Origin: Microbispora hainanensis
Lineage (GTDB): Bacteria > Actinomycetota > Actinomycetes > Streptosporangiales > Streptosporangiaceae
Length of the DNA stretch: 64,000 nt
NCBI RefSeq assembly: GCF_036186745.1
Contig: NZ_CP108086.1
Span: forward strand, 868,001 to 932,000
Direction of reading: 5' to 3'
The translations under genes and the position numbers were made by a program. Below the pieces are notes generated by a model. The model was not told the DNA's origin. It saw nothing but the letters and a program-made list of their open reading frames with translations, and did not search any database. Positions 1 through 64,000 of this stretch are shown piece by piece (positions within the stretch are counted from its first letter, which is position 1; every line of letters starts with the position of its first letter).

Positions 1-741
1 GCGCGGCACCGCGTCGCGCAGCGCCCGGGTGTACGGGTGGGCCGGCCGGGTGAGCAGCTCCCCGGTCGGGCCCGACTCGACGACCCGTCCGGCGAACATG
101 ACCGACGACGTACGGCACAGCCGCCCCACGACGCCGAGGTTGTGCGTGATGAGCAGGTAGCCGAGCCCGTGCTCGGCGGCCAGCCGCTCCAGGAGGTCGA
201 GAATTCTGGCCTGCACGGTGACGTCGAGCGCGCTCGTGGGCTCGTCGAGCACCAGCAGCCGGGGCTCCACTGCCAGTGCCCGGGCGATGGCCACCCGCTG
301 CCGCTGGCCGCCGGACATCTCGTGCGGCCTGCGGGCGGCGATCGCGGGGTCGAGTCCCACGTCGGTGAGGAGCGCGGCGATCCGGTCGGCCCGCTCGGCC
401 CTGGACATGCGGTGGTGGGTGGTGAGCGCCTCGGCGATCGACGCCCCGGCCGTCATGCGGGGGTCGAGCGCCTCGCTGCCGTCCTGGAAGACCGGCTGCA
501 CGGCCCGGCGGAACTCGGCCCGGCCCGCCCTGCCGAGCCCGGCCAGGTCGCCGGTGCCGTACCGGATGGTGCCGGAGCGGGGGCGCATGAGGCCGAGCAG
601 GGCGCGGGCGAGCGTGGTCTTGCCCGAGCCGCTCTCTCCGATGAGTCCCACTCCGCCCTCGTCCACGGCGAGGCTCACGTCGTGGACCACCGCCGTCGTG
701 CCGTAGGCGAGGGTGACCCCCTCGGCGGCGAGCAGCGTCAT
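1..741 (-). CDS. Peptide-type ABC importer, second ATPase (DppF/OppF-like), cut by the window edge
   Basis: This is the ATP-hydrolysing subunit of a dipeptide/oligopeptide-class importer. The first 247 residues are visible and the C-terminus lies outside the window. Walker A GESGSGKT is at about residues 35-42, the signature SGGQRQR and Walker B LLVLDEPTSALD follow, and an ITHN switch histidine comes after. The ATG overlaps the stop of the upstream ATPase gene (ATGA at 738-741), so the two are translationally coupled. The C-terminal oligopeptide-binding extension typical of this family cannot be checked. Its substrate is inferred from the catabolic genes upstream in the same transcription unit. 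Confidence 0.93.
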   Translation of the reverse strand, partial: MTLLAAEGVTLAYGTTAVVHDVSLAVDEGGVGLIGESGSGKTTLARALLGLMRPRSGTIRYGTGDLAGLGRAGRAEFRRAVQPVFQDGSEALDPRMTAGASIAEALTTHHRMSRAERADRIAALLTDVGLDPAIAARRPHEMSGGQRQRVAIARALAVEPRLLVLDEPTSALDVTVQARILDLLERLAAEHGLGYLLITHNLGVVGRLCRTSSVMFAGRVVESGPTGELLTRPAHPYTRALRDAVPR

Positions 742-1556
742 GCCCCCTCCTCGGCTTCGTCAGGCAGTGCTTCGTCAGGCAGTGCAGGCACGGTCTCTTC
801 TGGCAGTTCGGGCACAGCGGCGATCAGTTCACGGGTGTAGGGGTCGCTCGGCCGGGCGAACACCTCGGCGGCCGGCCCGCTCTCCACGACGGCGCCGTCG
901 CGCATCACCACGACCCGGTCGGCGATCGTGGAGACCAGCGCGAGGTCGTGGGAGACCAGCAGCACGGCGAGGCCGCGTTCGTCCCGCAGCCGGCGCAGCA
1001 CCGCGACCACCTCGGCCTGCACGGTGACGTCCAGCGCGCTGGTCGGCTCGTCGGCCAGCAGGACCTCCGCGCCGAGCGCGAGGGCCAGCGCGATGGCGAA
1101 CCGCTGTGCCTGCCCGCCGGAGACCTGGTGGGGATAGCGGCGCAGGATCTCGGGGTCGAGCAGCACCGCGCGGACCCCCTCCTCGGCCCGCTCCCGCGCG
1201 TCCGCGCCCTTGACGCCGTGGCGGGCGAGCGCGCGGCGCATGAGCGTGCCCAGGCGCATGGTGGGGTTGAGCGCGGCCTGCGGGCTCTGCATCACCAGGG
1301 CGGCCCGCGACCCGCGGATCTCCCGCAGCCGGGCCGGGCTCGCCGCGAGCACGTCCACGTCGCCGACGGTGATCCGCCCGGAGACGTCCGCGCCGTGGAC
1401 GAGGCCGAGCGTGCTGAGCAGAGTGGTCGTCTTGCCCGACCCGCTCTCGCCGACGAGCGCCACGCACTCCCCGGCGGCGACGTCCAGCTCGGGCACCGAG
1501 GCGATCACCCGGTCGCCGATCCGCACGACGAGATCTCTCACGCTGATCAGACTCAT
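738..1556 (-). CDS. Peptide-type ABC importer, first ATPase (DppD/OppD-like)
   Basis: A 272-residue nucleotide-binding subunit with Walker A GESGSGKT at about residues 36-43, signature SGGQAQR, Walker B VLLADEPTSALDV and a VSHD switch motif. A GAGGAGGG ribosome-binding site lies just before the ATG. The C-terminus holds a short ALPDEALPDE repeat instead of the usual long DppD tail. It pairs with the downstream DppF-like ATPase, with which it overlaps by four bases. A 73-bp spacer separates it from the permease gene upstream. Family assignment is firm; the transported compound is unknown. Confidence 0.93.
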   Translation of the reverse strand: MSLISVRDLVVRIGDRVIASVPELDVAAGECVALVGESGSGKTTTLLSTLGLVHGADVSGRITVGDVDVLAASPARLREIRGSRAALVMQSPQAALNPTMRLGTLMRRALARHGVKGADARERAEEGVRAVLLDPEILRRYPHQVSGGQAQRFAIALALALGAEVLLADEPTSALDVTVQAEVVAVLRRLRDERGLAVLLVSHDLALVSTIADRVVVMRDGAVVESGPAAEVFARPSDPYTRELIAAVPELPEETVPALPDEALPDEAEEGA

Positions 1557-1629
1557 GCGCCCTCCTCGCCTTCGGCTCGGAGTGGCATGCGCCAGACGCT
1601 GTGCCTATTGATTCGCTCGCTACGCTCGC

Positions 1630-2487
1630 TCATCGCGACAGCCTCGCCCTCAGCCCCTCGCCGAGCACGTTGAACGAGAACGCGGTGACCAGGATGGCGA
1701 GGCCGGGGAAGGTCACCACCCACCAGTCGGTGGTGAACAGCGACTGGCCCTGCTGGACCATCAGCCCCCACTCCGAGGTCGGCTCGTGGGCGCCCAGCCC
1801 GAGGTACGACAGCGCGGCGGCGGTGAGGATGACCCCGCCGCCGTCCAGCGACAACTGGACCAGCACCGGCGTGAGCGAGTTCGGCAGCACGTGCCGCAGC
1901 ACGATGAGCGGTGCGGGCACGCCCAGGCAGCGCGCCGAGTCCACGAAGCCCCGGGTCGCCACGGACGCGGCGACCGACGCCGTGAGCCGGGCGTACCACG
2001 GCCACCAGGTGACCGCGATCGCCACGATCACGGTGGTCACGCTCGGCTGGAGCACCACGGCGAGCGCCAGCGACAGCAGCAGCGCGGGGAAGGCGAGGAA
2101 GACGTCGGTCACCCGCATGATCGCGTCGCGGGCCCAGCCGCCGGCGTACCCGGCGACCACGCCCAGGCCGACGCCGACCACGCCGGAGATCGCCAGCACC
2201 GCGACGGCGATCAGCAGCGAGGTGCGGGCGCCGAACAGCACCCGGCTGAGCACGTCGCGGCCGACCTGGTCGGTGCCGAACCAGTGGGCGCCGCTCGGCG
2301 GGAGCAGCGCCTCCAGGGGATGCGTGGCCGAGCCGCCGTCGTCCGGATAGGGGGCGATCCACGGTGCGAGCAGCGCCGCCAGCACGATGATCCCCAGCAG
2401 CACGCCTCCCGCCACCGCGAGGCGGTCCACCCCCGCCAGGTGCCGCAGCGGCGTACGACGGAACGTGGTCACGGCCGGGGCGGTCAT
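1630..2487 (-). CDS. Peptide-type ABC importer permease (DppC-like)
   Basis: This 285-residue inner-membrane permease has an N-terminal membrane segment near residues 20-45 and the conserved HWFGTDQVGRDVLSR motif of DppC/OppC proteins. Several further membrane helices follow, and the EAA-type loop lies around DSARCLGVPAPLIVLRHVLP. The start is ATG at 2487, within an ATGA overlap with the upstream permease gene; longer readings of this frame are not coding. It forms the channel heterodimer with the DppB-like subunit. Confidence 0.93.
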   Translation of the reverse strand: MTAPAVTTFRRTPLRHLAGVDRLAVAGGVLLGIIVLAALLAPWIAPYPDDGGSATHPLEALLPPSGAHWFGTDQVGRDVLSRVLFGARTSLLIAVAVLAISGVVGVGLGVVAGYAGGWARDAIMRVTDVFLAFPALLLSLALAVVLQPSVTTVIVAIAVTWWPWYARLTASVAASVATRGFVDSARCLGVPAPLIVLRHVLPNSLTPVLVQLSLDGGGVILTAAALSYLGLGAHEPTSEWGLMVQQGQSLFTTDWWVVTFPGLAILVTAFSFNVLGEGLRARLSR

Positions 2488-3500
2488 CGCGCCCTCACCC
2501 TCGGGTCGACCACGCCCTGGAGGAGGTCCACGACGAGGTTGGCGACGACGTACAGCACGGCGACCAGCAGCGTCACCCCGGCGATGGCGGGCGTGTCGAG
2601 CGAGCGGATCGAGTCGGCGGCATAGCGTCCGAGACCCGGCCAGTTGAACACGGCCTCCACGAGGAAGCCGTTGACGATCGAGTAGGCGAAGACGAGCGCG
2701 ATCAGCGACAGCACCGGGTTCAGCGCGGGCCGCAGGGCGAACCGGGTGAGCACCGCGGTCTCGCCGAAGCCGAGCGCGCGCTCCAGCCGGGCGTGGTCGC
2801 GCGACGACTCCTCGATGAGTGCTGCCCTGGTCATCTGGGCCACCACCCCGGCCGGGTAGGCCGCGATCACCAGGGCGGGCAGCACCATGTGGGCCAGCGT
2901 GCTCGTGAGGATCGGCCAGTTGCCGGTGATCAGCGCGTCCACGGCCGTGATGTTGGTGTAGAGGTGCAGCGGGCTGGTGCGGTCGAGCGACGCGTCGTAC
3001 TCCCCGGCGACGGGGAACCAGCCGAGCCCGCTGGCGAAGACCGTCTGCAGTGCCAGCGCCAGCCAGAACACCGGCACCGACACGGCCAGCATCGACGACA
3101 GCCGAACCGACAGGTCGGGCAGCCGGCCCTTGTAGCGGGCCGCGGCGATCCCCAGCGGGATCCCCACGACCAGCGCGATGATCAGGGCCGCGCCCACGAG
3201 CTCCAGCGAGGCGGGGAAGGCCTGGAGGAGGTCGTCGCGCACGGGCTGCCGGGTGTGCAGGCTGGTCCCCCAGTCGCCGCCCAGCAGGTCGCGCACGTAT
3301 TTCCACAACTGCACCGGCAGCGGGTCGTCCAGGCCGAACCGCCGCCGGGCATCGGCGAGCTCGGCCGCCGTCGCCTTCGGCCCGGCGTACGCCACGGCCG
3401 GGTCGCCGGGCACCAGGCGCATGATGGCGAACGTGAGGACGATCACGCCGGCCACGACCAGGACGGCCTGGCCGAGCCGGCGGATCAGATACCTCGGCAT
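2484..3500 (-). CDS. Peptide-type ABC importer permease (DppB-like)
   Basis: A 338-residue permease. The N-terminus MPRYLIRRLGQAVLVVAGV and the following VPGDPAV motif are diagnostic of DppB/OppB. Six membrane segments are visible, and the cytoplasmic loop MTRAALIEESSRDHARLERA contacts the ATPases. It starts 2 bp after the stop of the binding-protein gene and overlaps the next permease gene by four bases, so it belongs to one tightly packed operon. Confidence 0.94.
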   Translation of the reverse strand: MPRYLIRRLGQAVLVVAGVIVLTFAIMRLVPGDPAVAYAGPKATAAELADARRRFGLDDPLPVQLWKYVRDLLGGDWGTSLHTRQPVRDDLLQAFPASLELVGAALIIALVVGIPLGIAAARYKGRLPDLSVRLSSMLAVSVPVFWLALALQTVFASGLGWFPVAGEYDASLDRTSPLHLYTNITAVDALITGNWPILTSTLAHMVLPALVIAAYPAGVVAQMTRAALIEESSRDHARLERALGFGETAVLTRFALRPALNPVLSLIALVFAYSIVNGFLVEAVFNWPGLGRYAADSIRSLDTPAIAGVTLLVAVLYVVANLVVDLLQGVVDPRVRAR

Positions 3501-3502
3501 GA

Positions 3503-5137
3503 TCAGGCGCCGGGCTTCAGGTCGTAGACGAACACCACGTTGGGATAGGCCGGGTTGTCCACGTATCCCTGGACCGACTTGGAGTAGGCCCGCTGGTAGT
3601 TCTGCACGTACGGCACGGCCACCGCGGCCTGCTCATTGATGATCTTGTTCTGGAGGTCGGTGTACGCCTTCTCGGCGGCGGCCTGGTCGGTCGCCGTGAG
3701 CGCGGGCAGCTCGTCGATCTCCTTGTCGATCGCCGGGTCCTTCAGGTAGGAGAGGTTGAACTGCACGTCCTTCTCGCTGTGGAACACGTTGATGAACCAC
3801 GAGTAGGCGTCGGCGTAGTCGGGGAACCAGTACATGACGAAGATGTCCTGGCGCTTCGACGGGTCCTTCGCCTTGCCCTGGTCCCACTGCGTGGTCCACT
3901 GCAGCGGCTTGGCCGACAGCTTCACGTTCAGCTTGTCGAGCGCCGACGAGAGCAGCGTGACCAGCAGCTCCTGGTCGGCGTCGCCCTGGGCGTAGGTCAG
4001 CGTGAGGTCGAGCGGCTTGCCGCCGGGACCGTAGCCGGCCTCCTTGAGCAGCGCCTCGGCGCCCGCCAGGTCCTGCTTGGGCGTCATCCCGGGGATGTTG
4101 CCGAGCAGGCCCTCGGGGACCAGTCCGCTCGCGGCCACGCCCGCGCCCTTCAGCGCCGCCACGAGGCCGTCGTAGTCGATCGCCTTCTGCAGGGCCTGGC
4201 GCAGCTTCACGTCCTTGAGCGGGCCGTCGGCCGTGTTGAACAGCACGAGCAGGTTCTGGAACGACGGCGTCTGCGAGGTCTGCACCGTGTCGGTGCTGCC
4301 CGCCTGGGCGAACAGCTGCGCGTTGAGCCGCTGGACGAACGACACCTCGCCGCGCTGGAGCAGCTGCCAGGCGGTGGTCAGCTCGGGCGTGACCCGGTAG
4401 GCGATCTTCTTGTAGTGGGCGCCGTCCCAGCCGCCCCAGTAGTCGTCGAACGCCTTGAGCGTGAGCTCGGTCTCCTTGCCCTTCTGCCAGGTGTCGATCG
4501 TGTACGGCCCGGAGCCCGCGTCGTGGCCCTCGCCGAACCACTTCTTCAGGTCACCGGAGGCGGCCGTGGTGTCGTAGATGTACGACGCGTAGCCGGCCGA
4601 GGCGATCAGGTCGAGCGGCGCGGGGTACTTGAGCGTGAACTCGAGGGTCGTGGCGTCCTTGGCCTCGATCTTCTTGACCGCGCCCCAGATGTAGGCGGCG
4701 CCCTGGCCCTCCTTGATCGTGCGCTCGATCGAGGCCTTGGCGGCGGCGGCGTCCACCGGCTTGCCGGTGTGGAACTTCGCGCCCTCACGCAGCGTGAAGG
4801 TCCACTTCTTGCCGTCGGGCGAGGAGGTCCACGAGGAGGCCAGCCGGGGCTCGGCCTTCTTCGTCTGCGGGTTGTAGCGGGTCAGCGACTCGTAGATGTT
4901 CTCCATCGCGATGTTCTCGTTGGAATACGAGCTCGCGGGGTCCCAGTCTGTGACGACATCGAGGTTGGGGACGTACGTGAACGTGTCGTCGGCCGTGCCT
5001 CCGGCCGCGCCCGCCGAGGAGCCGGACTGCGGAGCGGAGTCGGCGGCGCCGCGGACCTGCCCGCCCGAGCAGGCCGCGGCGGTGACGGTCACGGCGGCCA
5101 CGGCCCCCGCGGCGAGAAGTCGCTTGTGCCAGCGCAT
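3503..5137 (-). CDS. Solute-binding lipoprotein of a peptide-type ABC importer (SBP family 5)
   Basis: A 544-residue extracytoplasmic binding protein. The signal peptide ends in a lipobox (VTAAAC, Cys about residue 23), so the mature protein should be lipid-anchored. The SBP_bac_5 fold is recognisable from the segment beginning LASSWTSSPDGKKWTF near residue 100 and from the FNTADGPLKDVKLRQAL region. Such proteins bind peptides, nickel or other amide-rich solutes. Its position directly after the DUF917 and hydantoinase genes suggests a cyclic amide or amino-acid-derived ligand, which is an inference. The stop lies only 2 bp from the permease start. Confidence 0.93.
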   Translation of the reverse strand: MRWHKRLLAAGAVAAVTVTAAACSGGQVRGAADSAPQSGSSAGAAGGTADDTFTYVPNLDVVTDWDPASSYSNENIAMENIYESLTRYNPQTKKAEPRLASSWTSSPDGKKWTFTLREGAKFHTGKPVDAAAAKASIERTIKEGQGAAYIWGAVKKIEAKDATTLEFTLKYPAPLDLIASAGYASYIYDTTAASGDLKKWFGEGHDAGSGPYTIDTWQKGKETELTLKAFDDYWGGWDGAHYKKIAYRVTPELTTAWQLLQRGEVSFVQRLNAQLFAQAGSTDTVQTSQTPSFQNLLVLFNTADGPLKDVKLRQALQKAIDYDGLVAALKGAGVAASGLVPEGLLGNIPGMTPKQDLAGAEALLKEAGYGPGGKPLDLTLTYAQGDADQELLVTLLSSALDKLNVKLSAKPLQWTTQWDQGKAKDPSKRQDIFVMYWFPDYADAYSWFINVFHSEKDVQFNLSYLKDPAIDKEIDELPALTATDQAAAEKAYTDLQNKIINEQAAVAVPYVQNYQRAYSKSVQGYVDNPAYPNVVFVYDLKPGA

Positions 5138-5154
5138 GTGAGGGAGTTCCTTTC

Positions 5155-6723
5155 CTATCCGGCCTGCCGGGCGAGGGGGCCGGCGGCCTTGACGTGCAGG
5201 CGCACCGCGGGCTCAGGAAGGTAGCTGAGAGGGATCTCACTGAGCTCGACGATCTGAACGGTTGCAGGGTCGGCCCCGGCGGCGACGGCCCGTGCGGCCG
5301 CCTCCTCCTTGGCGTTGTCGATCAATCTAGCCCTGGAGCTCCCACCTCCAGTAGCCGGAACGATCGTTTCGATCCTTCCGCTGGCGAGAGCGATGGCCGC
5401 GCCCACCGCGTTGGCCACCTCCGCGTGCGCCGGGCGGATCACCTCGCGGGCCCCCGGCACCTCGTCGGCCAGCAGGAACGCGCCGCCGCCGACCGCCACG
5501 AGCGGCCGGTCGGCCCGGCCGAGCGCCACCCGGTCCACCGCGTCCGCGACGGCCTCATCGGCCGCCCGTACGGCCTGGGCCAGCCGCTCGCGCCACTCCT
5601 CGGGGACGGGACGGGTGCCGACCGTGCCCCGCCCGGCCGCCACCGCGGCGTCGGTCATGGTCGGGGTCGAGCCGCCGAAGACGAGCGCCTCCGTGCCGAT
5701 GCGGTAGCCCACCGACCGCGGCTCCTCCCCGATGATCGTGCCGCCGCCGAGCGCGATGGACAGGATGTCGGGCATCCGGAAGTTCGTCGTGACGCCGCCG
5801 ATCTCCACCGCCGCGGCCGACTCCCGCGGGAAGCCGCCCACGAGCACGCCGAGGTCGGTCGAGGTGCCGCCGACGTCGGCGACGATCGCGTCCGTCACGC
5901 CCGACAGGTACGCCGCGCCGCGCAGCGAGTTGGCCGGCCCCGAGCCGATGGTCAGCACCGGATAGCGGGCCGCGTAGTCGACGGCCATCAGCGTGCCGTC
6001 GTTCTGCGCGAAGAACGTCTCGACCTCCAGGCCCCGCGCCGTGAGGGCCTCGCGCAGCGCGGCGGTGACATCGCGGGCCACGCCGTACAGGGCGGCGTTG
6101 AGCACGGTCGCGTTCTCGCGCTCCAGCAGGCCGAGCGAGCCGATCTCGTGGCTGAGGCTCACCGGCACGTCGCCGACCTCGGCCCGGATGATCTCGGCGA
6201 CCGTGTTCTCCTGGTCGGCGCTCGCCGGGCTGAAGACGCCGGCGACGGCGATCGCGTCGGCGGGCGTCGTGGCCACGAACTTCCTCACCGCGTCCACGTC
6301 GAGAGGCGCGATCTCACGGCCGTCGACGAAGTAGCCGCCGCGCACGATCGCGGTTCCGGCCGCGACCGTGTCGCGCAGGTCGCCGGGCCACTCGCTGAGC
6401 GGCGGCACGGACGTGGTCGCCGGGGCGCCGAGCCGCAGCACGGCCACCCGGCCGAGCGCGCGCCGCTCCAGGATGGCGTTGGTCGCGTGGGTGGTGCCGA
6501 GCATCACCCGCTTCACCCGCTGTTCCATCGCGGGGTCGGGCAGCTCGGCGAGCACCGCGTCGAGCGCGGCACGCAGGCCCTCGGTCACGTCGGGGCTGGT
6601 GGGCCGCTTGGCGGTCGCGATGACGCGGTCGTCGTCGTCCAGCACCACGGCGTCGGTGTTGGTGCCGCCCACGTCGATGCCGACCCGCAGCGTCGTACGG
6701 TGTTCTCCGGTCCGCTCGCTCAT
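5155..6723 (-). CDS. Hydantoinase/oxoprolinase family protein (HyuA-like)
   Basis: A 522-residue ATP-dependent amidohydrolase-type subunit of the actin/ASKHA fold. The N-terminal phosphate loop RVGIDVGGTNTDAVVLDDD is at about residues 13-30, and a second motif DVGGTSTDLGVL with IALGGGTIIG follows. Relatives open five-membered cyclic amides such as hydantoin and 5-oxoproline using ATP, usually with a HyuB partner, and no HyuB is seen here. The ATG overlaps the stop of the DUF917 gene (ATGA), so the two products probably act together. The gene is shorter than full HyuA proteins (about 690 residues), as is common for members paired with DUF917. Confidence 0.9.
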   Translation of the reverse strand: MSERTGEHRTTLRVGIDVGGTNTDAVVLDDDDRVIATAKRPTSPDVTEGLRAALDAVLAELPDPAMEQRVKRVMLGTTHATNAILERRALGRVAVLRLGAPATTSVPPLSEWPGDLRDTVAAGTAIVRGGYFVDGREIAPLDVDAVRKFVATTPADAIAVAGVFSPASADQENTVAEIIRAEVGDVPVSLSHEIGSLGLLERENATVLNAALYGVARDVTAALREALTARGLEVETFFAQNDGTLMAVDYAARYPVLTIGSGPANSLRGAAYLSGVTDAIVADVGGTSTDLGVLVGGFPRESAAAVEIGGVTTNFRMPDILSIALGGGTIIGEEPRSVGYRIGTEALVFGGSTPTMTDAAVAAGRGTVGTRPVPEEWRERLAQAVRAADEAVADAVDRVALGRADRPLVAVGGGAFLLADEVPGAREVIRPAHAEVANAVGAAIALASGRIETIVPATGGGSSRARLIDNAKEEAAARAVAAGADPATVQIVELSEIPLSYLPEPAVRLHVKAAGPLARQAG

Positions 6724-7787
6724 GCGATCTTCTCCACCGGCAGGTAGTCCATGTCGTAGCCGAACGCCCGCGGGCCCGCCGTCTCCAGGCCCTTCGGCGT
6801 ACGCCACAGGGGGTCGCAGGGCCAGGCCAGCACGGTCACCCGCTGGCCGTACCGGAGCCCCTCGGTCTGGATCGCCGTCGCCGTCTGGCTGTCGACCACC
6901 GTGATCAGGTCGGGCACCATGGCCCTGACCCGGCCGTCCTCGACGGCGACGAGGTTCTCGTTCTGGATCTCCAGCGTCAGCGTCCTGCCCCGGTCGTCGC
7001 CGGTGCCCTCGATCGTCGCCGTGCCCCGGGCGAACCCGCCGGTGGTCCTGCGCTCCAGGTCGGCCAGCTTGCCGGAGATGAGCCGTACGGCGCCGAGCTC
7101 CGCGGTCAGGGTGGCCAGCGGGTCGGCGGCGCCCTCGGTCGCCCGGCCGACGGCGATGGCCCGGCTCACCGTGCCCTCGATCACCGCGCCCTCGCACTCG
7201 CGCGCGGTCAGCACGTAGTCGGCCATCAGGGCGCTCGATCCCGCCGCCACGCAGACCGCACGGGCGATCCGCTCCGACCACAGGCCGTCGACCGGCCGGA
7301 TCGTCACGACGTTGCCGACGACGTCGGTCATGACCACGAGGTTGGCCGGGATCCCGGCCACGTACATCGAGACCATCTGGACCTCGGGGAACGCCCGGCC
7401 CATCGCGTCGGCGTCGAGCAGCGGCAGCCCCAGCCTGGCCGCCCAGGCGACCGGGGCGACGCCGTTGCCGCCGCCGATCTCCGAGGACATGACCGCGGCG
7501 GGCGGCCGGCCGAAGATGCGCTCGATCTCCTCGGCGATCCTCACCGGCTCGTCCGAGCCGTGGACCATCTCGTTGCTGACGGTCGGTGCGCCGATTCCGG
7601 ACAACGGCAGCACGAGGGCGTCGTCGGGCAGCTCGTCCAGGGTGATCAGCGGCACCTCGCCGTGCTCGCGTATCGCGCGCCGGGCGGCGATGGCGCCCGG
7701 GCGGACGTCTCCGCCGCCGCCGGTGCCGAGCACCGCGCAGCCGCGAGCGAGCGCGGCGACGTCCTCCAGTGTGATGCGGGCCTGCAT
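6720..7787 (-). CDS. DUF917 / S-methyl-thiohydantoin desulfurase-type protein
   Basis: A 355-residue soluble protein of the DUF917 family. Glycine-rich motifs are conserved: CAVLGTGGGGDVRPG near residue 18, GIGAPTVSNEM near 66 and MSSEIGGGNGVAP near 100. One characterised relative desulfurises an S-methyl thiohydantoin during ergothioneine catabolism, and the family is commonly encoded next to hydantoinase/oxoprolinase genes, as here. Neither ergothionase nor thiourocanate hydratase is in view, so that exact pathway is only one option. Its ribosome-binding site is weak, and a perfect inverted repeat lies 67-85 bp upstream. Confidence 0.87.
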   Translation of the reverse strand: MQARITLEDVAALARGCAVLGTGGGGDVRPGAIAARRAIREHGEVPLITLDELPDDALVLPLSGIGAPTVSNEMVHGSDEPVRIAEEIERIFGRPPAAVMSSEIGGGNGVAPVAWAARLGLPLLDADAMGRAFPEVQMVSMYVAGIPANLVVMTDVVGNVVTIRPVDGLWSERIARAVCVAAGSSALMADYVLTARECEGAVIEGTVSRAIAVGRATEGAADPLATLTAELGAVRLISGKLADLERRTTGGFARGTATIEGTGDDRGRTLTLEIQNENLVAVEDGRVRAMVPDLITVVDSQTATAIQTEGLRYGQRVTVLAWPCDPLWRTPKGLETAGPRAFGYDMDYLPVEKIA

Positions 7788-7853
7788 GCGGGGGAGCCTT
7801 CACCACCGGGCGGTCCTGCATCAATGTCACCGGCGACCATCAGTCGGACATTT

Positions 7854-7872
7854 GTTGTCGTATCACGACAAC
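7854..7872. promoter_or_regulatory. Perfect 8-bp inverted repeat, candidate operator
   Basis: GTTGTCGT and ACGACAAC are separated by ATC. The element sits between the oxidoreductase stop and the start of the DUF917 gene. It lacks a T-run, so a protein-binding site (for example for the PucR regulator of this cluster) fits better than a terminator. Regulator assignment is inference. Confidence 0.4.
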
Positions 7873-7888
7873 AGCACGCTTGCCGGAA

Positions 7889-9142
7889 TCAGCGCAGCGG
7901 GTCGAACTCCCGCAGGACGGCGGGCTGCTTGCCGGTGGTGATCTGCTCGGCGAGGAGCCGTCCGGTGGCCGGGCCCTGGGCCATGCCCCACATGCCGTGC
8001 CCGCCGGCCACGTAGATCCCCGGGGCGCCGGTCGCGCCGATCAGGGGCCGCCCGTCCGGCGTGACCGGCCGGGGTCCGACCCACACGTCGGTGCGCTCCT
8101 CCCAGCGCACGCCCCGCAGCAGGGGCCGGGCCGAGGCGATGATCGCCCGCAGCCGGGCCTCGACGGCCGGAGCGTCCGGGTCGCGGAACTCCATCGTGCC
8201 CGCGACGCGCAGCCCGCCCTGGTAGGGCGTGCACGCCACCCGCACGTCCGGCAGGTAGATGGGGCCGGGGACGGGGTGGTCCACCGGCACGGTGAACGAG
8301 TAGCCGCGGCCGGCCCGCACGGGGACGCGTACGCCCCACCGGCCCGCGAGCCGCGACAGCCACGCGCCGGTGGCCAGCACCACCGCGTCGGCGGACAGGG
8401 CGGCGCCGTCCCGGCCCGCCACGACGGCCTTCCCTGCGTCGCCACGCACGTCCGTGACCTCGAAGGTCTCCACGGCCGCGCCCCGGGCGACGACGGCCTC
8501 GCCCAGCGCGTGCACGAAGCGGCCGGGATCGACGTAGCGCTGCCCGTCGATCCGCACGCCCGCGGTCAGCGCCTCCGAGGCGAGCGGCACGGCCTCGGCC
8601 AGCCGCCGCGCGTCAAGCGCGGTGTGGTCGACCGGCTGCCCGGCCTCGGCCATCCTGCGCAGCTCGTGGAGCAGGCCGACGGCCTGGCGGGGCGTACGGA
8701 ACCCGGCCGTGATCGGCGCGTCCTCCACAGGGGCGGCCACGCCGTTGGCGGCGAGCACCTCGTAGGCCTCGATGGACTCCTCGTTGAGCGGCAGGTTGGC
8801 ACGCACGGCCCGGGTCCACGACGACCAACGGCAGTTGGCGGCGAAACGGGTCAGGAACGCCCACAGCCCCGGATCGACGGTCGCCGGGACGTGCAGCGGC
8901 GCGGCCGGGTTGAGCAGCGAGCGCAGGCCGTAGCGCAGCACCGAGGGCTCGTTCAGGGGGATGGCCAGGCCGGGCGCGATCCAGCCCGCGTTGCCCCAGG
9001 ACGCGCCGGCCGCCACGCCCCGGCGGTCGACCACGGTGACCTCCACACCGCGTTCCTGCAGGAACCACGCGGTGGACAGCCCCACGATCCCCGCGCCCAC
9101 CACGACGACCGACCGCGGCCACGCGTCGACGCGCTCGGACAT
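7889..9142 (-). CDS. FAD-dependent amino-acid oxidoreductase (DadA/DAO family)
   Basis: A 417-residue flavoprotein. The N-terminal dinucleotide motif VVVVGAGIVGLSTAWFLQER is at about residues 11-30, and the C-terminal FAD signature GIYVAGGHGMWGMAQGPATG fits D-amino acid dehydrogenases and glycine/sarcosine oxidases. ATG 9142 is chosen because GGAGGTGGGG precedes it directly. It would oxidise a D-amino or secondary amino acid to the imino/keto acid, consistent with the last step after ring opening of a hydantoin. It is transcribed with the PucR regulator upstream and the DUF917 genes downstream. Its exact substrate cannot be read from sequence. Confidence 0.88.
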   Translation of the reverse strand: MSERVDAWPRSVVVVGAGIVGLSTAWFLQERGVEVTVVDRRGVAAGASWGNAGWIAPGLAIPLNEPSVLRYGLRSLLNPAAPLHVPATVDPGLWAFLTRFAANCRWSSWTRAVRANLPLNEESIEAYEVLAANGVAAPVEDAPITAGFRTPRQAVGLLHELRRMAEAGQPVDHTALDARRLAEAVPLASEALTAGVRIDGQRYVDPGRFVHALGEAVVARGAAVETFEVTDVRGDAGKAVVAGRDGAALSADAVVLATGAWLSRLAGRWGVRVPVRAGRGYSFTVPVDHPVPGPIYLPDVRVACTPYQGGLRVAGTMEFRDPDAPAVEARLRAIIASARPLLRGVRWEERTDVWVGPRPVTPDGRPLIGATGAPGIYVAGGHGMWGMAQGPATGRLLAEQITTGKQPAVLREFDPLR

Positions 9143-9258
9143 GCCCCACCTCCACACAGGACGACTGCTTGCCCGGCCAGCATCACCCGTACGGCGCCGC
9201 GCGCCGTTGTAGCGGACGCACAATCGAGGCGCTCCTGTTGTGGATTCCGGACAGCCCG

Positions 9259-10788
9259 CTACTCGTCCTCGGCAGCCAGCGTGATGACCATGGCGAGGCG
9301 CTTGCGCGGGTCGTCCAGGTGCAGCGGGGTCACCTCGCTCATCCGGCGCAGGCGGTTGCGGACGGTGTTGGCGTGCACGCCGAGCCGTTCGGCGGCGGCC
9401 ACGAGATCGCCCTGGGCCTCCAGCCACGCCCGCAGCGTCGCCACGTAGTGGGTGTCGTGGAGGGCGTCGTGCCGGCGCAGCGCGCTCACCGGCCCGCGCG
9501 CGGGGACGCGGCCCGCCCGGGCCGCGGCGCGCAACCGCTGGAGCAGGATGTCGTCCCACGACTCGTCGTAGGCAGGCGGCTCGGCGCGGTAGGCGTCCCT
9601 CTCGTGCAGCGCCAGGCACTCCTCCGCCTCCCGGCGGCTCGCCGGCAGCTCCGCCGCCTGGGCCGCCGCCCCGATCCCGGCCGCGACGCGCACCCTCGGC
9701 GGCAGCCCGGCCGCCAGCGCGGCCACCCACTCCCGTGCCGCCTCCGCTCCCGCGCCGGGCAGGAGCGTGTAGAGCGTGTCGCCGAGCAGCGCGCTCCTCC
9801 CGGGCCTGGACCAGCCGAACCCGGTGGTGGCCTTCTCGAAGGCCAGCAGGAGCATGGCGTGCGGCTCCTCGGAAGTGTGAGTGCGCACCGCGACGACCCG
9901 CATCTCCCGCGTGGGCAGCCCCAGCCGGCTGACCACGGTCGCCGCGTCGGCGGTGCCCTCCAGCAGCCGTACGACCAGGTCGGACTCCACCTGCCGTTCC
10001 AGGTCCGCGCTCGCCCGGGAGCGCAGCAGGTGCAGCGCCACGGTGCGCGCGCCGTTCGCCAGCGCGGTGTGCCGCGCGCCGGTCAGGGGGCTGCCGCACG
10101 TCACCCACACCGACCCGAGCAGCTCGCGGCCTGCCCGCACCGCCACCGCCATCCGCCCGGTCATGCCGTGCGACGGGTCCGGCTCAACGAAGATCGGCTC
10201 GTCCGTCGCGGTCAGGCGGGCGAACACCCCGCGCTCCCGGAATGCCTCGCGCAGCCGCTCCGGGACCTGCCGCACCAGGATCGTCTCCAGCCGGGCCGGG
10301 TCGCCCGCCTGCTGCGACCGGGAGTACGCGAGCACCCGCGAGAGCGGATCCTCGATGGTCACGGCCCCGCCGACGGCGTCCGCCAGGCTGTCGGCCAGCG
10401 CGAACAGGTCCGTGGGCCCCCGCCCCGACTCGGTCTCCCGCCCTTCGAGCACCAGCCCGTAGACCACGCCGACGAGGTGGCTCCAGGAGACCGCGGGATC
10501 GACGAGCAGCACCGCCACGTCGTTGCTCTCGCCGGCCACGGCGGCCTCGCGGGCGGTCTCGGCGCCCGCTCGCACCAGGACCACCGCGGCCTGCGCCGCG
10601 ACCGCCCACCGCACCGCCTCGGTCACCGACCCGGCGCCCACGGCCACGAGCACGTCACCGGTGACCCGGCCGTCGGTGGCGTCCGGCATCGCCACGCTGC
10701 GCAACCGCGCCGAGCGCCTCTCGGGCCGCCCGCACAGCCGCACGCCGTACGCGCCCAGCACGTTGACCAGGCGATCCAACGTGATCAT
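9259..10788 (-). CDS. PucR-family transcriptional regulator
   Basis: A 509-residue regulator. The N-terminal half (to about residue 150) resembles the PucR sensing domain, and a degenerate GGDEF-like region lies in the middle. The C-terminal winged helix LVAAAERLGVHANTVRNRLRRM is typical of the PucR/CdaR class. PucR proteins control use of purines, allantoin and other nitrogen compounds, and this one heads a catabolic run on the same strand. A terminator separates it from the tRNA upstream. It probably activates the genes at 1-9142, which is inferred from position only. Confidence 0.9.
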   Translation of the reverse strand: MITLDRLVNVLGAYGVRLCGRPERRSARLRSVAMPDATDGRVTGDVLVAVGAGSVTEAVRWAVAAQAAVVLVRAGAETAREAAVAGESNDVAVLLVDPAVSWSHLVGVVYGLVLEGRETESGRGPTDLFALADSLADAVGGAVTIEDPLSRVLAYSRSQQAGDPARLETILVRQVPERLREAFRERGVFARLTATDEPIFVEPDPSHGMTGRMAVAVRAGRELLGSVWVTCGSPLTGARHTALANGARTVALHLLRSRASADLERQVESDLVVRLLEGTADAATVVSRLGLPTREMRVVAVRTHTSEEPHAMLLLAFEKATTGFGWSRPGRSALLGDTLYTLLPGAGAEAAREWVAALAAGLPPRVRVAAGIGAAAQAAELPASRREAEECLALHERDAYRAEPPAYDESWDDILLQRLRAAARAGRVPARGPVSALRRHDALHDTHYVATLRAWLEAQGDLVAAAERLGVHANTVRNRLRRMSEVTPLHLDDPRKRLAMVITLAAEDE

Positions 10789-10827
10789 GCGTTACTCCCG
10801 CACCGGACCGGACCCCGTGGAACGCCG

Positions 10828-10862
10828 AAGGCCCGGTCTCCGTTTTCCGGAGGCCGGGCCTT
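10828..10862 (-). terminator. Hairpin downstream of the first initiator tRNA
   Basis: Arms AAGGCCCGG and CCGGGCCTT with inner CTCCG/CGGAG form a nearly continuous stem with a TTTT loop. It lies 8 bp past the tRNA 3' end. It has no strong U-tract, so efficiency is uncertain. Confidence 0.7.
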
Positions 10863-10869
10863 CGTCTCT

Positions 10870-10946
10870 TGGTAGCGGGGACAGGATTTGAACCTGCGAC
10901 CTCTGGGTTATGAGCCCAGCGAGCTACCGAACTGCTCCACCCCGCG
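10870..10946 (-). tRNA. Initiator tRNA-fMet (CAU), copy 1
   Basis: A 77-base cloverleaf with an encoded CCA. The anticodon loop reads CTCATAA (anticodon CAU). The anticodon stem has the run of three G:C pairs (GGG/CCC) that marks initiators, and C1 faces a non-pairing base at the acceptor end. The T arm reads GGTTCAAATCC. It differs from the copy at 14525-14601 by one D-arm base (GCAGTTCGG against GCAGCTCGG). Confidence 0.97.
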
Positions 10947-11103
10947 TCGTTGTGTTTGAATCTTACCCCCTGTCGGGAGCGGGTGCCAAATCGTTTCCCG
11001 CCCTTCGACGCTCACGCCGACGCCGAAACATCGTGCATCAGCGGAACAGCGGCCACATGCTCACCTGACCTACCACAGCACGTCACGGACATCCGGGCCT
11101 GTG

Positions 11104-11545
11104 TCATGGGTGCGCAGCCACCCGGAACCATACCGATCCCCCGGCGTCGTCCTGATGGGCGCCCCAGGCGACGGCGAGCAGATCCACGAGCCACAGAACC
11201 TCGTGCTCCGTCGTCGCCGGCGTCAGGCACACGCATCACAGGTGTGCTGGTGACCGAGCCGCCGTCGACCACCTCCACATGCACGGCCGCGGGGGTGCGC
11301 ACCATCCAGACCACCACCCGCCCGTCCGCGGCACGGCCCGAGTCGGTGTGCGCGACCGCGTTGGTGACCACCTCGCTCAACAGGAGCAGCACATCATCGA
11401 GGACCGAGGCCGCGACCTGCCCGGCCAGCAGCCCCCGCGCCCACTCGCGGGCCGCCGAGACGGACCTGTTTACTTCGTGGAACTCCCGCCACGTGCCGTA
11501 CGACGCATCGCTCCTGGTCCCGGCGCTGTGCCCGCCAGTTCTCAC
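11104..11545 (-). pseudogene. Frameshifted anti-sigma-type histidine kinase-like ATPase
   Basis: This starts at GTG 11545 after GGCGGAGGTG. The first frame encodes an RsbW/SpoIIAB-like GHKL ATPase with N box LLLLSEVVTNAVAHT and the strand VHVEVVDGGS. The last part, LWLVDLLAVAWGAHQDD and a GSVWFRV terminal strand, is read only in the next frame and stops at 11104. The 442-base span is 3n+1, so one extra base lies between about 11207 and 11240. Intact relatives of about 147 residues act as serine kinases or anti-sigma factors. A sequencing error is the main alternative to real decay. Confidence 0.7.
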
Positions 11546-11742
11546 GGGGACACCTCCGCCAGGATGACGTCGGCGACGTTGCGGGCGCGGGCGACGACCC
11601 AACCGCTGCGCCGCCACAGCCGAGCCCACCAGGGCCGCCAGGTGAAGACCCAGCCGCGACGGCGCCGGACGGCGAAGAAACGGATCCGGCCACCCGCATC
11701 TAGACTGCCTCTGCAATATCGGGCGGACGATCGGTTGAACAG
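11542..11742 (-). other. Tryptophan/arginine-rich open frame without an ATG, GTG or TTG start
   Basis: An open frame ends in a TGA that overlaps the GTG of the anti-sigma-type gene. It encodes segments such as RIRFFAVRRRRGWVFTW and RPWWARLWRRSGWVVARARN. The frame is closed upstream by TGA, and the only possible starts are CTG. The 4-base overlap and composition suggest the tail of a small co-transcribed gene whose beginning was lost. No family is recognised. Confidence 0.25.
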
Positions 11743-11932
11743 CCCGAAAAATCAAGGGTCATGACATAACGCGGTCTGTTCCGAGCTGAGCATGGAATAA
11801 CGAGGCGGAAAAAAGGTGGAATTTTCATCCAAGTCAGGAGAGAATTCGATGGAGGTTGTGCCGTCCCTCGATCCCGGATTGGGCCTATCCTGAGCCCGTA
11901 TCCGTCAGGATGATCGAGGAAGCGAGACAGGC

Positions 11933-12139
11933 ATGGACCTGGGCGCTGCGCTCTGGCGAAAGTCATCGATCTCCGGTGACAACGGTGGTCAGTGTGTCGA
12001 GGTGGCGACCAACCTGCCCGGCACGGTGGCCGTACGCGACAGCAAGGACCCCGGCGGCCCGAAACTGCTCTTTACTCCCACTGAGTGGCAAGCCTTCATC
12101 GCCGGTGTCAAGGCCCGCGAGTTCGACTTCCCGGCCTGA
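11933..12139 (+). CDS. DUF397 protein
   Basis: A 68-residue protein with the whole DUF397 pattern: WRKSSISGDNGGQCVEVA at about residues 8-25, VAVRDSKDPGGP near 31 and FTPTEWQAFIAGVKAREFD at the end. In actinomycetes DUF397 proteins act with XRE/HTH regulators, often with an anti-sigma-type ATPase nearby. Here the HTH partner is missing and the ATPase gene next door is frameshifted, so this looks like a surviving member of a broken set. The AT-richer 11745-11930 upstream may hold its promoter; none could be fixed. Confidence 0.85.
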   Translation: MDLGAALWRKSSISGDNGGQCVEVATNLPGTVAVRDSKDPGGPKLLFTPTEWQAFIAGVKAREFDFPA

Positions 12140-12297
12140 TCTCCGCTCCCCAGGCGACTCCCTCACGCTGCCACCGCCGATCGTAGGCGGCCCGAACGAG
12201 ACAGGCACCCTGACGGAAGTGGATCGGCCCACAGGGCATAGATAGGCTGGGCATTCTTTTCGTCACGGCCGGCTATCCGGACGTCCACCTCGCCGAC

Positions 12298-13011
12298 ATG
12301 ACGCTCGCCGAGGCCGTGCGAACACAGCTAGAACGTGTTCTACATGAGCAACGGCAGCGCGAACGCCTGGAGAGCCACGGTTTCGCCCCCATCTCCAGGC
12401 TGCTGCTCGTCGGGCCGCCCGGGACCGGCAAGAGCATGAGCGCCGCGATGCTCGCCCGTGAGCTGAGCCTTCCGCTGTTCACCGTCCGCTTGGACGGACT
12501 GATCAGCAGGTTCATGGGACAGACCGCCTCCAAACTGCGGCTGGTCTTCGATGCCGCAGCCCGCAATCGAGCCGTCTACCTGTTTGACGAATTCGACGCA
12601 ATCGGCGCGGAACGCCGCATTGAAGGAGATGTCGGCGAAGCCCGGCGCATACTCAACAGTTTCCTGCTATTTCTGGACGAAGCGCGACCGGAAAGCCTAG
12701 TGGTGGCGGCCACAAATCATGCGGCGATCTTGGATGGCGCACTATTCCGTAGATTCGACGCGGTCATTACCTATGATGTGCCGAGTGCAGAACAAGCTAT
12801 CGAGGTGCTGCGCCGGAGGCTGACGTCGATGAACACGGCAGAAGTGGACTGGGACGATCTGATGGGTCATGTCGGCGACCTCAGTCACGCCGAACTCGTG
12901 CGAGCGGGGGAGATCGCCGCCAAGGACGCGATCCTCGCTGGTGATGATGCACTCTCCACCCTCGCACTGAGGTCGGCGCTCGACGCGCGCCGCGCTGCCC
13001 GGCATGGGTGA
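12298..13011 (+). CDS. AAA+ ATPase missing its N-terminal domain
   Basis: The 237 residues comprise an AAA core with Walker A LLLVGPPGTGKS near residue 36, Walker B AVYLFDEFDAIG, sensor VVAATNH and FRRFD with the arginine finger. Related-looking sequence (AGYPDVHLADM) continues in frame before the ATG, but a TGA at 12211-12213 and lack of any start show that an N-terminal region has been lost. Proteins of this type are usually paired with a subtilase, as here: the stop overlaps the ATG of the subtilase pseudogene. It may still be translated but is unlikely to work with its dead partner. Confidence 0.75.
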   Translation: MTLAEAVRTQLERVLHEQRQRERLESHGFAPISRLLLVGPPGTGKSMSAAMLARELSLPLFTVRLDGLISRFMGQTASKLRLVFDAAARNRAVYLFDEFDAIGAERRIEGDVGEARRILNSFLLFLDEARPESLVVAATNHAAILDGALFRRFDAVITYDVPSAEQAIEVLRRRLTSMNTAEVDWDDLMGHVGDLSHAELVRAGEIAAKDAILAGDDALSTLALRSALDARRAARHG

Positions 13012-14435
13012 GCCCAATAGGCCCACGTTCCGCCGCCTTCCCCACCTGATCGTCCCGGGCACCGGGACCGACGCCGCGTACAGGGGACGAAGCGCACCGA
13101 TCAGCGGTGGACGTAGGGATATCAGCGATCGCCGAGCACATGCCACCAAACTCAAGGGCGAGCTCCGCCTGGCGGAGACCTCGGCTCGTTCGGCTCATGT
13201 CGCTGTGGACGAGAGCGTACGCGGCGACGGTTTCGTGCTGACCGTCGTCGGCTGGTCCGCCGAGTACAGCCTGGCTCTGGAACGCCTCGATGCCCACGGC
13301 GCCAAACTCCTCTCGGTCGTCCCAGCGGGCGAGGACCTGCCCGAGCGCGCACTCATCTGGCTGCCGTTCTCGGCCGTATCGAAGTTCATCAGCCTGTTCG
13401 ACCAGTTCGCCACCGAGGTCACTCCGAGCGGCAGCCCGAAAAACGCGGCGCTGGTGGCCAACATCTCCGAGCTGCGCCTTTCCCTGCTCCACGAACTGCG
13501 GCAACCTGCTGGCCTCTTCCTGGGGTGAGCTCGACAGCCACCAGGGCGTGGAAGTCCTCACCACGGGCGGCGCGTACAGTCTGCTCACCACGGCGAACGC
13601 GACGAGCGCGGCCACCTCCCAGGCGGCCAGGTTAGGCGCCCTAGTGCTCAGCCGGTATCCGAGTCTCACGCCCGAGGCGGTCCGCGGCCTGCTCGTACAC
13701 GCAGCCGAGTGGACTCCCGCCATGGCCGCCCACTTCCCGACGCCTCGGGAGGGCTCTCTGAAGAGCAAGCGGTACGCCCTGTTGAAGCGTTACGGCTGGG
13801 GCGCCCCCACCGAGGCACGTGTGCTGGCGAGCGCCGCCGGCGACGTGACGATGATCGTCGAGGACGAGTTCCGTCCCTTCGCGCGGTCGAAGTCCTCGAT
13901 CTCGATGCGGGCCATGCGCCTGCACACCCTGCCGTGGCCGTCCGATCTGCTACAGGACCTCGAAAACGCCCCGGTGCGGATGCGGGTAACGCTGTCGTAC
14001 TTCATCGAGCCCAACCCCTCCAACCGCGGTTGGCAGGGTCGTTACGCGTACGCCTCGCACGGCCTGCGCTTCGACGTCATCCGGCCGACCGAGAGCCTTG
14101 CTGACTTCCACAAGCGGCTCAGCAATGCGGCCGAGGGCGAGGAGCGCGGCGTCCGCACCACATCGGCCACGGACGACCGCTGGTTTCTGGGGCAGGCGCG
14201 CAACTCCGGTTCCCTGCATGCCGACATCTGGAGCGGCCACGCGGTCGACCTCGCCCGCTGCGGGGTGATCGCCGTCTATCCCGTCGGCGGCTGGTGGAAG
14301 CAGAACAATCGCCGTGATCGTGTGAGCGTTCCCGTGCGGTATGCCCTGCTGGTCTCCTTGTTCACCGAGGTTCAGGCGGATATTCACACCCCGATCGCCA
14401 GCAAGATCCAGGTGCCTGTCCAGATCGACACCTAG
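13004..14435 (+). pseudogene. Subtilase (S8 family) with an internal deletion that removed the catalytic Asp/His region
   Basis: The first 174 codons (13004-13528) encode the N-terminal region of the S8 peptidases that accompany AAA ATPases, then stop at TGGGGTGA. From about 13500, another frame continues to 14435 with the distal half: GGAYSLLTTANATSAATSQA (catalytic Ser region), SLTPEAVRGLLVHAAEW and a C-terminal beta domain. The block that should carry the Asp, His and oxyanion motifs is absent, and the frames do not match at the junction near 13495-13505. The product cannot be an active protease. The break coincides with loss of the ATPase N-terminus upstream. Confidence 0.8.
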
Positions 14436-14491
14436 GTGCTCCCTTCCGTTCCGCCCCTCAACCGGCTAACGGTGGTCGGGCGAAAAGGAAA

Positions 14492-14518
14492 ACCCCCGGA
14501 CCCTGAGGGTCCGGGGGT
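14492..14518 (-). terminator. Intrinsic terminator of the second initiator tRNA
   Basis: A perfect 12-bp stem, ACCCCCGGACCC and GGGTCCGGGGGT with a TGA loop, is followed on the minus strand by TTTTCCTTTT. It lies 6 bp beyond the tRNA 3' end. Confidence 0.85.
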
Positions 14519-14524
14519 CTCACT

Positions 14525-14601
14525 TGGTAGCGGGGACAGGATTTGAACCTGCGACCTCTGGGTTATGAGCCCAGCGAGCTACCGAGCTGCTCCACCCCGC
14601 G
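14525..14601 (-). tRNA. Initiator tRNA-fMet (CAU), copy 2
   Basis: A 77-base cloverleaf with encoded CCA, a CAU anticodon, the GGG/CCC anticodon stem typical of initiators and an unpaired first acceptor base. It is identical to copy 1 except for one D-arm position. Similarity stops within a few bases of the gene ends, so the pair is not part of a long recent duplication. Confidence 0.97.
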
Positions 14602-14685
14602 TCGGCTCTACGAACACTATCCCGGCATCGCGCGGGAGGCAAACCGGAGCCCCGCGCCCGTGGGGACGCGGGGCTCCGGGATAGT

Positions 14686-17661
14686 TCAGCCGCTCGGTGC
14701 CGGGCTGGGAGTCGCACCGGCCGGCGGACTCCCGCTCGCGCTCGGACTGGCGCTCGGGGCCGGGGTCTGGGAGGTCCCGGTCTTGAGCTTGGCCAGGTCG
14801 TCCAGCGCCTTCTTCAGCGACGCCTGGGCGTCGCCGTACGCCTTCCAGTCGGGCGGGTTCGCCGACAGCGCCTTCTGCGAGTCGTCGTACGCCTGCTGGG
14901 CCCGGTCGAGCGCCGACGTCAGCGCGGACGTGCTCTCCGGCGGGGTCACCTGACCGGGAGGCTGGTTCGCCGTCTGGTCGGGCGTCTGGTCCGGCGGCGT
15001 CGCCACCGTGCCGCCGAACACCTGCTCGAGCGCGTTGCTGAGCGTCGGCCCGAAGCCGACCTTCTCGCCGTACAGCACCAGCACCCGGCGGAGGGTCGGA
15101 TACTTGCCCGAGGTCTCCGCACGCGGCTGGATGTAGACCGGTTCGACGTACAGGAGGCCGCCGCCGAAGGGCAGCGTGAGCAGGTTGCCGTACAGCACGT
15201 CGGTGCCGCCGCCGCGCAGCAGGTTGAGCTCGGTCGACACCGTGGTGTTCGACTCGAACAGGTTCTGCGCCTGTGGCGGACCCTGGATCGCGGTCGTGCT
15301 CGGCAACTGGAGGATCTCCAGCGGCGGGTTCGGTCCGGAGGCCGTCGCGTCGACCGCCATGAACGCCGCCATGTTCTGCCGCTGGTTGGGCACGAACGTG
15401 GTCGTCAGCGAGAAGCGCTCGGTCTCGCTGCCGGGCATCTTCATCGTCACGTAGTAGGGCGGCTGCTTGCTCTTGCCGGTCGCCGGGTCCTCGGGGACCT
15501 TCCAGAAGTCCTGGCCGCTGAAGAACGCGTTGGCGTCGGTGACGTGGTAGGAGGTGAGGATCTCCCGCTGCGCCTTGAACAGGTCGGCCGGGTAGCGCAG
15601 GTGCGCGCGCAGCCCCGGGGTGATCTGCGAGGCCGGCTTGACGACCCCGCCGAAGGCCTTCTCCCACGTCTTGAGCACCGGGTCGGACTCGTCCCAGGCG
15701 TACAGGGTGACCGTGCCGTCGTAGGCGTCCACGGTCGCCTTCACCGAGTTGCGGATGTAGTTGATCTCGTCCCTGGGCACCTGCGGCACGCCGAGGCGGC
15801 TCGACTGCACGTCGGTGGTGAGCGACTCCAGGCTCTTGCGCTCGGAGTAGGGGTAGGAGTCGGACGTCGTGTACGCGTCCACGATCCACACGATGCGCCC
15901 GTCCACCACGGCCGGGTACGGGTCGCGGTCGAGCGTGAGGAACGGCGCGACCTGCTGGATGCGCTGCACCGGCTCGCGGTTGTAGAGGATGCGGGACTCG
16001 TCGTTGATGTTCGAGTTGAGCAGCAGGTTGGTCTCGCCGTACTTCACCGCGTAGAGCAGGCGGCGGAAGAAGTTGCCGATCGAGACGCCGCCCTTGCCCT
16101 CGTAGGTGTTGTTCACCTGGCCGGTGTTGTTCTGGTCGGCGCCCGCCTGTCCCTGCTGCGGGTAGTCCAGCTCGATCGGCCTTGCCGACTTGGGCCCGCC
16201 GACGATCGAGTAGTCGGGCGAGTTCTCACCGAAGTAGATACGGGGCTCGTAGTCGCCGAGGTCGCCCACCGGCGGGATGTCGCGCTCGCTGAACACCGGC
16301 AGGCCGCTGCTGTCCACCTTGTTGCCGGGCGCGGCGACGAAGCCGAAGCCGTGCGTGTAGACGAGGTGGTCGTTGATCCAGTTGCGCTGCCCCTCCGGCG
16401 GGCGGCCGATCTCGCGGACCGCCACCACCGTGTCGCGCGGCTTGCCGTCGACGGGATACCTGTCGATGTCGAGCTGCTCGGGGAACTGGTAGTAGCCGCG
16501 GATCTGCTGCTTCTGCTGGAACGTCGGCGACAGCAGGCTCGGGTCGAGCAGGCGCATGCCGGGGATGGCCGACGCCTCGGTCTGCAGCACGGAGGCGTCG
16601 GTGTCGGTCTTGGCGCTGTACTCCGTGACCTTCGCCGTATCGACTCCGTAGGCTTTTCGTGTCGCGTCGATGTTGCGCTGGATGTACGCCTGCTCCTTGC
16701 TCTGCTGGTTCGGCCTGACCTGGAACTGCTCGACCAGCGAGGGATAGACCGTGCCGATCAGGACGGCCGACAGCACGAGCAGCCCGAACGCCACGCCGGG
16801 GAACATCCCGCCCGGCCTGATGACGCCGGCGAAGAAGATCAGCGCGCAGATGAGCGAGATGACCGCGAGGATCCCCTTGGCCGGGAGCACCGCGTGCACG
16901 TCGGTGTACGACGCGCCGAAGGTCTTGCCGCGGTCGGAGAAGACCAGGCTGTACCTGTCGAGCCAGTAGGCCGCGGCCTTGAGCAGGACGAACACGCCGA
17001 GCAGCACCGACAGGTGAGCCCTGGCGGCCCGGGTGGCGTGCACCCCGCCGGGCGAGGAGATCCGGAACCCGCCGTACAGGTAGTGCACGATCGTCGCCGC
17101 GATGATCGACAGGATCACGGCCGTGAACAGGAAGTTCAGCAGCATCCGCAGGAACGGCATCGTGAACACGAAGAACGACAGGTCGAGGCCGAACTGCGCG
17201 TCCTTCTCGTTGAAGGGCGTGCGGTTCACGAACTGCAGCCAGGTCTTCCACAGCCCCGCCGTGGACGAGCCCGTGAACAGGGCGAGGACGCCCATGCCGA
17301 CCAGGAAGACCAGCCGCCGGTGCGGGTCGAGCGCGACCCGGTAGCGGTCGGCGCCCTGCGGCGCCCCGAACATCCCCGGCCCGAACATCGGGCGGGTGCG
17401 GTGCGCGAGCACCATGTTGCCGCCCACGATGGCGATCATCAGGGCGGCGCCCACGATGAACAGCACCACCTGGGTGACCAGCATCGTGGAGAACACCGAG
17501 GAGAAACTCACCGAGTCATACCAGAGGTAGTCGGTGTAGATCCCCGAGAAGACCAGCAGTAACACGACGATCGCCACGACGGCGAGCAGCACGGGTATCA
17601 GAAGGCGCGGCCGTCGGGGCAAGCGCACCGCCCGTCCGGCTCCGGGGCTCCGGAAGCTCAA
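14686..17661 (-). CDS. UPF0182 family membrane protein
   Basis: A 991-residue protein whose length matches the family. The N-terminal third has about seven membrane helices (for example LLIPVLLAVVAIVVLLLVFS near residue 21). A large extracytoplasmic region follows, containing the conserved stretch PVDGKPRDTVVAVREIGRPP. The tail is a low-complexity Pro/Ser/Ala region. The likely start is TTG at 17661, with AAGGGG seven bases upstream. No function is established. It sits next to the PDZ protease gene as in M. tuberculosis (Rv3193c-Rv3194c). Confidence 0.93.
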   Translation of the reverse strand: MSFRSPGAGRAVRLPRRPRLLIPVLLAVVAIVVLLLVFSGIYTDYLWYDSVSFSSVFSTMLVTQVVLFIVGAALMIAIVGGNMVLAHRTRPMFGPGMFGAPQGADRYRVALDPHRRLVFLVGMGVLALFTGSSTAGLWKTWLQFVNRTPFNEKDAQFGLDLSFFVFTMPFLRMLLNFLFTAVILSIIAATIVHYLYGGFRISSPGGVHATRAARAHLSVLLGVFVLLKAAAYWLDRYSLVFSDRGKTFGASYTDVHAVLPAKGILAVISLICALIFFAGVIRPGGMFPGVAFGLLVLSAVLIGTVYPSLVEQFQVRPNQQSKEQAYIQRNIDATRKAYGVDTAKVTEYSAKTDTDASVLQTEASAIPGMRLLDPSLLSPTFQQKQQIRGYYQFPEQLDIDRYPVDGKPRDTVVAVREIGRPPEGQRNWINDHLVYTHGFGFVAAPGNKVDSSGLPVFSERDIPPVGDLGDYEPRIYFGENSPDYSIVGGPKSARPIELDYPQQGQAGADQNNTGQVNNTYEGKGGVSIGNFFRRLLYAVKYGETNLLLNSNINDESRILYNREPVQRIQQVAPFLTLDRDPYPAVVDGRIVWIVDAYTTSDSYPYSERKSLESLTTDVQSSRLGVPQVPRDEINYIRNSVKATVDAYDGTVTLYAWDESDPVLKTWEKAFGGVVKPASQITPGLRAHLRYPADLFKAQREILTSYHVTDANAFFSGQDFWKVPEDPATGKSKQPPYYVTMKMPGSETERFSLTTTFVPNQRQNMAAFMAVDATASGPNPPLEILQLPSTTAIQGPPQAQNLFESNTTVSTELNLLRGGGTDVLYGNLLTLPFGGGLLYVEPVYIQPRAETSGKYPTLRRVLVLYGEKVGFGPTLSNALEQVFGGTVATPPDQTPDQTANQPPGQVTPPESTSALTSALDRAQQAYDDSQKALSANPPDWKAYGDAQASLKKALDDLAKLKTGTSQTPAPSASPSASGSPPAGATPSPAPSG

Positions 17662-17832
17662 CGCTCAACCCCTTGTCTCAGATTGGCAGGGCCATGATTG
17701 TCAGAGGGCAACGGTCCGTGCTTGGAAACCTACACCGCGATTGGCGTGGTCGTGGTAACAGATCTGATCGTTATCACGACGCCGCGTGCGGACAGGACGA
17801 GCAGGTCACCGCCCCGCGCCCGGGTCGTACGG

Positions 17833-18879
17833 TCAGCCTGCCGGGCAGGCGGGGACCTCGCCCTTGTGATCGCGCAGGGCGTCGATCGCCTTGATCGCGC
17901 CGTCCAGCGTCTCGACCCGCACCAGGCGCAGCCCCGCGGGCACGGCCTTGACGGCGTCGGCGCAGTTGCCCGCGGGCGTGAGGAAGACGGTCGCCCCGGC
18001 CCGGCGCGCGCCGACCATCTTCTGCTCGATCCCGCCGATCGGGCCGACCTGGCCTGCCGGGTCGATCGTCCCGGTGCCCGCGATCGACATGCCTCCGGTG
18101 AGCGCCCCCGGCGTCAGCTTGTCGTAGATGCCCAGCGAGAACATCAGGCCCGCGCTCGGCCCGCCGACCTCGCCGACGCTGATGTCGACCTTGAACGGGA
18201 ACCGGTAGCCCGAACGCATCTGCACGCCGACCTTGGCCTTGCCGTCCGTGCCCGCCACGGTGCCGACCTGCACCTGCGTCGAGGCTCCGGCGCGCTTGAC
18301 CGTGAACGTCACCTGCTCGCCGGGCTTGCGGCTCTGCACGGACGAGGCGACGGACGAGAGCTCGCCCACCGTCTTGCCGTCCACCGCCGTGATCTCGTCG
18401 CCCGGCTTGAGCTTGCCGTCGGCCGGCGTGCCCTTGTCGGTCCCGGCGACCGTGATCACCTTCTCGATGGGGATCTTGAGGGCGTTCAGCGCGGCGGCGG
18501 TGGCCGACTGCTGCGAGTCGGTCATCTCCTGTGTGTTCTGCTCCTGGACCTGCTCGGCCGAGGTGGACTTCGGGAACAGCGTCTCCTCCGGCACCACGGC
18601 GACCGTCGGGTCGAGCCAGCCGCGCAGCGCGGTGAGCAGGTCGAGACGGTTGTCGGGCCCGCCCTGGTAGGCGACGGTGACCAGGCTCAGCCTGCCCTGC
18701 GTCGGATAGGTCTCATGGCCCGAGATCGTGATGACCGGTTTCCCCTTGACGTCCCCGATCGTGTTCTCGGTGGGGCCGGGGCTCAGCACGACGTACGGCA
18801 CCGGCAGCATGGCGCCGATCACGGCCAGTGCGAGCGCGAGGAATCCCGCGACCAGCAGGGTCAGAGCGCGTCGGGACAT
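17833..18879 (-). CDS. PDZ domain / Lon-like (S16) secreted protease
   Basis: A 348-residue membrane-anchored protein with an N-terminal signal anchor at about residues 7-30, a PDZ domain (KLKPGDEITAVDGKTVGEL) near 155-230 and a C-terminal Lon-type proteolytic domain. The Ser/Lys dyad is present: EVGGPSAGLMFSLGIYDKL carries the serine and IGGIEQKMVGARRAGATVFL the lysine. Members related to YlbL of Bacillus act outside the membrane. Its partnership with UPF0182 is conserved in actinobacteria, but the substrate is unknown. Confidence 0.92.
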   Translation of the reverse strand: MSRRALTLLVAGFLALALAVIGAMLPVPYVVLSPGPTENTIGDVKGKPVITISGHETYPTQGRLSLVTVAYQGGPDNRLDLLTALRGWLDPTVAVVPEETLFPKSTSAEQVQEQNTQEMTDSQQSATAAALNALKIPIEKVITVAGTDKGTPADGKLKPGDEITAVDGKTVGELSSVASSVQSRKPGEQVTFTVKRAGASTQVQVGTVAGTDGKAKVGVQMRSGYRFPFKVDISVGEVGGPSAGLMFSLGIYDKLTPGALTGGMSIAGTGTIDPAGQVGPIGGIEQKMVGARRAGATVFLTPAGNCADAVKAVPAGLRLVRVETLDGAIKAIDALRDHKGEVPACPAG

Positions 18880-18922
18880 GAACGAACTCTATGCGTTCCG
18901 GGCTCCGGGCATTCCGGGTGCA

Positions 18923-19348
18923 TCAGTCGCAGGCGCCGACCCACTCGGCGTCCCCGTCGGCGAACACCTGGTGCTTCCAGATGGGCACCTCGTGCTTGAG
19001 GTCGTCGATCAGCCTGCGGCAGGCCTCGAACGCCTCGCCCCGGTGGGGACAGGCGGCCGCCACGACGACGGCGATCTCCCCCAGGCGCAGGTCGCCCACC
19101 CGGTGGACGGCCGCCAGGGCGGTCACCGGGAAGTCCGCCGCGACCTTCTCCGCGACCCTGCGCAGATGCTCCTCCGCGGACGGGTGCGCCGAGTAGGACA
19201 GGAGCGTCACCGGCCTGCCGCCGTCCTGCTCGCGCACGGTGCCGACGAAGACCGCGGTGCCCCCGGCGGCGTTGTCCTCCACCGCGCCCAGCACCTCGTC
19301 CACGGACAACGGGGTGTCGCGAATGCCCAGCAATCGGATGACGTCCAC
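18923..19348 (-). CDS. moaE: Molybdopterin synthase catalytic subunit MoaE
   Basis: A 141-residue protein with MoaE landmarks: NAAGGTAVFVGTVRE near residue 27, LSYSAHPSAEEHLRRVA and VTALAAVHRVGDLRLGEIAV. The active-site lysine is in DDLKHEVPIWKHQ. The enzyme transfers sulfur from MoaD thiocarboxylate to precursor Z in molybdenum cofactor synthesis. No other moa gene is nearby, so MoaD must come from elsewhere. It starts at GTG. Confidence 0.93.
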   Translation of the reverse strand: MDVIRLLGIRDTPLSVDEVLGAVEDNAAGGTAVFVGTVREQDGGRPVTLLSYSAHPSAEEHLRRVAEKVAADFPVTALAAVHRVGDLRLGEIAVVVAAACPHRGEAFEACRRLIDDLKHEVPIWKHQVFADGDAEWVGACD

Positions 19349-19375
19349 GTCACCGAGGGTAGTGCCTGCGGCCCG

Positions 19376-20446
19376 TCAGGTGCGGCGCTTGCGGCGTGCG
19401 GCCCGGACGATCGCGGCCGTGCCGATGACCGCGACGGTCGCACCCGCCGCGGTGATCGTGGCCTCCTTGCCCGACAGGCGGCGGCCGACGACCGCGTGCC
19501 TGCCCTCGCACAGTTCGAGCAGCTCCCGCAGCGCGGCCTCGTTGGTCCAGGCCGGCTTCCAGCCCGCCTCCCGCAGCGCCACGCCGTCGACCACCCAGGG
19601 ATAGACCACGTAGTGCAGGTCGGTCGCGGCCGTCGGCGTGATGCCGAGCCGGTGCAGCCGCTGCGCGGTGCCGAACGTCAGCCCCGCCGGCAGCTCGAAC
19701 CGCTTCAGGCCGGAGATCTCCTCCACCTGCTCCATCTCCAGCCACCCCTCGGAGCCGACCGCCACGACCCCGCCGACCCGGCCCAGGGCGGCGGCCTCCA
19801 GCGCGGACACCAGGTCGTCGACGTGGCAGAACTGCCAGCGCGGCAGGCAGCCCTTCACCACGAGCAGCCGCGGCGCCTCGAAGTGGCGGGTGATGACCGT
19901 GTCGACGCCCGGCCCGACCAGGGCGGCGGGCCGCAGCACGGTCACCTCCAGGCCGGGATGCGCCCGCAGCGACCGCCGCACCAGGGCCTCGATCTCCAGG
20001 TGGTCGCCCACCAGGCCGGTGTCGGGCTCGGCCGCGACCGGGGCGTCCTCGGGCAGGGGCACCGGGTTGTCGGCGGCGGCGCCGTACACCATCGCGCTCG
20101 TCACCAGCACGACCCGCCGCACCCGGGCCGCGGCGCAGGCCGTGAGCACGGTCTGGGCGGCCCGCAGGTTGTAGCGGCGGCGCTCGGCGGGGTCGGTGTC
20201 GAGCGACTCGTCCGTGCCGAGATGCACCAGGACGTCCACATCGGAGATCCGGTTCGCCAAGAGCGGATCGCGAATGTCGAGGACCCGCCAGGTGACGTCC
20301 GGGGTGTCGCCGCGCTGCTCGTCGATGGCCACCACGCGGCGGAAATCCGCAGACGAGGCCACTTTCGCGAGGAACGCCCGGCCGAGACCGGAGGCGGCGC
20401 CGGTGACGGCGACGACGGGGGGACGCAGGCGTTTCGAGGTAGGCAC
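19376..20446 (-). CDS. NAD(P)-dependent epimerase/dehydratase family protein with a C-terminal membrane segment
   Basis: A 356-residue extended-SDR protein. The Rossmann motif VAVTGAASGLGRAFLAK is near residue 11, DVLVHLGTDES near 71 and the catalytic-type VTSAMVYG near 115. The end ATITAAGATVAVIGTAAIVR looks like a membrane helix followed by basic residues. GTG 20446 is preferred because GAGG lies five bases before it; the long upstream extension of the frame has no coding character. The substrate is unknown. It is divergent from the zincin gene across 82 bp. Confidence 0.87.
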   Translation of the reverse strand: MPTSKRLRPPVVAVTGAASGLGRAFLAKVASSADFRRVVAIDEQRGDTPDVTWRVLDIRDPLLANRISDVDVLVHLGTDESLDTDPAERRRYNLRAAQTVLTACAAARVRRVVLVTSAMVYGAAADNPVPLPEDAPVAAEPDTGLVGDHLEIEALVRRSLRAHPGLEVTVLRPAALVGPGVDTVITRHFEAPRLLVVKGCLPRWQFCHVDDLVSALEAAALGRVGGVVAVGSEGWLEMEQVEEISGLKRFELPAGLTFGTAQRLHRLGITPTAATDLHYVVYPWVVDGVALREAGWKPAWTNEAALRELLELCEGRHAVVGRRLSGKEATITAAGATVAVIGTAAIVRAARRKRRT

Positions 20447-20528
20447 GAGGTCCTCACTTTGCACTGATCCGCCCCACGGCGGATAACGTGGCGGATGTGG
20501 ACTCCTCCATCCTGCACGAGGTGGCGCG

Positions 20529-21824
20529 GTGACTGACCTGCCAGGTCGCGAAAACGACCCCAACGACAACCCGTTCGCCATGTTCGGCAGCCCGGAGCAG
20601 ATCGCCGCGGCCATGCGGCAGTTCGCCGACATGCTGTCGGCCTCACCGGAGGCCGGTCCCGTCAACTGGGACATGGCGAAGAACATCGCACGGCACGCCG
20701 TGGTCGCCGAGGGCGATCCGAGCGTCATGGAGGGCGAGCGACGGCAGATCGTCGAGGCCCTCAACCTGGCCGACCTGTGGCTCAACGAGGTGACCACGCT
20801 GCCGAGCGGCGTGACCACCCCGCAGGCCTGGAGCCGGTCGGAGTGGATCGAGAAGACGATCCCGGTCTGGAAGCAGCTGTGCGATCCCGTCGCCGCCCAG
20901 ATGGTCGAGACGATGGGCGGCACGCTCGGCGGGGCGGGCCTGCCGCCCGAGGCGCAGGCCGTGGCCGGGCCGCTCATGGGCATGCTCCGGCAGATGGGCA
21001 GCATGATGGTCGGCCAGCAGATCGGCCAGGCCCTCGGCTCGCTCGCCCGCGAGGTGGTCGGCTCCTCCGACATCGGCCTGCCGCTGTCGGACACCGCCGC
21101 CCTGCTGCCCGGAGGCGTGGCCGCCTTCAGCAGCGGCCTTGAGACGCCCTCCGACGAGATCCGCCTCTACCTGGCGCTGCGCGAGGCGGCGCACCACCGG
21201 CTCTTCCAGCACGTGCCGTGGCTGCGGGCGCACCTGCTCGGCGCGGTCGAGGAGTACGCCCAGGGCATCACGGTGGACGTGTCCGCCCTCCAGGAGAAGC
21301 TCGAAGGGCTCGACCTCAGCGACCCCGAGCGGATCCAGGAGGTCCTGGGCGGCGGCGAGCTGCTCAAGCCCGAGGAGACCGAGCGGCAGAAGGCCGCGCT
21401 CACCCGGCTGGAGACCGCGCTCGCGCTGGTCGAGGGCTGGGTGGCCACGGTGGTCGACACCGCCGCCGAGGGCAAGCTCCCGTCCGCCGCGGCGCTGGCC
21501 GAGACCGTACGGCGCCGCCGCGCCACGGGCGGCCCGGCCGAGCGCACCTTCGCCACCCTGGTGGGCCTGGAGCTGCGCCCGCGACGGCTGCGTGAGGCGG
21601 CCGCCCTGTGGAGGGCACTGGAGGCCGCGCGCGGGATCGAGGGCAGGGACGCCGTCTGGGGTCACCCCGACCTCATGCCCACCGCGGACGACCTGGACAA
21701 CCCCGAGTCGTTCGTGAAGGGCGAGGCCGAGTGGGACCTGTCCGCGCTGGAGGAGCCCAAGGAGCCTGGGGAGCACAAGGAGCCCGGCTCGGGTGACGAG
21801 ACAGGCGAGGAGTCCGGCAAGTAA
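20529..21824 (+). CDS. Zinc-dependent metalloprotease-like protein (DUF2342)
   Basis: A 431-residue protein of the actinobacterial DUF2342/zincin_2 family. Conserved segments include PVNWDMAKNIARHAV near residue 43, the Gly/Met-rich GPLMGMLRQMGSMMVGQQIG near 145 and ALREAAHHRLFQHVPWL near 217, where the metal site is expected. It starts with GTG 20529. The M. tuberculosis counterpart (Rv3195) also lies opposite the PDZ protease gene. Proteolytic activity has not been shown for the family as far as I know. Confidence 0.88.
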   Translation: MTDLPGRENDPNDNPFAMFGSPEQIAAAMRQFADMLSASPEAGPVNWDMAKNIARHAVVAEGDPSVMEGERRQIVEALNLADLWLNEVTTLPSGVTTPQAWSRSEWIEKTIPVWKQLCDPVAAQMVETMGGTLGGAGLPPEAQAVAGPLMGMLRQMGSMMVGQQIGQALGSLAREVVGSSDIGLPLSDTAALLPGGVAAFSSGLETPSDEIRLYLALREAAHHRLFQHVPWLRAHLLGAVEEYAQGITVDVSALQEKLEGLDLSDPERIQEVLGGGELLKPEETERQKAALTRLETALALVEGWVATVVDTAAEGKLPSAAALAETVRRRRATGGPAERTFATLVGLELRPRRLREAAALWRALEAARGIEGRDAVWGHPDLMPTADDLDNPESFVKGEAEWDLSALEEPKEPGEHKEPGSGDETGEESGK

Positions 21825-21853
21825 GGGTCACCGGCTGTCGGTAGGCTGCGCCG

Positions 21854-22399
21854 GTGAGCCTGCATCGTGACGCGCAAGCCGTACTGGCCGGATGGGTCGC
21901 GCCCACCCCCGAGGAGGAGCGGCTCCGCGAGGAGTTCCTGACGCACCTGCGCGCCCACGAGGACGCGATGTGGCGCGAGTGCGCTCCCGGCCACCTCACG
22001 GCGACGACCGCCGTCCTGTCACACGACGGCGAACGCGTGCTGCTGACCCTGCACCCCAAGGCCGGGATGTGGCTGCCGATGGGCGGGCACTGCGAGACGT
22101 CCGACACCACGCTCGCACAGGTCGCCCTGCGCGAGGCCACCGAGGAGTCGGGCATCTCCGGGCTGACCCTGCTGGGCGGGCCGCTCGCGCTCGACCGGCA
22201 CAAGGTGTGGTGCCACCCGCCGCACAGCTGGCATCTCGACGTCGAGTACGGCGCGGTCGCGCCTCCCGGCGCCGAGGCGGTGATCAGCGACGAGTCCCTC
22301 GACCTGCGCTGGTTCCCCGTGGAGGAGATCCCGGAGCTGAGCGACGAGGCGACGCGGCGGCTGGCCCGCCGCGCCCGGTCGCTGTGCCGTACCGCCTGA
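21854..22399 (+). CDS. Nudix hydrolase
   Basis: A 181-residue protein with a Nudix box starting at GGHCETSD and ending REATEESGI, plus the upstream strand TATTAVLSHDGERVLLT. It would hydrolyse a nucleoside diphosphate linked to another moiety; the substrate class is not resolvable. It starts at GTG, 29 bp after the zincin gene, and is probably co-transcribed with it. Its stop codon lies inside the first unit of a tandem repeat. Confidence 0.9.
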   Translation: MSLHRDAQAVLAGWVAPTPEEERLREEFLTHLRAHEDAMWRECAPGHLTATTAVLSHDGERVLLTLHPKAGMWLPMGGHCETSDTTLAQVALREATEESGISGLTLLGGPLALDRHKVWCHPPHSWHLDVEYGAVAPPGAEAVISDESLDLRWFPVEEIPELSDEATRRLARRARSLCRTA

Positions 22400-22470
22400 A
22401 ACCCCGTACCGCCTGAAACCCCGTACCGCCTGAACCCTCGCCGTACGGCCCGGCCCCGTACGGCCCGGCA
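22387..22470. repeat. Short tandem repeats at the end of the Nudix gene
   Basis: CCGTACCGCCTGAAACC occurs three times in a row (22387-22403, 22404-22420, 22421-22437; the last has one change). A 15-base unit beginning CCGTACGGCCCGGC then occurs twice (22441-22455, 22456-22470). The Nudix TGA is in the first 17-base unit, so extra copies do not alter the protein. Confidence 0.9.
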
Positions 22471-22775
22471 CAGCCGGGAATCCGACGAGACGAATCCCGC
22501 ATGCACCGGGACCCCTGACTCTGCCGCCCGGGATCCGGGGCGACCGACTGTGAGAGCGACAACGACACGGTCACGCTCTGAGTCCCCGCGGTGGCGTGAT
22601 GATCTCCGATGAAGCCGCCTTCACCGAGGCGCAGCACACTCGCGATCAGGCCGGCCTCGGCCTGATCGCGGGTCGTGTCACCGCGTCGCTCAGCGGTGCG
22701 GCGACGCCCAGGAACAGTGTGGCTACACTCAGGAACACTGTCGGGCGACCCGTCTTCGGCGCACAATCGACGGTG
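22471..22775. other. Intergenic stretch without a recognised gene
   Basis: The frame of the next gene is open from 22596, but its sequence there is not protein-like. CGGCCTCGGCCTGATCGCG and AGGAACAGTGTGGCTACAC repeat weakly (AGGAACACTGT recurs at 22732). No RNA or promoter could be identified with confidence. Confidence 0.4.
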
Positions 22776-23255
22776 ATGGCGTCGAAGCCCGGAATCGTCG
22801 TGTCGGCCACGGTGACGCTGGCCGTGCTCTTCGCCGCCCTGGGCATGGCATTGATCGCCACCGGCCACCTGAGCCGGCTGTCCATCCTGATTTCGGCGAC
22901 CGCGGTGGTCTATCTGGCGGTCGCTTTCGTCGGCGCGGCGATACTGCGAACGCAGCCGCGCAGCCGGACCGGCTGGATCTTCCTCATCTCCGGCACGGCG
23001 GCGCCGATCGGCTCCGGGCTCAATGCCGCCGCCGACGCCGCGGCGCACATAGGCAGGATCGACATCGCGTCGTGGATCTACCTGGCGCAGACTCCGTTCA
23101 GCCTTCTCGGCGTGCCCCTGACGGCGACCTTCGGCATCCTGCTCTTCCCCGACCGCCTGCACGTCGCCGACCGAGCGGCGGCCGTGGCGCGGGCGCGCGA
23201 CGCCGGATTGGGTTCGTCGCCGCCGCACCCCGGGTCTCCGGCTCTTCCGGCCTGA
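22776..23255 (+). CDS. Membrane protein, possibly the truncated sensor part of a histidine kinase
   Basis: The 159 residues contain four hydrophobic segments (for example VVSATVTLAVLFAALGMALI near residue 8). The pattern LRTQPRSRTGWIFLISG followed by FGILLFPD resembles the N-terminal sensor region of large actinobacterial two-component kinases, in which LLFPDGRLP is followed by more helices and the kinase. Here the chain ends soon after LLFPD in Pro/Ser-rich sequence, so a truncated gene is likely. ATG 22776 is chosen because the longer frame from 22596 begins with non-membrane sequence. Confidence 0.55.
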   Translation: MASKPGIVVSATVTLAVLFAALGMALIATGHLSRLSILISATAVVYLAVAFVGAAILRTQPRSRTGWIFLISGTAAPIGSGLNAAADAAAHIGRIDIASWIYLAQTPFSLLGVPLTATFGILLFPDRLHVADRAAAVARARDAGLGSSPPHPGSPALPA

Positions 23256-23303
23256 ACGCGCGGCGCGTTCGGTCCCGGGGACGGCTCGGCTACGGTCGGG
23301 CTC

Positions 23304-24311
23304 ATGACCAAGCTGGACGTGGGCGGCGAGATCGTCTCTCCCCCGCGCCGGAGGCTCCGGGTCTCCCCCCGGACGGCGTGGATCGTGGTGGCGCCGTTCG
23401 CGGTCTGGGCGGCGGCCCGGCTCGCCGGGGCCGACGGCGCCGTCCCCCTTGGCGGAGTGGGCGTGGCGCTGATGACGGGCACGCCCTACGTCGCGGCCAC
23501 ATCGCTCCTGGCGGTGGCGATCGCGCGGGCCGCCCGCCGTACGGCCGTGATCGTGGTGGCGGTGGCGGCATCGGTCCTGCTGGCGGCCGTGGTCCTGCCC
23601 CGCGCGGCCGGCTCGGCCCCCACCGTCACGGGACCGCCGCTGCGGATCCTCACGGTCAACCTCTTTTTCGGCGCGGGCGATGCCGCGACCGTGGTGGATC
23701 TCGTACGCCGGCTCCGGCCGGACGTGCTCACCACCCAGGAGCTCACTCACGAGGCCGTCGAGGCGCTGGACGCGGCGGGCGTGGCGCGCCTGCTGCCCTA
23801 CCGGCACCTGGAGGACGGGCCCGGGCCCTCGGGCAGCGGGATCTACGCGCGTCATCCCCTCAGCGCGGCGCCCGACTTCGTGCGCGAGGGCGGCCACCAC
23901 ATGCCGAGGGCCCGGCTCGCCCTGCCGTCCGGCCCGCCCGTGGAGATCGTCGACGTGCACACGCTCGCGCCCTTGAACGCTCCCTACACGGCTCAGTGGG
24001 AGGCCGATCTCGCGGCGCTCCCGGCCGCGTCCCCCGGCGTCGTACGGGTCCTGGCGGGCGACTTCAACGCGAGCCTCGATCACGCCGCGCTGCGCGCGGT
24101 GCTCGGGCGGGGCTACGCGGACGCGGCCGACGCGACCGGCGACGGCCTGACCGCCACCTGGCCCGCGAACCGGTGGTTCCCGCCGTTGATCACGATCGAC
24201 CACGTGCTGTACGACCAGCGGGCGTCGGCCGTGCGCACCGGCGTCCACAGGGTCGCGGGCAGCGACCACCTGGCGTTCTACGCCGAGCTTCGCCTGCCCG
24301 GACGGATATGA
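23304..24311 (+). CDS. Membrane-anchored endonuclease/exonuclease/phosphatase family protein
   Basis: A 335-residue protein with two or three N-terminal membrane segments (to about residue 100), then an EEP domain. Motifs: LRILTVNLFFGAGD, VLTTQEL (metal-binding Glu), VVRVLAGDFNAS (Asp/Asn) and GSDHLAFYAEL (terminal Asp-His). The fold cleaves phosphodiesters in nucleic acids, phosphoinositides or sphingomyelin; the membrane anchor places the domain outside the cell. It ends 3 bp from the convergent gene at 24315. Confidence 0.88.
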   Translation: MTKLDVGGEIVSPPRRRLRVSPRTAWIVVAPFAVWAAARLAGADGAVPLGGVGVALMTGTPYVAATSLLAVAIARAARRTAVIVVAVAASVLLAAVVLPRAAGSAPTVTGPPLRILTVNLFFGAGDAATVVDLVRRLRPDVLTTQELTHEAVEALDAAGVARLLPYRHLEDGPGPSGSGIYARHPLSAAPDFVREGGHHMPRARLALPSGPPVEIVDVHTLAPLNAPYTAQWEADLAALPAASPGVVRVLAGDFNASLDHAALRAVLGRGYADAADATGDGLTATWPANRWFPPLITIDHVLYDQRASAVRTGVHRVAGSDHLAFYAELRLPGRI

Positions 24312-24314
24312 GTC

Positions 24315-24902
24315 TCAGGTCAGCAGAGCGCGGGTGTTGTCCCAGCCTTCGAGCCCGGGGTCGAGGCGGGCCACGTCCTGCGGCTTCCTGAGCCGGTGCC
24401 AGCCGGGACCGGTGGCGACCATGCGGGGACCGGGCGCCCGGCGGCGCATCGCCGCGACGGCGTCGGGTTCGTCGAGGTCGGGCGCGGCCCACTCGGCGAC
24501 CGGCAGGCGCGCCGCCACGGCGACGGCGCCGCCGCCCTCGGCCGGGCAGACCGCGAGGTGGGCCCGCCCGAGCTCCCGGAAGAGCTTTCCGATCAGCAGC
24601 GGCGGCAGGTCGGGGGCGTCGGCGCTGACGACGACGCCCTCCTCCGCGGTCTCGTCGCCGGCGGACAGCGCGGCGAAGGCGTCGGCGGGCGAGGCGATCC
24701 GCAGGACGGGCGTGCCCGGCCAGGCGATGTTCTCAAGCCCCGGCACGCCGGCCGACAGGATCACCGGCCGCACGAGTTCGAGCCCGGCGACCATCTCGTA
24801 GGTGTCCTCGGCCATCGCCGTCAGGAACTCGGCCGGGTCCACGCCGGGTGGAGCCGCGTCCGCCATGCCCGGAGTGACCAGCACCGCGACGACCCGGGTC
24901 AA
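24315..24902 (-). CDS. Nucleotidyltransferase-like (DUF2064-type) protein
   Basis: About 195 residues with a GT-A/NTP-transferase-like layout: N-terminal VVAVLVTPGMAD, the central VVVSADAPDLPPLLIGKLF resembling the SDSPDLP motif of DUF2064 proteins, and VCPAEGGGAVAVAA. The start is inferred as TTG 24902: GGAGGAG precedes it and TTGA overlaps the stop of the metallopeptidase gene. It may use a nucleotide or sugar-nucleotide; the assignment is tentative. Confidence 0.6.
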   Translation of the reverse strand: MTRVVAVLVTPGMADAAPPGVDPAEFLTAMAEDTYEMVAGLELVRPVILSAGVPGLENIAWPGTPVLRIASPADAFAALSAGDETAEEGVVVSADAPDLPPLLIGKLFRELGRAHLAVCPAEGGGAVAVAARLPVAEWAAPDLDEPDAVAAMRRRAPGPRMVATGPGWHRLRKPQDVARLDPGLEGWDNTRALLT

Positions 24903-25414
24903 CACTCCTCCGGCGCGCCGTTGGCGGCCATGGAGAATCCTTCGAGGAAACCCCTGGCACGTTCCGCCCGCGGATAGCGCTCCACGAGGGCCCAGAAGCG
25001 CGGGCCGTGGCTGGGCACGAGCAGGTGGACCAGCTCGTGCATGATGACGTAGTCGACCACCCAGGCAGGCATGCCCCGCAGCCGGGCCGACAACCTGATC
25101 GTGCCGTGGTCGGGGGTGCACGACCCCCACCTGTGCAGCTGGTTCTCCACCCAGCGGACACTCGCCGGCACGGCCTTGCCGTCCAGATAGCGCGCCGAAA
25201 GCTCCGTCGCCCGCTCGAGCAGGTCGTCGTCGCTCGGGCGTCTTCGCTGCTCCTTGGCCGCAAGGCGGTCGAGCATGCGGCGTACCCACTGCTCCTCGTC
25301 GGTCGTGCTCAGACCAGCCGGAAGCAGCACGATGGTCTTGTCGCCATCGCGGTACGCGGAAACGGTTCGCCGCCGTCGTGCGCTCCGACGAACCTCGACT
25401 GTCTCGGGGGGCAC
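24899..25414 (-). CDS. YgjP-type metallopeptidase domain protein (M48-like, DUF45)
   Basis: About 171 residues ending in the YgjP/WLM signature: RWGSCTPDHGTIRLSARLRG, then VIMHELVHLLVPSHGPRFW with the HELVH zinc motif and a third His in SHG. The proposed GTG start at 25414 begins PPETVEVRRSARRRR; its ribosome-binding site is poor, so the exact start is uncertain. Members are presumed cytosolic zinc proteases. It is coupled by a 4-base overlap to the gene at 24315 and divergent from the ThiF-like gene, a neighbour pairing often seen in actinobacteria. Confidence 0.87.
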   Translation of the reverse strand: MPPETVEVRRSARRRRTVSAYRDGDKTIVLLPAGLSTTDEEQWVRRMLDRLAAKEQRRRPSDDDLLERATELSARYLDGKAVPASVRWVENQLHRWGSCTPDHGTIRLSARLRGMPAWVVDYVIMHELVHLLVPSHGPRFWALVERYPRAERARGFLEGFSMAANGAPEEC

Positions 25415-25615
25415 ATATGAAAGGTAGCCGACACGCGCCGAATTCCACAGGGGGTGGTACACGTTCTCCCTGGTCAATCGGGCGAACGTGACCTTGCGGG
25501 CGTGAAAACTACGGGGTTGCGGATATTCACCGACCACGATCACCCCGGTAATTATCCACAGCCACGCTGGTACCGGCGCCCGCGCCCACCCTGCATATGG
25601 CAAGGTCTGACGACT

Positions 25616-26695
25616 ATGAGACCTCGACTCAAGCCGGTTTTGCGCCGGGTCGAACGGGACGGCCGCACGCTGCAGTTCGGCGTCCATCCGCTCCGGGCCG
25701 TCGTGCTGACCGGCGTCGAGCCGCCCGTGCGCCGCCTGATCGACGGCCTCGACGGCGCCCGCACCCTGCGGCAGGCGGTGGCGAGCAGCGGTCTCGACGA
25801 GGCGTCCGCCCTGGAGGTGGTCGCCCGGCTCGCCGCGCACGGCCTGATCGAGGACGCCGCGGCCCGGCCGGAGCCCCTCGCCGACCTGCCGCTCGCCGAG
25901 CGCGACCGCCTCCGCCCCGATCTGGACAGGCTGGCGCTGACCTCCACCGACGGCGGCATGAGCGCGATGTCGGCGCGCAGGGCGGCGCGGATCCGCGTGT
26001 ACGGCGCGGGCCGGGTCGGCGCGCGGGTCGTCACGCTGCTCGCCGCGGCGGGAGTGGGCCACATCTGCGTGGTCGATCCGGGCACCGCGACCTGGGGCGA
26101 CGTGGTTCCCGGCGGGCTCGGCCGCGCGGAGACGGGGACGACCCGCGAGGAGGCCGCCGTGCTCGCGGCCCGGCGGATCTCCCCCGCCGTCAACGCCTGG
26201 CCCGGACGGGCCGCCTCCCGGCTGTCCGACGGCGGGGTGCGCCCCGACCTGGTGATCCTCGCACCCGCCGACCCGCTCGACGCCACGCTGGTCCACGAGA
26301 TCGTCGCCGAGGGGGTGCCTCACCTGCTGGTCTGCGCCTTCGAGGGACACGGCTCGGTGGGGCCCTTCGTCGTCCCCGGACTCACCGCCTGCCTGCGCTG
26401 CCTCGATCTCGGCCGCCGCGACCGGGATCCGTCCTGGCCGCTCGTGGGCGCCCGGCTCGGGGGCTATCCGGCGGGCGAGATCGCCTGCGACGTGGTGCTG
26501 TCGTGCCTGGTCGCCGCGCAGGCGGCCGGTCAGGCTCTGGCCTATCTCGACGAGGGACGCGTGCCCGGCGGCCTGCTGGAGGTGTCGCCCGGGTGGCGCT
26601 GGCGGCACCGCGCCTGCGAGCCGCACCCCGACTGCGGCTGCGTCCCGGGCGACGCGACCGGCGCGGCGGCCGTGCCCCGCGCTCCCGCCGCGTGA
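25616..26695 (+). CDS. ThiF/E1-like protein (adenylyltransferase fold)
   Basis: A 359-residue protein. A small N-terminal winged-helix-like region (to about residue 90) precedes an E1 core with RIRVYGAGRVGARVVTLLAAAG near residue 125 and HICVVDPGTATWGDV. Cysteines LTACLRCLDLG and CEPHPDCGC fit a structural zinc. ThiF proteins adenylate C-terminal glycines of small sulfur carriers or modify peptides, and leaderless relatives recruit RiPP precursors. No cyclodehydratase, precursor peptide or MoaD/ThiS lies nearby, so the role is open. Start ATG follows AAGG at ten bases. Confidence 0.8.
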   Translation: MRPRLKPVLRRVERDGRTLQFGVHPLRAVVLTGVEPPVRRLIDGLDGARTLRQAVASSGLDEASALEVVARLAAHGLIEDAAARPEPLADLPLAERDRLRPDLDRLALTSTDGGMSAMSARRAARIRVYGAGRVGARVVTLLAAAGVGHICVVDPGTATWGDVVPGGLGRAETGTTREEAAVLAARRISPAVNAWPGRAASRLSDGGVRPDLVILAPADPLDATLVHEIVAEGVPHLLVCAFEGHGSVGPFVVPGLTACLRCLDLGRRDRDPSWPLVGARLGGYPAGEIACDVVLSCLVAAQAAGQALAYLDEGRVPGGLLEVSPGWRWRHRACEPHPDCGCVPGDATGAAAVPRAPAA

Positions 26696-26866
26696 ACGGC
26701 CACAGGCCACGCCTCTCACCGGCGGATACTCCCGTCACGGCAGTCGCGGTGTGACCAATCTCATAGACGGCGTATTCCTCCGGGAGGCTCGCGCCGGCCG
26801 GAGCCCCGGTGCCCGCTCGATCGGAAATCGTGGTCGAAAGCACTCTTCATCGCCGACAATGGTCGT

Positions 26867-28210
26867 GTGAGTGACCTTCCCCACCGCGCCGTGACACGCT
26901 CGGCAAAGCTCGCGACACTCCCTCTCGGGTTCGCCGGCCGCACCGCGCTCGGACTGGGCAGGCGGCTCGGTGGCGCCTCCGCGGAGATCGTCGCCCAGGA
27001 GATCCAGAAGCGTACGGCCGACCAGGTCTTCAAGGTGCTCGGCGAGCTCAAGGGCGGGGCGATGAAGCTCGGCCAGGCACTTTCGATCTTCGAGGCGGCG
27101 CTGCCGCCCGAGATCGCCGGGCCGTACCGGGCGACGCTCACCCGGCTGCAGGACGCGGCGCCGCCGCTTCCTGCCGCCACCGTCCACCGGGTGCTGACCG
27201 AGCAGCTCGGCGACGACTGGCGGGAGAACTTCCTGGAGTTCGACGACCGGCCGAGCGCCGCGGCGTCGATCGGGCAGGTGCACCGCGCCGTGTGGCACGA
27301 CGGCCGCCCGGTGGCCGTGAAGATCCAGTATCCGGGGGCGGGCAAGGCCCTGATCTCCGACTTCAACCAGCTCGCGCGGCTCGGCAAGCTCTTCGGCGCG
27401 CTGCTGCCCGGTCTCGACATCAAGCCCGTGCTGGCCGAGCTGAAGGAGCGGGTGGCCGAGGAGCTCGACTACCTGAAGGAGGCCGAGGCCCAGCAGGCGT
27501 TCGCCGAGGAGTTCCGCGACGACCCCGACTTCCACGTGCCCGCCGTGATCGCGGCCAACGAGCAGATCCTCGTCTCCGAATGGATGACGGGCACCCCGCT
27601 CTCCCGGATCATCGCCGACGGCACTCAGGAGGAGCGCAACCACGCCGGCCTGCTGTTCGTCCGCTTCCTGTTCTGCTCCCCGGCCCGGGTCGGGATGCTG
27701 CACGCCGACCCGCACCCCGGCAACTTCTGGCTGCTGGAGGACGGGCGGCTCGGCGTGCTGGACTTCGGGGCGGTCAACCGCATGCCCGACGGCTACCCCG
27801 TCGCCTTCGGCAGGCTCACCCGCATCTTCAACCAGGGCGACATGGAGACGGTCGTGCGCGGGCTGCGCGCGGAGGGGTTCATCCGCCCGCACATCGAGGT
27901 CGACGTCGACGCCCTGCGGGCCTTCCTCGCGCCGTACGTCGAGCCGACCCGGGTCGAGGAGTTCGCCTTCAGCAGGGAGTGGCTGCGGGAGCAGGCGGCG
28001 ACCGTGGCCAACCTGCGGCCGAACAACGTGGTCCGCCAGCTCAACCTGCCCCCGTCGTACGTGCTGATCCACCGCGTGCACGCGGCCGGCGTCGGCGTGC
28101 TGTGCCAGCTCGGCGCCACCGCCCGCTTCCGCGACGAGGTGGTGCGCTGGGTGCCCGGCTTCGCCGACGAGACGGGCGAGTCCGAGGACAGCGCGCTCGC
28201 CCTGACCTGA
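26867..28210 (+). CDS. ABC1/AarF (UbiB-type) atypical kinase
   Basis: A 447-residue protein kinase-like fold with all ABC1 hallmarks: GAMKLGQALS (KxGQ) near residue 66, AAASIGQVHRA, VAVKIQYPG (ATP-binding Lys), GMLHADPHPGNFWLL (catalytic loop) and VLDFGAV (metal Asp). It is the same length as M. tuberculosis Rv3197, which also lies beside whiB7. UbiB-family kinases/ATPases support quinone and lipid metabolism; in mycobacteria this gene has been linked to intrinsic drug tolerance. Start is GTG. Confidence 0.92.
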   Translation: MSDLPHRAVTRSAKLATLPLGFAGRTALGLGRRLGGASAEIVAQEIQKRTADQVFKVLGELKGGAMKLGQALSIFEAALPPEIAGPYRATLTRLQDAAPPLPAATVHRVLTEQLGDDWRENFLEFDDRPSAAASIGQVHRAVWHDGRPVAVKIQYPGAGKALISDFNQLARLGKLFGALLPGLDIKPVLAELKERVAEELDYLKEAEAQQAFAEEFRDDPDFHVPAVIAANEQILVSEWMTGTPLSRIIADGTQEERNHAGLLFVRFLFCSPARVGMLHADPHPGNFWLLEDGRLGVLDFGAVNRMPDGYPVAFGRLTRIFNQGDMETVVRGLRAEGFIRPHIEVDVDALRAFLAPYVEPTRVEEFAFSREWLREQAATVANLRPNNVVRQLNLPPSYVLIHRVHAAGVGVLCQLGATARFRDEVVRWVPGFADETGESEDSALALT

Positions 28211-28220
28211 GCGGGCGGCG

Positions 28221-28646
28221 TCATCGGCCGCCGCGGCTCTCGCTCGTCTGCAGGTTCTGGTTGATGACGCAGCGCTTGATCCCTCTCCTGCAGTTGCCGT
28301 TGAGGGTGTTGGTGAACACGCTGACGCTCGACACCTGCTGGACGCCCGCGAACGTGACGGCGCTGTTGGCCGCGGGGGCGTTCACGTTGCGGCGGCCACC
28401 GGATATCTGCTTGGGCGGGCTGTTGATGGCGGGCGCGTTCGCGGTGTTGGTGCCCGTGGTGGCCTGAGTCGCTCCGTCGCCGTGGCCGTTGCCGTGACCG
28501 TGGCGCGCCACCCGCGCCGTCGCCGCGACCGGCGCGGCCTCGGCCTCCGGCATGACCGAACCCCACAGTCCGGCGACGAGCGCGGTGACGGCGAGCCGTC
28601 GCGCAACCGCCACGAGATCAAGCGCGCCTGACGTACGGTCGCCCAT
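28221..28646 (-). CDS. Small secreted protein of unknown function
   Basis: About 141 residues. The N-terminal signal peptide (ARRLAVTALVAGLWGSVMP) ends near AEAA. The mature part is His/Gly/Asn-rich (RHGHGNGHGDGATQ), then Asn/Ser-rich, with two cysteines near the end (GNCRRGIKRCVINQN). A GTG 15 bases upstream is another possible start. It resembles actinomycete secreted surface proteins in composition but not chaplins. It converges on the ABC1 gene, only 10 bp apart. Confidence 0.6.
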   Translation of the reverse strand: MGDRTSGALDLVAVARRLAVTALVAGLWGSVMPEAEAAPVAATARVARHGHGNGHGDGATQATTGTNTANAPAINSPPKQISGGRRNVNAPAANSAVTFAGVQQVSSVSVFTNTLNGNCRRGIKRCVINQNLQTSESRGGR

Positions 28647-28794
28647 CCGAGTCCCACCCACCGCTCATGCACCACTTCGCCCGCCGCCCGTGACCATCCG
28701 GCCTGGGGCGGCGATCCGCCTCATACCCCGTGGTCCTCGCCCGCTCCCACGGCAGACGATCTTCTGTGCGTTCGGTGATCGCATCTTTACGAGC

Positions 28795-28834
28795 GACGAA
28801 GGCCCGGGCCGTTCGCCGGGCCCGGGCCTTCGTC
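28795..28834. terminator. Strong hairpin terminator
   Basis: A perfect 16-bp stem (GACGAAGGCCCGGGCC with its complement) and an 8-base loop lie 34 bp beyond the stop of the small gene at 28869. On the plus strand nothing upstream obviously needs it, so it probably ends the whiB7-side transcript. Confidence 0.75.
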
Positions 28835-28868
28835 ATCGATTCACTTGTTCGGTCGCGTCAGGCTCGCG

Positions 28869-29051
28869 TCACATGCGCGCCAGCGCGGAGCTCAGCCGCC
28901 GGGACGCGCGCTCGGCCTGCCGGCGTGCCCTCTGCACGCTCCTGATCCGGCCGGCCAGCCGCTCCTCCGCAGCTTCGCGGTGGAGGGTTCGTATTCGCTC
29001 GTGCGCCAGTTCTTGGTGCAGATACAGGGAGGTGATCGGGGAGATGCTCAT
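28869..29051 (-). CDS. Small basic helical protein
   Basis: Sixty residues, strongly charged and helical (HQELAHERIRTLHREAAEER then RQAERASRRL), no cysteine or membrane segment. AAGGAA lies a little upstream of the ATG, it follows the whiB7 gene by 38 bp on the same strand, and a strong terminator follows it. It is probably co-transcribed with whiB7. No family recognised. Confidence 0.6.
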   Translation of the reverse strand: MSISPITSLYLHQELAHERIRTLHREAAEERLAGRIRSVQRARRQAERASRRLSSALARM

Positions 29052-29089
29052 CTGGATCGGTTCCTTCCGGAAATTGCTGTGGTTGCTGG

Positions 29090-29353
29090 TCAGGCGGCGA
29101 CAGGGGACTTACGCGGGCGCCCACGGGGACGCTTGCGGGGCACGACGACCCCCCGCAGGATGAGCTCCCCGCCCCAGACGCCCCACGGCTCCTCGCGCTC
29201 CAGCGCGCGGGCCAGGCAGGCCTTCTGGATCGGGCAGCCGCCGCAGAGCGCCTTGGCGAACTCCACGTCCTCGGGAGACTCGGCGAACCACAGGTCGGGG
29301 TCGGTACGACAGGGGATTTCGGCTTCGATCAGGTCCATGACCGGGGCCGCCAT
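29090..29353 (-). CDS. whiB7: WhiB7-type transcriptional regulator
   Basis: An 87-residue iron-sulfur regulator. Four cysteines (IPCRTD, then ALCGGCPIQKAC) bind the [4Fe-4S] cluster, the G[VI]WGG turn appears as EPWGVWGGE, and the C-terminal AT-hook RGRPRK distinguishes WhiB7 from other WhiB proteins. WhiB7 acts with the primary sigma factor at promoters with an AT-rich element beside the -35 and induces resistance to ribosome-targeting antibiotics. Start ATG 29353 is preferred because AGAGG sits eight bases upstream; GTG 29362 lies within that site. A long leader with promoter, ORF and attenuator precedes it. Neighbours match M. tuberculosis. Confidence 0.93.
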   Translation of the reverse strand: MAAPVMDLIEAEIPCRTDPDLWFAESPEDVEFAKALCGGCPIQKACLARALEREEPWGVWGGELILRGVVVPRKRPRGRPRKSPVAA

Positions 29354-29429
29354 CTGCGTCACCTCTTTGAATGGTTTGGTCTGGTTTGTCCTCGTTGGGG
29401 GTGTGGATTCGTGGCCGACAAAACAAGAA

Positions 29430-29459
29430 GGCCGCGGATCCTGGGTGGGATCCGCGGCC
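29430..29459 (-). terminator. Intrinsic terminator in the whiB7 leader (attenuator)
   Basis: A perfect 12-bp stem GGCCGCGGATCC with a 6-base loop is followed on the minus strand by TTCTTGTTTTG. It lies 77 bp before the whiB7 start and 17 bp after the leader ORF stop, so transcripts from the upstream promoter must read through it to reach whiB7. Confidence 0.85.
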
Positions 29460-29476
29460 CGGAGATGGAGACCTAG

Positions 29477-29767
29477 TCAGGGTATGACTGGTCCTCTCCA
29501 GGCATCGTGCGGACCCTGCGCACCTCCGCGAGCGGCGGTGCGGATCTGCTCATCGCCCATCGGCCGGTTCACATAGACCGGTCGCTGGACGGGGTTGCGG
29601 TGGTGGCTGGCCAGGCCGGCGAACGCGCCGAAGGCGGCCGAGCCCGCGGCTCCGGTCACCGGAGCCAGGGCAGCGGCGGCCTCGCCACGCCGCAGTTTCG
29701 GCATGACAATGGCGGCCGGGCATGCGGAGGCGAGCCACAGCGTGCGGGACGTCGTGATGTTCCTCAC
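29477..29767 (-). CDS. Leader ORF upstream of whiB7
   Basis: Start GTG 29767 follows GGAGGTGAG well; an in-frame ATG at 29782 is weaker. It encodes 96 residues with a hydrophobic alternation (TLWLASACPAAIVMPK, then AAALAPVTGAAGSAAFGAFA) and a polar, Arg/Pro-rich end. WhiB7 genes in other actinobacteria carry an upstream ORF whose slowed translation by antibiotics prevents leader termination. Position, a good ribosome-binding site and the 17-bp distance to the attenuator support that role here. Whether the peptide has its own function is unknown. Confidence 0.55.
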   Translation of the reverse strand: MRNITTSRTLWLASACPAAIVMPKLRRGEAAAALAPVTGAAGSAAFGAFAGLASHHRNPVQRPVYVNRPMGDEQIRTAARGGAQGPHDAWRGPVIP

Positions 29768-29829
29768 TGGACTCACCTCCATTTCAGTGCGATCTCACCG
29801 GACCGAAGCGTCCGGCTGACTTGTCCAAG

Positions 29830-29868
29830 ACCCTAAACCGCCGCGGCAGGGTGGGCAACCTATTTTCT
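29830..29868 (-). promoter_or_regulatory. Candidate WhiB7-dependent promoter
   Basis: Minus strand: an AT-rich AGAAAATA (29861-29868) lies directly before -35 TTGCCC (29853-29858), with 17 bases to -10 TAGGGT (29830-29835). An AT-rich block two to three bases before the -35 is the WhiB7 recognition feature, so autoregulation is likely. Confidence 0.7.
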
Positions 29869-29879
29869 ACCTGCGATTT

Positions 29880-30776
29880 TCACGACTTCGTGACATCGGA
29901 GTGCAACGCCGGCGACACCCGGATGAGGCACTCCTGGACCACGGACACGGCCAGTTCCCCGGCCGCGGTGAACATCTGCCCGCGGGCGAGCCCGCGCGCC
30001 GCTCCCGACCACGGCGACTCCTGGGCGTACAGCAGCCATTCGTCGGCCCGGAAGGGCCGGTGGAACCACATCGCGTGGTCCAGCGACGCGCCGGACACCG
30101 CCGAGGACCCCCAGGCCAGGCCGTGGGCCAGCAGCACGGTGTCGACGAGCGTGAAGTCGCTGGCGTACGCCGCGAGCACGACGTGCAGCAGCGGGTCGTC
30201 GGGCAGGTCGGCGTCATACCGGAACCAGACGTTGTTCTCCGGGGTGACCAGGGTGGGGTCGTGGGCGGCCTCCCACGTCAGCGCGTTCACATAGCGCGCG
30301 TCCACCGGGCGCGGCTTGGCCAGCAGCTCGCGCCAGCCCGGCTCGTCGCCCACGACCTTCAGCATCCGCTCCTGGAAGGTCGGCAGCGTCTCGGGGTCCG
30401 GCACCTGCGGCATGCGCACGGCCTGGTGGCTCACGCCCGGCTCCTCGATGTGGAACGACGCCGACATCGAGAAGATCGCCTTGCCGTGCTGGATCGCCGT
30501 GATGCGCCGGGTGGTGAACGACCGCCCGTCGCGGACCCGCTCGACGTTGTAGACGATCGGGACGGCCGGGTCCCCCGGCCGGATGAAGTAGGCGTGCAGC
30601 GAGTGGACCATCCGGTCGGACGGCACCGTACGGCCGGCCGCGACGAGCGCCTGCGCCGCCACCTGGCCGCCGAAGACCCGCTGGATGCGCTCCTCCGGGC
30701 TGCGTCCCCGGAAGATGTCGAGCTCGATCGGTTCGAGGTCGAGCAGGTCCAGCAGCTCCTTCAGGGCCGAGTTCAC
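29880..30776 (-). CDS. tesB: Acyl-CoA thioesterase II (TesB)
   Basis: A 298-residue double-hotdog thioesterase. Motifs: RVFGGQVAAQALVAAGRTV near residue 35, HSLHAYFIRPGDP near 60, DHAMWFHRPFRADEWLLY near 235 and the C-terminal ARGLARGQMF with the catalytic-type residues. It hydrolyses medium/long acyl-CoA to free acid and CoA. GTG 30776 is chosen because GGAGG lies five bases upstream. It sits 25 bp after uvrD2 and probably shares its transcript. The whiB7 promoter begins right after its stop. Confidence 0.93.
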   Translation of the reverse strand: MNSALKELLDLLDLEPIELDIFRGRSPEERIQRVFGGQVAAQALVAAGRTVPSDRMVHSLHAYFIRPGDPAVPIVYNVERVRDGRSFTTRRITAIQHGKAIFSMSASFHIEEPGVSHQAVRMPQVPDPETLPTFQERMLKVVGDEPGWRELLAKPRPVDARYVNALTWEAAHDPTLVTPENNVWFRYDADLPDDPLLHVVLAAYASDFTLVDTVLLAHGLAWGSSAVSGASLDHAMWFHRPFRADEWLLYAQESPWSGAARGLARGQMFTAAGELAVSVVQECLIRVSPALHSDVTKS

Positions 30777-30800
30777 GGCAGCCTCCAGCACACGCGGGTA

Positions 30801-32897
30801 TTACTCGTCGGTAACAGTACCGGCGCCGCGGCAGAGCTCCAGGACCGCGTCGCCGTACCGCTCAAGTTTGACGCGTCCGATTCCGGCGATCGCGAGCAGG
30901 TCCTGCTCGGAGGCGGGCGCCCGCTCGGCGATGGCCTGGAGGGTGACGTCCGTGAAGACGACGTACGCGGGGACCTTCTGCTCCTTCGCCTCGGCCGAGC
31001 GCCACGCCTTCAGCCGTTCGAGCAGGGCCTCGTCGTAGTCCGCGGGGCAGGTCGCGCAGCGGCCCAGCTTCTGCTCGGCCGCCGCCGAGAGCGTCTTGCC
31101 GCAGATCCGGCAGTGCAGCGGCGCCGCCGAGCGCTTCGCCCGGCCGCCGGAGCCTCCCGGCCGCTCGGCCCTGGCCACGCTCGCCGTACGCGGGGACAGC
31201 CCGTCGAGGAAGCGCGACGGCCTGCGGGAGCGGCGGCCTCCCGGCGAGCGGGCGAGCGCCCACGACATGTGCAGGTGCTCGCGGGCCCGGGTGATCCCGA
31301 CGTACAGCAGCCGCCGCTCCTCCTCGATCTGGTCCGGCGTCTCCGCGTAGACGATCGGGACCATGCCGTCGGTGAGGCCGACGAGGAAGACCGCGTCCCA
31401 CTCCAGGCCCTTGGCGGCGTGCAGGGAGGCGAGCGTCACGCCCTCGACCGGCGGCGCGTGCTGCTCCATGGCCCTGCGCTCCAGCTCGCCGACGAACCTG
31501 GGCAGGTCGGTGCCCTCGGCCGCCATGTCCTCGGCGAGGTCGGCGAGCGCCTTGAGCGACTCCCACTTCTCCCTGGCCTTGCCGCCGCCGGGCGGCTCGG
31601 CGGTCAGCCCGATGCCCGACAGGATCGCGTGCACGGCGGGCGCGAGCGGCTCGTCGGCCGACGACCGGGCCGCGCCGCGCAGCAGCACCACGGCCTGGCG
31701 CACCTCGGGGCGCTCGAAGAACCGCTCCGCCCCGCGCAGCAGGTAGGGCACCCCTGCGTCGGTGAACGCCTGCTCGTACGCCTCCGACTGGGCGTTGACC
31801 CGGAACAGCACCGCGATCTCGCGGGTGGGCACGCCGTCGGCCATCAGCTTCTTGACCGTGAGCGCGACGCCGAGCGCCTCGGCCTGCTCGTCGTCATATT
31901 CGGTGAAGACCGGCTCGGGACCGTCGGGCCGCTGGGCGACCAGTTCCAGCCGGTGGGGCGAGCGCGCCATGACGCGGTTGGCCAGCGTCACCACCTGCGG
32001 GCTCGAGCGGTAGTCGCGCACCAGCCTGATCACGGCCGCCGAGGGGTGCTCGACGGCGAAGTTGGTCAGATAGTGGGGCGTCGCGCCGGTGAACGAGTAG
32101 ATCGTCTGGTTGGGGTCGCCCACCACGCACACGTCGTCGCGCCCACCGAGCCAGGTGTCGAGCAGCAGCTTCTGCAGCGGGTTGACGTCCTGGAACTCGT
32201 CGACCACGAAATAGCGGTACTGCTGGCGGATCTGCGCGGCGACCTCGCGGTGCTCGGTCATCACGGCCGCCGTGAGCTCCAGGATCGTCTCGAAGTCGAT
32301 CAGGTTGCGCTGGCGGCGCAGGCTCTCGTACCCCTCGTACAGCCGGGCCACCTCCTCGGGCGCGATCGGCGGCGTGCGCCGGGCCTTGGCCGCGGCGGCG
32401 GGGTAGTCCTCCGGGCCGACCTGGGTGACCTTCGCCCACTCGATCTCGCTCGCCACGTCGCGCAGCTCGCCGCGGTCGGGGTTCCTGCGCAGGCGCCTGG
32501 CCGCCTCCACGAGCAGCGGCAGCTTCGACTCGACCACCTGCGGCGGGTCGCCGCCGATCACGCGCGGCCAGAAGTAGCTGAGCTGGCGCAGGGCCGCCGC
32601 GTGGAACGTGCGGGCCTGCACGCCGGCCGCACCGAGGCCGCGCAGCCGCTGCTTGAGCTCGGCCGCCGCGCGGGTCGTGAAGGTCACGGCGAGCACGCCC
32701 TGCGGCTCGACGACCCCGGTGTGCACGGCGTACGCGATGCGGTGCGTGATGGCGCGGGTCTTGCCGGTCCCCGCGCCGGCGAGCACGCACACCGGTCCGC
32801 GCACCGCCTGGGCGACCTCGCGCTGCTCGGGATCCAGACCGTCGAGGACGTCCAAGGAGGAGCTCCCAACATGCGTTGCGGACGTTGTTACTGGCAT
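30801..32897 (-). CDS. uvrD2: ATP-dependent DNA helicase UvrD2
   Basis: A 698-residue SF1A helicase, close to the 700 residues of mycobacterial UvrD2. Motifs: Walker A CVLAGAGTGKTRAITHR, YFVVDEFQDVNPLQ, GDPNQTIYSFTGATP, ASLHAAKGLEWDAVFLVGL and LLYVGITRARE. The C-terminal third has the tetracysteine CRICGKT...RCATCP and an HRDC domain (EQDLLAIAGIGRVKLERYG), the features that separate UvrD2 from UvrD1. It unwinds DNA in repair and, in mycobacteria, is essential. Tandem ATG codons at 32897-32900 follow GGAAGG; the second is used here. Confidence 0.94.
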   Translation of the reverse strand: MPVTTSATHVGSSSLDVLDGLDPEQREVAQAVRGPVCVLAGAGTGKTRAITHRIAYAVHTGVVEPQGVLAVTFTTRAAAELKQRLRGLGAAGVQARTFHAAALRQLSYFWPRVIGGDPPQVVESKLPLLVEAARRLRRNPDRGELRDVASEIEWAKVTQVGPEDYPAAAAKARRTPPIAPEEVARLYEGYESLRRQRNLIDFETILELTAAVMTEHREVAAQIRQQYRYFVVDEFQDVNPLQKLLLDTWLGGRDDVCVVGDPNQTIYSFTGATPHYLTNFAVEHPSAAVIRLVRDYRSSPQVVTLANRVMARSPHRLELVAQRPDGPEPVFTEYDDEQAEALGVALTVKKLMADGVPTREIAVLFRVNAQSEAYEQAFTDAGVPYLLRGAERFFERPEVRQAVVLLRGAARSSADEPLAPAVHAILSGIGLTAEPPGGGKAREKWESLKALADLAEDMAAEGTDLPRFVGELERRAMEQHAPPVEGVTLASLHAAKGLEWDAVFLVGLTDGMVPIVYAETPDQIEEERRLLYVGITRAREHLHMSWALARSPGGRRSRRPSRFLDGLSPRTASVARAERPGGSGGRAKRSAAPLHCRICGKTLSAAAEQKLGRCATCPADYDEALLERLKAWRSAEAKEQKVPAYVVFTDVTLQAIAERAPASEQDLLAIAGIGRVKLERYGDAVLELCRGAGTVTDE

Positions 32898-32972
32898 CAT
32901 CCTTCCAGCAGCCGGCCGAGCATGTCCCGGGGACCGGTCGGCGCACGCCGCTACATCGGGGAGGAACACACC

Positions 32973-34001
32973 GTGGCCACCGCGGTCCGAACTGCTTTAG
33001 GCGTGGGCGCCGCAGCCCTCGCCACCCTCGCCCTGGCCTCGCCGGACGCCCAGGCGGCCACCCCGGCGGGCTCCCCCGCCCATCGCCCCTCCGCTTCCCC
33101 CAACCCCTCCGCGACGCATTCCGCCGGGTCCACCACCCGGCCCACCGCCGGGCCTTCCGCCTCGCCCTCCGCGAGCCCGTCGCCCTCGCCGTCCCCGTCG
33201 GCCTCGCCCTCGTCGGCGCCCACGCCGCCGGACGTGCGGATCCGCACCTACGCGTACGGCTCGCACGCGCGCCAGACCATGGACGTGTGGTGGCACACCG
33301 CCGGGCCGCGGCGCCCGGCGGTTTTCGTCATCCACGGCGGCTGGTGGTCCGGTGGCGACAAGAAGTACATGAAATCGATCAGCCGCAGCTACTCCCAGCT
33401 CGGCTACACGGTCGTGAACCTCGACTATCGGCTGTCGGGCGACGCGGCCTGGCCGGCGCAGCGCACCGACGTGCTGACCGCCGTCAACGCCGTGCGCAGG
33501 CACGCGGCGATGTTCAACACCGACCCCGGCCGCTATGTCCTGGTCGGGTTCTCCGCGGGCGGCCATCTGGCCGCCGCCGTCGGCGCGTACGGCGACGGCC
33601 GGCCGGGCCTGCGCGGCGTCGTCGGGATCTCCCCGCCCGTCTCGCCGCTGTCGGCGTTCGCGGACGGCAGCGCGTTCGGCACCAAGGAGCAGCAGAAGCT
33701 GCGCAAGGCGGCGATCAAGCTGGCCGGCGGCTGCACGCCCGCCAAGTGCCCGAGCGTGTGGTCGAGCATGGAGGTGCCGTTCCACGCCTCGCCCGGCGAC
33801 CCGCCGATGCTCGCCTTCCACTCCGCCGAGGAGTTCGTCCCGCCCTACCAGAGCGAGATGCTCAAGGAGGCGCTGGCCAGTGTGGGTGTGCGGATGACCG
33901 TCAAGACCATGGCCGGCACCCAGCACAGCTCCCCGCTCTACCGGGAGCCGGGGGTCGCCGAGACCGTCCAGAACTGGATCGTCGCCCGGCTGGGGCACTA
34001 G
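32973..34001 (+). CDS. Secreted alpha/beta hydrolase (esterase, BD-FAE-like)
   Basis: A 342-residue exported protein. The signal peptide ends near AQAA (about residue 30), followed by a Ser/Pro-rich linker (residues 31-85), then a hydrolase domain. HGG oxyanion motif VFVIHGGWWSGGDKKY and nucleophile GFSAGGHLAAA are present, Asp is in the region AFHSAEEFVPP and the His in TQHSSPL. GTG 32973 is chosen since GGAGG lies eight bases upstream; longer frames are antisense to uvrD2. It probably cleaves ester or feruloyl-type bonds in the medium; the substrate is unknown. Confidence 0.88.
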   Translation: MATAVRTALGVGAAALATLALASPDAQAATPAGSPAHRPSASPNPSATHSAGSTTRPTAGPSASPSASPSPSPSPSASPSSAPTPPDVRIRTYAYGSHARQTMDVWWHTAGPRRPAVFVIHGGWWSGGDKKYMKSISRSYSQLGYTVVNLDYRLSGDAAWPAQRTDVLTAVNAVRRHAAMFNTDPGRYVLVGFSAGGHLAAAVGAYGDGRPGLRGVVGISPPVSPLSAFADGSAFGTKEQQKLRKAAIKLAGGCTPAKCPSVWSSMEVPFHASPGDPPMLAFHSAEEFVPPYQSEMLKEALASVGVRMTVKTMAGTQHSSPLYREPGVAETVQNWIVARLGH

Positions 34002-34094
34002 CCCCGTTATCCGCGCATGGGGGTGGTTGAGGTCTGGCGCGGCTGGTTGATCACCGCCGGTCGGCACGACCTCGCCCTCCCCACGTACCGCGCG

Positions 34095-34122
34095 GAGGAC
34101 CCGCCCTGAGTGGCGGGTCCTC
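34095..34122. terminator. Bidirectional hairpin between convergent genes
   Basis: GAGGACCCGCC and GGCGGGTCCTC form an 11-bp stem with loop CTGAGT between the hydrolase stop and the end of the sigma factor gene. Confidence 0.75.
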
Positions 34123-34158
34123 GCGAGCGGCCGCAGAGCCCCCTGGATGCTCGTCCTG

Positions 34159-35004
34159 TCAGATGTGGATGAGCTTGTCGGGGTTGAGGACGCCGTAGAT
34201 GGCGTGGATGCGTCCGTCGCGGACGTCGAAGGCGACGAGCTGCCGCTGCCCGCCGATCACGGTCCAGACGGCCGGTTCGCCGTTGGCCTGGGTCAGGCGG
34301 GCCTCCTCGATCGGGTACCGGGACATCAGGCCGGCCACGAACGCCACGACGTTGTCCCGTCCGAGGACCGGGCGCAGGGCGGCACGGACCTTGCCCCCGC
34401 CGTCGTTGTAGGCGACCGCGTCCTTGGCCAGCAGCTCGGCCAGGGCGGCCAGGTCGCCGTCCTGCGCCGCGGCCAGGAACCGCGTGAGCAGTTCGGCGTG
34501 CTCGGACCGCGCGGGGGCGGCGAACCGCCCGGAATCCCGGCTCAGATACCGCACCGCCCGGTGGTGCCACTGCCGGCAGGTCGGCACGGAGGCGTCGAGA
34601 ATCTCGGCGATCCGGTCATAGGGCACGTCGAATGCCTCGCGCAGCACGAAGACCGCCCGTTCCGGCGGTGACAGCCGCTCCATCATGTGGAGCGTCGCGT
34701 ACGAGAGGGTGTCGCGCAGCTCGGCGGTCTCCAGCGGGCCGAACGCCCGGCCGTCGACCGGCTCGGGCAGCCACGGCCCGATGTATGCCTCGCGCGCCAC
34801 TCGCGCCGAGCGCAACTGGTCGAGCGCCAGACGGGTCACCACCGTCACCAGGAACGAGCGCGGCTCACGGACCTGCGACCGATCGGTGTTCGTCCAGCGC
34901 AGGTAGGTCTCCTGCACCACGTCCTCGGCGTCCCACATGCTGCCCAGCAACCGGTACCCCAGGCCGAGGAGGAGCTGCCGGTGCTCCTCAAAGGTCTCGT
35001 CCAC
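34159..35004 (-). CDS. ECF41-group RNA polymerase sigma factor (SigJ-like)
   Basis: A 281-residue sigma factor. Region 2 LLGSMWDAEDVVQETYLRW is near residue 19, and region 4 LSPPERAVFVLREAFDVPYD with a recognition helix is near 115. A C-terminal SnoaL-like domain replaces a separate anti-sigma factor. The ECF41 landmarks DGGGKV and NPDKL are both present. In this group the fused domain controls activity and the targets are usually a neighbouring oxidoreductase, epimerase or carboxymuconolactone decarboxylase gene. The epimerase two genes upstream has a matching promoter. GTG start after GGGAG. Confidence 0.93.
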   Translation of the reverse strand: MDETFEEHRQLLLGLGYRLLGSMWDAEDVVQETYLRWTNTDRSQVREPRSFLVTVVTRLALDQLRSARVAREAYIGPWLPEPVDGRAFGPLETAELRDTLSYATLHMMERLSPPERAVFVLREAFDVPYDRIAEILDASVPTCRQWHHRAVRYLSRDSGRFAAPARSEHAELLTRFLAAAQDGDLAALAELLAKDAVAYNDGGGKVRAALRPVLGRDNVVAFVAGLMSRYPIEEARLTQANGEPAVWTVIGGQRQLVAFDVRDGRIHAIYGVLNPDKLIHI

Positions 35005-35046
35005 TGTGCGCTCCCTGCCCGCCGGCGGCGGCCCGCCGATCGACGT

Positions 35047-35447
35047 TCACTTCGCCGTGTCCCTTCCGGCGGCGAACCGGCCGGCGACCCAGTCGAGGAT
35101 GTCCGGCATGGCGCCGTCGTCGATGCCGACGGTCTGTCCGGGGTAGGTATCGTGCTCCAGGCCGGGGTAGGTGCGGTAGTCCACCGCGCACCCGGTTCGG
35201 CGAAGCGCCCGGGCGACCTCGTCCGTCATCCACGCGGGGATGACGGTGTCAGCCTGGCCCTGCAGCAGGGCAGCGGGTTCGGCGGGTCGTAGAAGGCGGT
35301 GCGGGGCAGGGCGTCGGCGCGCTGCTGCGCCCAGGCGGCCTCGCACCAGTCGTCGCAGATCACATCGGCCCGTACGGGGGCCGTGGCCGGGGTCAACGAC
35401 GCACCGGCGGTCACGACGACGAGCATCGCTTTCAGCAGAGCCTTCAT
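35047..35447 (-). pseudogene. Secreted lipase/esterase with a large internal deletion
   Basis: The first part (from ATG 35447) has a signal peptide and the segment WAQQRADALPRTAFYDPPNP, as in actinobacterial secretory lipases. The last part is read in another frame from about 35275 to 35047: LLQGQADTVIPAWMTDEVAR and YPGLEHDTYPG, the Asp and His regions of the same fold. Roughly the central 250-300 residues, including the nucleophile Ser, are missing, and the frames are out of step. No active enzyme can be made. It lies between the ECF41 sigma factor and its presumed target. Confidence 0.75.
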
Positions 35448-35494
35448 CAGATCTGTCCTCAGAATCGATGGCTACGCGAGAACCGGTTCGCGGC

Positions 35495-36439
35495 TCATGC
35501 GGCCTGAGCCGGCGCGTCGCGCAGCTCGGCCGCGAATCCCTCGGACACCGAGGAGTAACGGGGACGCCAGTCCAGGTGCAGCCGGGCCCAGGTGTTGGCG
35601 GCGCCGCGCAGCAGGTTCATGAACGCCACCCCCCAGCTCCCGACCGCCAGCCGGGCCAGCGCGGCAGGCGCCCTCTTCGGCGCCGGGGCGCGAAGGAGGG
35701 CGGCCAGCTCCGGCAGCCATCGGCGCAGCGGCTCCGGCCGGTCGTCGACGATGTTCAGCACGCCGTTGACGTCGGGCTTGTCCAGCGCGGCCGCGACGGC
35801 GGTCGCGACGTCGTCGGCGTGCGTGAAGGAGAAGACCGCGTTCCCGCCACCGACCAGCGGCACCTTCCCCGCCCGTGCCTGCCGGACGAAGGATCCGCCG
35901 GGGGCGTAGATCGAGCCGGGCCCGTACAGGTGGCCCAGCCGCAGCACCAGCCCGCCCGCCTGCGTGGTCAGGCGCTCCAGCTCGGCCAGCGCGTCCAGCA
36001 CGGGCACGAACTGTCCGGGCGTGCCGGTCCGCCACAGCGGGGCGTCCTCGTCGGCCATGCCCTCGCCCGGCTGATAGGCGTAGGCCAGGCCCTGACTGAT
36101 GATCCGCGCTCCGCGGGCGGCCTCGATGAGGTTCCGGGTGCCCTCGGTGCGCAGCCGGTTGGTCACCGCGAAATCGCGCGCCAGATGCCGGGGATCGATC
36201 TCGGCCGGAATCGCGGTGAGCATGTTCACCACCGCGTCGGGCGCCGCCTTCCCGACCGCGCGGCGCACCCCGTCCCGGTCCAGCGCGTCGGCGACCACCA
36301 CCCGGGCACCCGCCGCCTCCAGCTTGGCCGTGCCGCTCCCCGGCCGGGCCAGCCCCAGCACTTCGTGCCCCACCGCGGTCAACAGCGGAACCATCCGCTC
36401 ACCGATCACCCCAGTGGCCCCCGCGACGAGAACTCGCAT
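35495..36439 (-). CDS. NAD(P)-dependent epimerase/reductase, likely ECF41 target
   Basis: A 314-residue extended/atypical SDR. N-terminal MRVLVAGATGVIGERMVPLL binds the cofactor, and GRASP-like surroundings include DAVVNMLTAIPAE and GLAYAYQPGEG. ATG 36439 is chosen because AAGGAG lies five bases upstream. ECF41 sigma factors typically drive exactly this kind of gene, and a consensus ECF41 promoter lies 58 bp upstream. The physiological substrate is unknown. Confidence 0.88.
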   Translation of the reverse strand: MRVLVAGATGVIGERMVPLLTAVGHEVLGLARPGSGTAKLEAAGARVVVADALDRDGVRRAVGKAAPDAVVNMLTAIPAEIDPRHLARDFAVTNRLRTEGTRNLIEAARGARIISQGLAYAYQPGEGMADEDAPLWRTGTPGQFVPVLDALAELERLTTQAGGLVLRLGHLYGPGSIYAPGGSFVRQARAGKVPLVGGGNAVFSFTHADDVATAVAAALDKPDVNGVLNIVDDRPEPLRRWLPELAALLRAPAPKRAPAALARLAVGSWGVAFMNLLRGAANTWARLHLDWRPRYSSVSEGFAAELRDAPAQAA

Positions 36440-36496
36440 GATCACTCCTTGGTCCGCCCCGGCGTTCTGGCCGGGATCCGCCGTTCACGGCAACCA

Positions 36497-36523
36497 GACG
36501 AGCCGGCCCGCCCCCGCGTGACA
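36497..36523 (-). promoter_or_regulatory. ECF41-type promoter upstream of the epimerase gene
   Basis: On the minus strand TGTCACG (36517-36523) is followed after exactly 16 bases by CGTC (36497-36500). The published ECF41 consensus is TGTCACA, 16 bases, CGTC. It lies 58 bp before the epimerase ATG on the correct strand. Confidence 0.8.
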
Positions 36524-36771
36524 ATCACGGCAGTGATCCACGTCACAATCCGGCACCGATGGACGATCCCGGCCGTCCGCGGACGCTTCCAGTGCGGCTC
36601 GCTCACCTATGCCGCCTGCGCCCCGACCGCCGGGCGCCTCTGCCATCCGGCCCTCAGAGGCCGCGCGGAGCCGAGATCAAAAGGGGGTGGACGCGGCGGG
36701 AACATGCGGCGCACTCGCGATGTTGCCATGACTGCTCTCGGCAACAGTGATGCGCACGGAAGGGACGACAG
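36524..36771. other. Divergent intergenic region before the mycoredoxin gene
   Basis: No gene is seen. TGTTGCC (36721-36727) and GGCAACA (36740-36746) form an inverted repeat with a 12-base spacer, ending 25 bases before the mycoredoxin ATG. GGAAGGG precedes that ATG. The repeat could be an operator or a small hairpin. Confidence 0.4.
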
Positions 36772-37011
36772 ATGGCGCTGACGGTTTACACCACGAGCTG
36801 GTGCGGCCCCTGCAAGCGGCTGAAGAGCCAGCTCACCCGGGAGGGCATCGTCTTCAGCGAGGTGGACATCGAGCAGCACCCGGACGCCGCGGACTTCGTC
36901 GCGAGCGTGAACAACGGCAACCAGGTCGTCCCCACCGTGGTCGCGGACTGCCACACCATGACCAACCCCTCGGTCGCCGAGGTGAAGCGGCACCTCGAAG
37001 GCGCCTGCTGA
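36772..37011 (+). CDS. Mycoredoxin (glutaredoxin-like)
   Basis: A 79-residue thioredoxin-fold protein. The CxxC active site TTSWCGPCKRLK is at about residues 8-19, and the cis-Pro region NQVVPTVV is at 51-58. Mycoredoxins reduce mycothiol mixed disulfides in actinobacteria. The site is CGPC, the thioredoxin type, whereas classical Mrx1 has CGYC. Its place between uvrD2 and nudC matches the M. tuberculosis gene Rv3198A. It ends one base before the nudC stop. Confidence 0.9.
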   Translation: MALTVYTTSWCGPCKRLKSQLTREGIVFSEVDIEQHPDAADFVASVNNGNQVVPTVVADCHTMTNPSVAEVKRHLEGAC

Positions 37012-37012
37012 C

Positions 37013-37918
37013 TCACCACTCGGTGTCGGGGATCGGCTCCCCATACCAGGTCTCGATCAGCCGCCGGGCGATCGAGACCTGGCCGGGCAGCACCAGGTCG
37101 CCCGAGCGCACCTGTGCCTCCAGCTCCTCCCGGGACAGCCAGCGCGCCTCGGCGATCTCCTCCAGATCGGGACGCAGCTCGGTGGTGACGGCGCGGGCGA
37201 AGAAGCCCAGCATCAGGCTGCGCGGGAACGGCCAGGGCTGGCTGCCGAGATAACGCGGCGCGGTGACGGCGACGCCCACCTCCTCCAGGACCTCGCGGAC
37301 CACCGCGTGCTCCAGCGACTCCCCCGGCTCCACGAACCCGGCGAGCACCGACATCCGGCCCTGCGGCCACTGCGGGCCGCGCGCGAGCAGGATGCGGTCC
37401 TCGTCGTCGTGCACCAGCATGATCACCGCGGGGTCGACGCGCGGGAAGTGCTGGCTGCCGTCCCGCGAGCACACCCGCATGTGGCCCGACGCGGTGACGT
37501 CCGTACGGCTGCCGCACCGCGGGCAGTATTCGTGGCTCGCGTGCCACGCCTCCAGCGCCACCGCGTAGACGAGCAGCCCGGCGTCGCGGTCGTCCAGCAG
37601 CACCGCGGCCTCTCGCAGGCCCGCCGCGTCGCCCTCCGGCAGCGGCGCGTTGACGGCGAAGTAGGGCACGCCGTCCTCGTCCACGCCCAGCAGATAGCGG
37701 GTGCCCTCCGGCGCCTCGGCCGGCGAGGTGAGCACCAGGGCCGCGCCGTCGGTGAAGCGGCGGAGCAGGGTGCGGCCGTCGTGGACGAGGAGAACCCGCG
37801 TCTTCTCGGCCTCCCACGCCCGCCGCAGCCATTCCTCGTCGCCCCGCAGGGCCGCCGATCGGTCGATGGCGCTGCGCGCCAGGAGCAGGGGTCCGAGCAG
37901 TCCGTCCGCGATTTCCAC
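37013..37918 (-). CDS. nudC: NADH pyrophosphatase NudC
   Basis: About 301 residues. The zinc region EYCPRCGS...MRVCSRDGSQ retains three cysteines and lacks the fourth. The Nudix box begins GFVEPGE and ends REVLEEVG, and SQPWPFPRSLMLGF is the NudC-specific motif that follows. The enzyme cleaves NADH and removes NAD caps from RNA. GTG 37918 is favoured because GGAAGGA lies seven bases upstream; an ATG at 37981 gives a longer form. Converges with mycoredoxin. Confidence 0.93.
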   Translation of the reverse strand: MEIADGLLGPLLLARSAIDRSAALRGDEEWLRRAWEAEKTRVLLVHDGRTLLRRFTDGAALVLTSPAEAPEGTRYLLGVDEDGVPYFAVNAPLPEGDAAGLREAAVLLDDRDAGLLVYAVALEAWHASHEYCPRCGSRTDVTASGHMRVCSRDGSQHFPRVDPAVIMLVHDDEDRILLARGPQWPQGRMSVLAGFVEPGESLEHAVVREVLEEVGVAVTAPRYLGSQPWPFPRSLMLGFFARAVTTELRPDLEEIAEARWLSREELEAQVRSGDLVLPGQVSIARRLIETWYGEPIPDTEW

Positions 37919-38012
37919 GCCGTCATCCTTCCACTGCCGCCGCTCCGGCAATCTCCCCGCCCTTTCCCGTTCGCCGGTCAAATGATCGTGCTCCCGGCTA
38001 GGATGCGGTCAC

Positions 38013-38031
38013 TTAGGTTAGCCTTACCTAT
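38013..38031. promoter_or_regulatory. Iron box (IdeR/DmdR-type operator)
   Basis: TTAGGTTAGCCTTACCTAT matches the 19-base consensus TTAGGTTAGGCTAACCTAA closely and ends nine bases before the first siderophore gene. Under iron sufficiency the Fe(II)-regulator would bind and block transcription. Confidence 0.88.
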
Positions 38032-38040
38032 GGAGGGCCG

Positions 38041-39222
38041 GTGCGGCTGTACCTCACCACGCTCAACCCGACCGATTCGGTGACCGGCGGGTTCCTCCCC
38101 GCCGCGGCCGCGCTGGGCTGGGACGTGACGATACTCACCGACCAGCCTGATCGGTATCCGGGCCACGACGTCGTGGCGGCGGACGTCCGCGACTTCCGGG
38201 CCGTGATCGACGCGGTGGCCGCCCACCACCGGCCCGACGTGATCTTCTCCAACTCCGACCATCTCCAGGCCGCGACCGCGCTCGCCGCCGAGTATTTCGG
38301 CCTGCCCGGCAAGGACTGGCGGGCCTGCGTCACCGCCAAGAACAAGGCGCTCACCCGCCGCGCCCTCGCCGCCGTCGAACCGGTCAGGTCCGTACGGATC
38401 CCTCCCAGCGCGGACCCGGCGGAGGGCCTGCCGGACGGCCTGCCGTACCCGGTGGTGGTCAAGCCCGCGCAGGGCGTGGCCAGCGAGGACGTCGTGCTGG
38501 TGGACGGGCCCGACGCGCTGGCCGCGGCCGTCGCGGCGGCGCGGGAGCGGCGGCCGGGGGAGGTCGTGGTCGCGGAGGAGTTCCTCGACGGGCCGGTGCG
38601 CACACTGGAGACGCTCGGCGACGACGAGACCCGGCGCGTGCTGGGCGGGTTCGCCACCACGCTGGGCCCGCTGCCGCACTTCGTGGAGGAGCGCCTCGAC
38701 TGGCGGCCCCCCGACACCGGCCACCTCGCCCATCTCGGCGCGGCGCTCGACGCGGCCGGGATCGGCTTCGGCGTGTGCCACACCGAATATGCCGTCACCC
38801 GCGACGGCCCCCGCGTCATCGAGATCAACTATCGGCTGATCGGCGACAACTGCGACTTCCTGCTCGCGGACCTGCTCGGCGTGCCGCTGCACGAGTGGAT
38901 CCTGCGCGTCCACGCGGGCGAACCGGTGTCCTCCTTCGACCTCGACTGCCTGCGCGCGGCGTACAGAGCGGCGTACGGGTCCGTGGTGAGCCTCGTGGCC
39001 GAGCACTCCGGCACGGTCACCGGCGCGCCGCCGGACCTGTCCATGGAGAAGGACGGTGTGCGGCTCCGGCACCGGGCGCTGCGCGAGATCGGCGATCACG
39101 TCGAGGTGACGGGGACGAACCGCGACTACCTCGGCCTGCTCCGCGCCGTCGGCCCGGACCACGCGAGCGTCGACGCCGCGATCGGCGCGTTCAGGAAGGA
39201 GCACCCTTGGGTGCTCGCATGA
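38041..39222 (+). CDS. ATP-grasp ligase of the siderophore operon (PvsA-like)
   Basis: A 393-residue ATP-grasp enzyme. The N-terminal preATP-grasp domain runs to about residue 100. The ATP-binding part includes YPVVVKPAQGVASEDVVLVD near residue 140 and EVVVAEEFLDGPVRT, and the metal-binding end is GPRVIEINYRLIGDN near 258. PvsA of the vibrioferrin pathway belongs to this class and joins an amino acid to a carboxylate. It is the first gene after the iron box, starts at GTG following GGAGGG and runs into the next gene. Substrates (Ala and 2-oxoglutarate in vibrioferrin) are an inference. Confidence 0.87.
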   Translation: MRLYLTTLNPTDSVTGGFLPAAAALGWDVTILTDQPDRYPGHDVVAADVRDFRAVIDAVAAHHRPDVIFSNSDHLQAATALAAEYFGLPGKDWRACVTAKNKALTRRALAAVEPVRSVRIPPSADPAEGLPDGLPYPVVVKPAQGVASEDVVLVDGPDALAAAVAAARERRPGEVVVAEEFLDGPVRTLETLGDDETRRVLGGFATTLGPLPHFVEERLDWRPPDTGHLAHLGAALDAAGIGFGVCHTEYAVTRDGPRVIEINYRLIGDNCDFLLADLLGVPLHEWILRVHAGEPVSSFDLDCLRAAYRAAYGSVVSLVAEHSGTVTGAPPDLSMEKDGVRLRHRALREIGDHVEVTGTNRDYLGLLRAVGPDHASVDAAIGAFRKEHPWVLA

Positions 39223-40817
39223 TCCCGGCGGCACGCGACCAGGCCACCGAGCGCGAGCGCTACCTGGCCGCGCGGGTGCTGAACGCCCTGCTGCGGGAGG
39301 ACTACGCCGGGATCTCCGCCAGGGTCACCCACGACAAGGACGGGGTCGCGATCGTCCTCGCCTCGGGACGGCGGGTGGGGCTCGCCCCGGGCAGTCCGTT
39401 CCAGGACTTCGCCACGGCCCCGCACGAGCGCCTGCGCCTGGCGGAGGTGCTGGAGACGCTGGAGGCCGTCGCCCACCCCGCCGACGCCGAGGGGGTCGCC
39501 GCCTTCGAGCGGGAGTGCCACGACGCGCTCGCGGCCCTGGAGGCCCACCACCGGACGCGCGGCGAGGTGGCCCGGCGGCTGCGCGGGCGTCGCGGCCTCA
39601 TCCGCTACGAGTCGCTGGCCGCGACCGTGGACCACCCGCTCTATCCGACGGCCCGCGCCCGCCTCGGGATCTCCCCCGCCGGCCTGGCGGCGTACGCGCC
39701 CGAGTTCGCCCCGGAGTTCGCGATGCGGTGGGCGGCCGTGCCGCGCGAGGGGGTGACCCTCTCGCGGCCCGATCTCCCCCGCTGGTGGCCCGCGCCACGT
39801 GACGTGGGGCTGGCGCCCGATCTGGCCCGCACGCACGTGCTCCTCCCCGTCCATCCGCTGACAGAGCCGCTGGTGGCCGGGCTTGCCGGGCTCGTGACCG
39901 CGCGCGAGGCTCACCTGGTCGTACGGCCGACCCTGTCGACCCGTACGGTCGAGGTGGCCGAGCGCGTGCATCTCAAGGTGCCGCTCCCGGCCAGCACGCT
40001 GGGCCTGCGCAACCGCCGGTCGATCAAACCCGGCACCCTGCGCGACGGCGCGCTGGCCGAGACGCTGCTGCGCGCGATCCTCGCCCGCGAACCCGGCCTG
40101 CGCGTCACGCTCGCGGACGAGCAGACCTACGGGCACGCCGGGCACGAATACCTGGGCTGGCTCGTCCGCTACCTGCCCGAAGGGGAGATCGTGCCGGTCG
40201 CCGCCCTGCTCGCGCCCCTGCCTGACGACGGGCGGCTCGTCCTGCACGAGGTGGCCGGGCGTCACTACGGCGGCGACACGGAGGCGTTGCTGCGCGACTA
40301 CCTCACGGCACTGCTGGAGTGGAACGTCACGCTGTTCGTCCGATATGGCGTCGCGCTGGAGGCCCACCAGCAGAACCTCGCGCTGGTGTTCGGCGACGGG
40401 CCCATGCGGCTGCTGGTCAAGGACAACGACGGGCTGCTCGCCTCGCCCCGGCGGCTGCACGCGGCGGGGATCGAGCCGCCCGGCTTCGGCGACGAGCGCA
40501 TGCTGGCCGACGACCCGTACGCGCTCGCCGACGTCTTCGTGACGATCACCCTGCACCTGGCCGCCATGGCCGTGGCCCACGGCGCGCTGCCCGGGTCCGC
40601 CGCCACGCTCGTCGCGCGGGCGCTGACGGCGGCGCTGGAGCCGTACGGGGACGACCCGATGGCCCGGCTGCTGCGGGCGCGCACGCTGGAGGCCGCCCGC
40701 CTCACCGGCAAGTCGATGGTCGTCGCCGGGACGCTCGTGGCCAAGGACCGCACCGGGGCCAGGGACGTCAACAAGTTCTACGGCACGACCGGTCCCAACT
40801 ACCTGAGGGGTGCCTGA
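39207..40817 (+). CDS. NIS siderophore synthetase (IucA/IucC family), first
   Basis: About 536 residues. The catalytic core shows VLLPVHPLTEPLVAG near residue 212, RPTLSTRTVEVAERVHLKVP near 240 and the Glu/His metal/ATP motif YGVALEAHQQNLALVF near 385, followed by LVKDNDG and a FERRIC-type C-terminus GKSMVVAGTLVAKD. These enzymes condense citrate-type carboxylates with amines through an adenylate. TTG 39207 is preferred because GGAAGGAG ends five bases before it, while ATG 39219 (overlapping the previous stop) is 17 bases away. TTG sits in the loop of an 18-base palindrome. Confidence 0.9.
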   Translation: MGARMIPAARDQATERERYLAARVLNALLREDYAGISARVTHDKDGVAIVLASGRRVGLAPGSPFQDFATAPHERLRLAEVLETLEAVAHPADAEGVAAFERECHDALAALEAHHRTRGEVARRLRGRRGLIRYESLAATVDHPLYPTARARLGISPAGLAAYAPEFAPEFAMRWAAVPREGVTLSRPDLPRWWPAPRDVGLAPDLARTHVLLPVHPLTEPLVAGLAGLVTAREAHLVVRPTLSTRTVEVAERVHLKVPLPASTLGLRNRRSIKPGTLRDGALAETLLRAILAREPGLRVTLADEQTYGHAGHEYLGWLVRYLPEGEIVPVAALLAPLPDDGRLVLHEVAGRHYGGDTEALLRDYLTALLEWNVTLFVRYGVALEAHQQNLALVFGDGPMRLLVKDNDGLLASPRRLHAAGIEPPGFGDERMLADDPYALADVFVTITLHLAAMAVAHGALPGSAATLVARALTAALEPYGDDPMARLLRARTLEAARLTGKSMVVAGTLVAKDRTGARDVNKFYGTTGPNYLRGA

Positions 40818-40820
40818 CCC

Positions 40821-42464
40821 GTGGACGGCCTGCTCCTCGACAATCACACCCGCGATCCGCACGCCGCCCTGGCCGAGGAGGCGGCGCTCGGGGCGCTGCT
40901 GCGCTGCTGGCTACGCGAGGTCGCCATCCCCGGTGGGCACGTGCGCGCCGCGGGGCCCCACCTCACGCTCCGCGTGGCGGGGACGCCGGTGCGCGTCCGC
41001 GTCCACGGCGGCATCGCGCTGCGCTTCGACGGCCCGCCCGAGCACCTCGCGGAGGGGCGCTGGCGGCCCCTCGGCCTGTCGCCGCTCGTCGCGCTGGTGG
41101 AGCAGGAACTGGACGGGGGCCTGGACGGGGGCAACGAGGAGTTCGCCGCCCAGGTGCGGGCCGGGCGGGAGGCGGTCGCCGCGATCCTGGCCGCCCGCGC
41201 GCGGGCCGTACCGCCCGCCGACCCGTGGCTCGCCTCCGAGCAGGCCCTCGTGGCCGGGCACCCGTTCCATCCCGCGCCCAAGGCGCGCTCGGGCGACGAC
41301 TGGCCGGACTACGCGCCCGAGACGCACGCGCGGTTCGCGCCGCGGCTGCTCGGGGTGCGCGCCGACCTGGTGGCCCAGGAGGGCGACACGGCGGCGCTCG
41401 ACACATTCGGGAACGCGCCGGACGGATATGTCCCGCTGCCCGCCCATCCCTGGCAGCTCGGCCTGCTGGCCGCCGAGCTGCGCGGGCCGTTCGCGGACGG
41501 GCGGCTGGTCGACCTCGGGCCCGGCCCCCGCGCGGTCGTGCCCACGTCGTCGGTCCGGACCGTGTACGACCCCGGCACGGGCATGTGCCTGAAGTTCAGC
41601 CTCGACGTGCGGATCACCAACTGCGTGCGGAAGAACGCCTGGTATGAGCTGCGCGGCGCGGTCGAGCTGACCCGGCGGCTCGCTCCCGTCTTCGAGCGGC
41701 TGGCCCGGCGCTTCCCCGGCACGCGGTGGCTGCCCGAGCCCGGCTATCGATCGGCCACGCTCGGCACCCGGCTGCTGGAAGGGCTCGGGGTGATCGTCCG
41801 CACCGGTCCGTGGGCGGTCTGCGGGCCGGGCACCACGCCGGTGCTCGCGGGCGCCCTGGCCGCCGGTGCGGACGGGGTGCCCGAGGCCGTCCTGACCCGC
41901 CGTACGGCCGATCCTGTGGCGTGGTGGGGGGCGTACGTCGAGCGCGTGGCGTTCCCGGTGCTCGACGCCTTCTTCCGGCACGGGGTCGTGCTCGAAGCGC
42001 ACGTGCAGAACGTGCTCGTCGGGTTCGACGCCGCTGGATGGCCCGTCGAGGCGGTCTTCCGCGACCTGGAGGGCACCAAGCTGGTCACCGGACGGCACGA
42101 CCTGACCGGCGTGCCGGGCGGGGTGGCCGCCCCTTTGTCGTACGACGCCGCGCGGGGCTGGAACCGGGTCGCCTACTGCCTGTTCGTCAACCACCTGGCG
42201 GAAGTCGCCGCGACGACGGCGGGCACGGCCGACGGCGTCCTGCGCGCGTTGTGGGCGGTCGCCCGGGAGTCCCTGGAGCGCTACGTCGCGGACCACGCGG
42301 CGGGTCTCGACGCGCTCGCGCCGCTGACCCGGGTGCTGGCCGGGGCGCCGCTGCCGGCCAAGGCCAACCTGGGCGTGCGCTGGGCGAGGGCGGCCGACCG
42401 GGCCGCCGGATATGTCCCCGTCCCGAACCCGCTCCGCGTGGACGCGGAAGGAGAGCGCCGATGA
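40821..42464 (+). CDS. NIS siderophore synthetase (IucA/IucC family), second
   Basis: A 547-residue synthetase. Core motifs: GHPFHPAPKARSG near residue 151 and PLPAHPWQLGLL near 203, then TSSVRTVYDPGTGMCLKFSLDVRITNC near 240 (substrate/ATP loop), HGVVLEAHVQNVLVGF near 390 and the FRDLEGTKLV acid. Two NIS synthetases in one operon imply two condensations on a citrate or similar core. GTG 40821 starts 3 bp after the previous stop, and the end overlaps the decarboxylase ATG by four bases. It is distinct in sequence from the first, so the two probably have different substrates. Confidence 0.92.
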   Translation: MDGLLLDNHTRDPHAALAEEAALGALLRCWLREVAIPGGHVRAAGPHLTLRVAGTPVRVRVHGGIALRFDGPPEHLAEGRWRPLGLSPLVALVEQELDGGLDGGNEEFAAQVRAGREAVAAILAARARAVPPADPWLASEQALVAGHPFHPAPKARSGDDWPDYAPETHARFAPRLLGVRADLVAQEGDTAALDTFGNAPDGYVPLPAHPWQLGLLAAELRGPFADGRLVDLGPGPRAVVPTSSVRTVYDPGTGMCLKFSLDVRITNCVRKNAWYELRGAVELTRRLAPVFERLARRFPGTRWLPEPGYRSATLGTRLLEGLGVIVRTGPWAVCGPGTTPVLAGALAAGADGVPEAVLTRRTADPVAWWGAYVERVAFPVLDAFFRHGVVLEAHVQNVLVGFDAAGWPVEAVFRDLEGTKLVTGRHDLTGVPGGVAAPLSYDAARGWNRVAYCLFVNHLAEVAATTAGTADGVLRALWAVARESLERYVADHAAGLDALAPLTRVLAGAPLPAKANLGVRWARAADRAAGYVPVPNPLRVDAEGERR

Positions 42465-43555
42465 GCATCGAGGTGCCGGCGGGCGTGCGGAAGGTCGCCG
42501 AGTCGCTGGACGACGTCCCCGCCTACGTCTACGACCTGGCCGGGCTCGACCGTCACGCGGCCGCCGTACGGGCCGCACTGGCGGACACGGAGATCTGCTA
42601 CGCCGTCAAGGCCAATCCCGACCCCGAGGTGCTGCGGGTGCTCGCGCCGCACATGGACGGCTTCGAGGTCTCATCCGGGGGCGAGTTCGCGCACGTCAGA
42701 GCGGTGCTGCCGGAGGTGCCGCTGAGCTTCGGCGGGCCGGGCAAGACCGGCGCGGAGCTGGCCCTCGCCCCCTCGGCCCACCGCTGGCACGTCGAGAGCC
42801 CGGCCGAGCTGCGGCGGCTACGCGAACCGGCCGACGTGCTGCTGCGGGTCAACCTCGACGTGCCCGTCACCGGCGCGGCGCTCGCCATGGGCGGCGGCGC
42901 CACGCCGTTCGGCATGGACCCCGGCGGGATCGCCGAGTGCCTGACCCTGCTCGGGTCCTCACCGGTGCGGCTGCGCGGCATCCACGCCCACCTCGCGAGC
43001 GGCCTGGCCGCCCCTGACCTGCTCGCGCTCGCCGAGGCCGTCCTGGCGTACGGCAGGAGCCTCGGGCTGCGCGAGTTCAACCTGGGCGGCGGCATGGCCG
43101 TCTCCTACACCCGCCCGGAGGAGCTGTTCGACTGGGCGGCGTACGGCGCGGGCCTGCGGGCGCTGGCCCGGCCGGGCGAGACGCTGCGCGTGGAGCCGGG
43201 ACGCGCCCTGACGGCCTACTGCGGTTGGTATCTCACGACCGTGCTCGACGTGAAGCGCGTGCACGGGGAGCGCTTCGCCGTCCTGTCCGGCGGCACCCAC
43301 CACCTGCGGACGCCGGTCACGAAGGGCCACGACCAGCCTTTCGTGGTGCTGCCGAGGGGTGAGGACGGCGAGGACGGCCCGGTGACCCTGGTGGGGCGGC
43401 TCTGCACCCCCAAGGACGTCTTCGCCCGCCGCGTCACCGCCTCGCTCGCCGCCGGCGACGTCGTCGCCTTCGCCATGGCCGGCGCGTACGCCTGGAACAT
43501 CTCCCACCACGACTTCCTCATGCACCCGAAGCCGGCGTTCCACTACCTGAGCTGA
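42461..43555 (+). CDS. PLP-dependent decarboxylase (fold III, PvsE/LysA-like)
   Basis: A 364-residue alanine-racemase-fold decarboxylase. The PLP lysine is in ICYAVKANPDPEVLRVLA near residue 42. The glycine-rich phosphate loop EFNLGGGMAVSY is near 205, and the C-terminal catalytic Cys lies in LVGRLCTPKDVFA near 312. In vibrioferrin synthesis PvsE removes the carboxyl of a seryl-citrate intermediate to give ethanolamine; here the gene ends the same kind of operon. ATGA overlap with the NIS gene shows tight coupling. DAP decarboxylase activity is less likely because of context. Confidence 0.88.
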   Translation: MSIEVPAGVRKVAESLDDVPAYVYDLAGLDRHAAAVRAALADTEICYAVKANPDPEVLRVLAPHMDGFEVSSGGEFAHVRAVLPEVPLSFGGPGKTGAELALAPSAHRWHVESPAELRRLREPADVLLRVNLDVPVTGAALAMGGGATPFGMDPGGIAECLTLLGSSPVRLRGIHAHLASGLAAPDLLALAEAVLAYGRSLGLREFNLGGGMAVSYTRPEELFDWAAYGAGLRALARPGETLRVEPGRALTAYCGWYLTTVLDVKRVHGERFAVLSGGTHHLRTPVTKGHDQPFVVLPRGEDGEDGPVTLVGRLCTPKDVFARRVTASLAAGDVVAFAMAGAYAWNISHHDFLMHPKPAFHYLS

Positions 43556-43557
43556 CT

Positions 43558-45315
43558 TCACGCGCTCACGTCGACCACGACGCGAACCGTGGCCTGGTCC
43601 GTCTCCGTGGTGCGGACCGTGAGAACGGCCTGCCAGCGACCCGGGAACGGCAGGTTCATCTGGCCGATGTAGTGCCCGCCGGCGCCCTGGAGCTCCACCG
43701 GGATCGGCCCGAGGTCCCGGCCTGTGAGGGTCATGGCCGCGTGCACCTCCGGCACGTTGAGCGGCGCGCCGTTCGGGCCGAGCACCGACAGGTGTAGCTG
43801 CGCCGGCCCCACCTTCGGTGGAAACACCTCGAGCAGCACCGCACCACGCGCGGCGGGGCCGGAGCCGGCCGAGAACGGCACGGGTTCGGGCACGACCGGC
43901 ACCGGCGCCGCCGTATTCGCGGGCGCCGCCGTCGAGCGGCGCCCGGCGTACGCCGAGCGGGCCGGCTCCATGGCGACCAGCGCGGCGGACAGGCCGAGCA
44001 CGACGGCGCCCACCGCCGTCTCGGCCAGCAACCGCCGGTAGAACGCGTAGAGCTGGTAGGGGTCGGGGCCGCCACGACGCCGGTTGCCGCCCGTGCCGTA
44101 GTGGCGGGCGACCCATCCGCGGGCGGCGGCGCCGAACGCGACCAGCACGACCACGAGGGCGACCTTCGCCAGCAGAACCCGGCCGTACGCGGTGGCGAAC
44201 AGCGTCGGCAGCGACCCGACCTGCCGCCATGCCTGGAACAGACCGGTGGCGGCCATGACCGCCACGCACACCAGCGCCGTGTGCGAGAACCGGGGCACCG
44301 CCACGCGCAGGGTCACGGCGTCGCGGGCCGGCACGTGCGTCATGGCGAGCGCGACGAGACCCCCGAGCCAGACCGAGCCGGCGACGAGGTGCACGACGTC
44401 GACCGGCACGGCGAACCCGCGGGCCTGGCCCGTCACGCTGTGGTTCGCGAGGCTCCAGGTCGTGGCGAGCGCCGCGGCGGCCGCGAGCACCGCCGCCGCG
44501 GCCGTCCACCGCGTGCGGCGGTCCGGCGCGTCCGGGTAGCGGTTCAGCAGCCAGACGAGCGCGGGCGCCGCGGCGAGCAGCAGAGCGACGCGAATCCCGA
44601 GGGCACGGCCCAGGCCGGTGGCCCACGTCGTGGACAGCAGCCGCGGGTCGAAGACGCCCGCCAGGTCGCCGTCGGCCACGTACGGCCCGTACAACAGGCC
44701 GGAGGCGATCGCGGCGGCCAGGCCGGCGCCCCAGCCGGCCCACAACGCCCGCCGGGCCGGCCGTCGCCGCGCACCGGCCGGCCAGCACCACGCCAGGTAG
44801 AAGGCGGTGCCGACCAGCACGGCGAACCCTGCGAACGCGGCCCACCGGGCGGCGCCGTACGCGGTCGCGACATCGCCGTGACGATCGTCCGGGGGCGTGA
44901 CGCCGGCCGGCCGGCTGCCCGGCGTACCGACGGTGAACGTGTAGGCGCCCTGCACCGGGTGGCTGTCGGAGGACACCACCCGCCACGAGACGGTGTAGAC
45001 GCCGTCGGCGAGTTTCCCGTTCAGCGGGGCCTCCACCGACGTGGCGTCGCCCGCGCGGTGGGCCGGTGCGCCGATGCCGATGCGGGCGCCGTCCGGGCCG
45101 AACAGCCGCACGCCGTCCGGCGGCACGGTCACCGGGTCGGTGAACTGCAGCAGCAGCGTCCGAGGGGAGTCCTGGTAGATCTGGCCGTTGGCCGGCGCGG
45201 CGTCGATCAGTTCCGCGTGCGCCCAGGCAGGGCTCGCCACCATGAGGGACACGGCGGTGGCTAACCCTGCGAGGAGGACGGCGAGCACCGCGCCGCGCGT
45301 CCTGGTGCGGGTCAT
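43558..45315 (-). CDS. CopC-CopD fusion copper resistance protein
   Basis: A 585-residue membrane protein. The signal peptide ends at ASPAWA and the mature N-terminus begins HAELIDAAPANGQIYQDSP, so the first His of CopC is exposed after cleavage. The second copper motif is VVSSDSHPVQGAYTF. CopD follows, with eight or more helices from about residue 155 to 445. A C-terminal extracytoplasmic domain (AQLHLSVLGPNGAPLNVPEV) resembles the FixH/YtkA fold. It would bind copper outside and pass it across the membrane. It overlaps the YcnI gene by four bases. Confidence 0.9.
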   Translation of the reverse strand: MTRTRTRGAVLAVLLAGLATAVSLMVASPAWAHAELIDAAPANGQIYQDSPRTLLLQFTDPVTVPPDGVRLFGPDGARIGIGAPAHRAGDATSVEAPLNGKLADGVYTVSWRVVSSDSHPVQGAYTFTVGTPGSRPAGVTPPDDRHGDVATAYGAARWAAFAGFAVLVGTAFYLAWCWPAGARRRPARRALWAGWGAGLAAAIASGLLYGPYVADGDLAGVFDPRLLSTTWATGLGRALGIRVALLLAAAPALVWLLNRYPDAPDRRTRWTAAAAVLAAAAALATTWSLANHSVTGQARGFAVPVDVVHLVAGSVWLGGLVALAMTHVPARDAVTLRVAVPRFSHTALVCVAVMAATGLFQAWRQVGSLPTLFATAYGRVLLAKVALVVVLVAFGAAARGWVARHYGTGGNRRRGGPDPYQLYAFYRRLLAETAVGAVVLGLSAALVAMEPARSAYAGRRSTAAPANTAAPVPVVPEPVPFSAGSGPAARGAVLLEVFPPKVGPAQLHLSVLGPNGAPLNVPEVHAAMTLTGRDLGPIPVELQGAGGHYIGQMNLPFPGRWQAVLTVRTTETDQATVRVVVDVSA

Positions 45316-46043
45316 GGCGAGAGCCGCGCGGCGGTGTCCGCCTCCGCGAGCGGCGCGGAGGCCGGCGCCGGGGCGCGCCGGCGCAGCCCGGTCGCGGCCG
45401 CCGTCAGCAGCGCGAGCGCGCCGAGCGCGAGGCCGGCCCAGCCGAGCAGGCGAGCGACGCCGTCGTCGGTGGGGGTGGCCGCGGCGGGCGCGGTGGCCTG
45501 CGGCGCGTCCGGCGGCTTGACGTAGATCACCGGCGCCGGGTGTTCGGGCTGTGGAGCGCCGGCCTCCGGGATGTCGATCCAGCGGACGACCTCACCGTTG
45601 CTGTAGGTCTGCAGCGCCTTGAACACGAGCTCGCCGGGCGTGGTGGGCAGCGGGCCGAGGGACACCTCGAAGACCTGGTACTCGCCGGGCTTGATGGCGC
45701 CGCCCTCCCACACGATGCCCGTGACGGCCTTGTCGGCGGCCTCGTCCTCGGACCCGGCGGACGCGGCGTTCGGCAGTTGCCGGGTGGCGACAGTGGCCTT
45801 CCAGCCGGGGACGGGGCGCACGGAGACGCTGGAGAGCTGGGCGTTCTCCGGGAAGACGACCTCGACGCGGGTCGTGTTCGCGTCCGCGCGCTCGTCGGGC
45901 ACCTTGAACGCGAACGTGCCGCGGCCGCCGGTGGTGGCGACCGAGGGGGAAACGGTGACGTGGGCGAACGCCGGCAAGGTGGGGGCGAGCAGGACGGCGA
46001 CGCCGGCGACGAGCGTCGCGGCGACGGCGCGGATGGGCTTCAT
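45312..46043 (-). CDS. YcnI family copper-associated protein (DUF1775)
   Basis: A 243-residue exported protein. The signal peptide ends with LPAFA and the mature chain starts with the copper-ligand His: HVTVSPSVATTGGRGTFAF. The domain continues with VPGWKATVATRQLP and ends near residue 170 at VVRWID, the Trp-containing part of the YcnI site. A Pro/Ala linker and one C-terminal helix with a basic tail anchor it to the membrane. ATG 46043 has AAGGAG seven bases upstream. It is coupled to CopC-CopD, matching the common ycnI-copCD arrangement. Confidence 0.92.
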   Translation of the reverse strand: MKPIRAVAATLVAGVAVLLAPTLPAFAHVTVSPSVATTGGRGTFAFKVPDERADANTTRVEVVFPENAQLSSVSVRPVPGWKATVATRQLPNAASAGSEDEAADKAVTGIVWEGGAIKPGEYQVFEVSLGPLPTTPGELVFKALQTYSNGEVVRWIDIPEAGAPQPEHPAPVIYVKPPDAPQATAPAAATPTDDGVARLLGWAGLALGALALLTAAATGLRRRAPAPASAPLAEADTAARLSP

Positions 46044-46140
46044 GCGCGGGCTCCTTGCGCGTATCGGTATGTGGAGCCCGTGCCGGCCAGGTGCTGTCAC
46101 GACTGACCGGCACGGGTTCGGAGGCAGGTTCAGCCGGTGA

Positions 46141-47520
46141 CTACGCCGTTACATTGACGATCGTCACGAGGCCGATCATGCCGTTGGGTCCCTCGGAGTG
46201 GGAGAAGATGTGGCAGTGCAGCAACCACTTACCGGGCTCTTTGGGCTGGAACACGATGTCGTACGTCTGTCCGACGCCGACGTTGAGCGTGTCCACGGTG
46301 TACGGTGACGCGAGCTTGTTGCCGTCTTGGGCCACGACCTGGAACGCCGCGCCGTGCAGGTGGATCGGGTGGATCATCTCGGGGCCCGCGCCGATCAGCC
46401 GGATGTGGACCTTCTGGTTGACCGCCGCCGCCAGCGGCGCGGTCGCCGGGTACGACTTGCCGTTGAAGGTGAACCCGTTGGAACCGTCGCCGATCTGGAT
46501 GGTGTAGTGCTTGTCGGCGGCGATGTCGCCCAGCGTCGGGGTCACCAGGAGCGCGCCGTAGAGGCCCCGGCCGACCTGGCCGCCGCCCATGTGCGAGTGG
46601 TACCAGTGCGTGCCGGTCGACTTGGCGGTCCACTCGTACGTGTAGGTCTCGCCGGGCAGGATGTGCGGCTGGGTGATGTCCGGCACGCCGTCCTGCGCGT
46701 TCGGCAGCACCATGCCGTGCCAGTGCACCGCCGTGTGCTCCGGCAGGTCGTTCTGCACGATGACCCGCACCTTGTCGCCCTCGTTGACCTTGATGGTGGG
46801 GCCGGGCACTATGCCGTTGAACGTGTACGCCAGCTTCACCACCCCGGGCGAGACCTCCCAGTCGGTCTGCGACATGCACAGCTTGAACACCTTGACGGAG
46901 CCGACCACCTCGTAGGCGGCCAGCCGGGTGCCGTCACCCTGGTCGGCGCCGAGGACCGGGTCGTCGCAGGGCGCGGAGCCGGGCGTCGGCGTCGTCGGGG
47001 TGACGCTCGGGCTCGGGCTCACGCCCGGGCTGACACCCGGCGACGGGCTGCCGCTGGGCGAACGGCTCGGGCTCGGCGACGGGCTCGCGCTCGGCGAGCG
47101 GGACGGCGACGGCGATGCCGTTCCGGCGTTGATGATGCCGGTCATGTACGGGTGGAAACTGCAGTAGTAGTTGTACGAGCCTGCGGCGACGATGGTGACC
47201 GTGAAGGTCGCCCCGGGCGGCAGGTCCGGGGACGTGAAGTCGCCGCGGATGGCGTGGACGGTACCGTCCGTCTCCTGGTTGACGAACGTGACCGTGTCGC
47301 CGGGTGCCAGCGTGAGCACGTCCGGCGTGAACGCGAAGTTCTTGATCGCGATCGTGTGGTTCGCCGCTTGCGCGGCCTTCGGCGCGAACAGTGTCGTGCC
47401 GGAGACCAGGATCGAGAGCGCGATCACGCCGATCAGCATCAGCCGGCGTAACGGTGGCGAGGCGTTGGAGAGTGCGCGCCGGAGGGCCGCGAAGGGCTCC
47501 GGTGCGGTCGTATCAGACAT
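46141..47520 (-). CDS. Cupredoxin-multicopper oxidase fusion, secreted
   Basis: A 459-residue protein. An N-terminal membrane/signal segment (about residues 27-48) is followed by a plastocyanin-like domain with type 1 ligands HAIRGDF and YYCSFHPYM (to about 130), a Ser/Pro-rich linker of about 45 residues, and a two-domain multicopper oxidase. Its copper motifs are intact: HWHGMV, HWYHSHMGG, HPIHLHG and LLHCHIFSHSEGPNGM. Such enzymes oxidise Cu(I), phenols or metals using oxygen; the extra cupredoxin could be the built-in electron donor. GAGGAAG lies near the ATG. It belongs to the copper block, 97 bp before ycnI. Confidence 0.9.
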   Translation of the reverse strand: MSDTTAPEPFAALRRALSNASPPLRRLMLIGVIALSILVSGTTLFAPKAAQAANHTIAIKNFAFTPDVLTLAPGDTVTFVNQETDGTVHAIRGDFTSPDLPPGATFTVTIVAAGSYNYYCSFHPYMTGIINAGTASPSPSRSPSASPSPSPSRSPSGSPSPGVSPGVSPSPSVTPTTPTPGSAPCDDPVLGADQGDGTRLAAYEVVGSVKVFKLCMSQTDWEVSPGVVKLAYTFNGIVPGPTIKVNEGDKVRVIVQNDLPEHTAVHWHGMVLPNAQDGVPDITQPHILPGETYTYEWTAKSTGTHWYHSHMGGGQVGRGLYGALLVTPTLGDIAADKHYTIQIGDGSNGFTFNGKSYPATAPLAAAVNQKVHIRLIGAGPEMIHPIHLHGAAFQVVAQDGNKLASPYTVDTLNVGVGQTYDIVFQPKEPGKWLLHCHIFSHSEGPNGMIGLVTIVNVTA

Positions 47521-47614
47521 GGGTGTACTTCCTCGTCTACTGTGGAATGCACGCGCGCACGCGTCGAGGGCCGAATGGACCGGCGTGGGTGGTGCGCGAT
47601 GGGGGCCCTGGTCA

Positions 47615-47649
47615 GGGGGAGGGACCGTCCGCTTCACGGTCCCTCCCCC
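47615..47649 (-). terminator. Hairpin after the interrupted beta-propeller gene
   Basis: GGGGGAGGGACCGT and ACGGTCCCTCCCCC form a perfect 14-bp stem with loop CCGCTTC, 18 bp beyond the upstream gene's stop. No U-tract follows, so partial read-through into the oxidase gene is possible. Confidence 0.65.
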
Positions 47650-47666
47650 GCAGTGCGGGCCCGCGG

Positions 47667-49976
47667 TTACTCACAGACCCCCGGGTTGATGGGGTTGAGC
47701 TGGTTACACGTGAGCTGGTTCGCCATCTCCGGCGTGGCGTTCTGCACCCAGCCGTTGTAGACGATCGGGTAGGGGAGGACGCCCTGCCCGCCCATGCCGT
47801 TGTAGGCGGTCACGACGTCATCCGTGGCGGTGCCCGCGGCCGAGTCGAGAACCATCCTGCCGACGATCGTGGCGTCGGCGGGGTCGCCGTCGCCGTTGGG
47901 GTCGGTGTCGATCACGGCGAGAGTGTTGGCGAACTTGCTCGACGCGTAGGCGTAGTAGCCGCCGCCGCGCTTGGCGCCGAAGTTGATGCCGTGACAGCCG
48001 GAGTCGCACGGCAGGTACTTGACCACCTTGTCGGTCTTGGTGTCGATGACGGCGATGTTGCTCGTGAGCGTGTTAGCCACGAGCACCACGTTGCCGTCAG
48101 GGCTGACCGGGATCTGGATCGGCAGGCCGCCGAAGCTCCCGTTCGTCGCCCCGGTCACCATGTCGTAGTTCGCCCACAGGTCGATGGCCTTGTAGCCGAC
48201 GTTGGTGCCGCTGTCGCTGTGGCACGCCGGCCCGTCCAACGAGACGCAGGAGACGCTCTGGCCGAGGAAGTTGGCCACGTAGTACTTCGAGGCGTCCGGC
48301 ATCATGCCGGTCGCGATGGGCAGCTGCTCGGTCTGCGCCTCCTGGATCGAGCCCGACGGCACGTCGACGATCGTCGAGTTGTTGTGGTTGACGTTCGGCG
48401 TGACCATGGTGTGCCCGTCGGCGCTCATCCAGTGCGCGTGCGGGTGAGCCGGTGTCTGGCCGGGACCCTGCACCAGGATGCGCCTGTCGATCTGCGTGGC
48501 ACCCGGACTCAGTTCGACCACCGCGTTGCCGGCGTTGATGGCGACGTGGAGCTGGTCGGTGTCGGGCCGGGTCATCACATGGGATGGGTCCGGGCCGACC
48601 TGGATAGTTCGCACGAGCTTACCCGTGGTCCGGTCGAACACGGTCAGACGGTCGGAGAACCATTCCGTCTGATAGATGTACTTTCCGTCGCGGTCCGACC
48701 ACATGTTGTGCGGATTGTTGAGGTTGATCTGTGGTAGCGCCACCTTCCGGGTCACGGTCCAGTTCTGCACGTCGACCCTGGTCGCCGCGCCGGACTTGGC
48801 CTTGCCGGCGTATTTCTCCATCTGGGTGTCGACCCAGAGCTCGCCGACGCCGGGCACGCTCGGCCGCTGGGTCAGCGCGGGCAGCGTTACGCCCTCGTTG
48901 AACTTGCTGTTGTAGTACGCGTCGAGGCTCGGAATGAGCACCGGCTGCTCGTTCGCGTCATACTGCAGGATCGGCGCGGGCGGGTAGTAGGGGTTCCAGT
49001 TCTTGGTCTGCGTGTTGCTGTAGACCTGCCAGTTGTCGGGTGTGGTGATCCGGAAGAACTTCTGCACGAGCTCCTGCACCACGTCGGCCGAGCTGGGCAC
49101 GACGATTCCGCCCTTGACGTTGACGTTGAGCTTCTTGCCGAAGTCCAGGCCGGGCGTGAGCGGGTCGTCCACGACCACAGCGCCGAGCATGTACGGGTGG
49201 ATCTTGCAGACCCACGCGTACAGGCCCGGTTCGGTCAGGCCGGCCTCGGCGTTGCCGATGAACGCGCTGTTCTGGTCGATCGGCTGCGCGCCGACCGGCC
49301 AGATCAGGCTGGTCACCGAGTGGGCCGAGGCGGCCGCCGGTGCCGCCACCGTGAACTTCGCCTTCGGCGCGAGGCTCAGGTCCGCGGGCGCCAGCGCGGC
49401 GACCTCGTTGAGCGTGCGCATCAGGTCGAGCCCCACGGGCAGGCTGCTGAGCGGGACGGCGCTGCTGTCCGACGCCGTCAACAGCTGCTGGCCGAGCTGG
49501 TTGATCTGCGTCTTGGCGCGCTGGATCGTTGGGTTCAGGAATCCGAGCAGGCCGCCCGCCGCGTCGACCGCCGAGTTGAGCTGGTCGAGGTTGAGCAGGC
49601 TGTTAACGTTCACACCGAGGCTGCCGATCAGCGGTGCGTCGCCGTTGAGCAACGGCAGGTTGAGCAGGCCGCCGCCGAGATCGCCGTTGAGCAGCGTGTC
49701 GACGCTCAGCGGCAGCGACGCGAGCTTGGTCCGCGGCGTCACGGCGAGGCCGAGCGACCGCGTGCCGAACAGCGTCGCACCGGTGTCGAACCACGCACCC
49801 TAGTTATCGGTGAGCGTGAATTGCACCGGCGTTCCTACACCGATCGGAAGCGCCTGGGATGGGGAAGGGCTGACCCCGATTGTTACCAGAACCAGGATGG
49901 GGGTCAGCAGCCAAGCCAATCGTCGTCTGATGGCCCGGCGTCGGGCGGCGAGAATGCCGCGTGGGGGAGAATTCAT
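47667..49976 (-). pseudogene. Secreted cupredoxin/beta-propeller protein interrupted by an in-frame TAG
   Basis: AGGAGGAG precedes ATG 49976 and a signal peptide (RRRLAWLLTPILVLVTIGVS, cleavage near SQA). After VGTPVQFTLTDN the frame meets TAG (49800-49802) and then continues without shift for 710 codons: GAWFDTGATLFG, a Leu/Asn-rich repeat region, a cupredoxin-like site YAWVCKIHPYMLGAVV and a YVTN-type beta-propeller (VFDRTTGKLVRTIQVGPDP, VAVIDTKTDK-like blades). A CAG-to-TAG change would explain it. Reinitiation at GTG 49742 would give 691 residues without an export signal. Read-through or sequencing error cannot be excluded. Confidence 0.75.
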
Positions 49977-50018
49977 GCACTCCTCCTGAAGTGGGGTGAG
50001 ATCGATGACGCCAGCCGG

Positions 50019-50378
50019 ATGTTTCACGCGCGACTAGGCGCAGTTAACTCGCAGTGAACCGGCGCTCACGCGCAACACGGTTACGAACTCCTCAACATGG
50101 TGCGGCGGGGCCTGTGAATCGGGCTGGTTTCAGGACCAAAATCAGGTCGAGCCGACCGGCGCGGATTTGCGGCCCCCAGGCGGCCGATGGACAAATACAA
50201 ACGGCCGACGGCGGACGCTACCACCCCGGAACAAGCCGCATAACATGGCCAAACGTCCAGAGTCCACCGATTACCCCATCGCCGGCGACGGGGGGCACGG
50301 CGAGACACATACCGGCATTCTTAACGACTCATGAGACGCGAAAGGCCGTGTAAAAGAATGACCACGCCGAGCCGGAAG
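50019..50378. repeat. Direct repeat, copy 1
   Basis: The copy begins ATGTTTCACGCGC and ends CCACGCCGAGCCG. It aligns with copy 2 at a constant offset of 372 bases (for example ATGGACAAATACAAACGGCC at 50187 and 50559) until a 7-base indel near 50220, after which the offset is 365. Shared blocks include CACGCGCAACACGGTTACGA and CGCAGTTAACTC. The frame that is open in copy 2 is shifted here by the indel. Confidence 0.9.
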
Positions 50379-50390
50379 GCGAGCGTGATG

Positions 50391-50743
50391 ATGTTTCACG
50401 CGCAGATCGGCGCAGTTAACTCTCCGTAAACGGATGATCACGCGCAACACGGTTACGAACTCCTCAACATGGCGCGGCGGCGCCTGTGAATCAGGTTGGT
50501 TCAGTATCAAGATCAGATCGAATTGACCAAAGCCGGATTTGCGCCCCTCAGGCGGCTGATGGACAAATACAAACGGCCGACGGCGGACGCGACGAACAAG
50601 CCGCGTTACGTGGCCGAACGGGCAGAGTCAACCGATTACTCCATTGCGGCCGACGGGACGCACGGCGAGACGCACACCGGCACCCTTCACGACTCATGAG
50701 ACGCCAGAGGCCGCATGGAAGAAGGGCCACGCCGAGCCGAAAG
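50391..50743. repeat. Direct repeat, copy 2
   Basis: The second copy starts 12 bases after the first ends. Identity is high but not perfect, with scattered substitutions. It contains an open frame (50496-50699). No terminal inverted repeats or target duplications were seen, so a tandem duplication fits better than a transposable element. Confidence 0.9.
50496..50699 (+). other. Open frame of 67 codons inside repeat copy 2
   Basis: From TTG 50496 the frame reads a protein-like sequence (LTKAGFAPLRRLMDKYKRP, then RAESTDYSIAADGTHGETHT, ending HDS). A TGA six bases upstream and no ribosome-binding site argue that it is the 3' part of a lost gene. The same region in copy 1 is frameshifted. No family recognised. 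Confidence 0.3.
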
Positions 50744-50878
50744 ACGTCCTATGGGGCTGACGCCGCACAGCGCGGCAAAGGCGGCCCCGCTGTTCAGCCG
50801 ATCAGAGTTGTCGCCTGCGGTGCCGCTCAGGGTTGTCGCCTGCGGTGACGAGGAGACAAGCGGCCTGCCGCCGGGCGG
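50744..50878. other. Spacer between the repeats and the exporter genes
   Basis: GTTGTCGCCTGCGGTG occurs twice (50807 and 50833), giving a short direct repeat. No gene is seen. Confidence 0.4.
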
Positions 50879-51640
50879 TCAGAGCGCCACCAGCCGTCCG
50901 CTGCGCCCCTTCAGGCGGCCAACGGCCAGGGCGCCGCAGGCCAGCGCGACGACGAGGAGCACCCCGCACACCTCCGCCACGGTCGCCGCGTCGCCGGCGA
51001 GCGCGGCACGCAGCCCGTGCACGGCCCAGTAGCCGGGAGAGACCGGGGCCACGGCCGCGACCCAGTGCGGCAGCGCTCCGAGCGGAACGAGCGCGCCGCC
51101 GAGGCTGCTGAGCAGCATGCCGCCGATGTCGTACGCGGCCGACAGCTCGCCCATTCCGCGTACGAGCACGCCGAGCAGCGCGCCGAGGGCGAGCAGGGTG
51201 CAGCTCCAGCAGAGCAGGACGCCCAGCAGGAGCGGCGGATGCGGCACCCGCAGGCCCAGCACCCACACGCCGAAGCCGATGACGAGCAGTTGCTGGGCGA
51301 GCATGGCGGCGAAGACCGGCACGGCCTTGCCCACCAGGATCTCCGCGGGACGCAGCGCCGTGCCGCGCAGGCGGTCCCAGGTGCGGCCGAGCCGTTCGGT
51401 GAGGATCGCGCTGCCGGAGATGCCGAGCGCGAGCAGCGAGAAGGTCACCAGCGTGCCCACGACCGCCTGCTCCGTGCCCGCCGCCTCGCCCTGCGCCGCC
51501 GCGTAAAGCGGGCGCAGCAGCGCGAGGAAGGCGAGCGGCAGGATCATCCGGCTCACCAGGGGGCCGGGCTCGCCCCGCATCAGCAGCAGGTTGTGGCGTA
51601 TCAGCACGCCGACGCGGCGTACGGACTCACCGGACCACAT
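50879..51640 (-). CDS. ABC-2 type exporter permease
   Basis: A 253-residue membrane protein with six hydrophobic segments. Conserved ABC-2 features include MILPLAFLALLRPL near residue 33, SAILTERLGRTWDRLRGTAL near 76 (the E-loop region) and the C-terminal PVSPGYWAVHGLRAAL. The ATG at 51640 overlaps the end of the ATPase gene by 14 bases. With the ATPase it would export a drug or natural product. The divergent TetR gene suggests control by the exported compound. Confidence 0.9.
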   Translation of the reverse strand: MWSGESVRRVGVLIRHNLLLMRGEPGPLVSRMILPLAFLALLRPLYAAAQGEAAGTEQAVVGTLVTFSLLALGISGSAILTERLGRTWDRLRGTALRPAEILVGKAVPVFAAMLAQQLLVIGFGVWVLGLRVPHPPLLLGVLLCWSCTLLALGALLGVLVRGMGELSAAYDIGGMLLSSLGGALVPLGALPHWVAAVAPVSPGYWAVHGLRAALAGDAATVAEVCGVLLVVALACGALAVGRLKGRSGRLVAL

Positions 51641-52511
51641 CGCGCACCTCCCCGCCGTCCCGCTCCGAGAACGCGGCTTCCAGCGAGCGGTAGAGGTCGT
51701 CCAGGCCGGGCCGCCGCACATCGACGGAGACGGGCGTACGTCCCGACGCGAGCAGCGCGGCGAGATCGGCGCCGGGGTCCGTGGTCGGCAGGCGCAGCTC
51801 GGGCTCGGCCGGGTCGTCGAAGGCGACCCGCAGCTCGCCCGGCAGGTCTCGGGTGAGCTCCTGCTGGGAGCCACGCGCGATGACGCGTCCGGCACGGGCG
51901 AGCGCCACCGTGGCGTCCAGATCGACGAGCTCCGGCAGATAGTGGGTCGTGTAGAGGACGGCGGCCCCCGCCTCGGCGCGGGCCCGGACCGCGGCCAGCA
52001 GTGCCGCCCGCGTCTCCGGGTCGGCGCCCGCGGTCGGCTCGTCCAGCAGGAGCAGCGGCGGCGACCCCACCATGGCCGTGGCCGCCTGGACGCGGCGGCG
52101 CTGACCACCGGACAGGACCCCGGCGGGCCGGTCCGCGACCGGGGCGAGGTGGAGCTCGTCCAGGACGCGGGTGGTCTCCGCGTCCCTGCGCCGCCCGCGC
52201 AGCCCGGCGAGCCCCGCGAACAACCGCAGGTGCTCCCGGACGCTCACCCGGTTGTACAGGGCGAGCTCCTGCGGAGCCACGCCGAGCAGACGCCGTACGG
52301 CACTGCCGGAGCGGAGCGCGTCATGTCCGGCCACCCACAGGCGGCCGGCGTCGGGGCGCACCAGGCCGGTGACGACCTCGACGAAGGTGGTCTTGCCCGC
52401 GCCGTTGTGGCCGATCAGGCCGGTGATCTCGCCGGGCGCGACCGTGAGGTCGAAGCCGTCGAGCACGTTGCGCGCGCCGTAGCGCTTCACCAGCTTCTCC
52501 GCGGCGAGCAT
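51627..52511 (-). CDS. ABC exporter ATPase (DrrA-like)
   Basis: A 294-residue ATPase. Walker A GLIGHNGAGKTTFVEV is near residue 34, the signature LSGGQRRRVQAA near 135 and Walker B LLLLDEPTAGADPETR near 155; the switch appears as YTTHYLPELV. The short C-terminal domain (to 294) is of the DrrA/CcmA class. Its start lies 54 bp from the divergent TetR start, and the shared spacer holds the GTATAC boxes. Confidence 0.93.
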   Translation of the reverse strand: MLAAEKLVKRYGARNVLDGFDLTVAPGEITGLIGHNGAGKTTFVEVVTGLVRPDAGRLWVAGHDALRSGSAVRRLLGVAPQELALYNRVSVREHLRLFAGLAGLRGRRRDAETTRVLDELHLAPVADRPAGVLSGGQRRRVQAATAMVGSPPLLLLDEPTAGADPETRAALLAAVRARAEAGAAVLYTTHYLPELVDLDATVALARAGRVIARGSQQELTRDLPGELRVAFDDPAEPELRLPTTDPGADLAALLASGRTPVSVDVRRPGLDDLYRSLEAAFSERDGGEVRDVVR

Positions 52512-52533
52512 CCATCCCTCCGGAGCATACGAG

Positions 52534-52563
52534 GTATACGGCGTATACGTCTACACTGTATAC
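52534..52563. promoter_or_regulatory. GTATAC operator cluster in the divergent promoter region
   Basis: The 6-base palindrome GTATAC occurs at 52534-52539, 52543-52548 and 52558-52563, with a related CATAC at 52526. The first two flank GGC symmetrically. They lie between the exporter ATPase and TetR starts, the last ending 2 bp before the TetR GTG, so bound TetR could repress both directions. Confidence 0.7.
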
Positions 52564-52565
52564 CT

Positions 52566-53201
52566 GTGGGCGGTAGGCGGGAAGAGATCCTCGAAGTGGC
52601 ACTGGCCATCGCCGACGAGCGCGGGCTCGACGGGGTCTCGATGCGCGCGGTGGCCGAGCGCGTCGGGGTGACGCCGATGGCGCTCTATCGGCATGTCGGC
52701 GGCAAGGCCGAACTGCTCGACGCCATGGTCGGGCACCTGCTCGCGGCGCTCCTGCCGCCGGACCGGGATCGGCAGGAGACTCAGCGGTGGGACGAGCGGC
52801 TCGCCGCCCTCGCACGCGCCGTCCGGACGATGGTCCGGCGGCATCCCTGGGCGGCGCCCCTGCTGTTCTCCCGGCCCGCCGTCACGCCGGACGCCGTCCG
52901 TACGGTGGACGTGATCTACGACGCGCTCATCGAGGCCGGGGTGCCGGATCGGGAAGTTCCCCGGCTGGAGCGCCTGCTCAGCACCTTCGTGATCGGCTTC
53001 GCCGCGTCCGAGGTCTCGGGCCGCTTCACGAGCGGCGACCCCGATCCGCGCGGGCACCGCGGCAGTCTCCCCGAGGGCGACTTTCCCGCGCACGCCAGGC
53101 TCAAGCCCTGGCTCCGCCTGCCCGACGACCTCGCCACCGAGTTCGAGGCCGACCTGGACGACGTCCTGCGGCTGATCGAGGCGGCCGCAGGCCGACGCTG
53201 A
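52566..53201 (+). CDS. TetR/AcrR family repressor
   Basis: A 211-residue regulator. The N-terminal HTH DGVSMRAVAERVGVTPMALY lies at about residues 23-42, followed by RHVGGKAELLDAMV. The C-terminal domain (TetR_C-like, IGFAASEVSGRF) would bind the ligand. GTG 52566 is the only start compatible with the HTH. The leader between the operator and start is almost nil, so the mRNA may be leaderless. The ABC exporter divergently encoded is the likely target. Confidence 0.9.
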   Translation: MGGRREEILEVALAIADERGLDGVSMRAVAERVGVTPMALYRHVGGKAELLDAMVGHLLAALLPPDRDRQETQRWDERLAALARAVRTMVRRHPWAAPLLFSRPAVTPDAVRTVDVIYDALIEAGVPDREVPRLERLLSTFVIGFAASEVSGRFTSGDPDPRGHRGSLPEGDFPAHARLKPWLRLPDDLATEFEADLDDVLRLIEAAAGRR

Positions 53202-54101
53202 TCACCAGGACAGAGTGAGCGTGCCGTCGAGGACCTTGGCGGAGTTGGCGAGGCGGGCCTGGTCGAGCGATCCGATGACGTCGAGCCGGGCCCGGTTCTG
53301 GCCGATGACACGGCGCTCGGCCTCGACGAAGACCTCGCGGCGAACGTCGGTGTAGCCGGTCTCGGCCCGGCATCGCGCGTCCGCGACCGCTGTGTCGATC
53401 TCGGCCTTCGTGCCGCGTGACTTGGGGGTGTGGCCGGCCGAGTCGTCGTTGACGGTCGCCGCCCAGCGCCGGTCGCCACCGGCCTCGACGGTGCTCCGAT
53501 AGTCGAAGCCCTCCGAACGCATGCAGTCGCTCCACTCGCGTTCGGCTGCCGCGATCCGCTGGTCTTTCAATGCGATGTCGGCCGCGGCGTCGACGAAACG
53601 CGGGACCTCGTCGTCGTCGAACCTCTTTCCCGCGTCGGCCGGGCTCACGCCGTGCGCTCCACGGTTCAGCAGGGCGTCGGCCTTGGCCATGCAGCCTCCG
53701 GGCGGCACCGCCTTTCCGTGGTATCGCCGGATTTTGCCGTAAAGCACATAGGACGCCTCGTCGGTGATGGAGTACGACGGCACGCCGGTCATCTCATCCG
53801 AACTCCGCCCAGGCTCCAGATATCCCGATTCGGCGGCCCGGCGGGGATCGAGCCACCCAAGGAGATCGACATTGCGCAGGTCGGTCACCGGCTGGACGGC
53901 GGGAAAGCGGAAATCGATCCCCACATGACGCAGGCATTCCTCCATCAGCATGAACCGGGCCCGAGTCACCTGGGCGCGATCCTTCGCGCCGAGACTGTAG
54001 GCGTCCAGGGGAAGCGTGAGATCCGGAGCCGCCGCCGACGCCGAACACCCGGTCACCACCGCGACACAGACCACCGCCATCGCTGTCCGCACAACCGACA
54101 T
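53202..54101 (-). CDS. Lipoprotein of unknown function
   Basis: A 299-residue exported protein. The signal peptide ends in the lipobox VVTGC (Cys about residue 19). The mature chain is rich in charged residues, with four or more further cysteines (EECLRHVG, GGCMAK, SDCMRSEGF, ARCRAETG) that may form disulfides. The EWSDCMRSEGFDY pattern is common in actinobacterial lipoproteins of unknown role. It converges with the TetR gene with no gap. Confidence 0.75.
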   Translation of the reverse strand: MSVVRTAMAVVCVAVVTGCSASAAAPDLTLPLDAYSLGAKDRAQVTRARFMLMEECLRHVGIDFRFPAVQPVTDLRNVDLLGWLDPRRAAESGYLEPGRSSDEMTGVPSYSITDEASYVLYGKIRRYHGKAVPPGGCMAKADALLNRGAHGVSPADAGKRFDDDEVPRFVDAAADIALKDQRIAAAEREWSDCMRSEGFDYRSTVEAGGDRRWAATVNDDSAGHTPKSRGTKAEIDTAVADARCRAETGYTDVRREVFVEAERRVIGQNRARLDVIGSLDQARLANSAKVLDGTLTLSW

Positions 54102-54368
54102 AGGTCATTGATAGCCGATCATGATCGGTTGGCGTCACCGGAATAGAGAATCGCTCTCGCGGATAATCCCCATCCCGGCACGGGACCTTTGTGGCGGGTA
54201 CGTCGCCTATGACTGATTTGTGGAGCCGGTTTTCCTTCCCCCGGTAGGGCATTCCTTCACCGCGTCGCCCCTTCCGAGCGATCTCCCGCCCATCACTCTC
54301 CTGTTACTTTCCGTGGCGCTCTGGAAACCTTCCGTACCATCAATGGAGGAGCAGGAGAGGATGGCGCT

Positions 54369-55094
54369 ATGGCCCTCACCAAGCCGACCAAGCGCGGCAG
54401 GCGCGACCACCGCGTCCCGCAGAAGCAGGTCAGCCCCGTCCCCGACGATCTCGTCGCGGACGAGCCCAAGCCCTCGGAGGACAGGCTGCCCGAACGTCTC
54501 GAGGACCAACTGCTGCAGATGTGCCTGGCGTTCCAGGAAGCCGATTATCGGGCGGAGATCCACAACTGGCAGGTCGTCGTGAGCCCTGCAGCGAACAGGG
54601 AGCACGTCGACATCATCGACAGGCTCTCCGATCTTCTGTACCCGTTGAAGCTGGCCAACCGCTGGCGCTTCCACCAGAGCTGGGGGGTTCACATCCCACC
54701 GCAGCCCGACCTGCGACTGCCGGACCTCATGGTCGTGCCGGAAAGGGCCGAAGCGTTCGACGAGATGCGCGCTCACGGGCGCAGCCTCCTGCTGGCCGTG
54801 GAGGTGTGCTCGTTCAGCACGCGCAAGGTCGACTGGCAGGAGAAGCCACTCGACTACGCGCGGGCGGGCGTGCCGCTCTACCTGATCGTGGACCCCCTGG
54901 CGACTCCACGCACGGTGACCCTGATGAGCGACCCGCTCCCCGACCTCGGCCCCCGCGACGACCGGCAGCCGTACCAACGGATCGTCACCGCCGAGGAGGG
55001 CGAGGTGCTGGAGCTGCCCGAACCGTTCGGGATGAAGATCGAGACGAGCGCGCTCTTCGATGAGGTGGTCAGTCCTCCGGAACCCGCTGAATGA
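54369..55094 (+). CDS. Uma2-type putative endonuclease (DUF820)
   Basis: A 241-residue protein with an N-terminal basic stretch and a PD-(D/E)XK-like domain: LRLPDLMVVPERAEAFDEM near residue 114, LLAVEVCSFSTRKVDWQEK near 140 and YARAGVPLYLIVDP near 163. Uma2 families are expanded in actinomycetes and cyanobacteria and their role is unproven. The 3' end overlaps the adnB stop region by 26 bp on opposite strands. A GGAGGAGCAGGAGAGG stretch upstream serves as ribosome-binding region. Confidence 0.85.
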   Translation: MALTKPTKRGRRDHRVPQKQVSPVPDDLVADEPKPSEDRLPERLEDQLLQMCLAFQEADYRAEIHNWQVVVSPAANREHVDIIDRLSDLLYPLKLANRWRFHQSWGVHIPPQPDLRLPDLMVVPERAEAFDEMRAHGRSLLLAVEVCSFSTRKVDWQEKPLDYARAGVPLYLIVDPLATPRTVTLMSDPLPDLGPRDDRQPYQRIVTAEEGEVLELPEPFGMKIETSALFDEVVSPPEPAE

Positions 55095-58000
55095 GCGTGG
55101 TGAGACCGTCCGCGTCGAGGAGATCCACGGGCCGGACGGTCTCGTTCGAGCGCACGTAGTGGAAGGCCGCCCCGACCTTCTCCAGCGGCACCCCCGCCAG
55201 CGCCGCCCAGGCCACCCGGTAGGCCGCGAGCTGCACCGACGCGGTCTCGGCGGCCCTGCCCTGCGGCCGTTCGCCGGTCTTCCAGTCGACCACCACGTAG
55301 CCGTCGCCCTCGCGGAAGACCGCGTCCATCCGCCCGCGCACCAGACGGTCGCCGATCATGGTCTCGAACGGGACCTCCAGGTCGACCGGCTCACGCGCGG
55401 CCCACTCGCTCTCCTCGAACCGCTCCTGCAGCTCGGCGAGCTGGATCTCGGTCTCCGACAGCTCGTCGGCGGCGCCGGGCAGCTCCAGGTCGTCGATCAG
55501 GCGCTGCTGGCCCCAGCGCGACTCCAGCCACCGGTGGAACGTGGTGCCCCGGCGCGCCAGCGGAGCGGGTTTACGCGGCACAGGCCGGCGCACCTGCCGG
55601 GCGAACGCCGCCGGGTCCTGGGCCAGCGTGACCAGCGACGACACCGACAGTCGCGACGGCAGCTCCACGACCGCCCCGGCCCGCTGCCGGTTCGTCTCCC
55701 GCTCGCGCAGCAGCAGGTCGGTGTCGCGCGCCCAGGCCCGCAGCCGCTCCCGATCCCGGTCCCTGAGCAGGGCGTGACCATCCGCCGCCGGGGGCGGGGC
55801 GTCGCCCATCATCGCCTCCTCCACGAGGCGGGCGCCGTCAAGGATCGCGTCGTGCACCGTGACGGACGGCCACTCGGCCACCGGCGGCTCGGCGAGCAGC
55901 GGATTGTCCGTGCTCTCCGTGTCCTCGGCCCACCGGACGACCCGGGCGCCCGCCTCGCGGATCTCCCGCAGGAAGTCCGACGGCTCCAGCGGCCGCGACG
56001 AGGAGCCCCAGCGGTAGCCGGAGGCGATCAGCAGGTAGTGCGCCCGGGTGACGGCGACGTACGCCAGCCGCCGCTCCTCCATCAGGTCGCGGTCGCGGCA
56101 GCGCTCGTCGAAGGCACCCAGCGCCTCCCGGTCCAGCCCGGCCAGCTCGGGCAGGTCCGCGCTGTCCCCCCGCAGCGGGTACGGCAGCTTGCGCGGGTTC
56201 TCCGTCCACCGCGAGTTGGTGACCGGGGTCGCGGGGAACATGCTGCCCCTGATCAGCCCGCCCTTCTGCGAGGTGAGCTGCGACAGGCCCGGCACCACCA
56301 CGACCGGCCACTCCAGTCCCTTGGACGCGTGGACGGTCATCAGCTTGACCGTGTTGCTGTCGCCGACCCGCCCGGCCTCCAGCCCGAACTCCTCGCTCTC
56401 CGCCGCCTTGAGGTACGCCAGGAACGCGCCGAGCGTCGGGTCCTCCGAGTCGCCGGCGAACCGGGAGGCGGCGTCGAGGAAGGCGTCGAGGTCGGCGCGG
56501 GCGGCGAGCGGGCTACCGCCCCTGGCGGCGACCTCCACGTCGAGACCGAGCCTGCGCTCGATCTCGCTGATCAGGTCGGGCAGCGGCTGCCCCGCGTGGC
56601 CCCGCAACCAGCGCAGCTCACGGGCGACGGCGGGCAGCCGCATCCGCGCCGGCGGGGAGAACCGCTCCAGCCAGTCGGGCCGGTCGGGCAGCTCGTCGAG
56701 CGCGTCGATCAGGCTGCCGCGCTCCTCGGCGAGGTCGGCGACGACCTGGTCGAGCGGGTCCTCCGGCCGTGGTCCTCCCCTGGCCTGCCTGATCTCCTTG
56801 TTGAGCTCGCGGGCCAGGTCGCCGAGCACCTTGAGGTCGGCCGGGCCGATCCGCCAGCGCGGGCCTGCGAGCAGCCGCACCAGCGCGTCCCCGGCTGTCG
56901 GGTCGTACAGGGCCCGCAGGGTCGCGACGATGTCGGCCACCTCGGGCACGGTGAGCAGCCCGCCGAGGCCCACGACCTCCACGGGGATTCTCCGGGCCTC
57001 CAGCGCCCGGCGCAGGGCCGGGAACTGCGACCGCTTGCGGGCGAGGATCGCGACGTCCTGCGGCTGCAGGGCGGGGCCGCGCTTGGCCCGCTCGCCCTCG
57101 CCCCAGGGCAGGCCGTCCGGGGCGCCCTCGCCGTGCAGCATGCCGGCCAGGCCCTCGGCGATCCACTCCGCCTCGTCCTCGGCCGTCTCGTGGAAGGCGC
57201 ACAGCACCCGCCCCCGGCCCACCCGGTTGCCGCCGGGCACCAGCACCGGCACCTCACGGGCCTCCTCGCGCAGGGGCGCCTGGATCCGGGCCGCGACGCC
57301 GAGCACGTGCTCGCCGTTGCGGAAGCTGACCGACAGCCGCCGCACCTGTGCGGGCTCTCCGGACGCCGCCGGGAAGTCCCGGGGGAACCGGGACAGGTTG
57401 CCCGCCGACGCGCCGCGCCAGCCGTAGATCGACTGGCAGGGGTCGCCGACCGCCGTGACCGGGTGGCCCCCGCCGTACAGCGAACGCAGCAGCACGAGCT
57501 GGGCGTGGCTGGTGTCCTGATACTCGTCGAGCAGCACGACGGAGAACCGGGACCGCTCCGACGCGCCGACCTCGGGATGCCGCGAGGCGATCCGCGCGGC
57601 CAGCGCCATCTGGTCGCCGTAGTCGATGACCTCCCTGGACCGCTTGAGCCGTTCGTACGCCTCGACCATCGGCAGCAGTTGCTCGCGGACGGCCTGGGTC
57701 TCGACGGGCTTGCGCTGGTCCTTGACGATGCGCCCGGTGAGCGAGGCCAGGCGCTCGCGCAGCCAGTCGCCGACCTCGCGTACGTCCGACGGTTCGCGCA
57801 GGTGCTCGGCGAGCTCTCCGGCCAGCTCCAGCACGGCGGCGGTGACGCTGGACGGGGACAGGTCCACCCGGTCCATCGGCCCGTCATACTGGCCCACCAC
57901 CCGGGCCGCCATCTGCCAGGCCACGGCGGGCGTGACGAGCCGCATCGTGGGCTCCAGCCCCTCGCGCAGCGCGTGGTCGGTCACCAGCCGGGCGGCGTAC

Positions 58001-58326
58001 GCGTGATAGGTGGAGACCGTCGGCTCGGAGTCGAGCAGCTCGGGCTCGACCAGCCCGGCCGCCGCCAGCCCCGCCAGCCGCTGGCGCACCCGCTCGGCCA
58101 GCTCGGCGGCGGCCTTGCGGGTGAAGGTGAGGCCGAGGATCTGCTCGGGCCTGGCCAGGCCGTTGGCGACCAGCCAGACCACCCGCCCGGCCATGGTCTC
58201 GCTCTTGCCGGACCCCGCCCCCGCCACGACCACCATCGGCTCCGGCGGCGCCTCGATGACGGCCGCCTGCTCGGGGGTGGGCGGGAGGATCCCGAGCCGG
58301 CCGGCCAGCTCACCGGGCGTCAGCAC
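55069..58326 (-). CDS. adnB: Helicase-nuclease subunit AdnB
   Basis: A 1085-residue UvrD/RecB-type motor with a C-terminal nuclease. Helicase motifs: VVVAGAGSGKSETMAGR, FTRKAAAELAERV, VVLLDEYQDTSHAQ, GDPCQSIYGWRGASA, TVHASKGLEWPVVVVPGL and LAYVAVTRAH. Nuclease motifs: VRGRMDAVFREGDGYVVVDW, KTGERP and SVQLAAYRVAW. AdnAB resects double-strand breaks in actinobacteria, in place of RecBCD or AddAB. It starts at GTG 58326, overlapping the adnA stop by seven bases. Length fits mycobacterial AdnB (about 1095-1100). Confidence 0.94.
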   Translation of the reverse strand: MLTPGELAGRLGILPPTPEQAAVIEAPPEPMVVVAGAGSGKSETMAGRVVWLVANGLARPEQILGLTFTRKAAAELAERVRQRLAGLAAAGLVEPELLDSEPTVSTYHAYAARLVTDHALREGLEPTMRLVTPAVAWQMAARVVGQYDGPMDRVDLSPSSVTAAVLELAGELAEHLREPSDVREVGDWLRERLASLTGRIVKDQRKPVETQAVREQLLPMVEAYERLKRSREVIDYGDQMALAARIASRHPEVGASERSRFSVVLLDEYQDTSHAQLVLLRSLYGGGHPVTAVGDPCQSIYGWRGASAGNLSRFPRDFPAASGEPAQVRRLSVSFRNGEHVLGVAARIQAPLREEAREVPVLVPGGNRVGRGRVLCAFHETAEDEAEWIAEGLAGMLHGEGAPDGLPWGEGERAKRGPALQPQDVAILARKRSQFPALRRALEARRIPVEVVGLGGLLTVPEVADIVATLRALYDPTAGDALVRLLAGPRWRIGPADLKVLGDLARELNKEIRQARGGPRPEDPLDQVVADLAEERGSLIDALDELPDRPDWLERFSPPARMRLPAVARELRWLRGHAGQPLPDLISEIERRLGLDVEVAARGGSPLAARADLDAFLDAASRFAGDSEDPTLGAFLAYLKAAESEEFGLEAGRVGDSNTVKLMTVHASKGLEWPVVVVPGLSQLTSQKGGLIRGSMFPATPVTNSRWTENPRKLPYPLRGDSADLPELAGLDREALGAFDERCRDRDLMEERRLAYVAVTRAHYLLIASGYRWGSSSRPLEPSDFLREIREAGARVVRWAEDTESTDNPLLAEPPVAEWPSVTVHDAILDGARLVEEAMMGDAPPPAADGHALLRDRDRERLRAWARDTDLLLRERETNRQRAGAVVELPSRLSVSSLVTLAQDPAAFARQVRRPVPRKPAPLARRGTTFHRWLESRWGQQRLIDDLELPGAADELSETEIQLAELQERFEESEWAAREPVDLEVPFETMIGDRLVRGRMDAVFREGDGYVVVDWKTGERPQGRAAETASVQLAAYRVAWAALAGVPLEKVGAAFHYVRSNETVRPVDLLDADGLTTLIQRVPED

Positions 58327-61300
58327 ACCTGTCCTCCGTTGTCGTTCACAGGGCAGGCGATTTTAGCGGCACAGGTGCGGCAGCCGTCGTTGACCGTGGC
58401 GACGAACACGTTGGCGGACATGCCGGTCGCCACCGTCTTGACCAGCTCCTTCGCCCAGTCGGGCTCGGGGTCGTCGGCGAGCGCCCGCTGGGCCTGCTCC
58501 TTGGCGTCGGCCGACTGGCCCGCCGCCTTGCCCAGATGCAGCAGCGACGCGCCGCCCGGCTGGGTGAGGCCGTGCCGTTCGAACGCGCCGAGCGTCGTGG
58601 CGAGCTGATACACCCCGAGCTGCGGGTGCCGGTCGATCTCGGTGTCCTTGGGCTTGCCGCTGCCGGTCTTGATGTCGATGATCAAGGCTCGGCCGGCCTC
58701 GTCCCGCTCGACCCGGTCCACCCGGCCGGTGATCTGGATGTCGTGGCCCGGCACCCGTACGGTGAACGCCTCCTCGACGGCGACCAGATCGCGCTGTTTG
58801 TCCTTCTGCCACCGGACGAACCTGTCGACCATCTGCTCGGCGACGCGGCGCTGCTTGCGGTTGAACCACAGCCCGCCGAAGTCGAACTGGTCCCAGATGT
58901 CGTCGAGCCGCTTGACGTAGTCGGTGCCGTCCTCGGTGGCCATGGCGGCGATCGCGTGGACGACAGTGCCGAGGTTCTGGGTGACGTTCGACGACCCGGC
59001 CCCGACCGCGGTCTCCAGCATCCAGCGCAGGCCGCACTTGGTGAAGCTCTCCACCGACGACGGTGAGATCTGCACGACGTCGTCGGGCCAGCCGAGCGGC
59101 CGGTCGTCGGAGATCGGGGTCAGCGCGTACCACTCGCCGGGATTGGCCCCGGGCACCCCCGCCTGGGCCAGCCTGGCGAGGTGCGCGGCGGCCTCGCGGC
59201 GCATCGCCTCGGACTTGCTCGTGTCGCACACTGCCGCGCGCAGGTCCGCGACCAGCGCCGGCATGCTGAGCCACCGCGCCCGGTCGTCCACGGTCGCCGC
59301 CTCCACGCCGCCGGGCAGCAGCTCGGTGAGGAACCGGGAGGGCCGTTCGTCGGTGTCCTCGCCGCCGACGGCCGTGACGACGAGCTTCCTGCGGGCGCGG
59401 GTGGCCGCGACGTAGAACAGCCGCCGTTCCTCGGCGAGGAGCTTGGACGCCAGCGCGGCCGTCGCCGCCTGCGTGGTGTCCAGCGCCGAGCCGCCCGCGA
59501 ACTCCACCCCGCCCGCCAGATCCACCAGGGCCTCGGTGCCGAGGAGCGAGCCGCGCAGGCGCAGGTCGGGCCACAGGCCCTCCTGGACGCCGGCGACCAC
59601 CACCACGTCCCATTCGAGACCCTTCGACCGGTGCGCGGTCAGAATCCGTACGGCGTCGCCCTCGGGGGCCGACTCGGCCAGCGAGTCGCCGGCGATCTCC
59701 TGGGACGTCAGGTCGTCGAGGAACACCGCGACCCCGGCCTTGGGCAGCCGGTCGGTGAAGCGGGCCACGTGGTCGAACAGGGCCACGACGGCGTCGAGAT
59801 CGCGGTCGGCCTGGGCGCCCCGGGCCCCGCCCGCGAGGCTGGCCTCGGTCCAGCGCTCCGCGAGCCCGCTGGCCTGCCAGATCTCCCACAGCGTCTCCTC
59901 GGCGCCCTGGCCGTGCCGTACGGCCTCGCGGGCGGTCGCGATGAGCCGCGCGAGCCGTTCCGCCGGCGCCGCGACGTGGGGCTCGACGCCGCCCAGCTCC
60001 CGGGCGTCGCGCAGCGCCGCGACCAGCAGCTCGTCCGACGAGCGCGGGGTGAAGGGCAGCGGCGGCTGACCCGCCTCCTCCGCGGCGGCGGCCTCCGCGG
60101 CGACCGCCTCGTGCTCGGCGATCCGCAGGGCGCGGCGCAGCCGGCGCACGCCGATCATGTCGGTGCCGCCGAGCGGACCGGTCAGCAGTTCCTCGGCGGT
60201 CGCCACGTCCAGCGTGGACGGCGCGGCGGCGATCCGCAGCAGTGTGATCAGCGGCCGGACGCCGGGCTCCTGCACCAGCGGGAGCTCGTCGCCCGCGACC
60301 ACGACGGGCACCCCCGCGGTGACCAGCGCCCGCCGCAGCAGCGGCACGTGGCGCACGGCGCTGCGCACCAGCACCGCCATGCGCGACCACGGCACCCCGT
60401 CGAGCAGGTGCGCCCGGCGCAGCGTGTCGGCCACCACCGCGGCCTCCTGGCTGGCGCTGTCGGCCAGCAGGACCTTCACCTCGCCCGGCTCGGCGTCCTC
60501 CAGCGGGATCAGGTCGCGGTGGCCGCCGGTCCTGTTCTCATGGCCCGGCACGGCCGGGAGGCGGCCGGCGACGCGGCGGGAGGCCTCCAGCAGGGCGGGG
60601 CCGCTGCGGCGGCACACCCGCAGCGCGACCACCGGGGCGTCCCGCCCGTCGCGCGTCGGGAACCGCTCGGGGAACCGGAGGATGCCCTGCACGTCGGCGC
60701 CGCGGAAGCCGTAGATCGACTGGTCGGGGTCGCCCACGGCGATCAGGTCGCGGCCGTCTCCCGCGAGCTGCCTGAGCAGGAACTCCTGCGCCGGGTCGGT
60801 GTCCTGGTATTCGTCGACGAGCACCAGGTCGTACGCGTCCCGCTCGCGCCGCCGCACCTCGCCGTCGGCCAGCAGACCGGCCGCCTCGCGGATCAGCTCG
60901 GAGTAGTCCAGCGCGGGCACCGGATCGAGGTCGAACCGGTCCTGATAGCGGTAGGAGAACAGCCCGGCGGCCTCCCAGTCGGGCCTGCCGTGCTCGCGGC
61001 CTAACCGCACCAGCGCGTCGCCGTACAGGCCGCGCTCGGCCGCGCGGGACAGGAAGTCGCGCAGCTCCTCGGCGAACCCCCGGGTCTTGAGCAGCTCCCG
61101 CATGTCCGGGGGCCAGTGCCGCGCGCCGTCCTCCAGCTCGCCGTGCAGCAGCCGGCGGATCTCCAGCAGCTGCTCGGGGCCGGTGAGCAGGCGCGGTGGC
61201 GGCTCACCGGCCAGCACCGCCTCGCGGCGCAGCAGCGCGTACGCGTAGCTGTGGAAGGTGAGGGCCAGCGGGGTCCTGGTGGTCCTGCGCATCCGGGCGG

Positions 61301-61574
61301 TGATCCGCTCGCGCAGCTCGCCGGCCGCCTTGCGGCTGAAGGTGAGGACGAGCACCCGCTCGGGGTCCACGCCGCGGCGCTCGACCCGGTCGACGACGGT
61401 CTCCACGATCGTGGTGGTCTTGCCGGTGCCCGGCCCGGCGAGCACGAGCAGGGGACCGCTCTCGTGCTCGACGACGGCGCGCTGATGTTCGTCCAGCACG
61501 GGAGCGGCGCGGCGTCCCACTCCCCCGCGACGCACCAGCCGGTAGTTCTGACCACTCACAACACAGCATTCCAC
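58320..61574 (-). CDS. adnA: Helicase-nuclease subunit AdnA
   Basis: A 1084-residue motor-nuclease. Motifs: LLVLAGPGTGKTTTIVETVV near residue 43, LTFSRKAAGELRERIT, LVLVDEYQDTDPAQEF, GDPDQSIYGFRGADVQ, LTAHRSKGLEWDVVVVAGV and RRLFYVAATRARRK. The nuclease has RVDRVERDEAGRALIIDIKT and HPQLGVYQLA. A cysteine set (SFTKCGLRWM, then GCRTCAAKIACPV) could hold an iron-sulfur cluster. Transcribed before adnB, as in Rv3202c-Rv3201c. The annotated start is GTG 61574, but GTG 61559 is equally possible. Confidence 0.93.
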   Translation of the reverse strand: MECCVVSGQNYRLVRRGGVGRRAAPVLDEHQRAVVEHESGPLLVLAGPGTGKTTTIVETVVDRVERRGVDPERVLVLTFSRKAAGELRERITARMRRTTRTPLALTFHSYAYALLRREAVLAGEPPPRLLTGPEQLLEIRRLLHGELEDGARHWPPDMRELLKTRGFAEELRDFLSRAAERGLYGDALVRLGREHGRPDWEAAGLFSYRYQDRFDLDPVPALDYSELIREAAGLLADGEVRRRERDAYDLVLVDEYQDTDPAQEFLLRQLAGDGRDLIAVGDPDQSIYGFRGADVQGILRFPERFPTRDGRDAPVVALRVCRRSGPALLEASRRVAGRLPAVPGHENRTGGHRDLIPLEDAEPGEVKVLLADSASQEAAVVADTLRRAHLLDGVPWSRMAVLVRSAVRHVPLLRRALVTAGVPVVVAGDELPLVQEPGVRPLITLLRIAAAPSTLDVATAEELLTGPLGGTDMIGVRRLRRALRIAEHEAVAAEAAAAEEAGQPPLPFTPRSSDELLVAALRDARELGGVEPHVAAPAERLARLIATAREAVRHGQGAEETLWEIWQASGLAERWTEASLAGGARGAQADRDLDAVVALFDHVARFTDRLPKAGVAVFLDDLTSQEIAGDSLAESAPEGDAVRILTAHRSKGLEWDVVVVAGVQEGLWPDLRLRGSLLGTEALVDLAGGVEFAGGSALDTTQAATAALASKLLAEERRLFYVAATRARRKLVVTAVGGEDTDERPSRFLTELLPGGVEAATVDDRARWLSMPALVADLRAAVCDTSKSEAMRREAAAHLARLAQAGVPGANPGEWYALTPISDDRPLGWPDDVVQISPSSVESFTKCGLRWMLETAVGAGSSNVTQNLGTVVHAIAAMATEDGTDYVKRLDDIWDQFDFGGLWFNRKQRRVAEQMVDRFVRWQKDKQRDLVAVEEAFTVRVPGHDIQITGRVDRVERDEAGRALIIDIKTGSGKPKDTEIDRHPQLGVYQLATTLGAFERHGLTQPGGASLLHLGKAAGQSADAKEQAQRALADDPEPDWAKELVKTVATGMSANVFVATVNDGCRTCAAKIACPVNDNGGQVC

Positions 61575-61630
61575 CAGATCACTGAGACAGATCGTGCCCG
61601 AATGCCCACTCGGTGTCCCAGTAGGGCGGA

Positions 61631-62491
61631 TCAGCCGGCCGTCGGCACCCGTACGTCCGGTTTATCCAGATCGCCGCGCTGGGCCCGCCAGAGCCGGGCC
61701 AGCACGCGGCCGGTCGGAGAGGCCGGATCGGCGGTGTACATGACGACCAGCAGGTCGGGGTCCCCCGGCAGGGCCAGGGTCTCGTACGCGAAGTCGAGAT
61801 CGCCCAGCTCCGGGTGGCGCAGCAGCTTGACGCCGAAGGTCTTCTCGGCGACCCGGTGCTCCTCCCACAGGCGGGCGAAGTCCGGATCGGCGGACAGATC
61901 GGCGACAAGCGGGCCCAGCAGCGGGTCGTCGGGGTGCATCCCGGCGTACAGCCGCAGATAGGAGATGGCCTCGGCGGCCACGGCCGGCCATTCGCGATAG
62001 AGGGTGCGCGCACGCGGCGTCAGGAACGTCTGGCGGGCCATGTTGCGCTCGCCCTCGGGCATGTCCGAGAAACCGGTGACCGCGTCGGCGAGTGCGTTCC
62101 AGGCGAGCACGTCCATCCGGGGCCCGAGGACGAACGCCGGCACGGAGTCTGCCGCGTCGAGGAGCATCCGCACCCCGGGCCGGACGTGGCCGAGAGGAGC
62201 GCGCCGGTCGTCCGGCGGGCGGAGGAGGCGGCGCAGGTGTGCCCGCTCGGTGCCGTCCAGGCGCAGCACCCGCGCGACCGCGTCGAGCACCTCGTCGGAG
62301 ACGTTGCGGACGCGCTGCTGCTCCAGGCGGATGTAGTACTCCGCGCTCATGCCCGCGAGCAGCGCGACCTCCTCGCGCCGCAGCCCGCTGACCCGCCGCC
62401 GCCCGTGCGCCGGGAGGCCGACGTCCTCGGGCCGGATCCGGGCCCGGCGAGAGCGCAGGAACCGTCCCAGATCGCCATCCATGACGTCCAA
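61631..62491 (-). CDS. XRE-family regulator with MmyB-like ligand domain
   Basis: A 286-residue regulator. The HTH GLRREEVALLAGMSAEYYIR with LEQQR is at about residues 36-60. The C-terminal MmyB-like domain (VLAWNALADAVTGF near 128 and HPELGDLDFAYETLALPGDP near 230) may bind a fatty acid or similar ligand. Such regulators very often control the adjacent divergent SDR gene, and here that gene is destroyed. A second ATG nine bases in is possible. Confidence 0.92.
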   Translation of the reverse strand: MDVMDGDLGRFLRSRRARIRPEDVGLPAHGRRRVSGLRREEVALLAGMSAEYYIRLEQQRVRNVSDEVLDAVARVLRLDGTERAHLRRLLRPPDDRRAPLGHVRPGVRMLLDAADSVPAFVLGPRMDVLAWNALADAVTGFSDMPEGERNMARQTFLTPRARTLYREWPAVAAEAISYLRLYAGMHPDDPLLGPLVADLSADPDFARLWEEHRVAEKTFGVKLLRHPELGDLDFAYETLALPGDPDLLVVMYTADPASPTGRVLARLWRAQRGDLDKPDVRVPTAG

Positions 62492-62587
62492 GCCTAGTAC
62501 CGGCTTTACCAGGAAAAAGCGTGTGCTGGGTATGCCCGGCCCGCCCCGGCAGGGTGGCTCTCGTCAACCTCGAACGAAGGAGTCACC

Positions 62588-62887
62588 GTGAGCTACGAGA
62601 ACCTGGCCGGACGCGTCGCCGTCGTCACGGGGGCCGCCAGCGGCATCGGAGAGGCGACGGCACGGCTGCTGGCCGCCTCCGGCGCGAAGGTCGCGTTGCT
62701 CGCCCGCCGCGCCGACCGGCTGGAGGAAGTCGCCGCCGCGGTCGGCGACGTCCTCGGCGGTCAGGGAGGTGATGACTTCGTACATCCCGGCGAGCTGCGC
62801 CCCGAGCTCCCGGATCGCCTACACGGTCAGCCGGGCACGGCACGTCGACCTCCGTCAGGTCGTCGCGCTTCCGGCGAACCAGGTCTG
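62588..62887 (+). pseudogene. Short-chain dehydrogenase remnant with an inverted internal segment
   Basis: AAGGAGTCACC precedes GTG 62588. Codons to about 62739 encode an SDR N-terminus (GRVAVVTGAASGIGEATARL, then LLARRADRLEE). From 62740 to 62812 the sense sequence is on the opposite strand: its complement reads RELGAQLAGMYEVITSLTAEDVAD, the segment that comes shortly before an SDR C-terminus. From 62813 the plus strand resumes with IAYTVSRARHVDLRQVVALP and stops at 62887. The middle of about 120 residues, including the YxxxK site, is gone. The product is non-functional. Confidence 0.85.
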
Positions 62888-62901
62888 AGCGGGCAGACCG
62901 A

Positions 62902-63444
62902 TCACGGCGCCTGCGGCCGGACGACCCGGGTGCCGGAGAGCAGGTCATAGGGCGTCCTGCCCGAGGGCAGGAAAAGGGCGCCCAGCCAGGCGAACATGAT
63001 GACGTAGACGATGATCGTCAGCACCAGCAGAGACCCGGGCGGGTTCGGGGCCGCGGTGGCGAAGCCGTACGCGACGGTGTGCCCCAGTTCCCACGGCAGA
63101 GCGATCTTGGCGGTGTTGCGCAGCAGCGCGCGCCCGAAACCGATCGGTCCCCCCGAGCGGGCGTCCACGACGATCAGGCCCCTGACCCGCTTCCCCGGCG
63201 TGGCCTGGAAGCGGCCGGACTCGCGCCGGGCGCACCACAGGGTCACCGGCGCGATCAGGAGGAGGAACGAGACGAGGTTCCACAGGCCGACGGGCAGCCG
63301 CAGTCCCGCCGAGTAGACGACCACGCCGACGGGGACCAGGAGCAGCGGAAGGATGAGGATGAACAACCAGTCGATCAGCCAGGCGGTGATGCGGCGCCAG
63401 GCCGGTGCGCGGGTCCCCCCGATGAATGATGACGAAGTCGACAT
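62902..63444 (-). CDS. RDD family membrane protein
   Basis: A 180-residue protein with three or four membrane segments. The RDD signature appears as APAWRRITAWLIDWLFILIL near residue 13 and the C-terminal PYDLLSGTRVV; the middle contains ESGRFQATPGKRVRGLIVVD, typical of the family. The function of RDD proteins is mostly unknown; some transport ions or compatible solutes. ATG 63444 has GAAAGGAC upstream. Confidence 0.9.
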   Translation of the reverse strand: MSTSSSFIGGTRAPAWRRITAWLIDWLFILILPLLLVPVGVVVYSAGLRLPVGLWNLVSFLLLIAPVTLWCARRESGRFQATPGKRVRGLIVVDARSGGPIGFGRALLRNTAKIALPWELGHTVAYGFATAAPNPPGSLLVLTIIVYVIMFAWLGALFLPSGRTPYDLLSGTRVVRPQAP

Positions 63445-63503
63445 GGCGTCCTTTCATGAACGTTCAGGACGCTACCGGGGTGGAGCGGAGGAGGCACCAC
63501 TCA

Positions 63504-63920
63504 TCACGGAGAAACCGGCATGCGCGGCCGGGTGATCCGGGCCCGTACGAGGCCGATGAGCGAGGGACCGCCCCAGAAGCACCACAGGGCGATGACGGGG
63601 TCGCAGACGGCGCAGCCGAAGGACGAGTCGTGGGCGAAGGGGATGATCGGGCTGCCCTTGAGGTGGTGGAGGACGTCCCAGGCGGTGTGCAGCAGCCAGG
63701 CGATCCCGATGAACGTCCACGACTCCAGGCCGCGGTAGGCGCAGTAGGCGACGAGGGCGGTGAAGGGGAACTCCCAGCCGCCGAGGCCCCCGCCGCTGAG
63801 GTAGGCGGCCCCCGCCCCACCCACCATGATCGCGTTGAAGCGGCGGCGGGCCGGTTCGGGGATCAGCGACATCAGCACGGCGTAGGCGAGGCCGATCAGG
63901 ATCGGCAGGACGAGATTCAT
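63504..63920 (-). CDS. DUF6010 family membrane protein
   Basis: A 138-residue protein with four hydrophobic segments: LVLPILIGLAYAVLMSLI near residue 3, then AYLSGGGLGGWEFPFTALVA, TFIGIAWLLHTAWDVLHHLK and the C-terminal VIALWCFWGG. The HTAWDVLHH and PFAHDSSFGC motifs recall DUF6010 proteins. ATG 63920 is used since upstream residues are not membrane-like, though the ribosome-binding site is weak. Function unknown. Confidence 0.75.
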   Translation of the reverse strand: MNLVLPILIGLAYAVLMSLIPEPARRRFNAIMVGGAGAAYLSGGGLGGWEFPFTALVAYCAYRGLESWTFIGIAWLLHTAWDVLHHLKGSPIIPFAHDSSFGCAVCDPVIALWCFWGGPSLIGLVRARITRPRMPVSP

Positions 63921-64000
63921 GGTCGTGCGGCTCTCTCGGATGGCTGTCGTGAGCGCGAGCGGCGTGCCCGCGCCGGACAGCCAACCAGCCGGCCGCATGC

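Follow-up and report, generated by a model that had tools for sequence, protein, structure and literature searches.

A predicted iron-repressed operon for a vibrioferrin-type siderophore in Microbispora hainanensis

Microbispora hainanensis carries a compact block of four genes that very probably forms an iron-repressed operon for the synthesis of a vibrioferrin-type polycarboxylate siderophore, the predicted product being vibrioferrin or a close analogue. The block lies in a window of 64 kb (the whole stretch of DNA analysed, bases 868001-932000 of a complete genome of 8.80 Mb), and positions below refer to that window. Its gene content and order, the iron box ahead of it, the homology of its products and their conserved residues were directly observed.

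Organization of the gene block

The genes, here called A, B, D and E, and the elements preceding them are the following:

37999-38004, + strand: TAGGAT, candidate -10 element (upstream alignment), 8 nt upstream of the iron box
38013-38031, + strand: TTAGGTTAGCCTTACCTAT, predicted iron box, an IdeR/DmdR-type operator (pattern scan, conservation, upstream alignment)
38032-38037, + strand: GGAGGG, ribosome-binding site read from the sequence, 3 nt ahead of the GTG start of A
38041-39222, + strand: A, PvsA-like ATP-grasp ligase, 393 aa (Pfam, homology, AlphaFold2 model, Foldseek)
39219-40817, + strand: B, PvsB-like NIS synthetase, 532 aa (Pfam, homology, clade with PvsB-position proteins)
40821-42464, + strand: D, PvsD/AcsD-like NIS synthetase, 547 aa (Pfam, PDB matches, trees)
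42461-43555, + strand: E, PvsE-like citryl-amino-acid decarboxylase of fold type III, PLP-dependent, 364 aa (Pfam, PDB matches, residue alignment)

The block spans 38041-43555 on the + strand with all frames intact, the A/B and D/E junctions being ATGA overlaps and B and D being separated by 3 bases. A sequence-only reading of this DNA had described ATP-grasp, NIS, NIS and PLP decarboxylase genes that overlap or nearly touch behind a near-consensus iron box, and its coordinates were correct for genes and box alike. The GTG start of A is backed by conservation of the N-terminus. Pfam assigned IucA_IucC and FhuF domains to both B (IucA_IucC, 73 bits) and D (148 bits), and Orn_Arg_deC_N and Orn_DAP_Arg_deC to E, while A matched ATPgrasp_N with 27 bits, at the cut-off, further ATP-grasp domains staying below threshold. 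A codon-usage gene caller chose the same four frames, an agreement that is no independent test because A, B, D and E were among its 13 training genes.

The iron box and its conservation

The sequence TTAGGTTAGCCTTACCTAT differs at 1 position from TWAGGTTAGSCTWACCTWA, which we take to be the consensus pattern of the iron box. At up to 3 mismatches it is the single site in the 64 kb window (where it is seen on both strands), and none was found in any of 100 shuffles. An alignment of the upstream regions of ten loci makes the core of the box visible, with TAGGAT or TAAGAT directly ahead of it in nine of the ten rows (the exception being locus L037); a sigma-70 scanner called no promoter.

In relatives, the box was sought in 300 bp upstream of A plus 60 bp of the gene, with 360-bp stretches from the same loci as controls, two further loci ending at contig edges being left out. 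It was present at up to 3 mismatches in 82 of the 100 scannable loci, which are not independent because several come from identical or near-identical genomes taken twice, as against 6 of 1897 controls. Of the 18 loci without it, 14 are actinobacterial, and 12 of these have an SBP gene ahead of A, so that A probably does not come first there; the other four are proteobacterial clusters.

The genome of M. hainanensis holds 10 box sites in all (the reversed control pattern gave 1 and 2 matches), and seven of the other nine adjoin iron genes: three lie by SBP/FecCD transport genes, and one each by genes for FTR1, a ferritin, a siderophore-interacting protein and a sucrase/ferredoxin-like protein. 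Of the two left over, one is next to a ribosomal S4-type gene and one next to an ABC gene. The operon is thus preceded by a 19-bp box that lies near its candidate promoter, recurs beside other iron genes of the genome and is kept in relatives, as in an IdeR/DmdR iron regulon. That relatives keep the box ahead of A, and that most of the other boxes stand beside iron genes, supports the iron-box control proposed in the sequence-only reading, with regulation in vivo being predicted from these patterns.

Relationship to pvs clusters

Colinear clusters of ATP-grasp, NIS, MFS, NIS and type III PLP genes occur on annotated plasmids of Vibrio sp. THAF190c, Pantoea soli, Cupriavidus necator H16, Rhodococcus oxybenzonivorans and Piscirickettsia salmonis. 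The first gene of the Pantoea soli cluster carries a PvsA annotation, and the last gene of the R. oxybenzonivorans cluster is annotated as an alanine racemase. Identities to the genes at matching positions of the five clusters amount to 30-46% for A, 32-44% for B, 27-44% for D and 38-54% for E. The window therefore holds a PvsA-like ATP-grasp gene, PvsB- and PvsD-like NIS genes and a PvsE-like decarboxylase gene, adjacent and in order. This colinearity and homology, together with the clade in which B falls and the citryl-pocket residues of E (see below), uphold the identification of the operon as the PvsA, B, D, E set. The order A-B-(C)-D-E and homologous A, B, D and E are shared with pvsABCDE of Vibrio parahaemolyticus, known to us by name from the available parts of two papers (PMC5812596, which lists accessions for the PvsABCDE proteins of that species, and PMC5577590), the sequence comparison being made through the plasmid-borne clusters of Vibrio sp. 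THAF190c, Pantoea soli, C. necator H16 and Piscirickettsia salmonis, which are not verified producers.

The differences from these four proteobacterial clusters are equally clear. They have an MFS gene at the pvsC position and adjoining TonB receptor genes, whereas the window operon has no MFS gene between B and D and no receptor counterpart was seen among the neighbours scanned; conversely, the window has an IdeR/DmdR-type iron box and the four clusters have none at that place. An aldolase/citrate lyase gene found in some pvs-type clusters is also absent from the operon. Fuller clusters in Streptomyces (e.g. S. regalis, L099, and S. lanatus, L105) and R. oxybenzonivorans (L027) encode A, B, D and E proteins 44-59% identical to those of the window, and carry an MFS gene between B and D with ABC/SBP uptake genes alongside, which the window operon does not. 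Because the pvsC MFS is missing, the operon is classed as vibrioferrin-type and not as a complete pvs cluster.

The decarboxylase, the ATP-grasp ligase and the nature of the product

The closest PDB entry to E is 6knh (E-value 2.6e-66), from the same series as 6knk, which is SbnH (PMC7857480). According to the available text of that paper, the citryl group in SbnH is surrounded by R304, S308, W309, K347 and, more distantly, H379. An alignment of 11 E-type sequences with SbnH shows R304, K347 and H379 unchanged in every one. Of the five contacts considered for placing E in the SbnH/AcsE/FigC subfamily of citryl-amino-acid decarboxylases, the window protein thus keeps three, Thr and Lys standing in place of S308 and W309. 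At these two positions SbnH and the sbn-type enzyme of Bacillus badius have Ser-Trp, the four proteobacterial PvsE-like proteins all have Ala-Gln, and the six actinobacterial E proteins, that of the window (Thr-Lys) included, all have Thr or Ala followed by Lys. The exact substrate of E could therefore differ, since both contacts are replaced and the Lys is unlike the proteobacterial Gln.

For A, an AlphaFold2 model (13 sequences, mean pLDDT 92.0) was compared by Foldseek, and 3vot, an L-amino acid ligase, came first (TMq 0.82). Ranks 3-7 include BacD/YwfE and RizA, which are dipeptide ligases, as well as a phosphoribosylglycinamide synthetase at rank 4; biotin carboxylases make up most of the listed matches from rank 8 onward, the fold being widespread (588 matches at E <=0.001). 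Such a fold is compatible with A forming an amide that involves alanine, but is no proof of it.

It may be asked whether the same enzymes could use another amine, or another 2-oxo acid or amino acid, and so make a new carboxylate siderophore instead of vibrioferrin. The Lys of the E pocket invites this reading, as do the identities of only 30-48% between A and B and their equivalents in the four proteobacterial clusters and Rhodococcus, and the lack of the MFS and aldolase/citrate lyase genes of some clusters. Nevertheless, every core enzyme is kept, the neighbours scanned include no extra precursor gene such as sbnA or sbnB, and the divergence broadly tracks the distance between organisms, which leaves a new siderophore possible but doubtful.

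Export and uptake

A whole-genome search of M. hainanensis with the Rhodococcus PvsC-position protein as query returned a best match of 24.8 bits. The wider survey covered the best 80 of at least 495 loci by B match, a sample biased toward near relatives in which 52 named loci belong to Streptosporangiales and 26 to Kitasatosporales. None of the 52 Streptosporangiales loci has a PvsC-position MFS above 100 bits, although D is present in all of them; among the Kitasatosporales loci the MFS is found in 14 of 26 and is not visible in 12, one of which (L107) ends before D. The product would thus need an exporter that is not closely related to PvsC.

The best candidate for uptake is an iron-boxed SBP-FecCD-FecCD-ATPase operon at 3.08 Mb of the genome, 2.2 Mb from the biosynthetic genes, because its SBP, permeases and ATPase resemble the uptake genes of pvs clusters. 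Its SBP is 43-44% identical to the SBPs inside the S. regalis and Kitasatospora pvs clusters and 38-40% identical to those of Streptomyces sp. ISL-94 and Rhodococcus, and the counterparts in the S. regalis pvs locus are 48 and 40% (permeases) and 62% (ATPase) identical. This system probably imports the ferric complex. Another SBP gene, at 4.90 Mb, does not figure among the box sites; its product shares 31% identity with the SBP of Rhodococcus.

Distribution and genomic setting

The closest named relatives of B are found in Microbispora sp. H13382 (90%) and M. siamensis (88%), followed by other Streptosporangiaceae. Homologues (E <=1e-20) are present in all 15 same-genus genomes and, own genome included, in 158 of 250 sampled family genomes, representing 35 of 68 genera. 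According to the gene caller, nudC directly adjoins A in 17 of 21 Streptosporangiales loci, lying a few genes off in three more, and 14 of the 21 have large UvrD-like helicase genes on the far side of E. The window has both neighbours. This setting suggests that the operon has long been retained in one place and disfavours a recent horizontal transfer; speaking against that dismissal, homologues of B are rare across the phylum, occurring in 3 of 396 sampled genomes, own included. Within the Streptosporangiaceae, the vibrioferrin-type pathway is common and stably placed.

A bolder reading is that Streptosporangiales make a distinct siderophore of the vibrioferrin family, chemically unlike the marine one, by means of a decarboxylase with a Lys-for-Gln citryl pocket and with a carrier unrelated to PvsC for its export, and that the pathway is a core, vertically kept family trait and no recent acquisition; we hold this to be rather unlikely.

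The position of E is more variable. In two genera it is inverted beside D, and the flanks of 8 of the 52 named Streptosporangiales loci showed no E, two of the eight being cut by contig ends. Loss of the decarboxylase was rejected for the two such genomes examined (G023 and G034), which keep an E gene elsewhere, 66-70% identical. The displaced or inverted decarboxylase genes, like the lack of an exporter gene, could be taken as signs of an operon that is decayed or silent and yields no present product, but the four intact frames, the presence of B in every same-genus genome, the conserved box and the E genes retained elsewhere make such decay very unlikely.

The NIS synthetases

In a tree of B, D and six other NIS proteins (a quick tree, with some long branches), the 16 B rows occupy one side of a branch with an SH-aLRT of 100, which places B in the PvsB clade and not with other NIS types. 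With AcsD absent from the set, the 16 D rows were also united (support 98); once AcsD was added they no longer formed one clade, for which reason D can be called only PvsD/AcsD-like. AcsD is likewise the nearest PDB entry to D (E-value 5.8e-58), and on its own D is indistinguishable from AcsD/SbnE-type enzymes.

Achromobactin (AcsD, AcsE) and staphyloferrin B (SbnE, SbnH) have NIS type A and citryl-amino-acid decarboxylase families in common with the window, but their gene sets differ from it, the comparison resting on an sbn-type cluster for the latter and on the enzymes alone for the former. A pathway of either type, joining citrate, diaminopropionate or serine and 2-oxoglutarate by means of three NIS enzymes, would agree with the nearest solved structures of D and E (AcsD and SbnH) and with the mingling of D and AcsD in the tree, yet we regard it as highly improbable and set it aside on the gene set and the E pocket, since the operon has two NIS genes (the third IucA_IucC site of the genome being 1.4 Mb away, at 2.28 Mb), the sbn-type cluster of Bacillus badius consists of sbnA/sbnB and three NIS genes without an ATP-grasp gene, no sbnA/sbnB-like gene was detected by Pfam among the ORFs neighbouring the operon, and Ser-Trp in both SbnH-type sequences corresponds to Thr-Lys in the window. 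In layout, the NIS locus at 2.28 Mb appears similar to a desferrioxamine locus.

Proposed pathway

For the vibrioferrin-type operon, we infer reactions, product and transport from homology. When iron is sufficient, an IdeR/DmdR repressor bound to the box, which lies shortly after the -10 element, would prevent transcription, and iron starvation would allow A, B, D and E to be made. By homology, D would adenylate citrate and esterify it with L-serine to give O-citryl-serine, which E would decarboxylate to O-citryl-ethanolamine. A would form an amide involving L-alanine and B the second carboxylate-amine bond, so that 2-oxoglutarate and alanine become joined to citryl-ethanolamine; which of these bonds is made by A and which by B is a guess. 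The reviews, in their accessible parts, propose an alternative in which PvsE acts on free serine and PvsA forms the ester (PMC5577590, PMC6836290), and one of them, from 2017, calls the functions of the pvs enzymes untested (PMC5577590). We favour the citryl-serine order because of the pocket residues of E and because D resembles AcsD, the parallel being the account of AcsE in the available text of PMC7857480.

Known systems and significance

The available text of one paper describes avsABCD of S. avermitilis as a cluster for a vibrioferrin-like polyhydroxycarboxylate siderophore (PMC9394381). By that description, it resembles the present operon in being an actinomycete cluster of four genes, three of them called 'siderophore synthetase component' and the other akin to a diaminopimelate decarboxylase gene. 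Neither this kind of Streptomyces cluster nor the missing pvsC gene comes up in the sequence-only reading. With such a cluster in print, the Microbispora operon belongs to an already known kind, of which it is a member with a reduced gene set and a lineage-specific pocket residue. A literature search, with most subscription papers outside its reach, found no published account of this operon in Streptosporangiaceae.

Vibrioferrin is presented as a weak, photoreactive marine siderophore in the part of PMC6836290 available, and PMC7527475, in its accessible portion, mentions its tentative detection in one acidic soil and cites Azotobacter as a producer. That the iron-boxed version is common in Streptosporangiaceae makes soil actinomycetes likely candidates as additional producers. 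The operon also offers a testable system for the functions of the pvs enzymes and raises the question of which exporter stands in for PvsC. A vibrioferrin hit of 18% is listed in the cluster table of a paper on S. tunisialbus, as far as its available part goes (PMC7385001).

Organization of the cluster and its variable parts

The decarboxylase gene E, which encodes the PvsE-like PLP enzyme of the operon, does not keep one arrangement among the relatives: two genera have it inverted, and two others carry it at another place in the genome:

L042, 5750-6883: operon decarboxylase gene, inverted
L043, 5801-6826: operon decarboxylase gene, inverted
G023:C1:707417-708583: operon decarboxylase gene, elsewhere in the genome
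G034:C42:2648-3778: operon decarboxylase gene, elsewhere in the genome

E thus behaves as a unit separate from the rest of the operon. When the E-type proteins, among them that of the window (42461-43555), were aligned, the position of W309 of SbnH (the staphyloferrin B decarboxylase) was occupied by Lys in the actinobacterial proteins (6/6), Gln in the proteobacterial ones (4/4) and Trp in the SbnH-type ones (2/2), a residue that is possibly a marker of lineage or of substrate.

In the window, a block of genes separates E from those further downstream:

43558-49742, - strand: genes for a CopC-CopD fusion, a DUF1775 (YcnI-like) protein, a multicopper oxidase and a YNCE-like protein

Genes for the first three of these proteins follow E in one of the nine relative loci compared (M. 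amethystogenes, L056), so the block looks to be a variable insert into a location that is otherwise stable.

Three of the plasmid-borne pvs-type clusters come with a gene of the aldolase/citrate lyase family, and none of the 52 named Streptosporangiales loci, which are among the best 80 of at least 495 loci matching B, showed one:

L025, 6056-6823: aldolase/citrate lyase family gene
L026, 13572-14333: aldolase/citrate lyase family gene
L027 (Rhodococcus oxybenzonivorans), 13843-14658: aldolase/citrate lyase family gene

Other iron boxes of the genome

Two further iron boxes occur in the M. hainanensis genome:

G000:C1:5197049-5197067: iron box
G000:C1:7551506-7551524: iron box

Neither adjoins an obvious iron gene: one lies next to a ribosomal protein S4-type gene and the other next to an ABC transporter/MarR-like pair.
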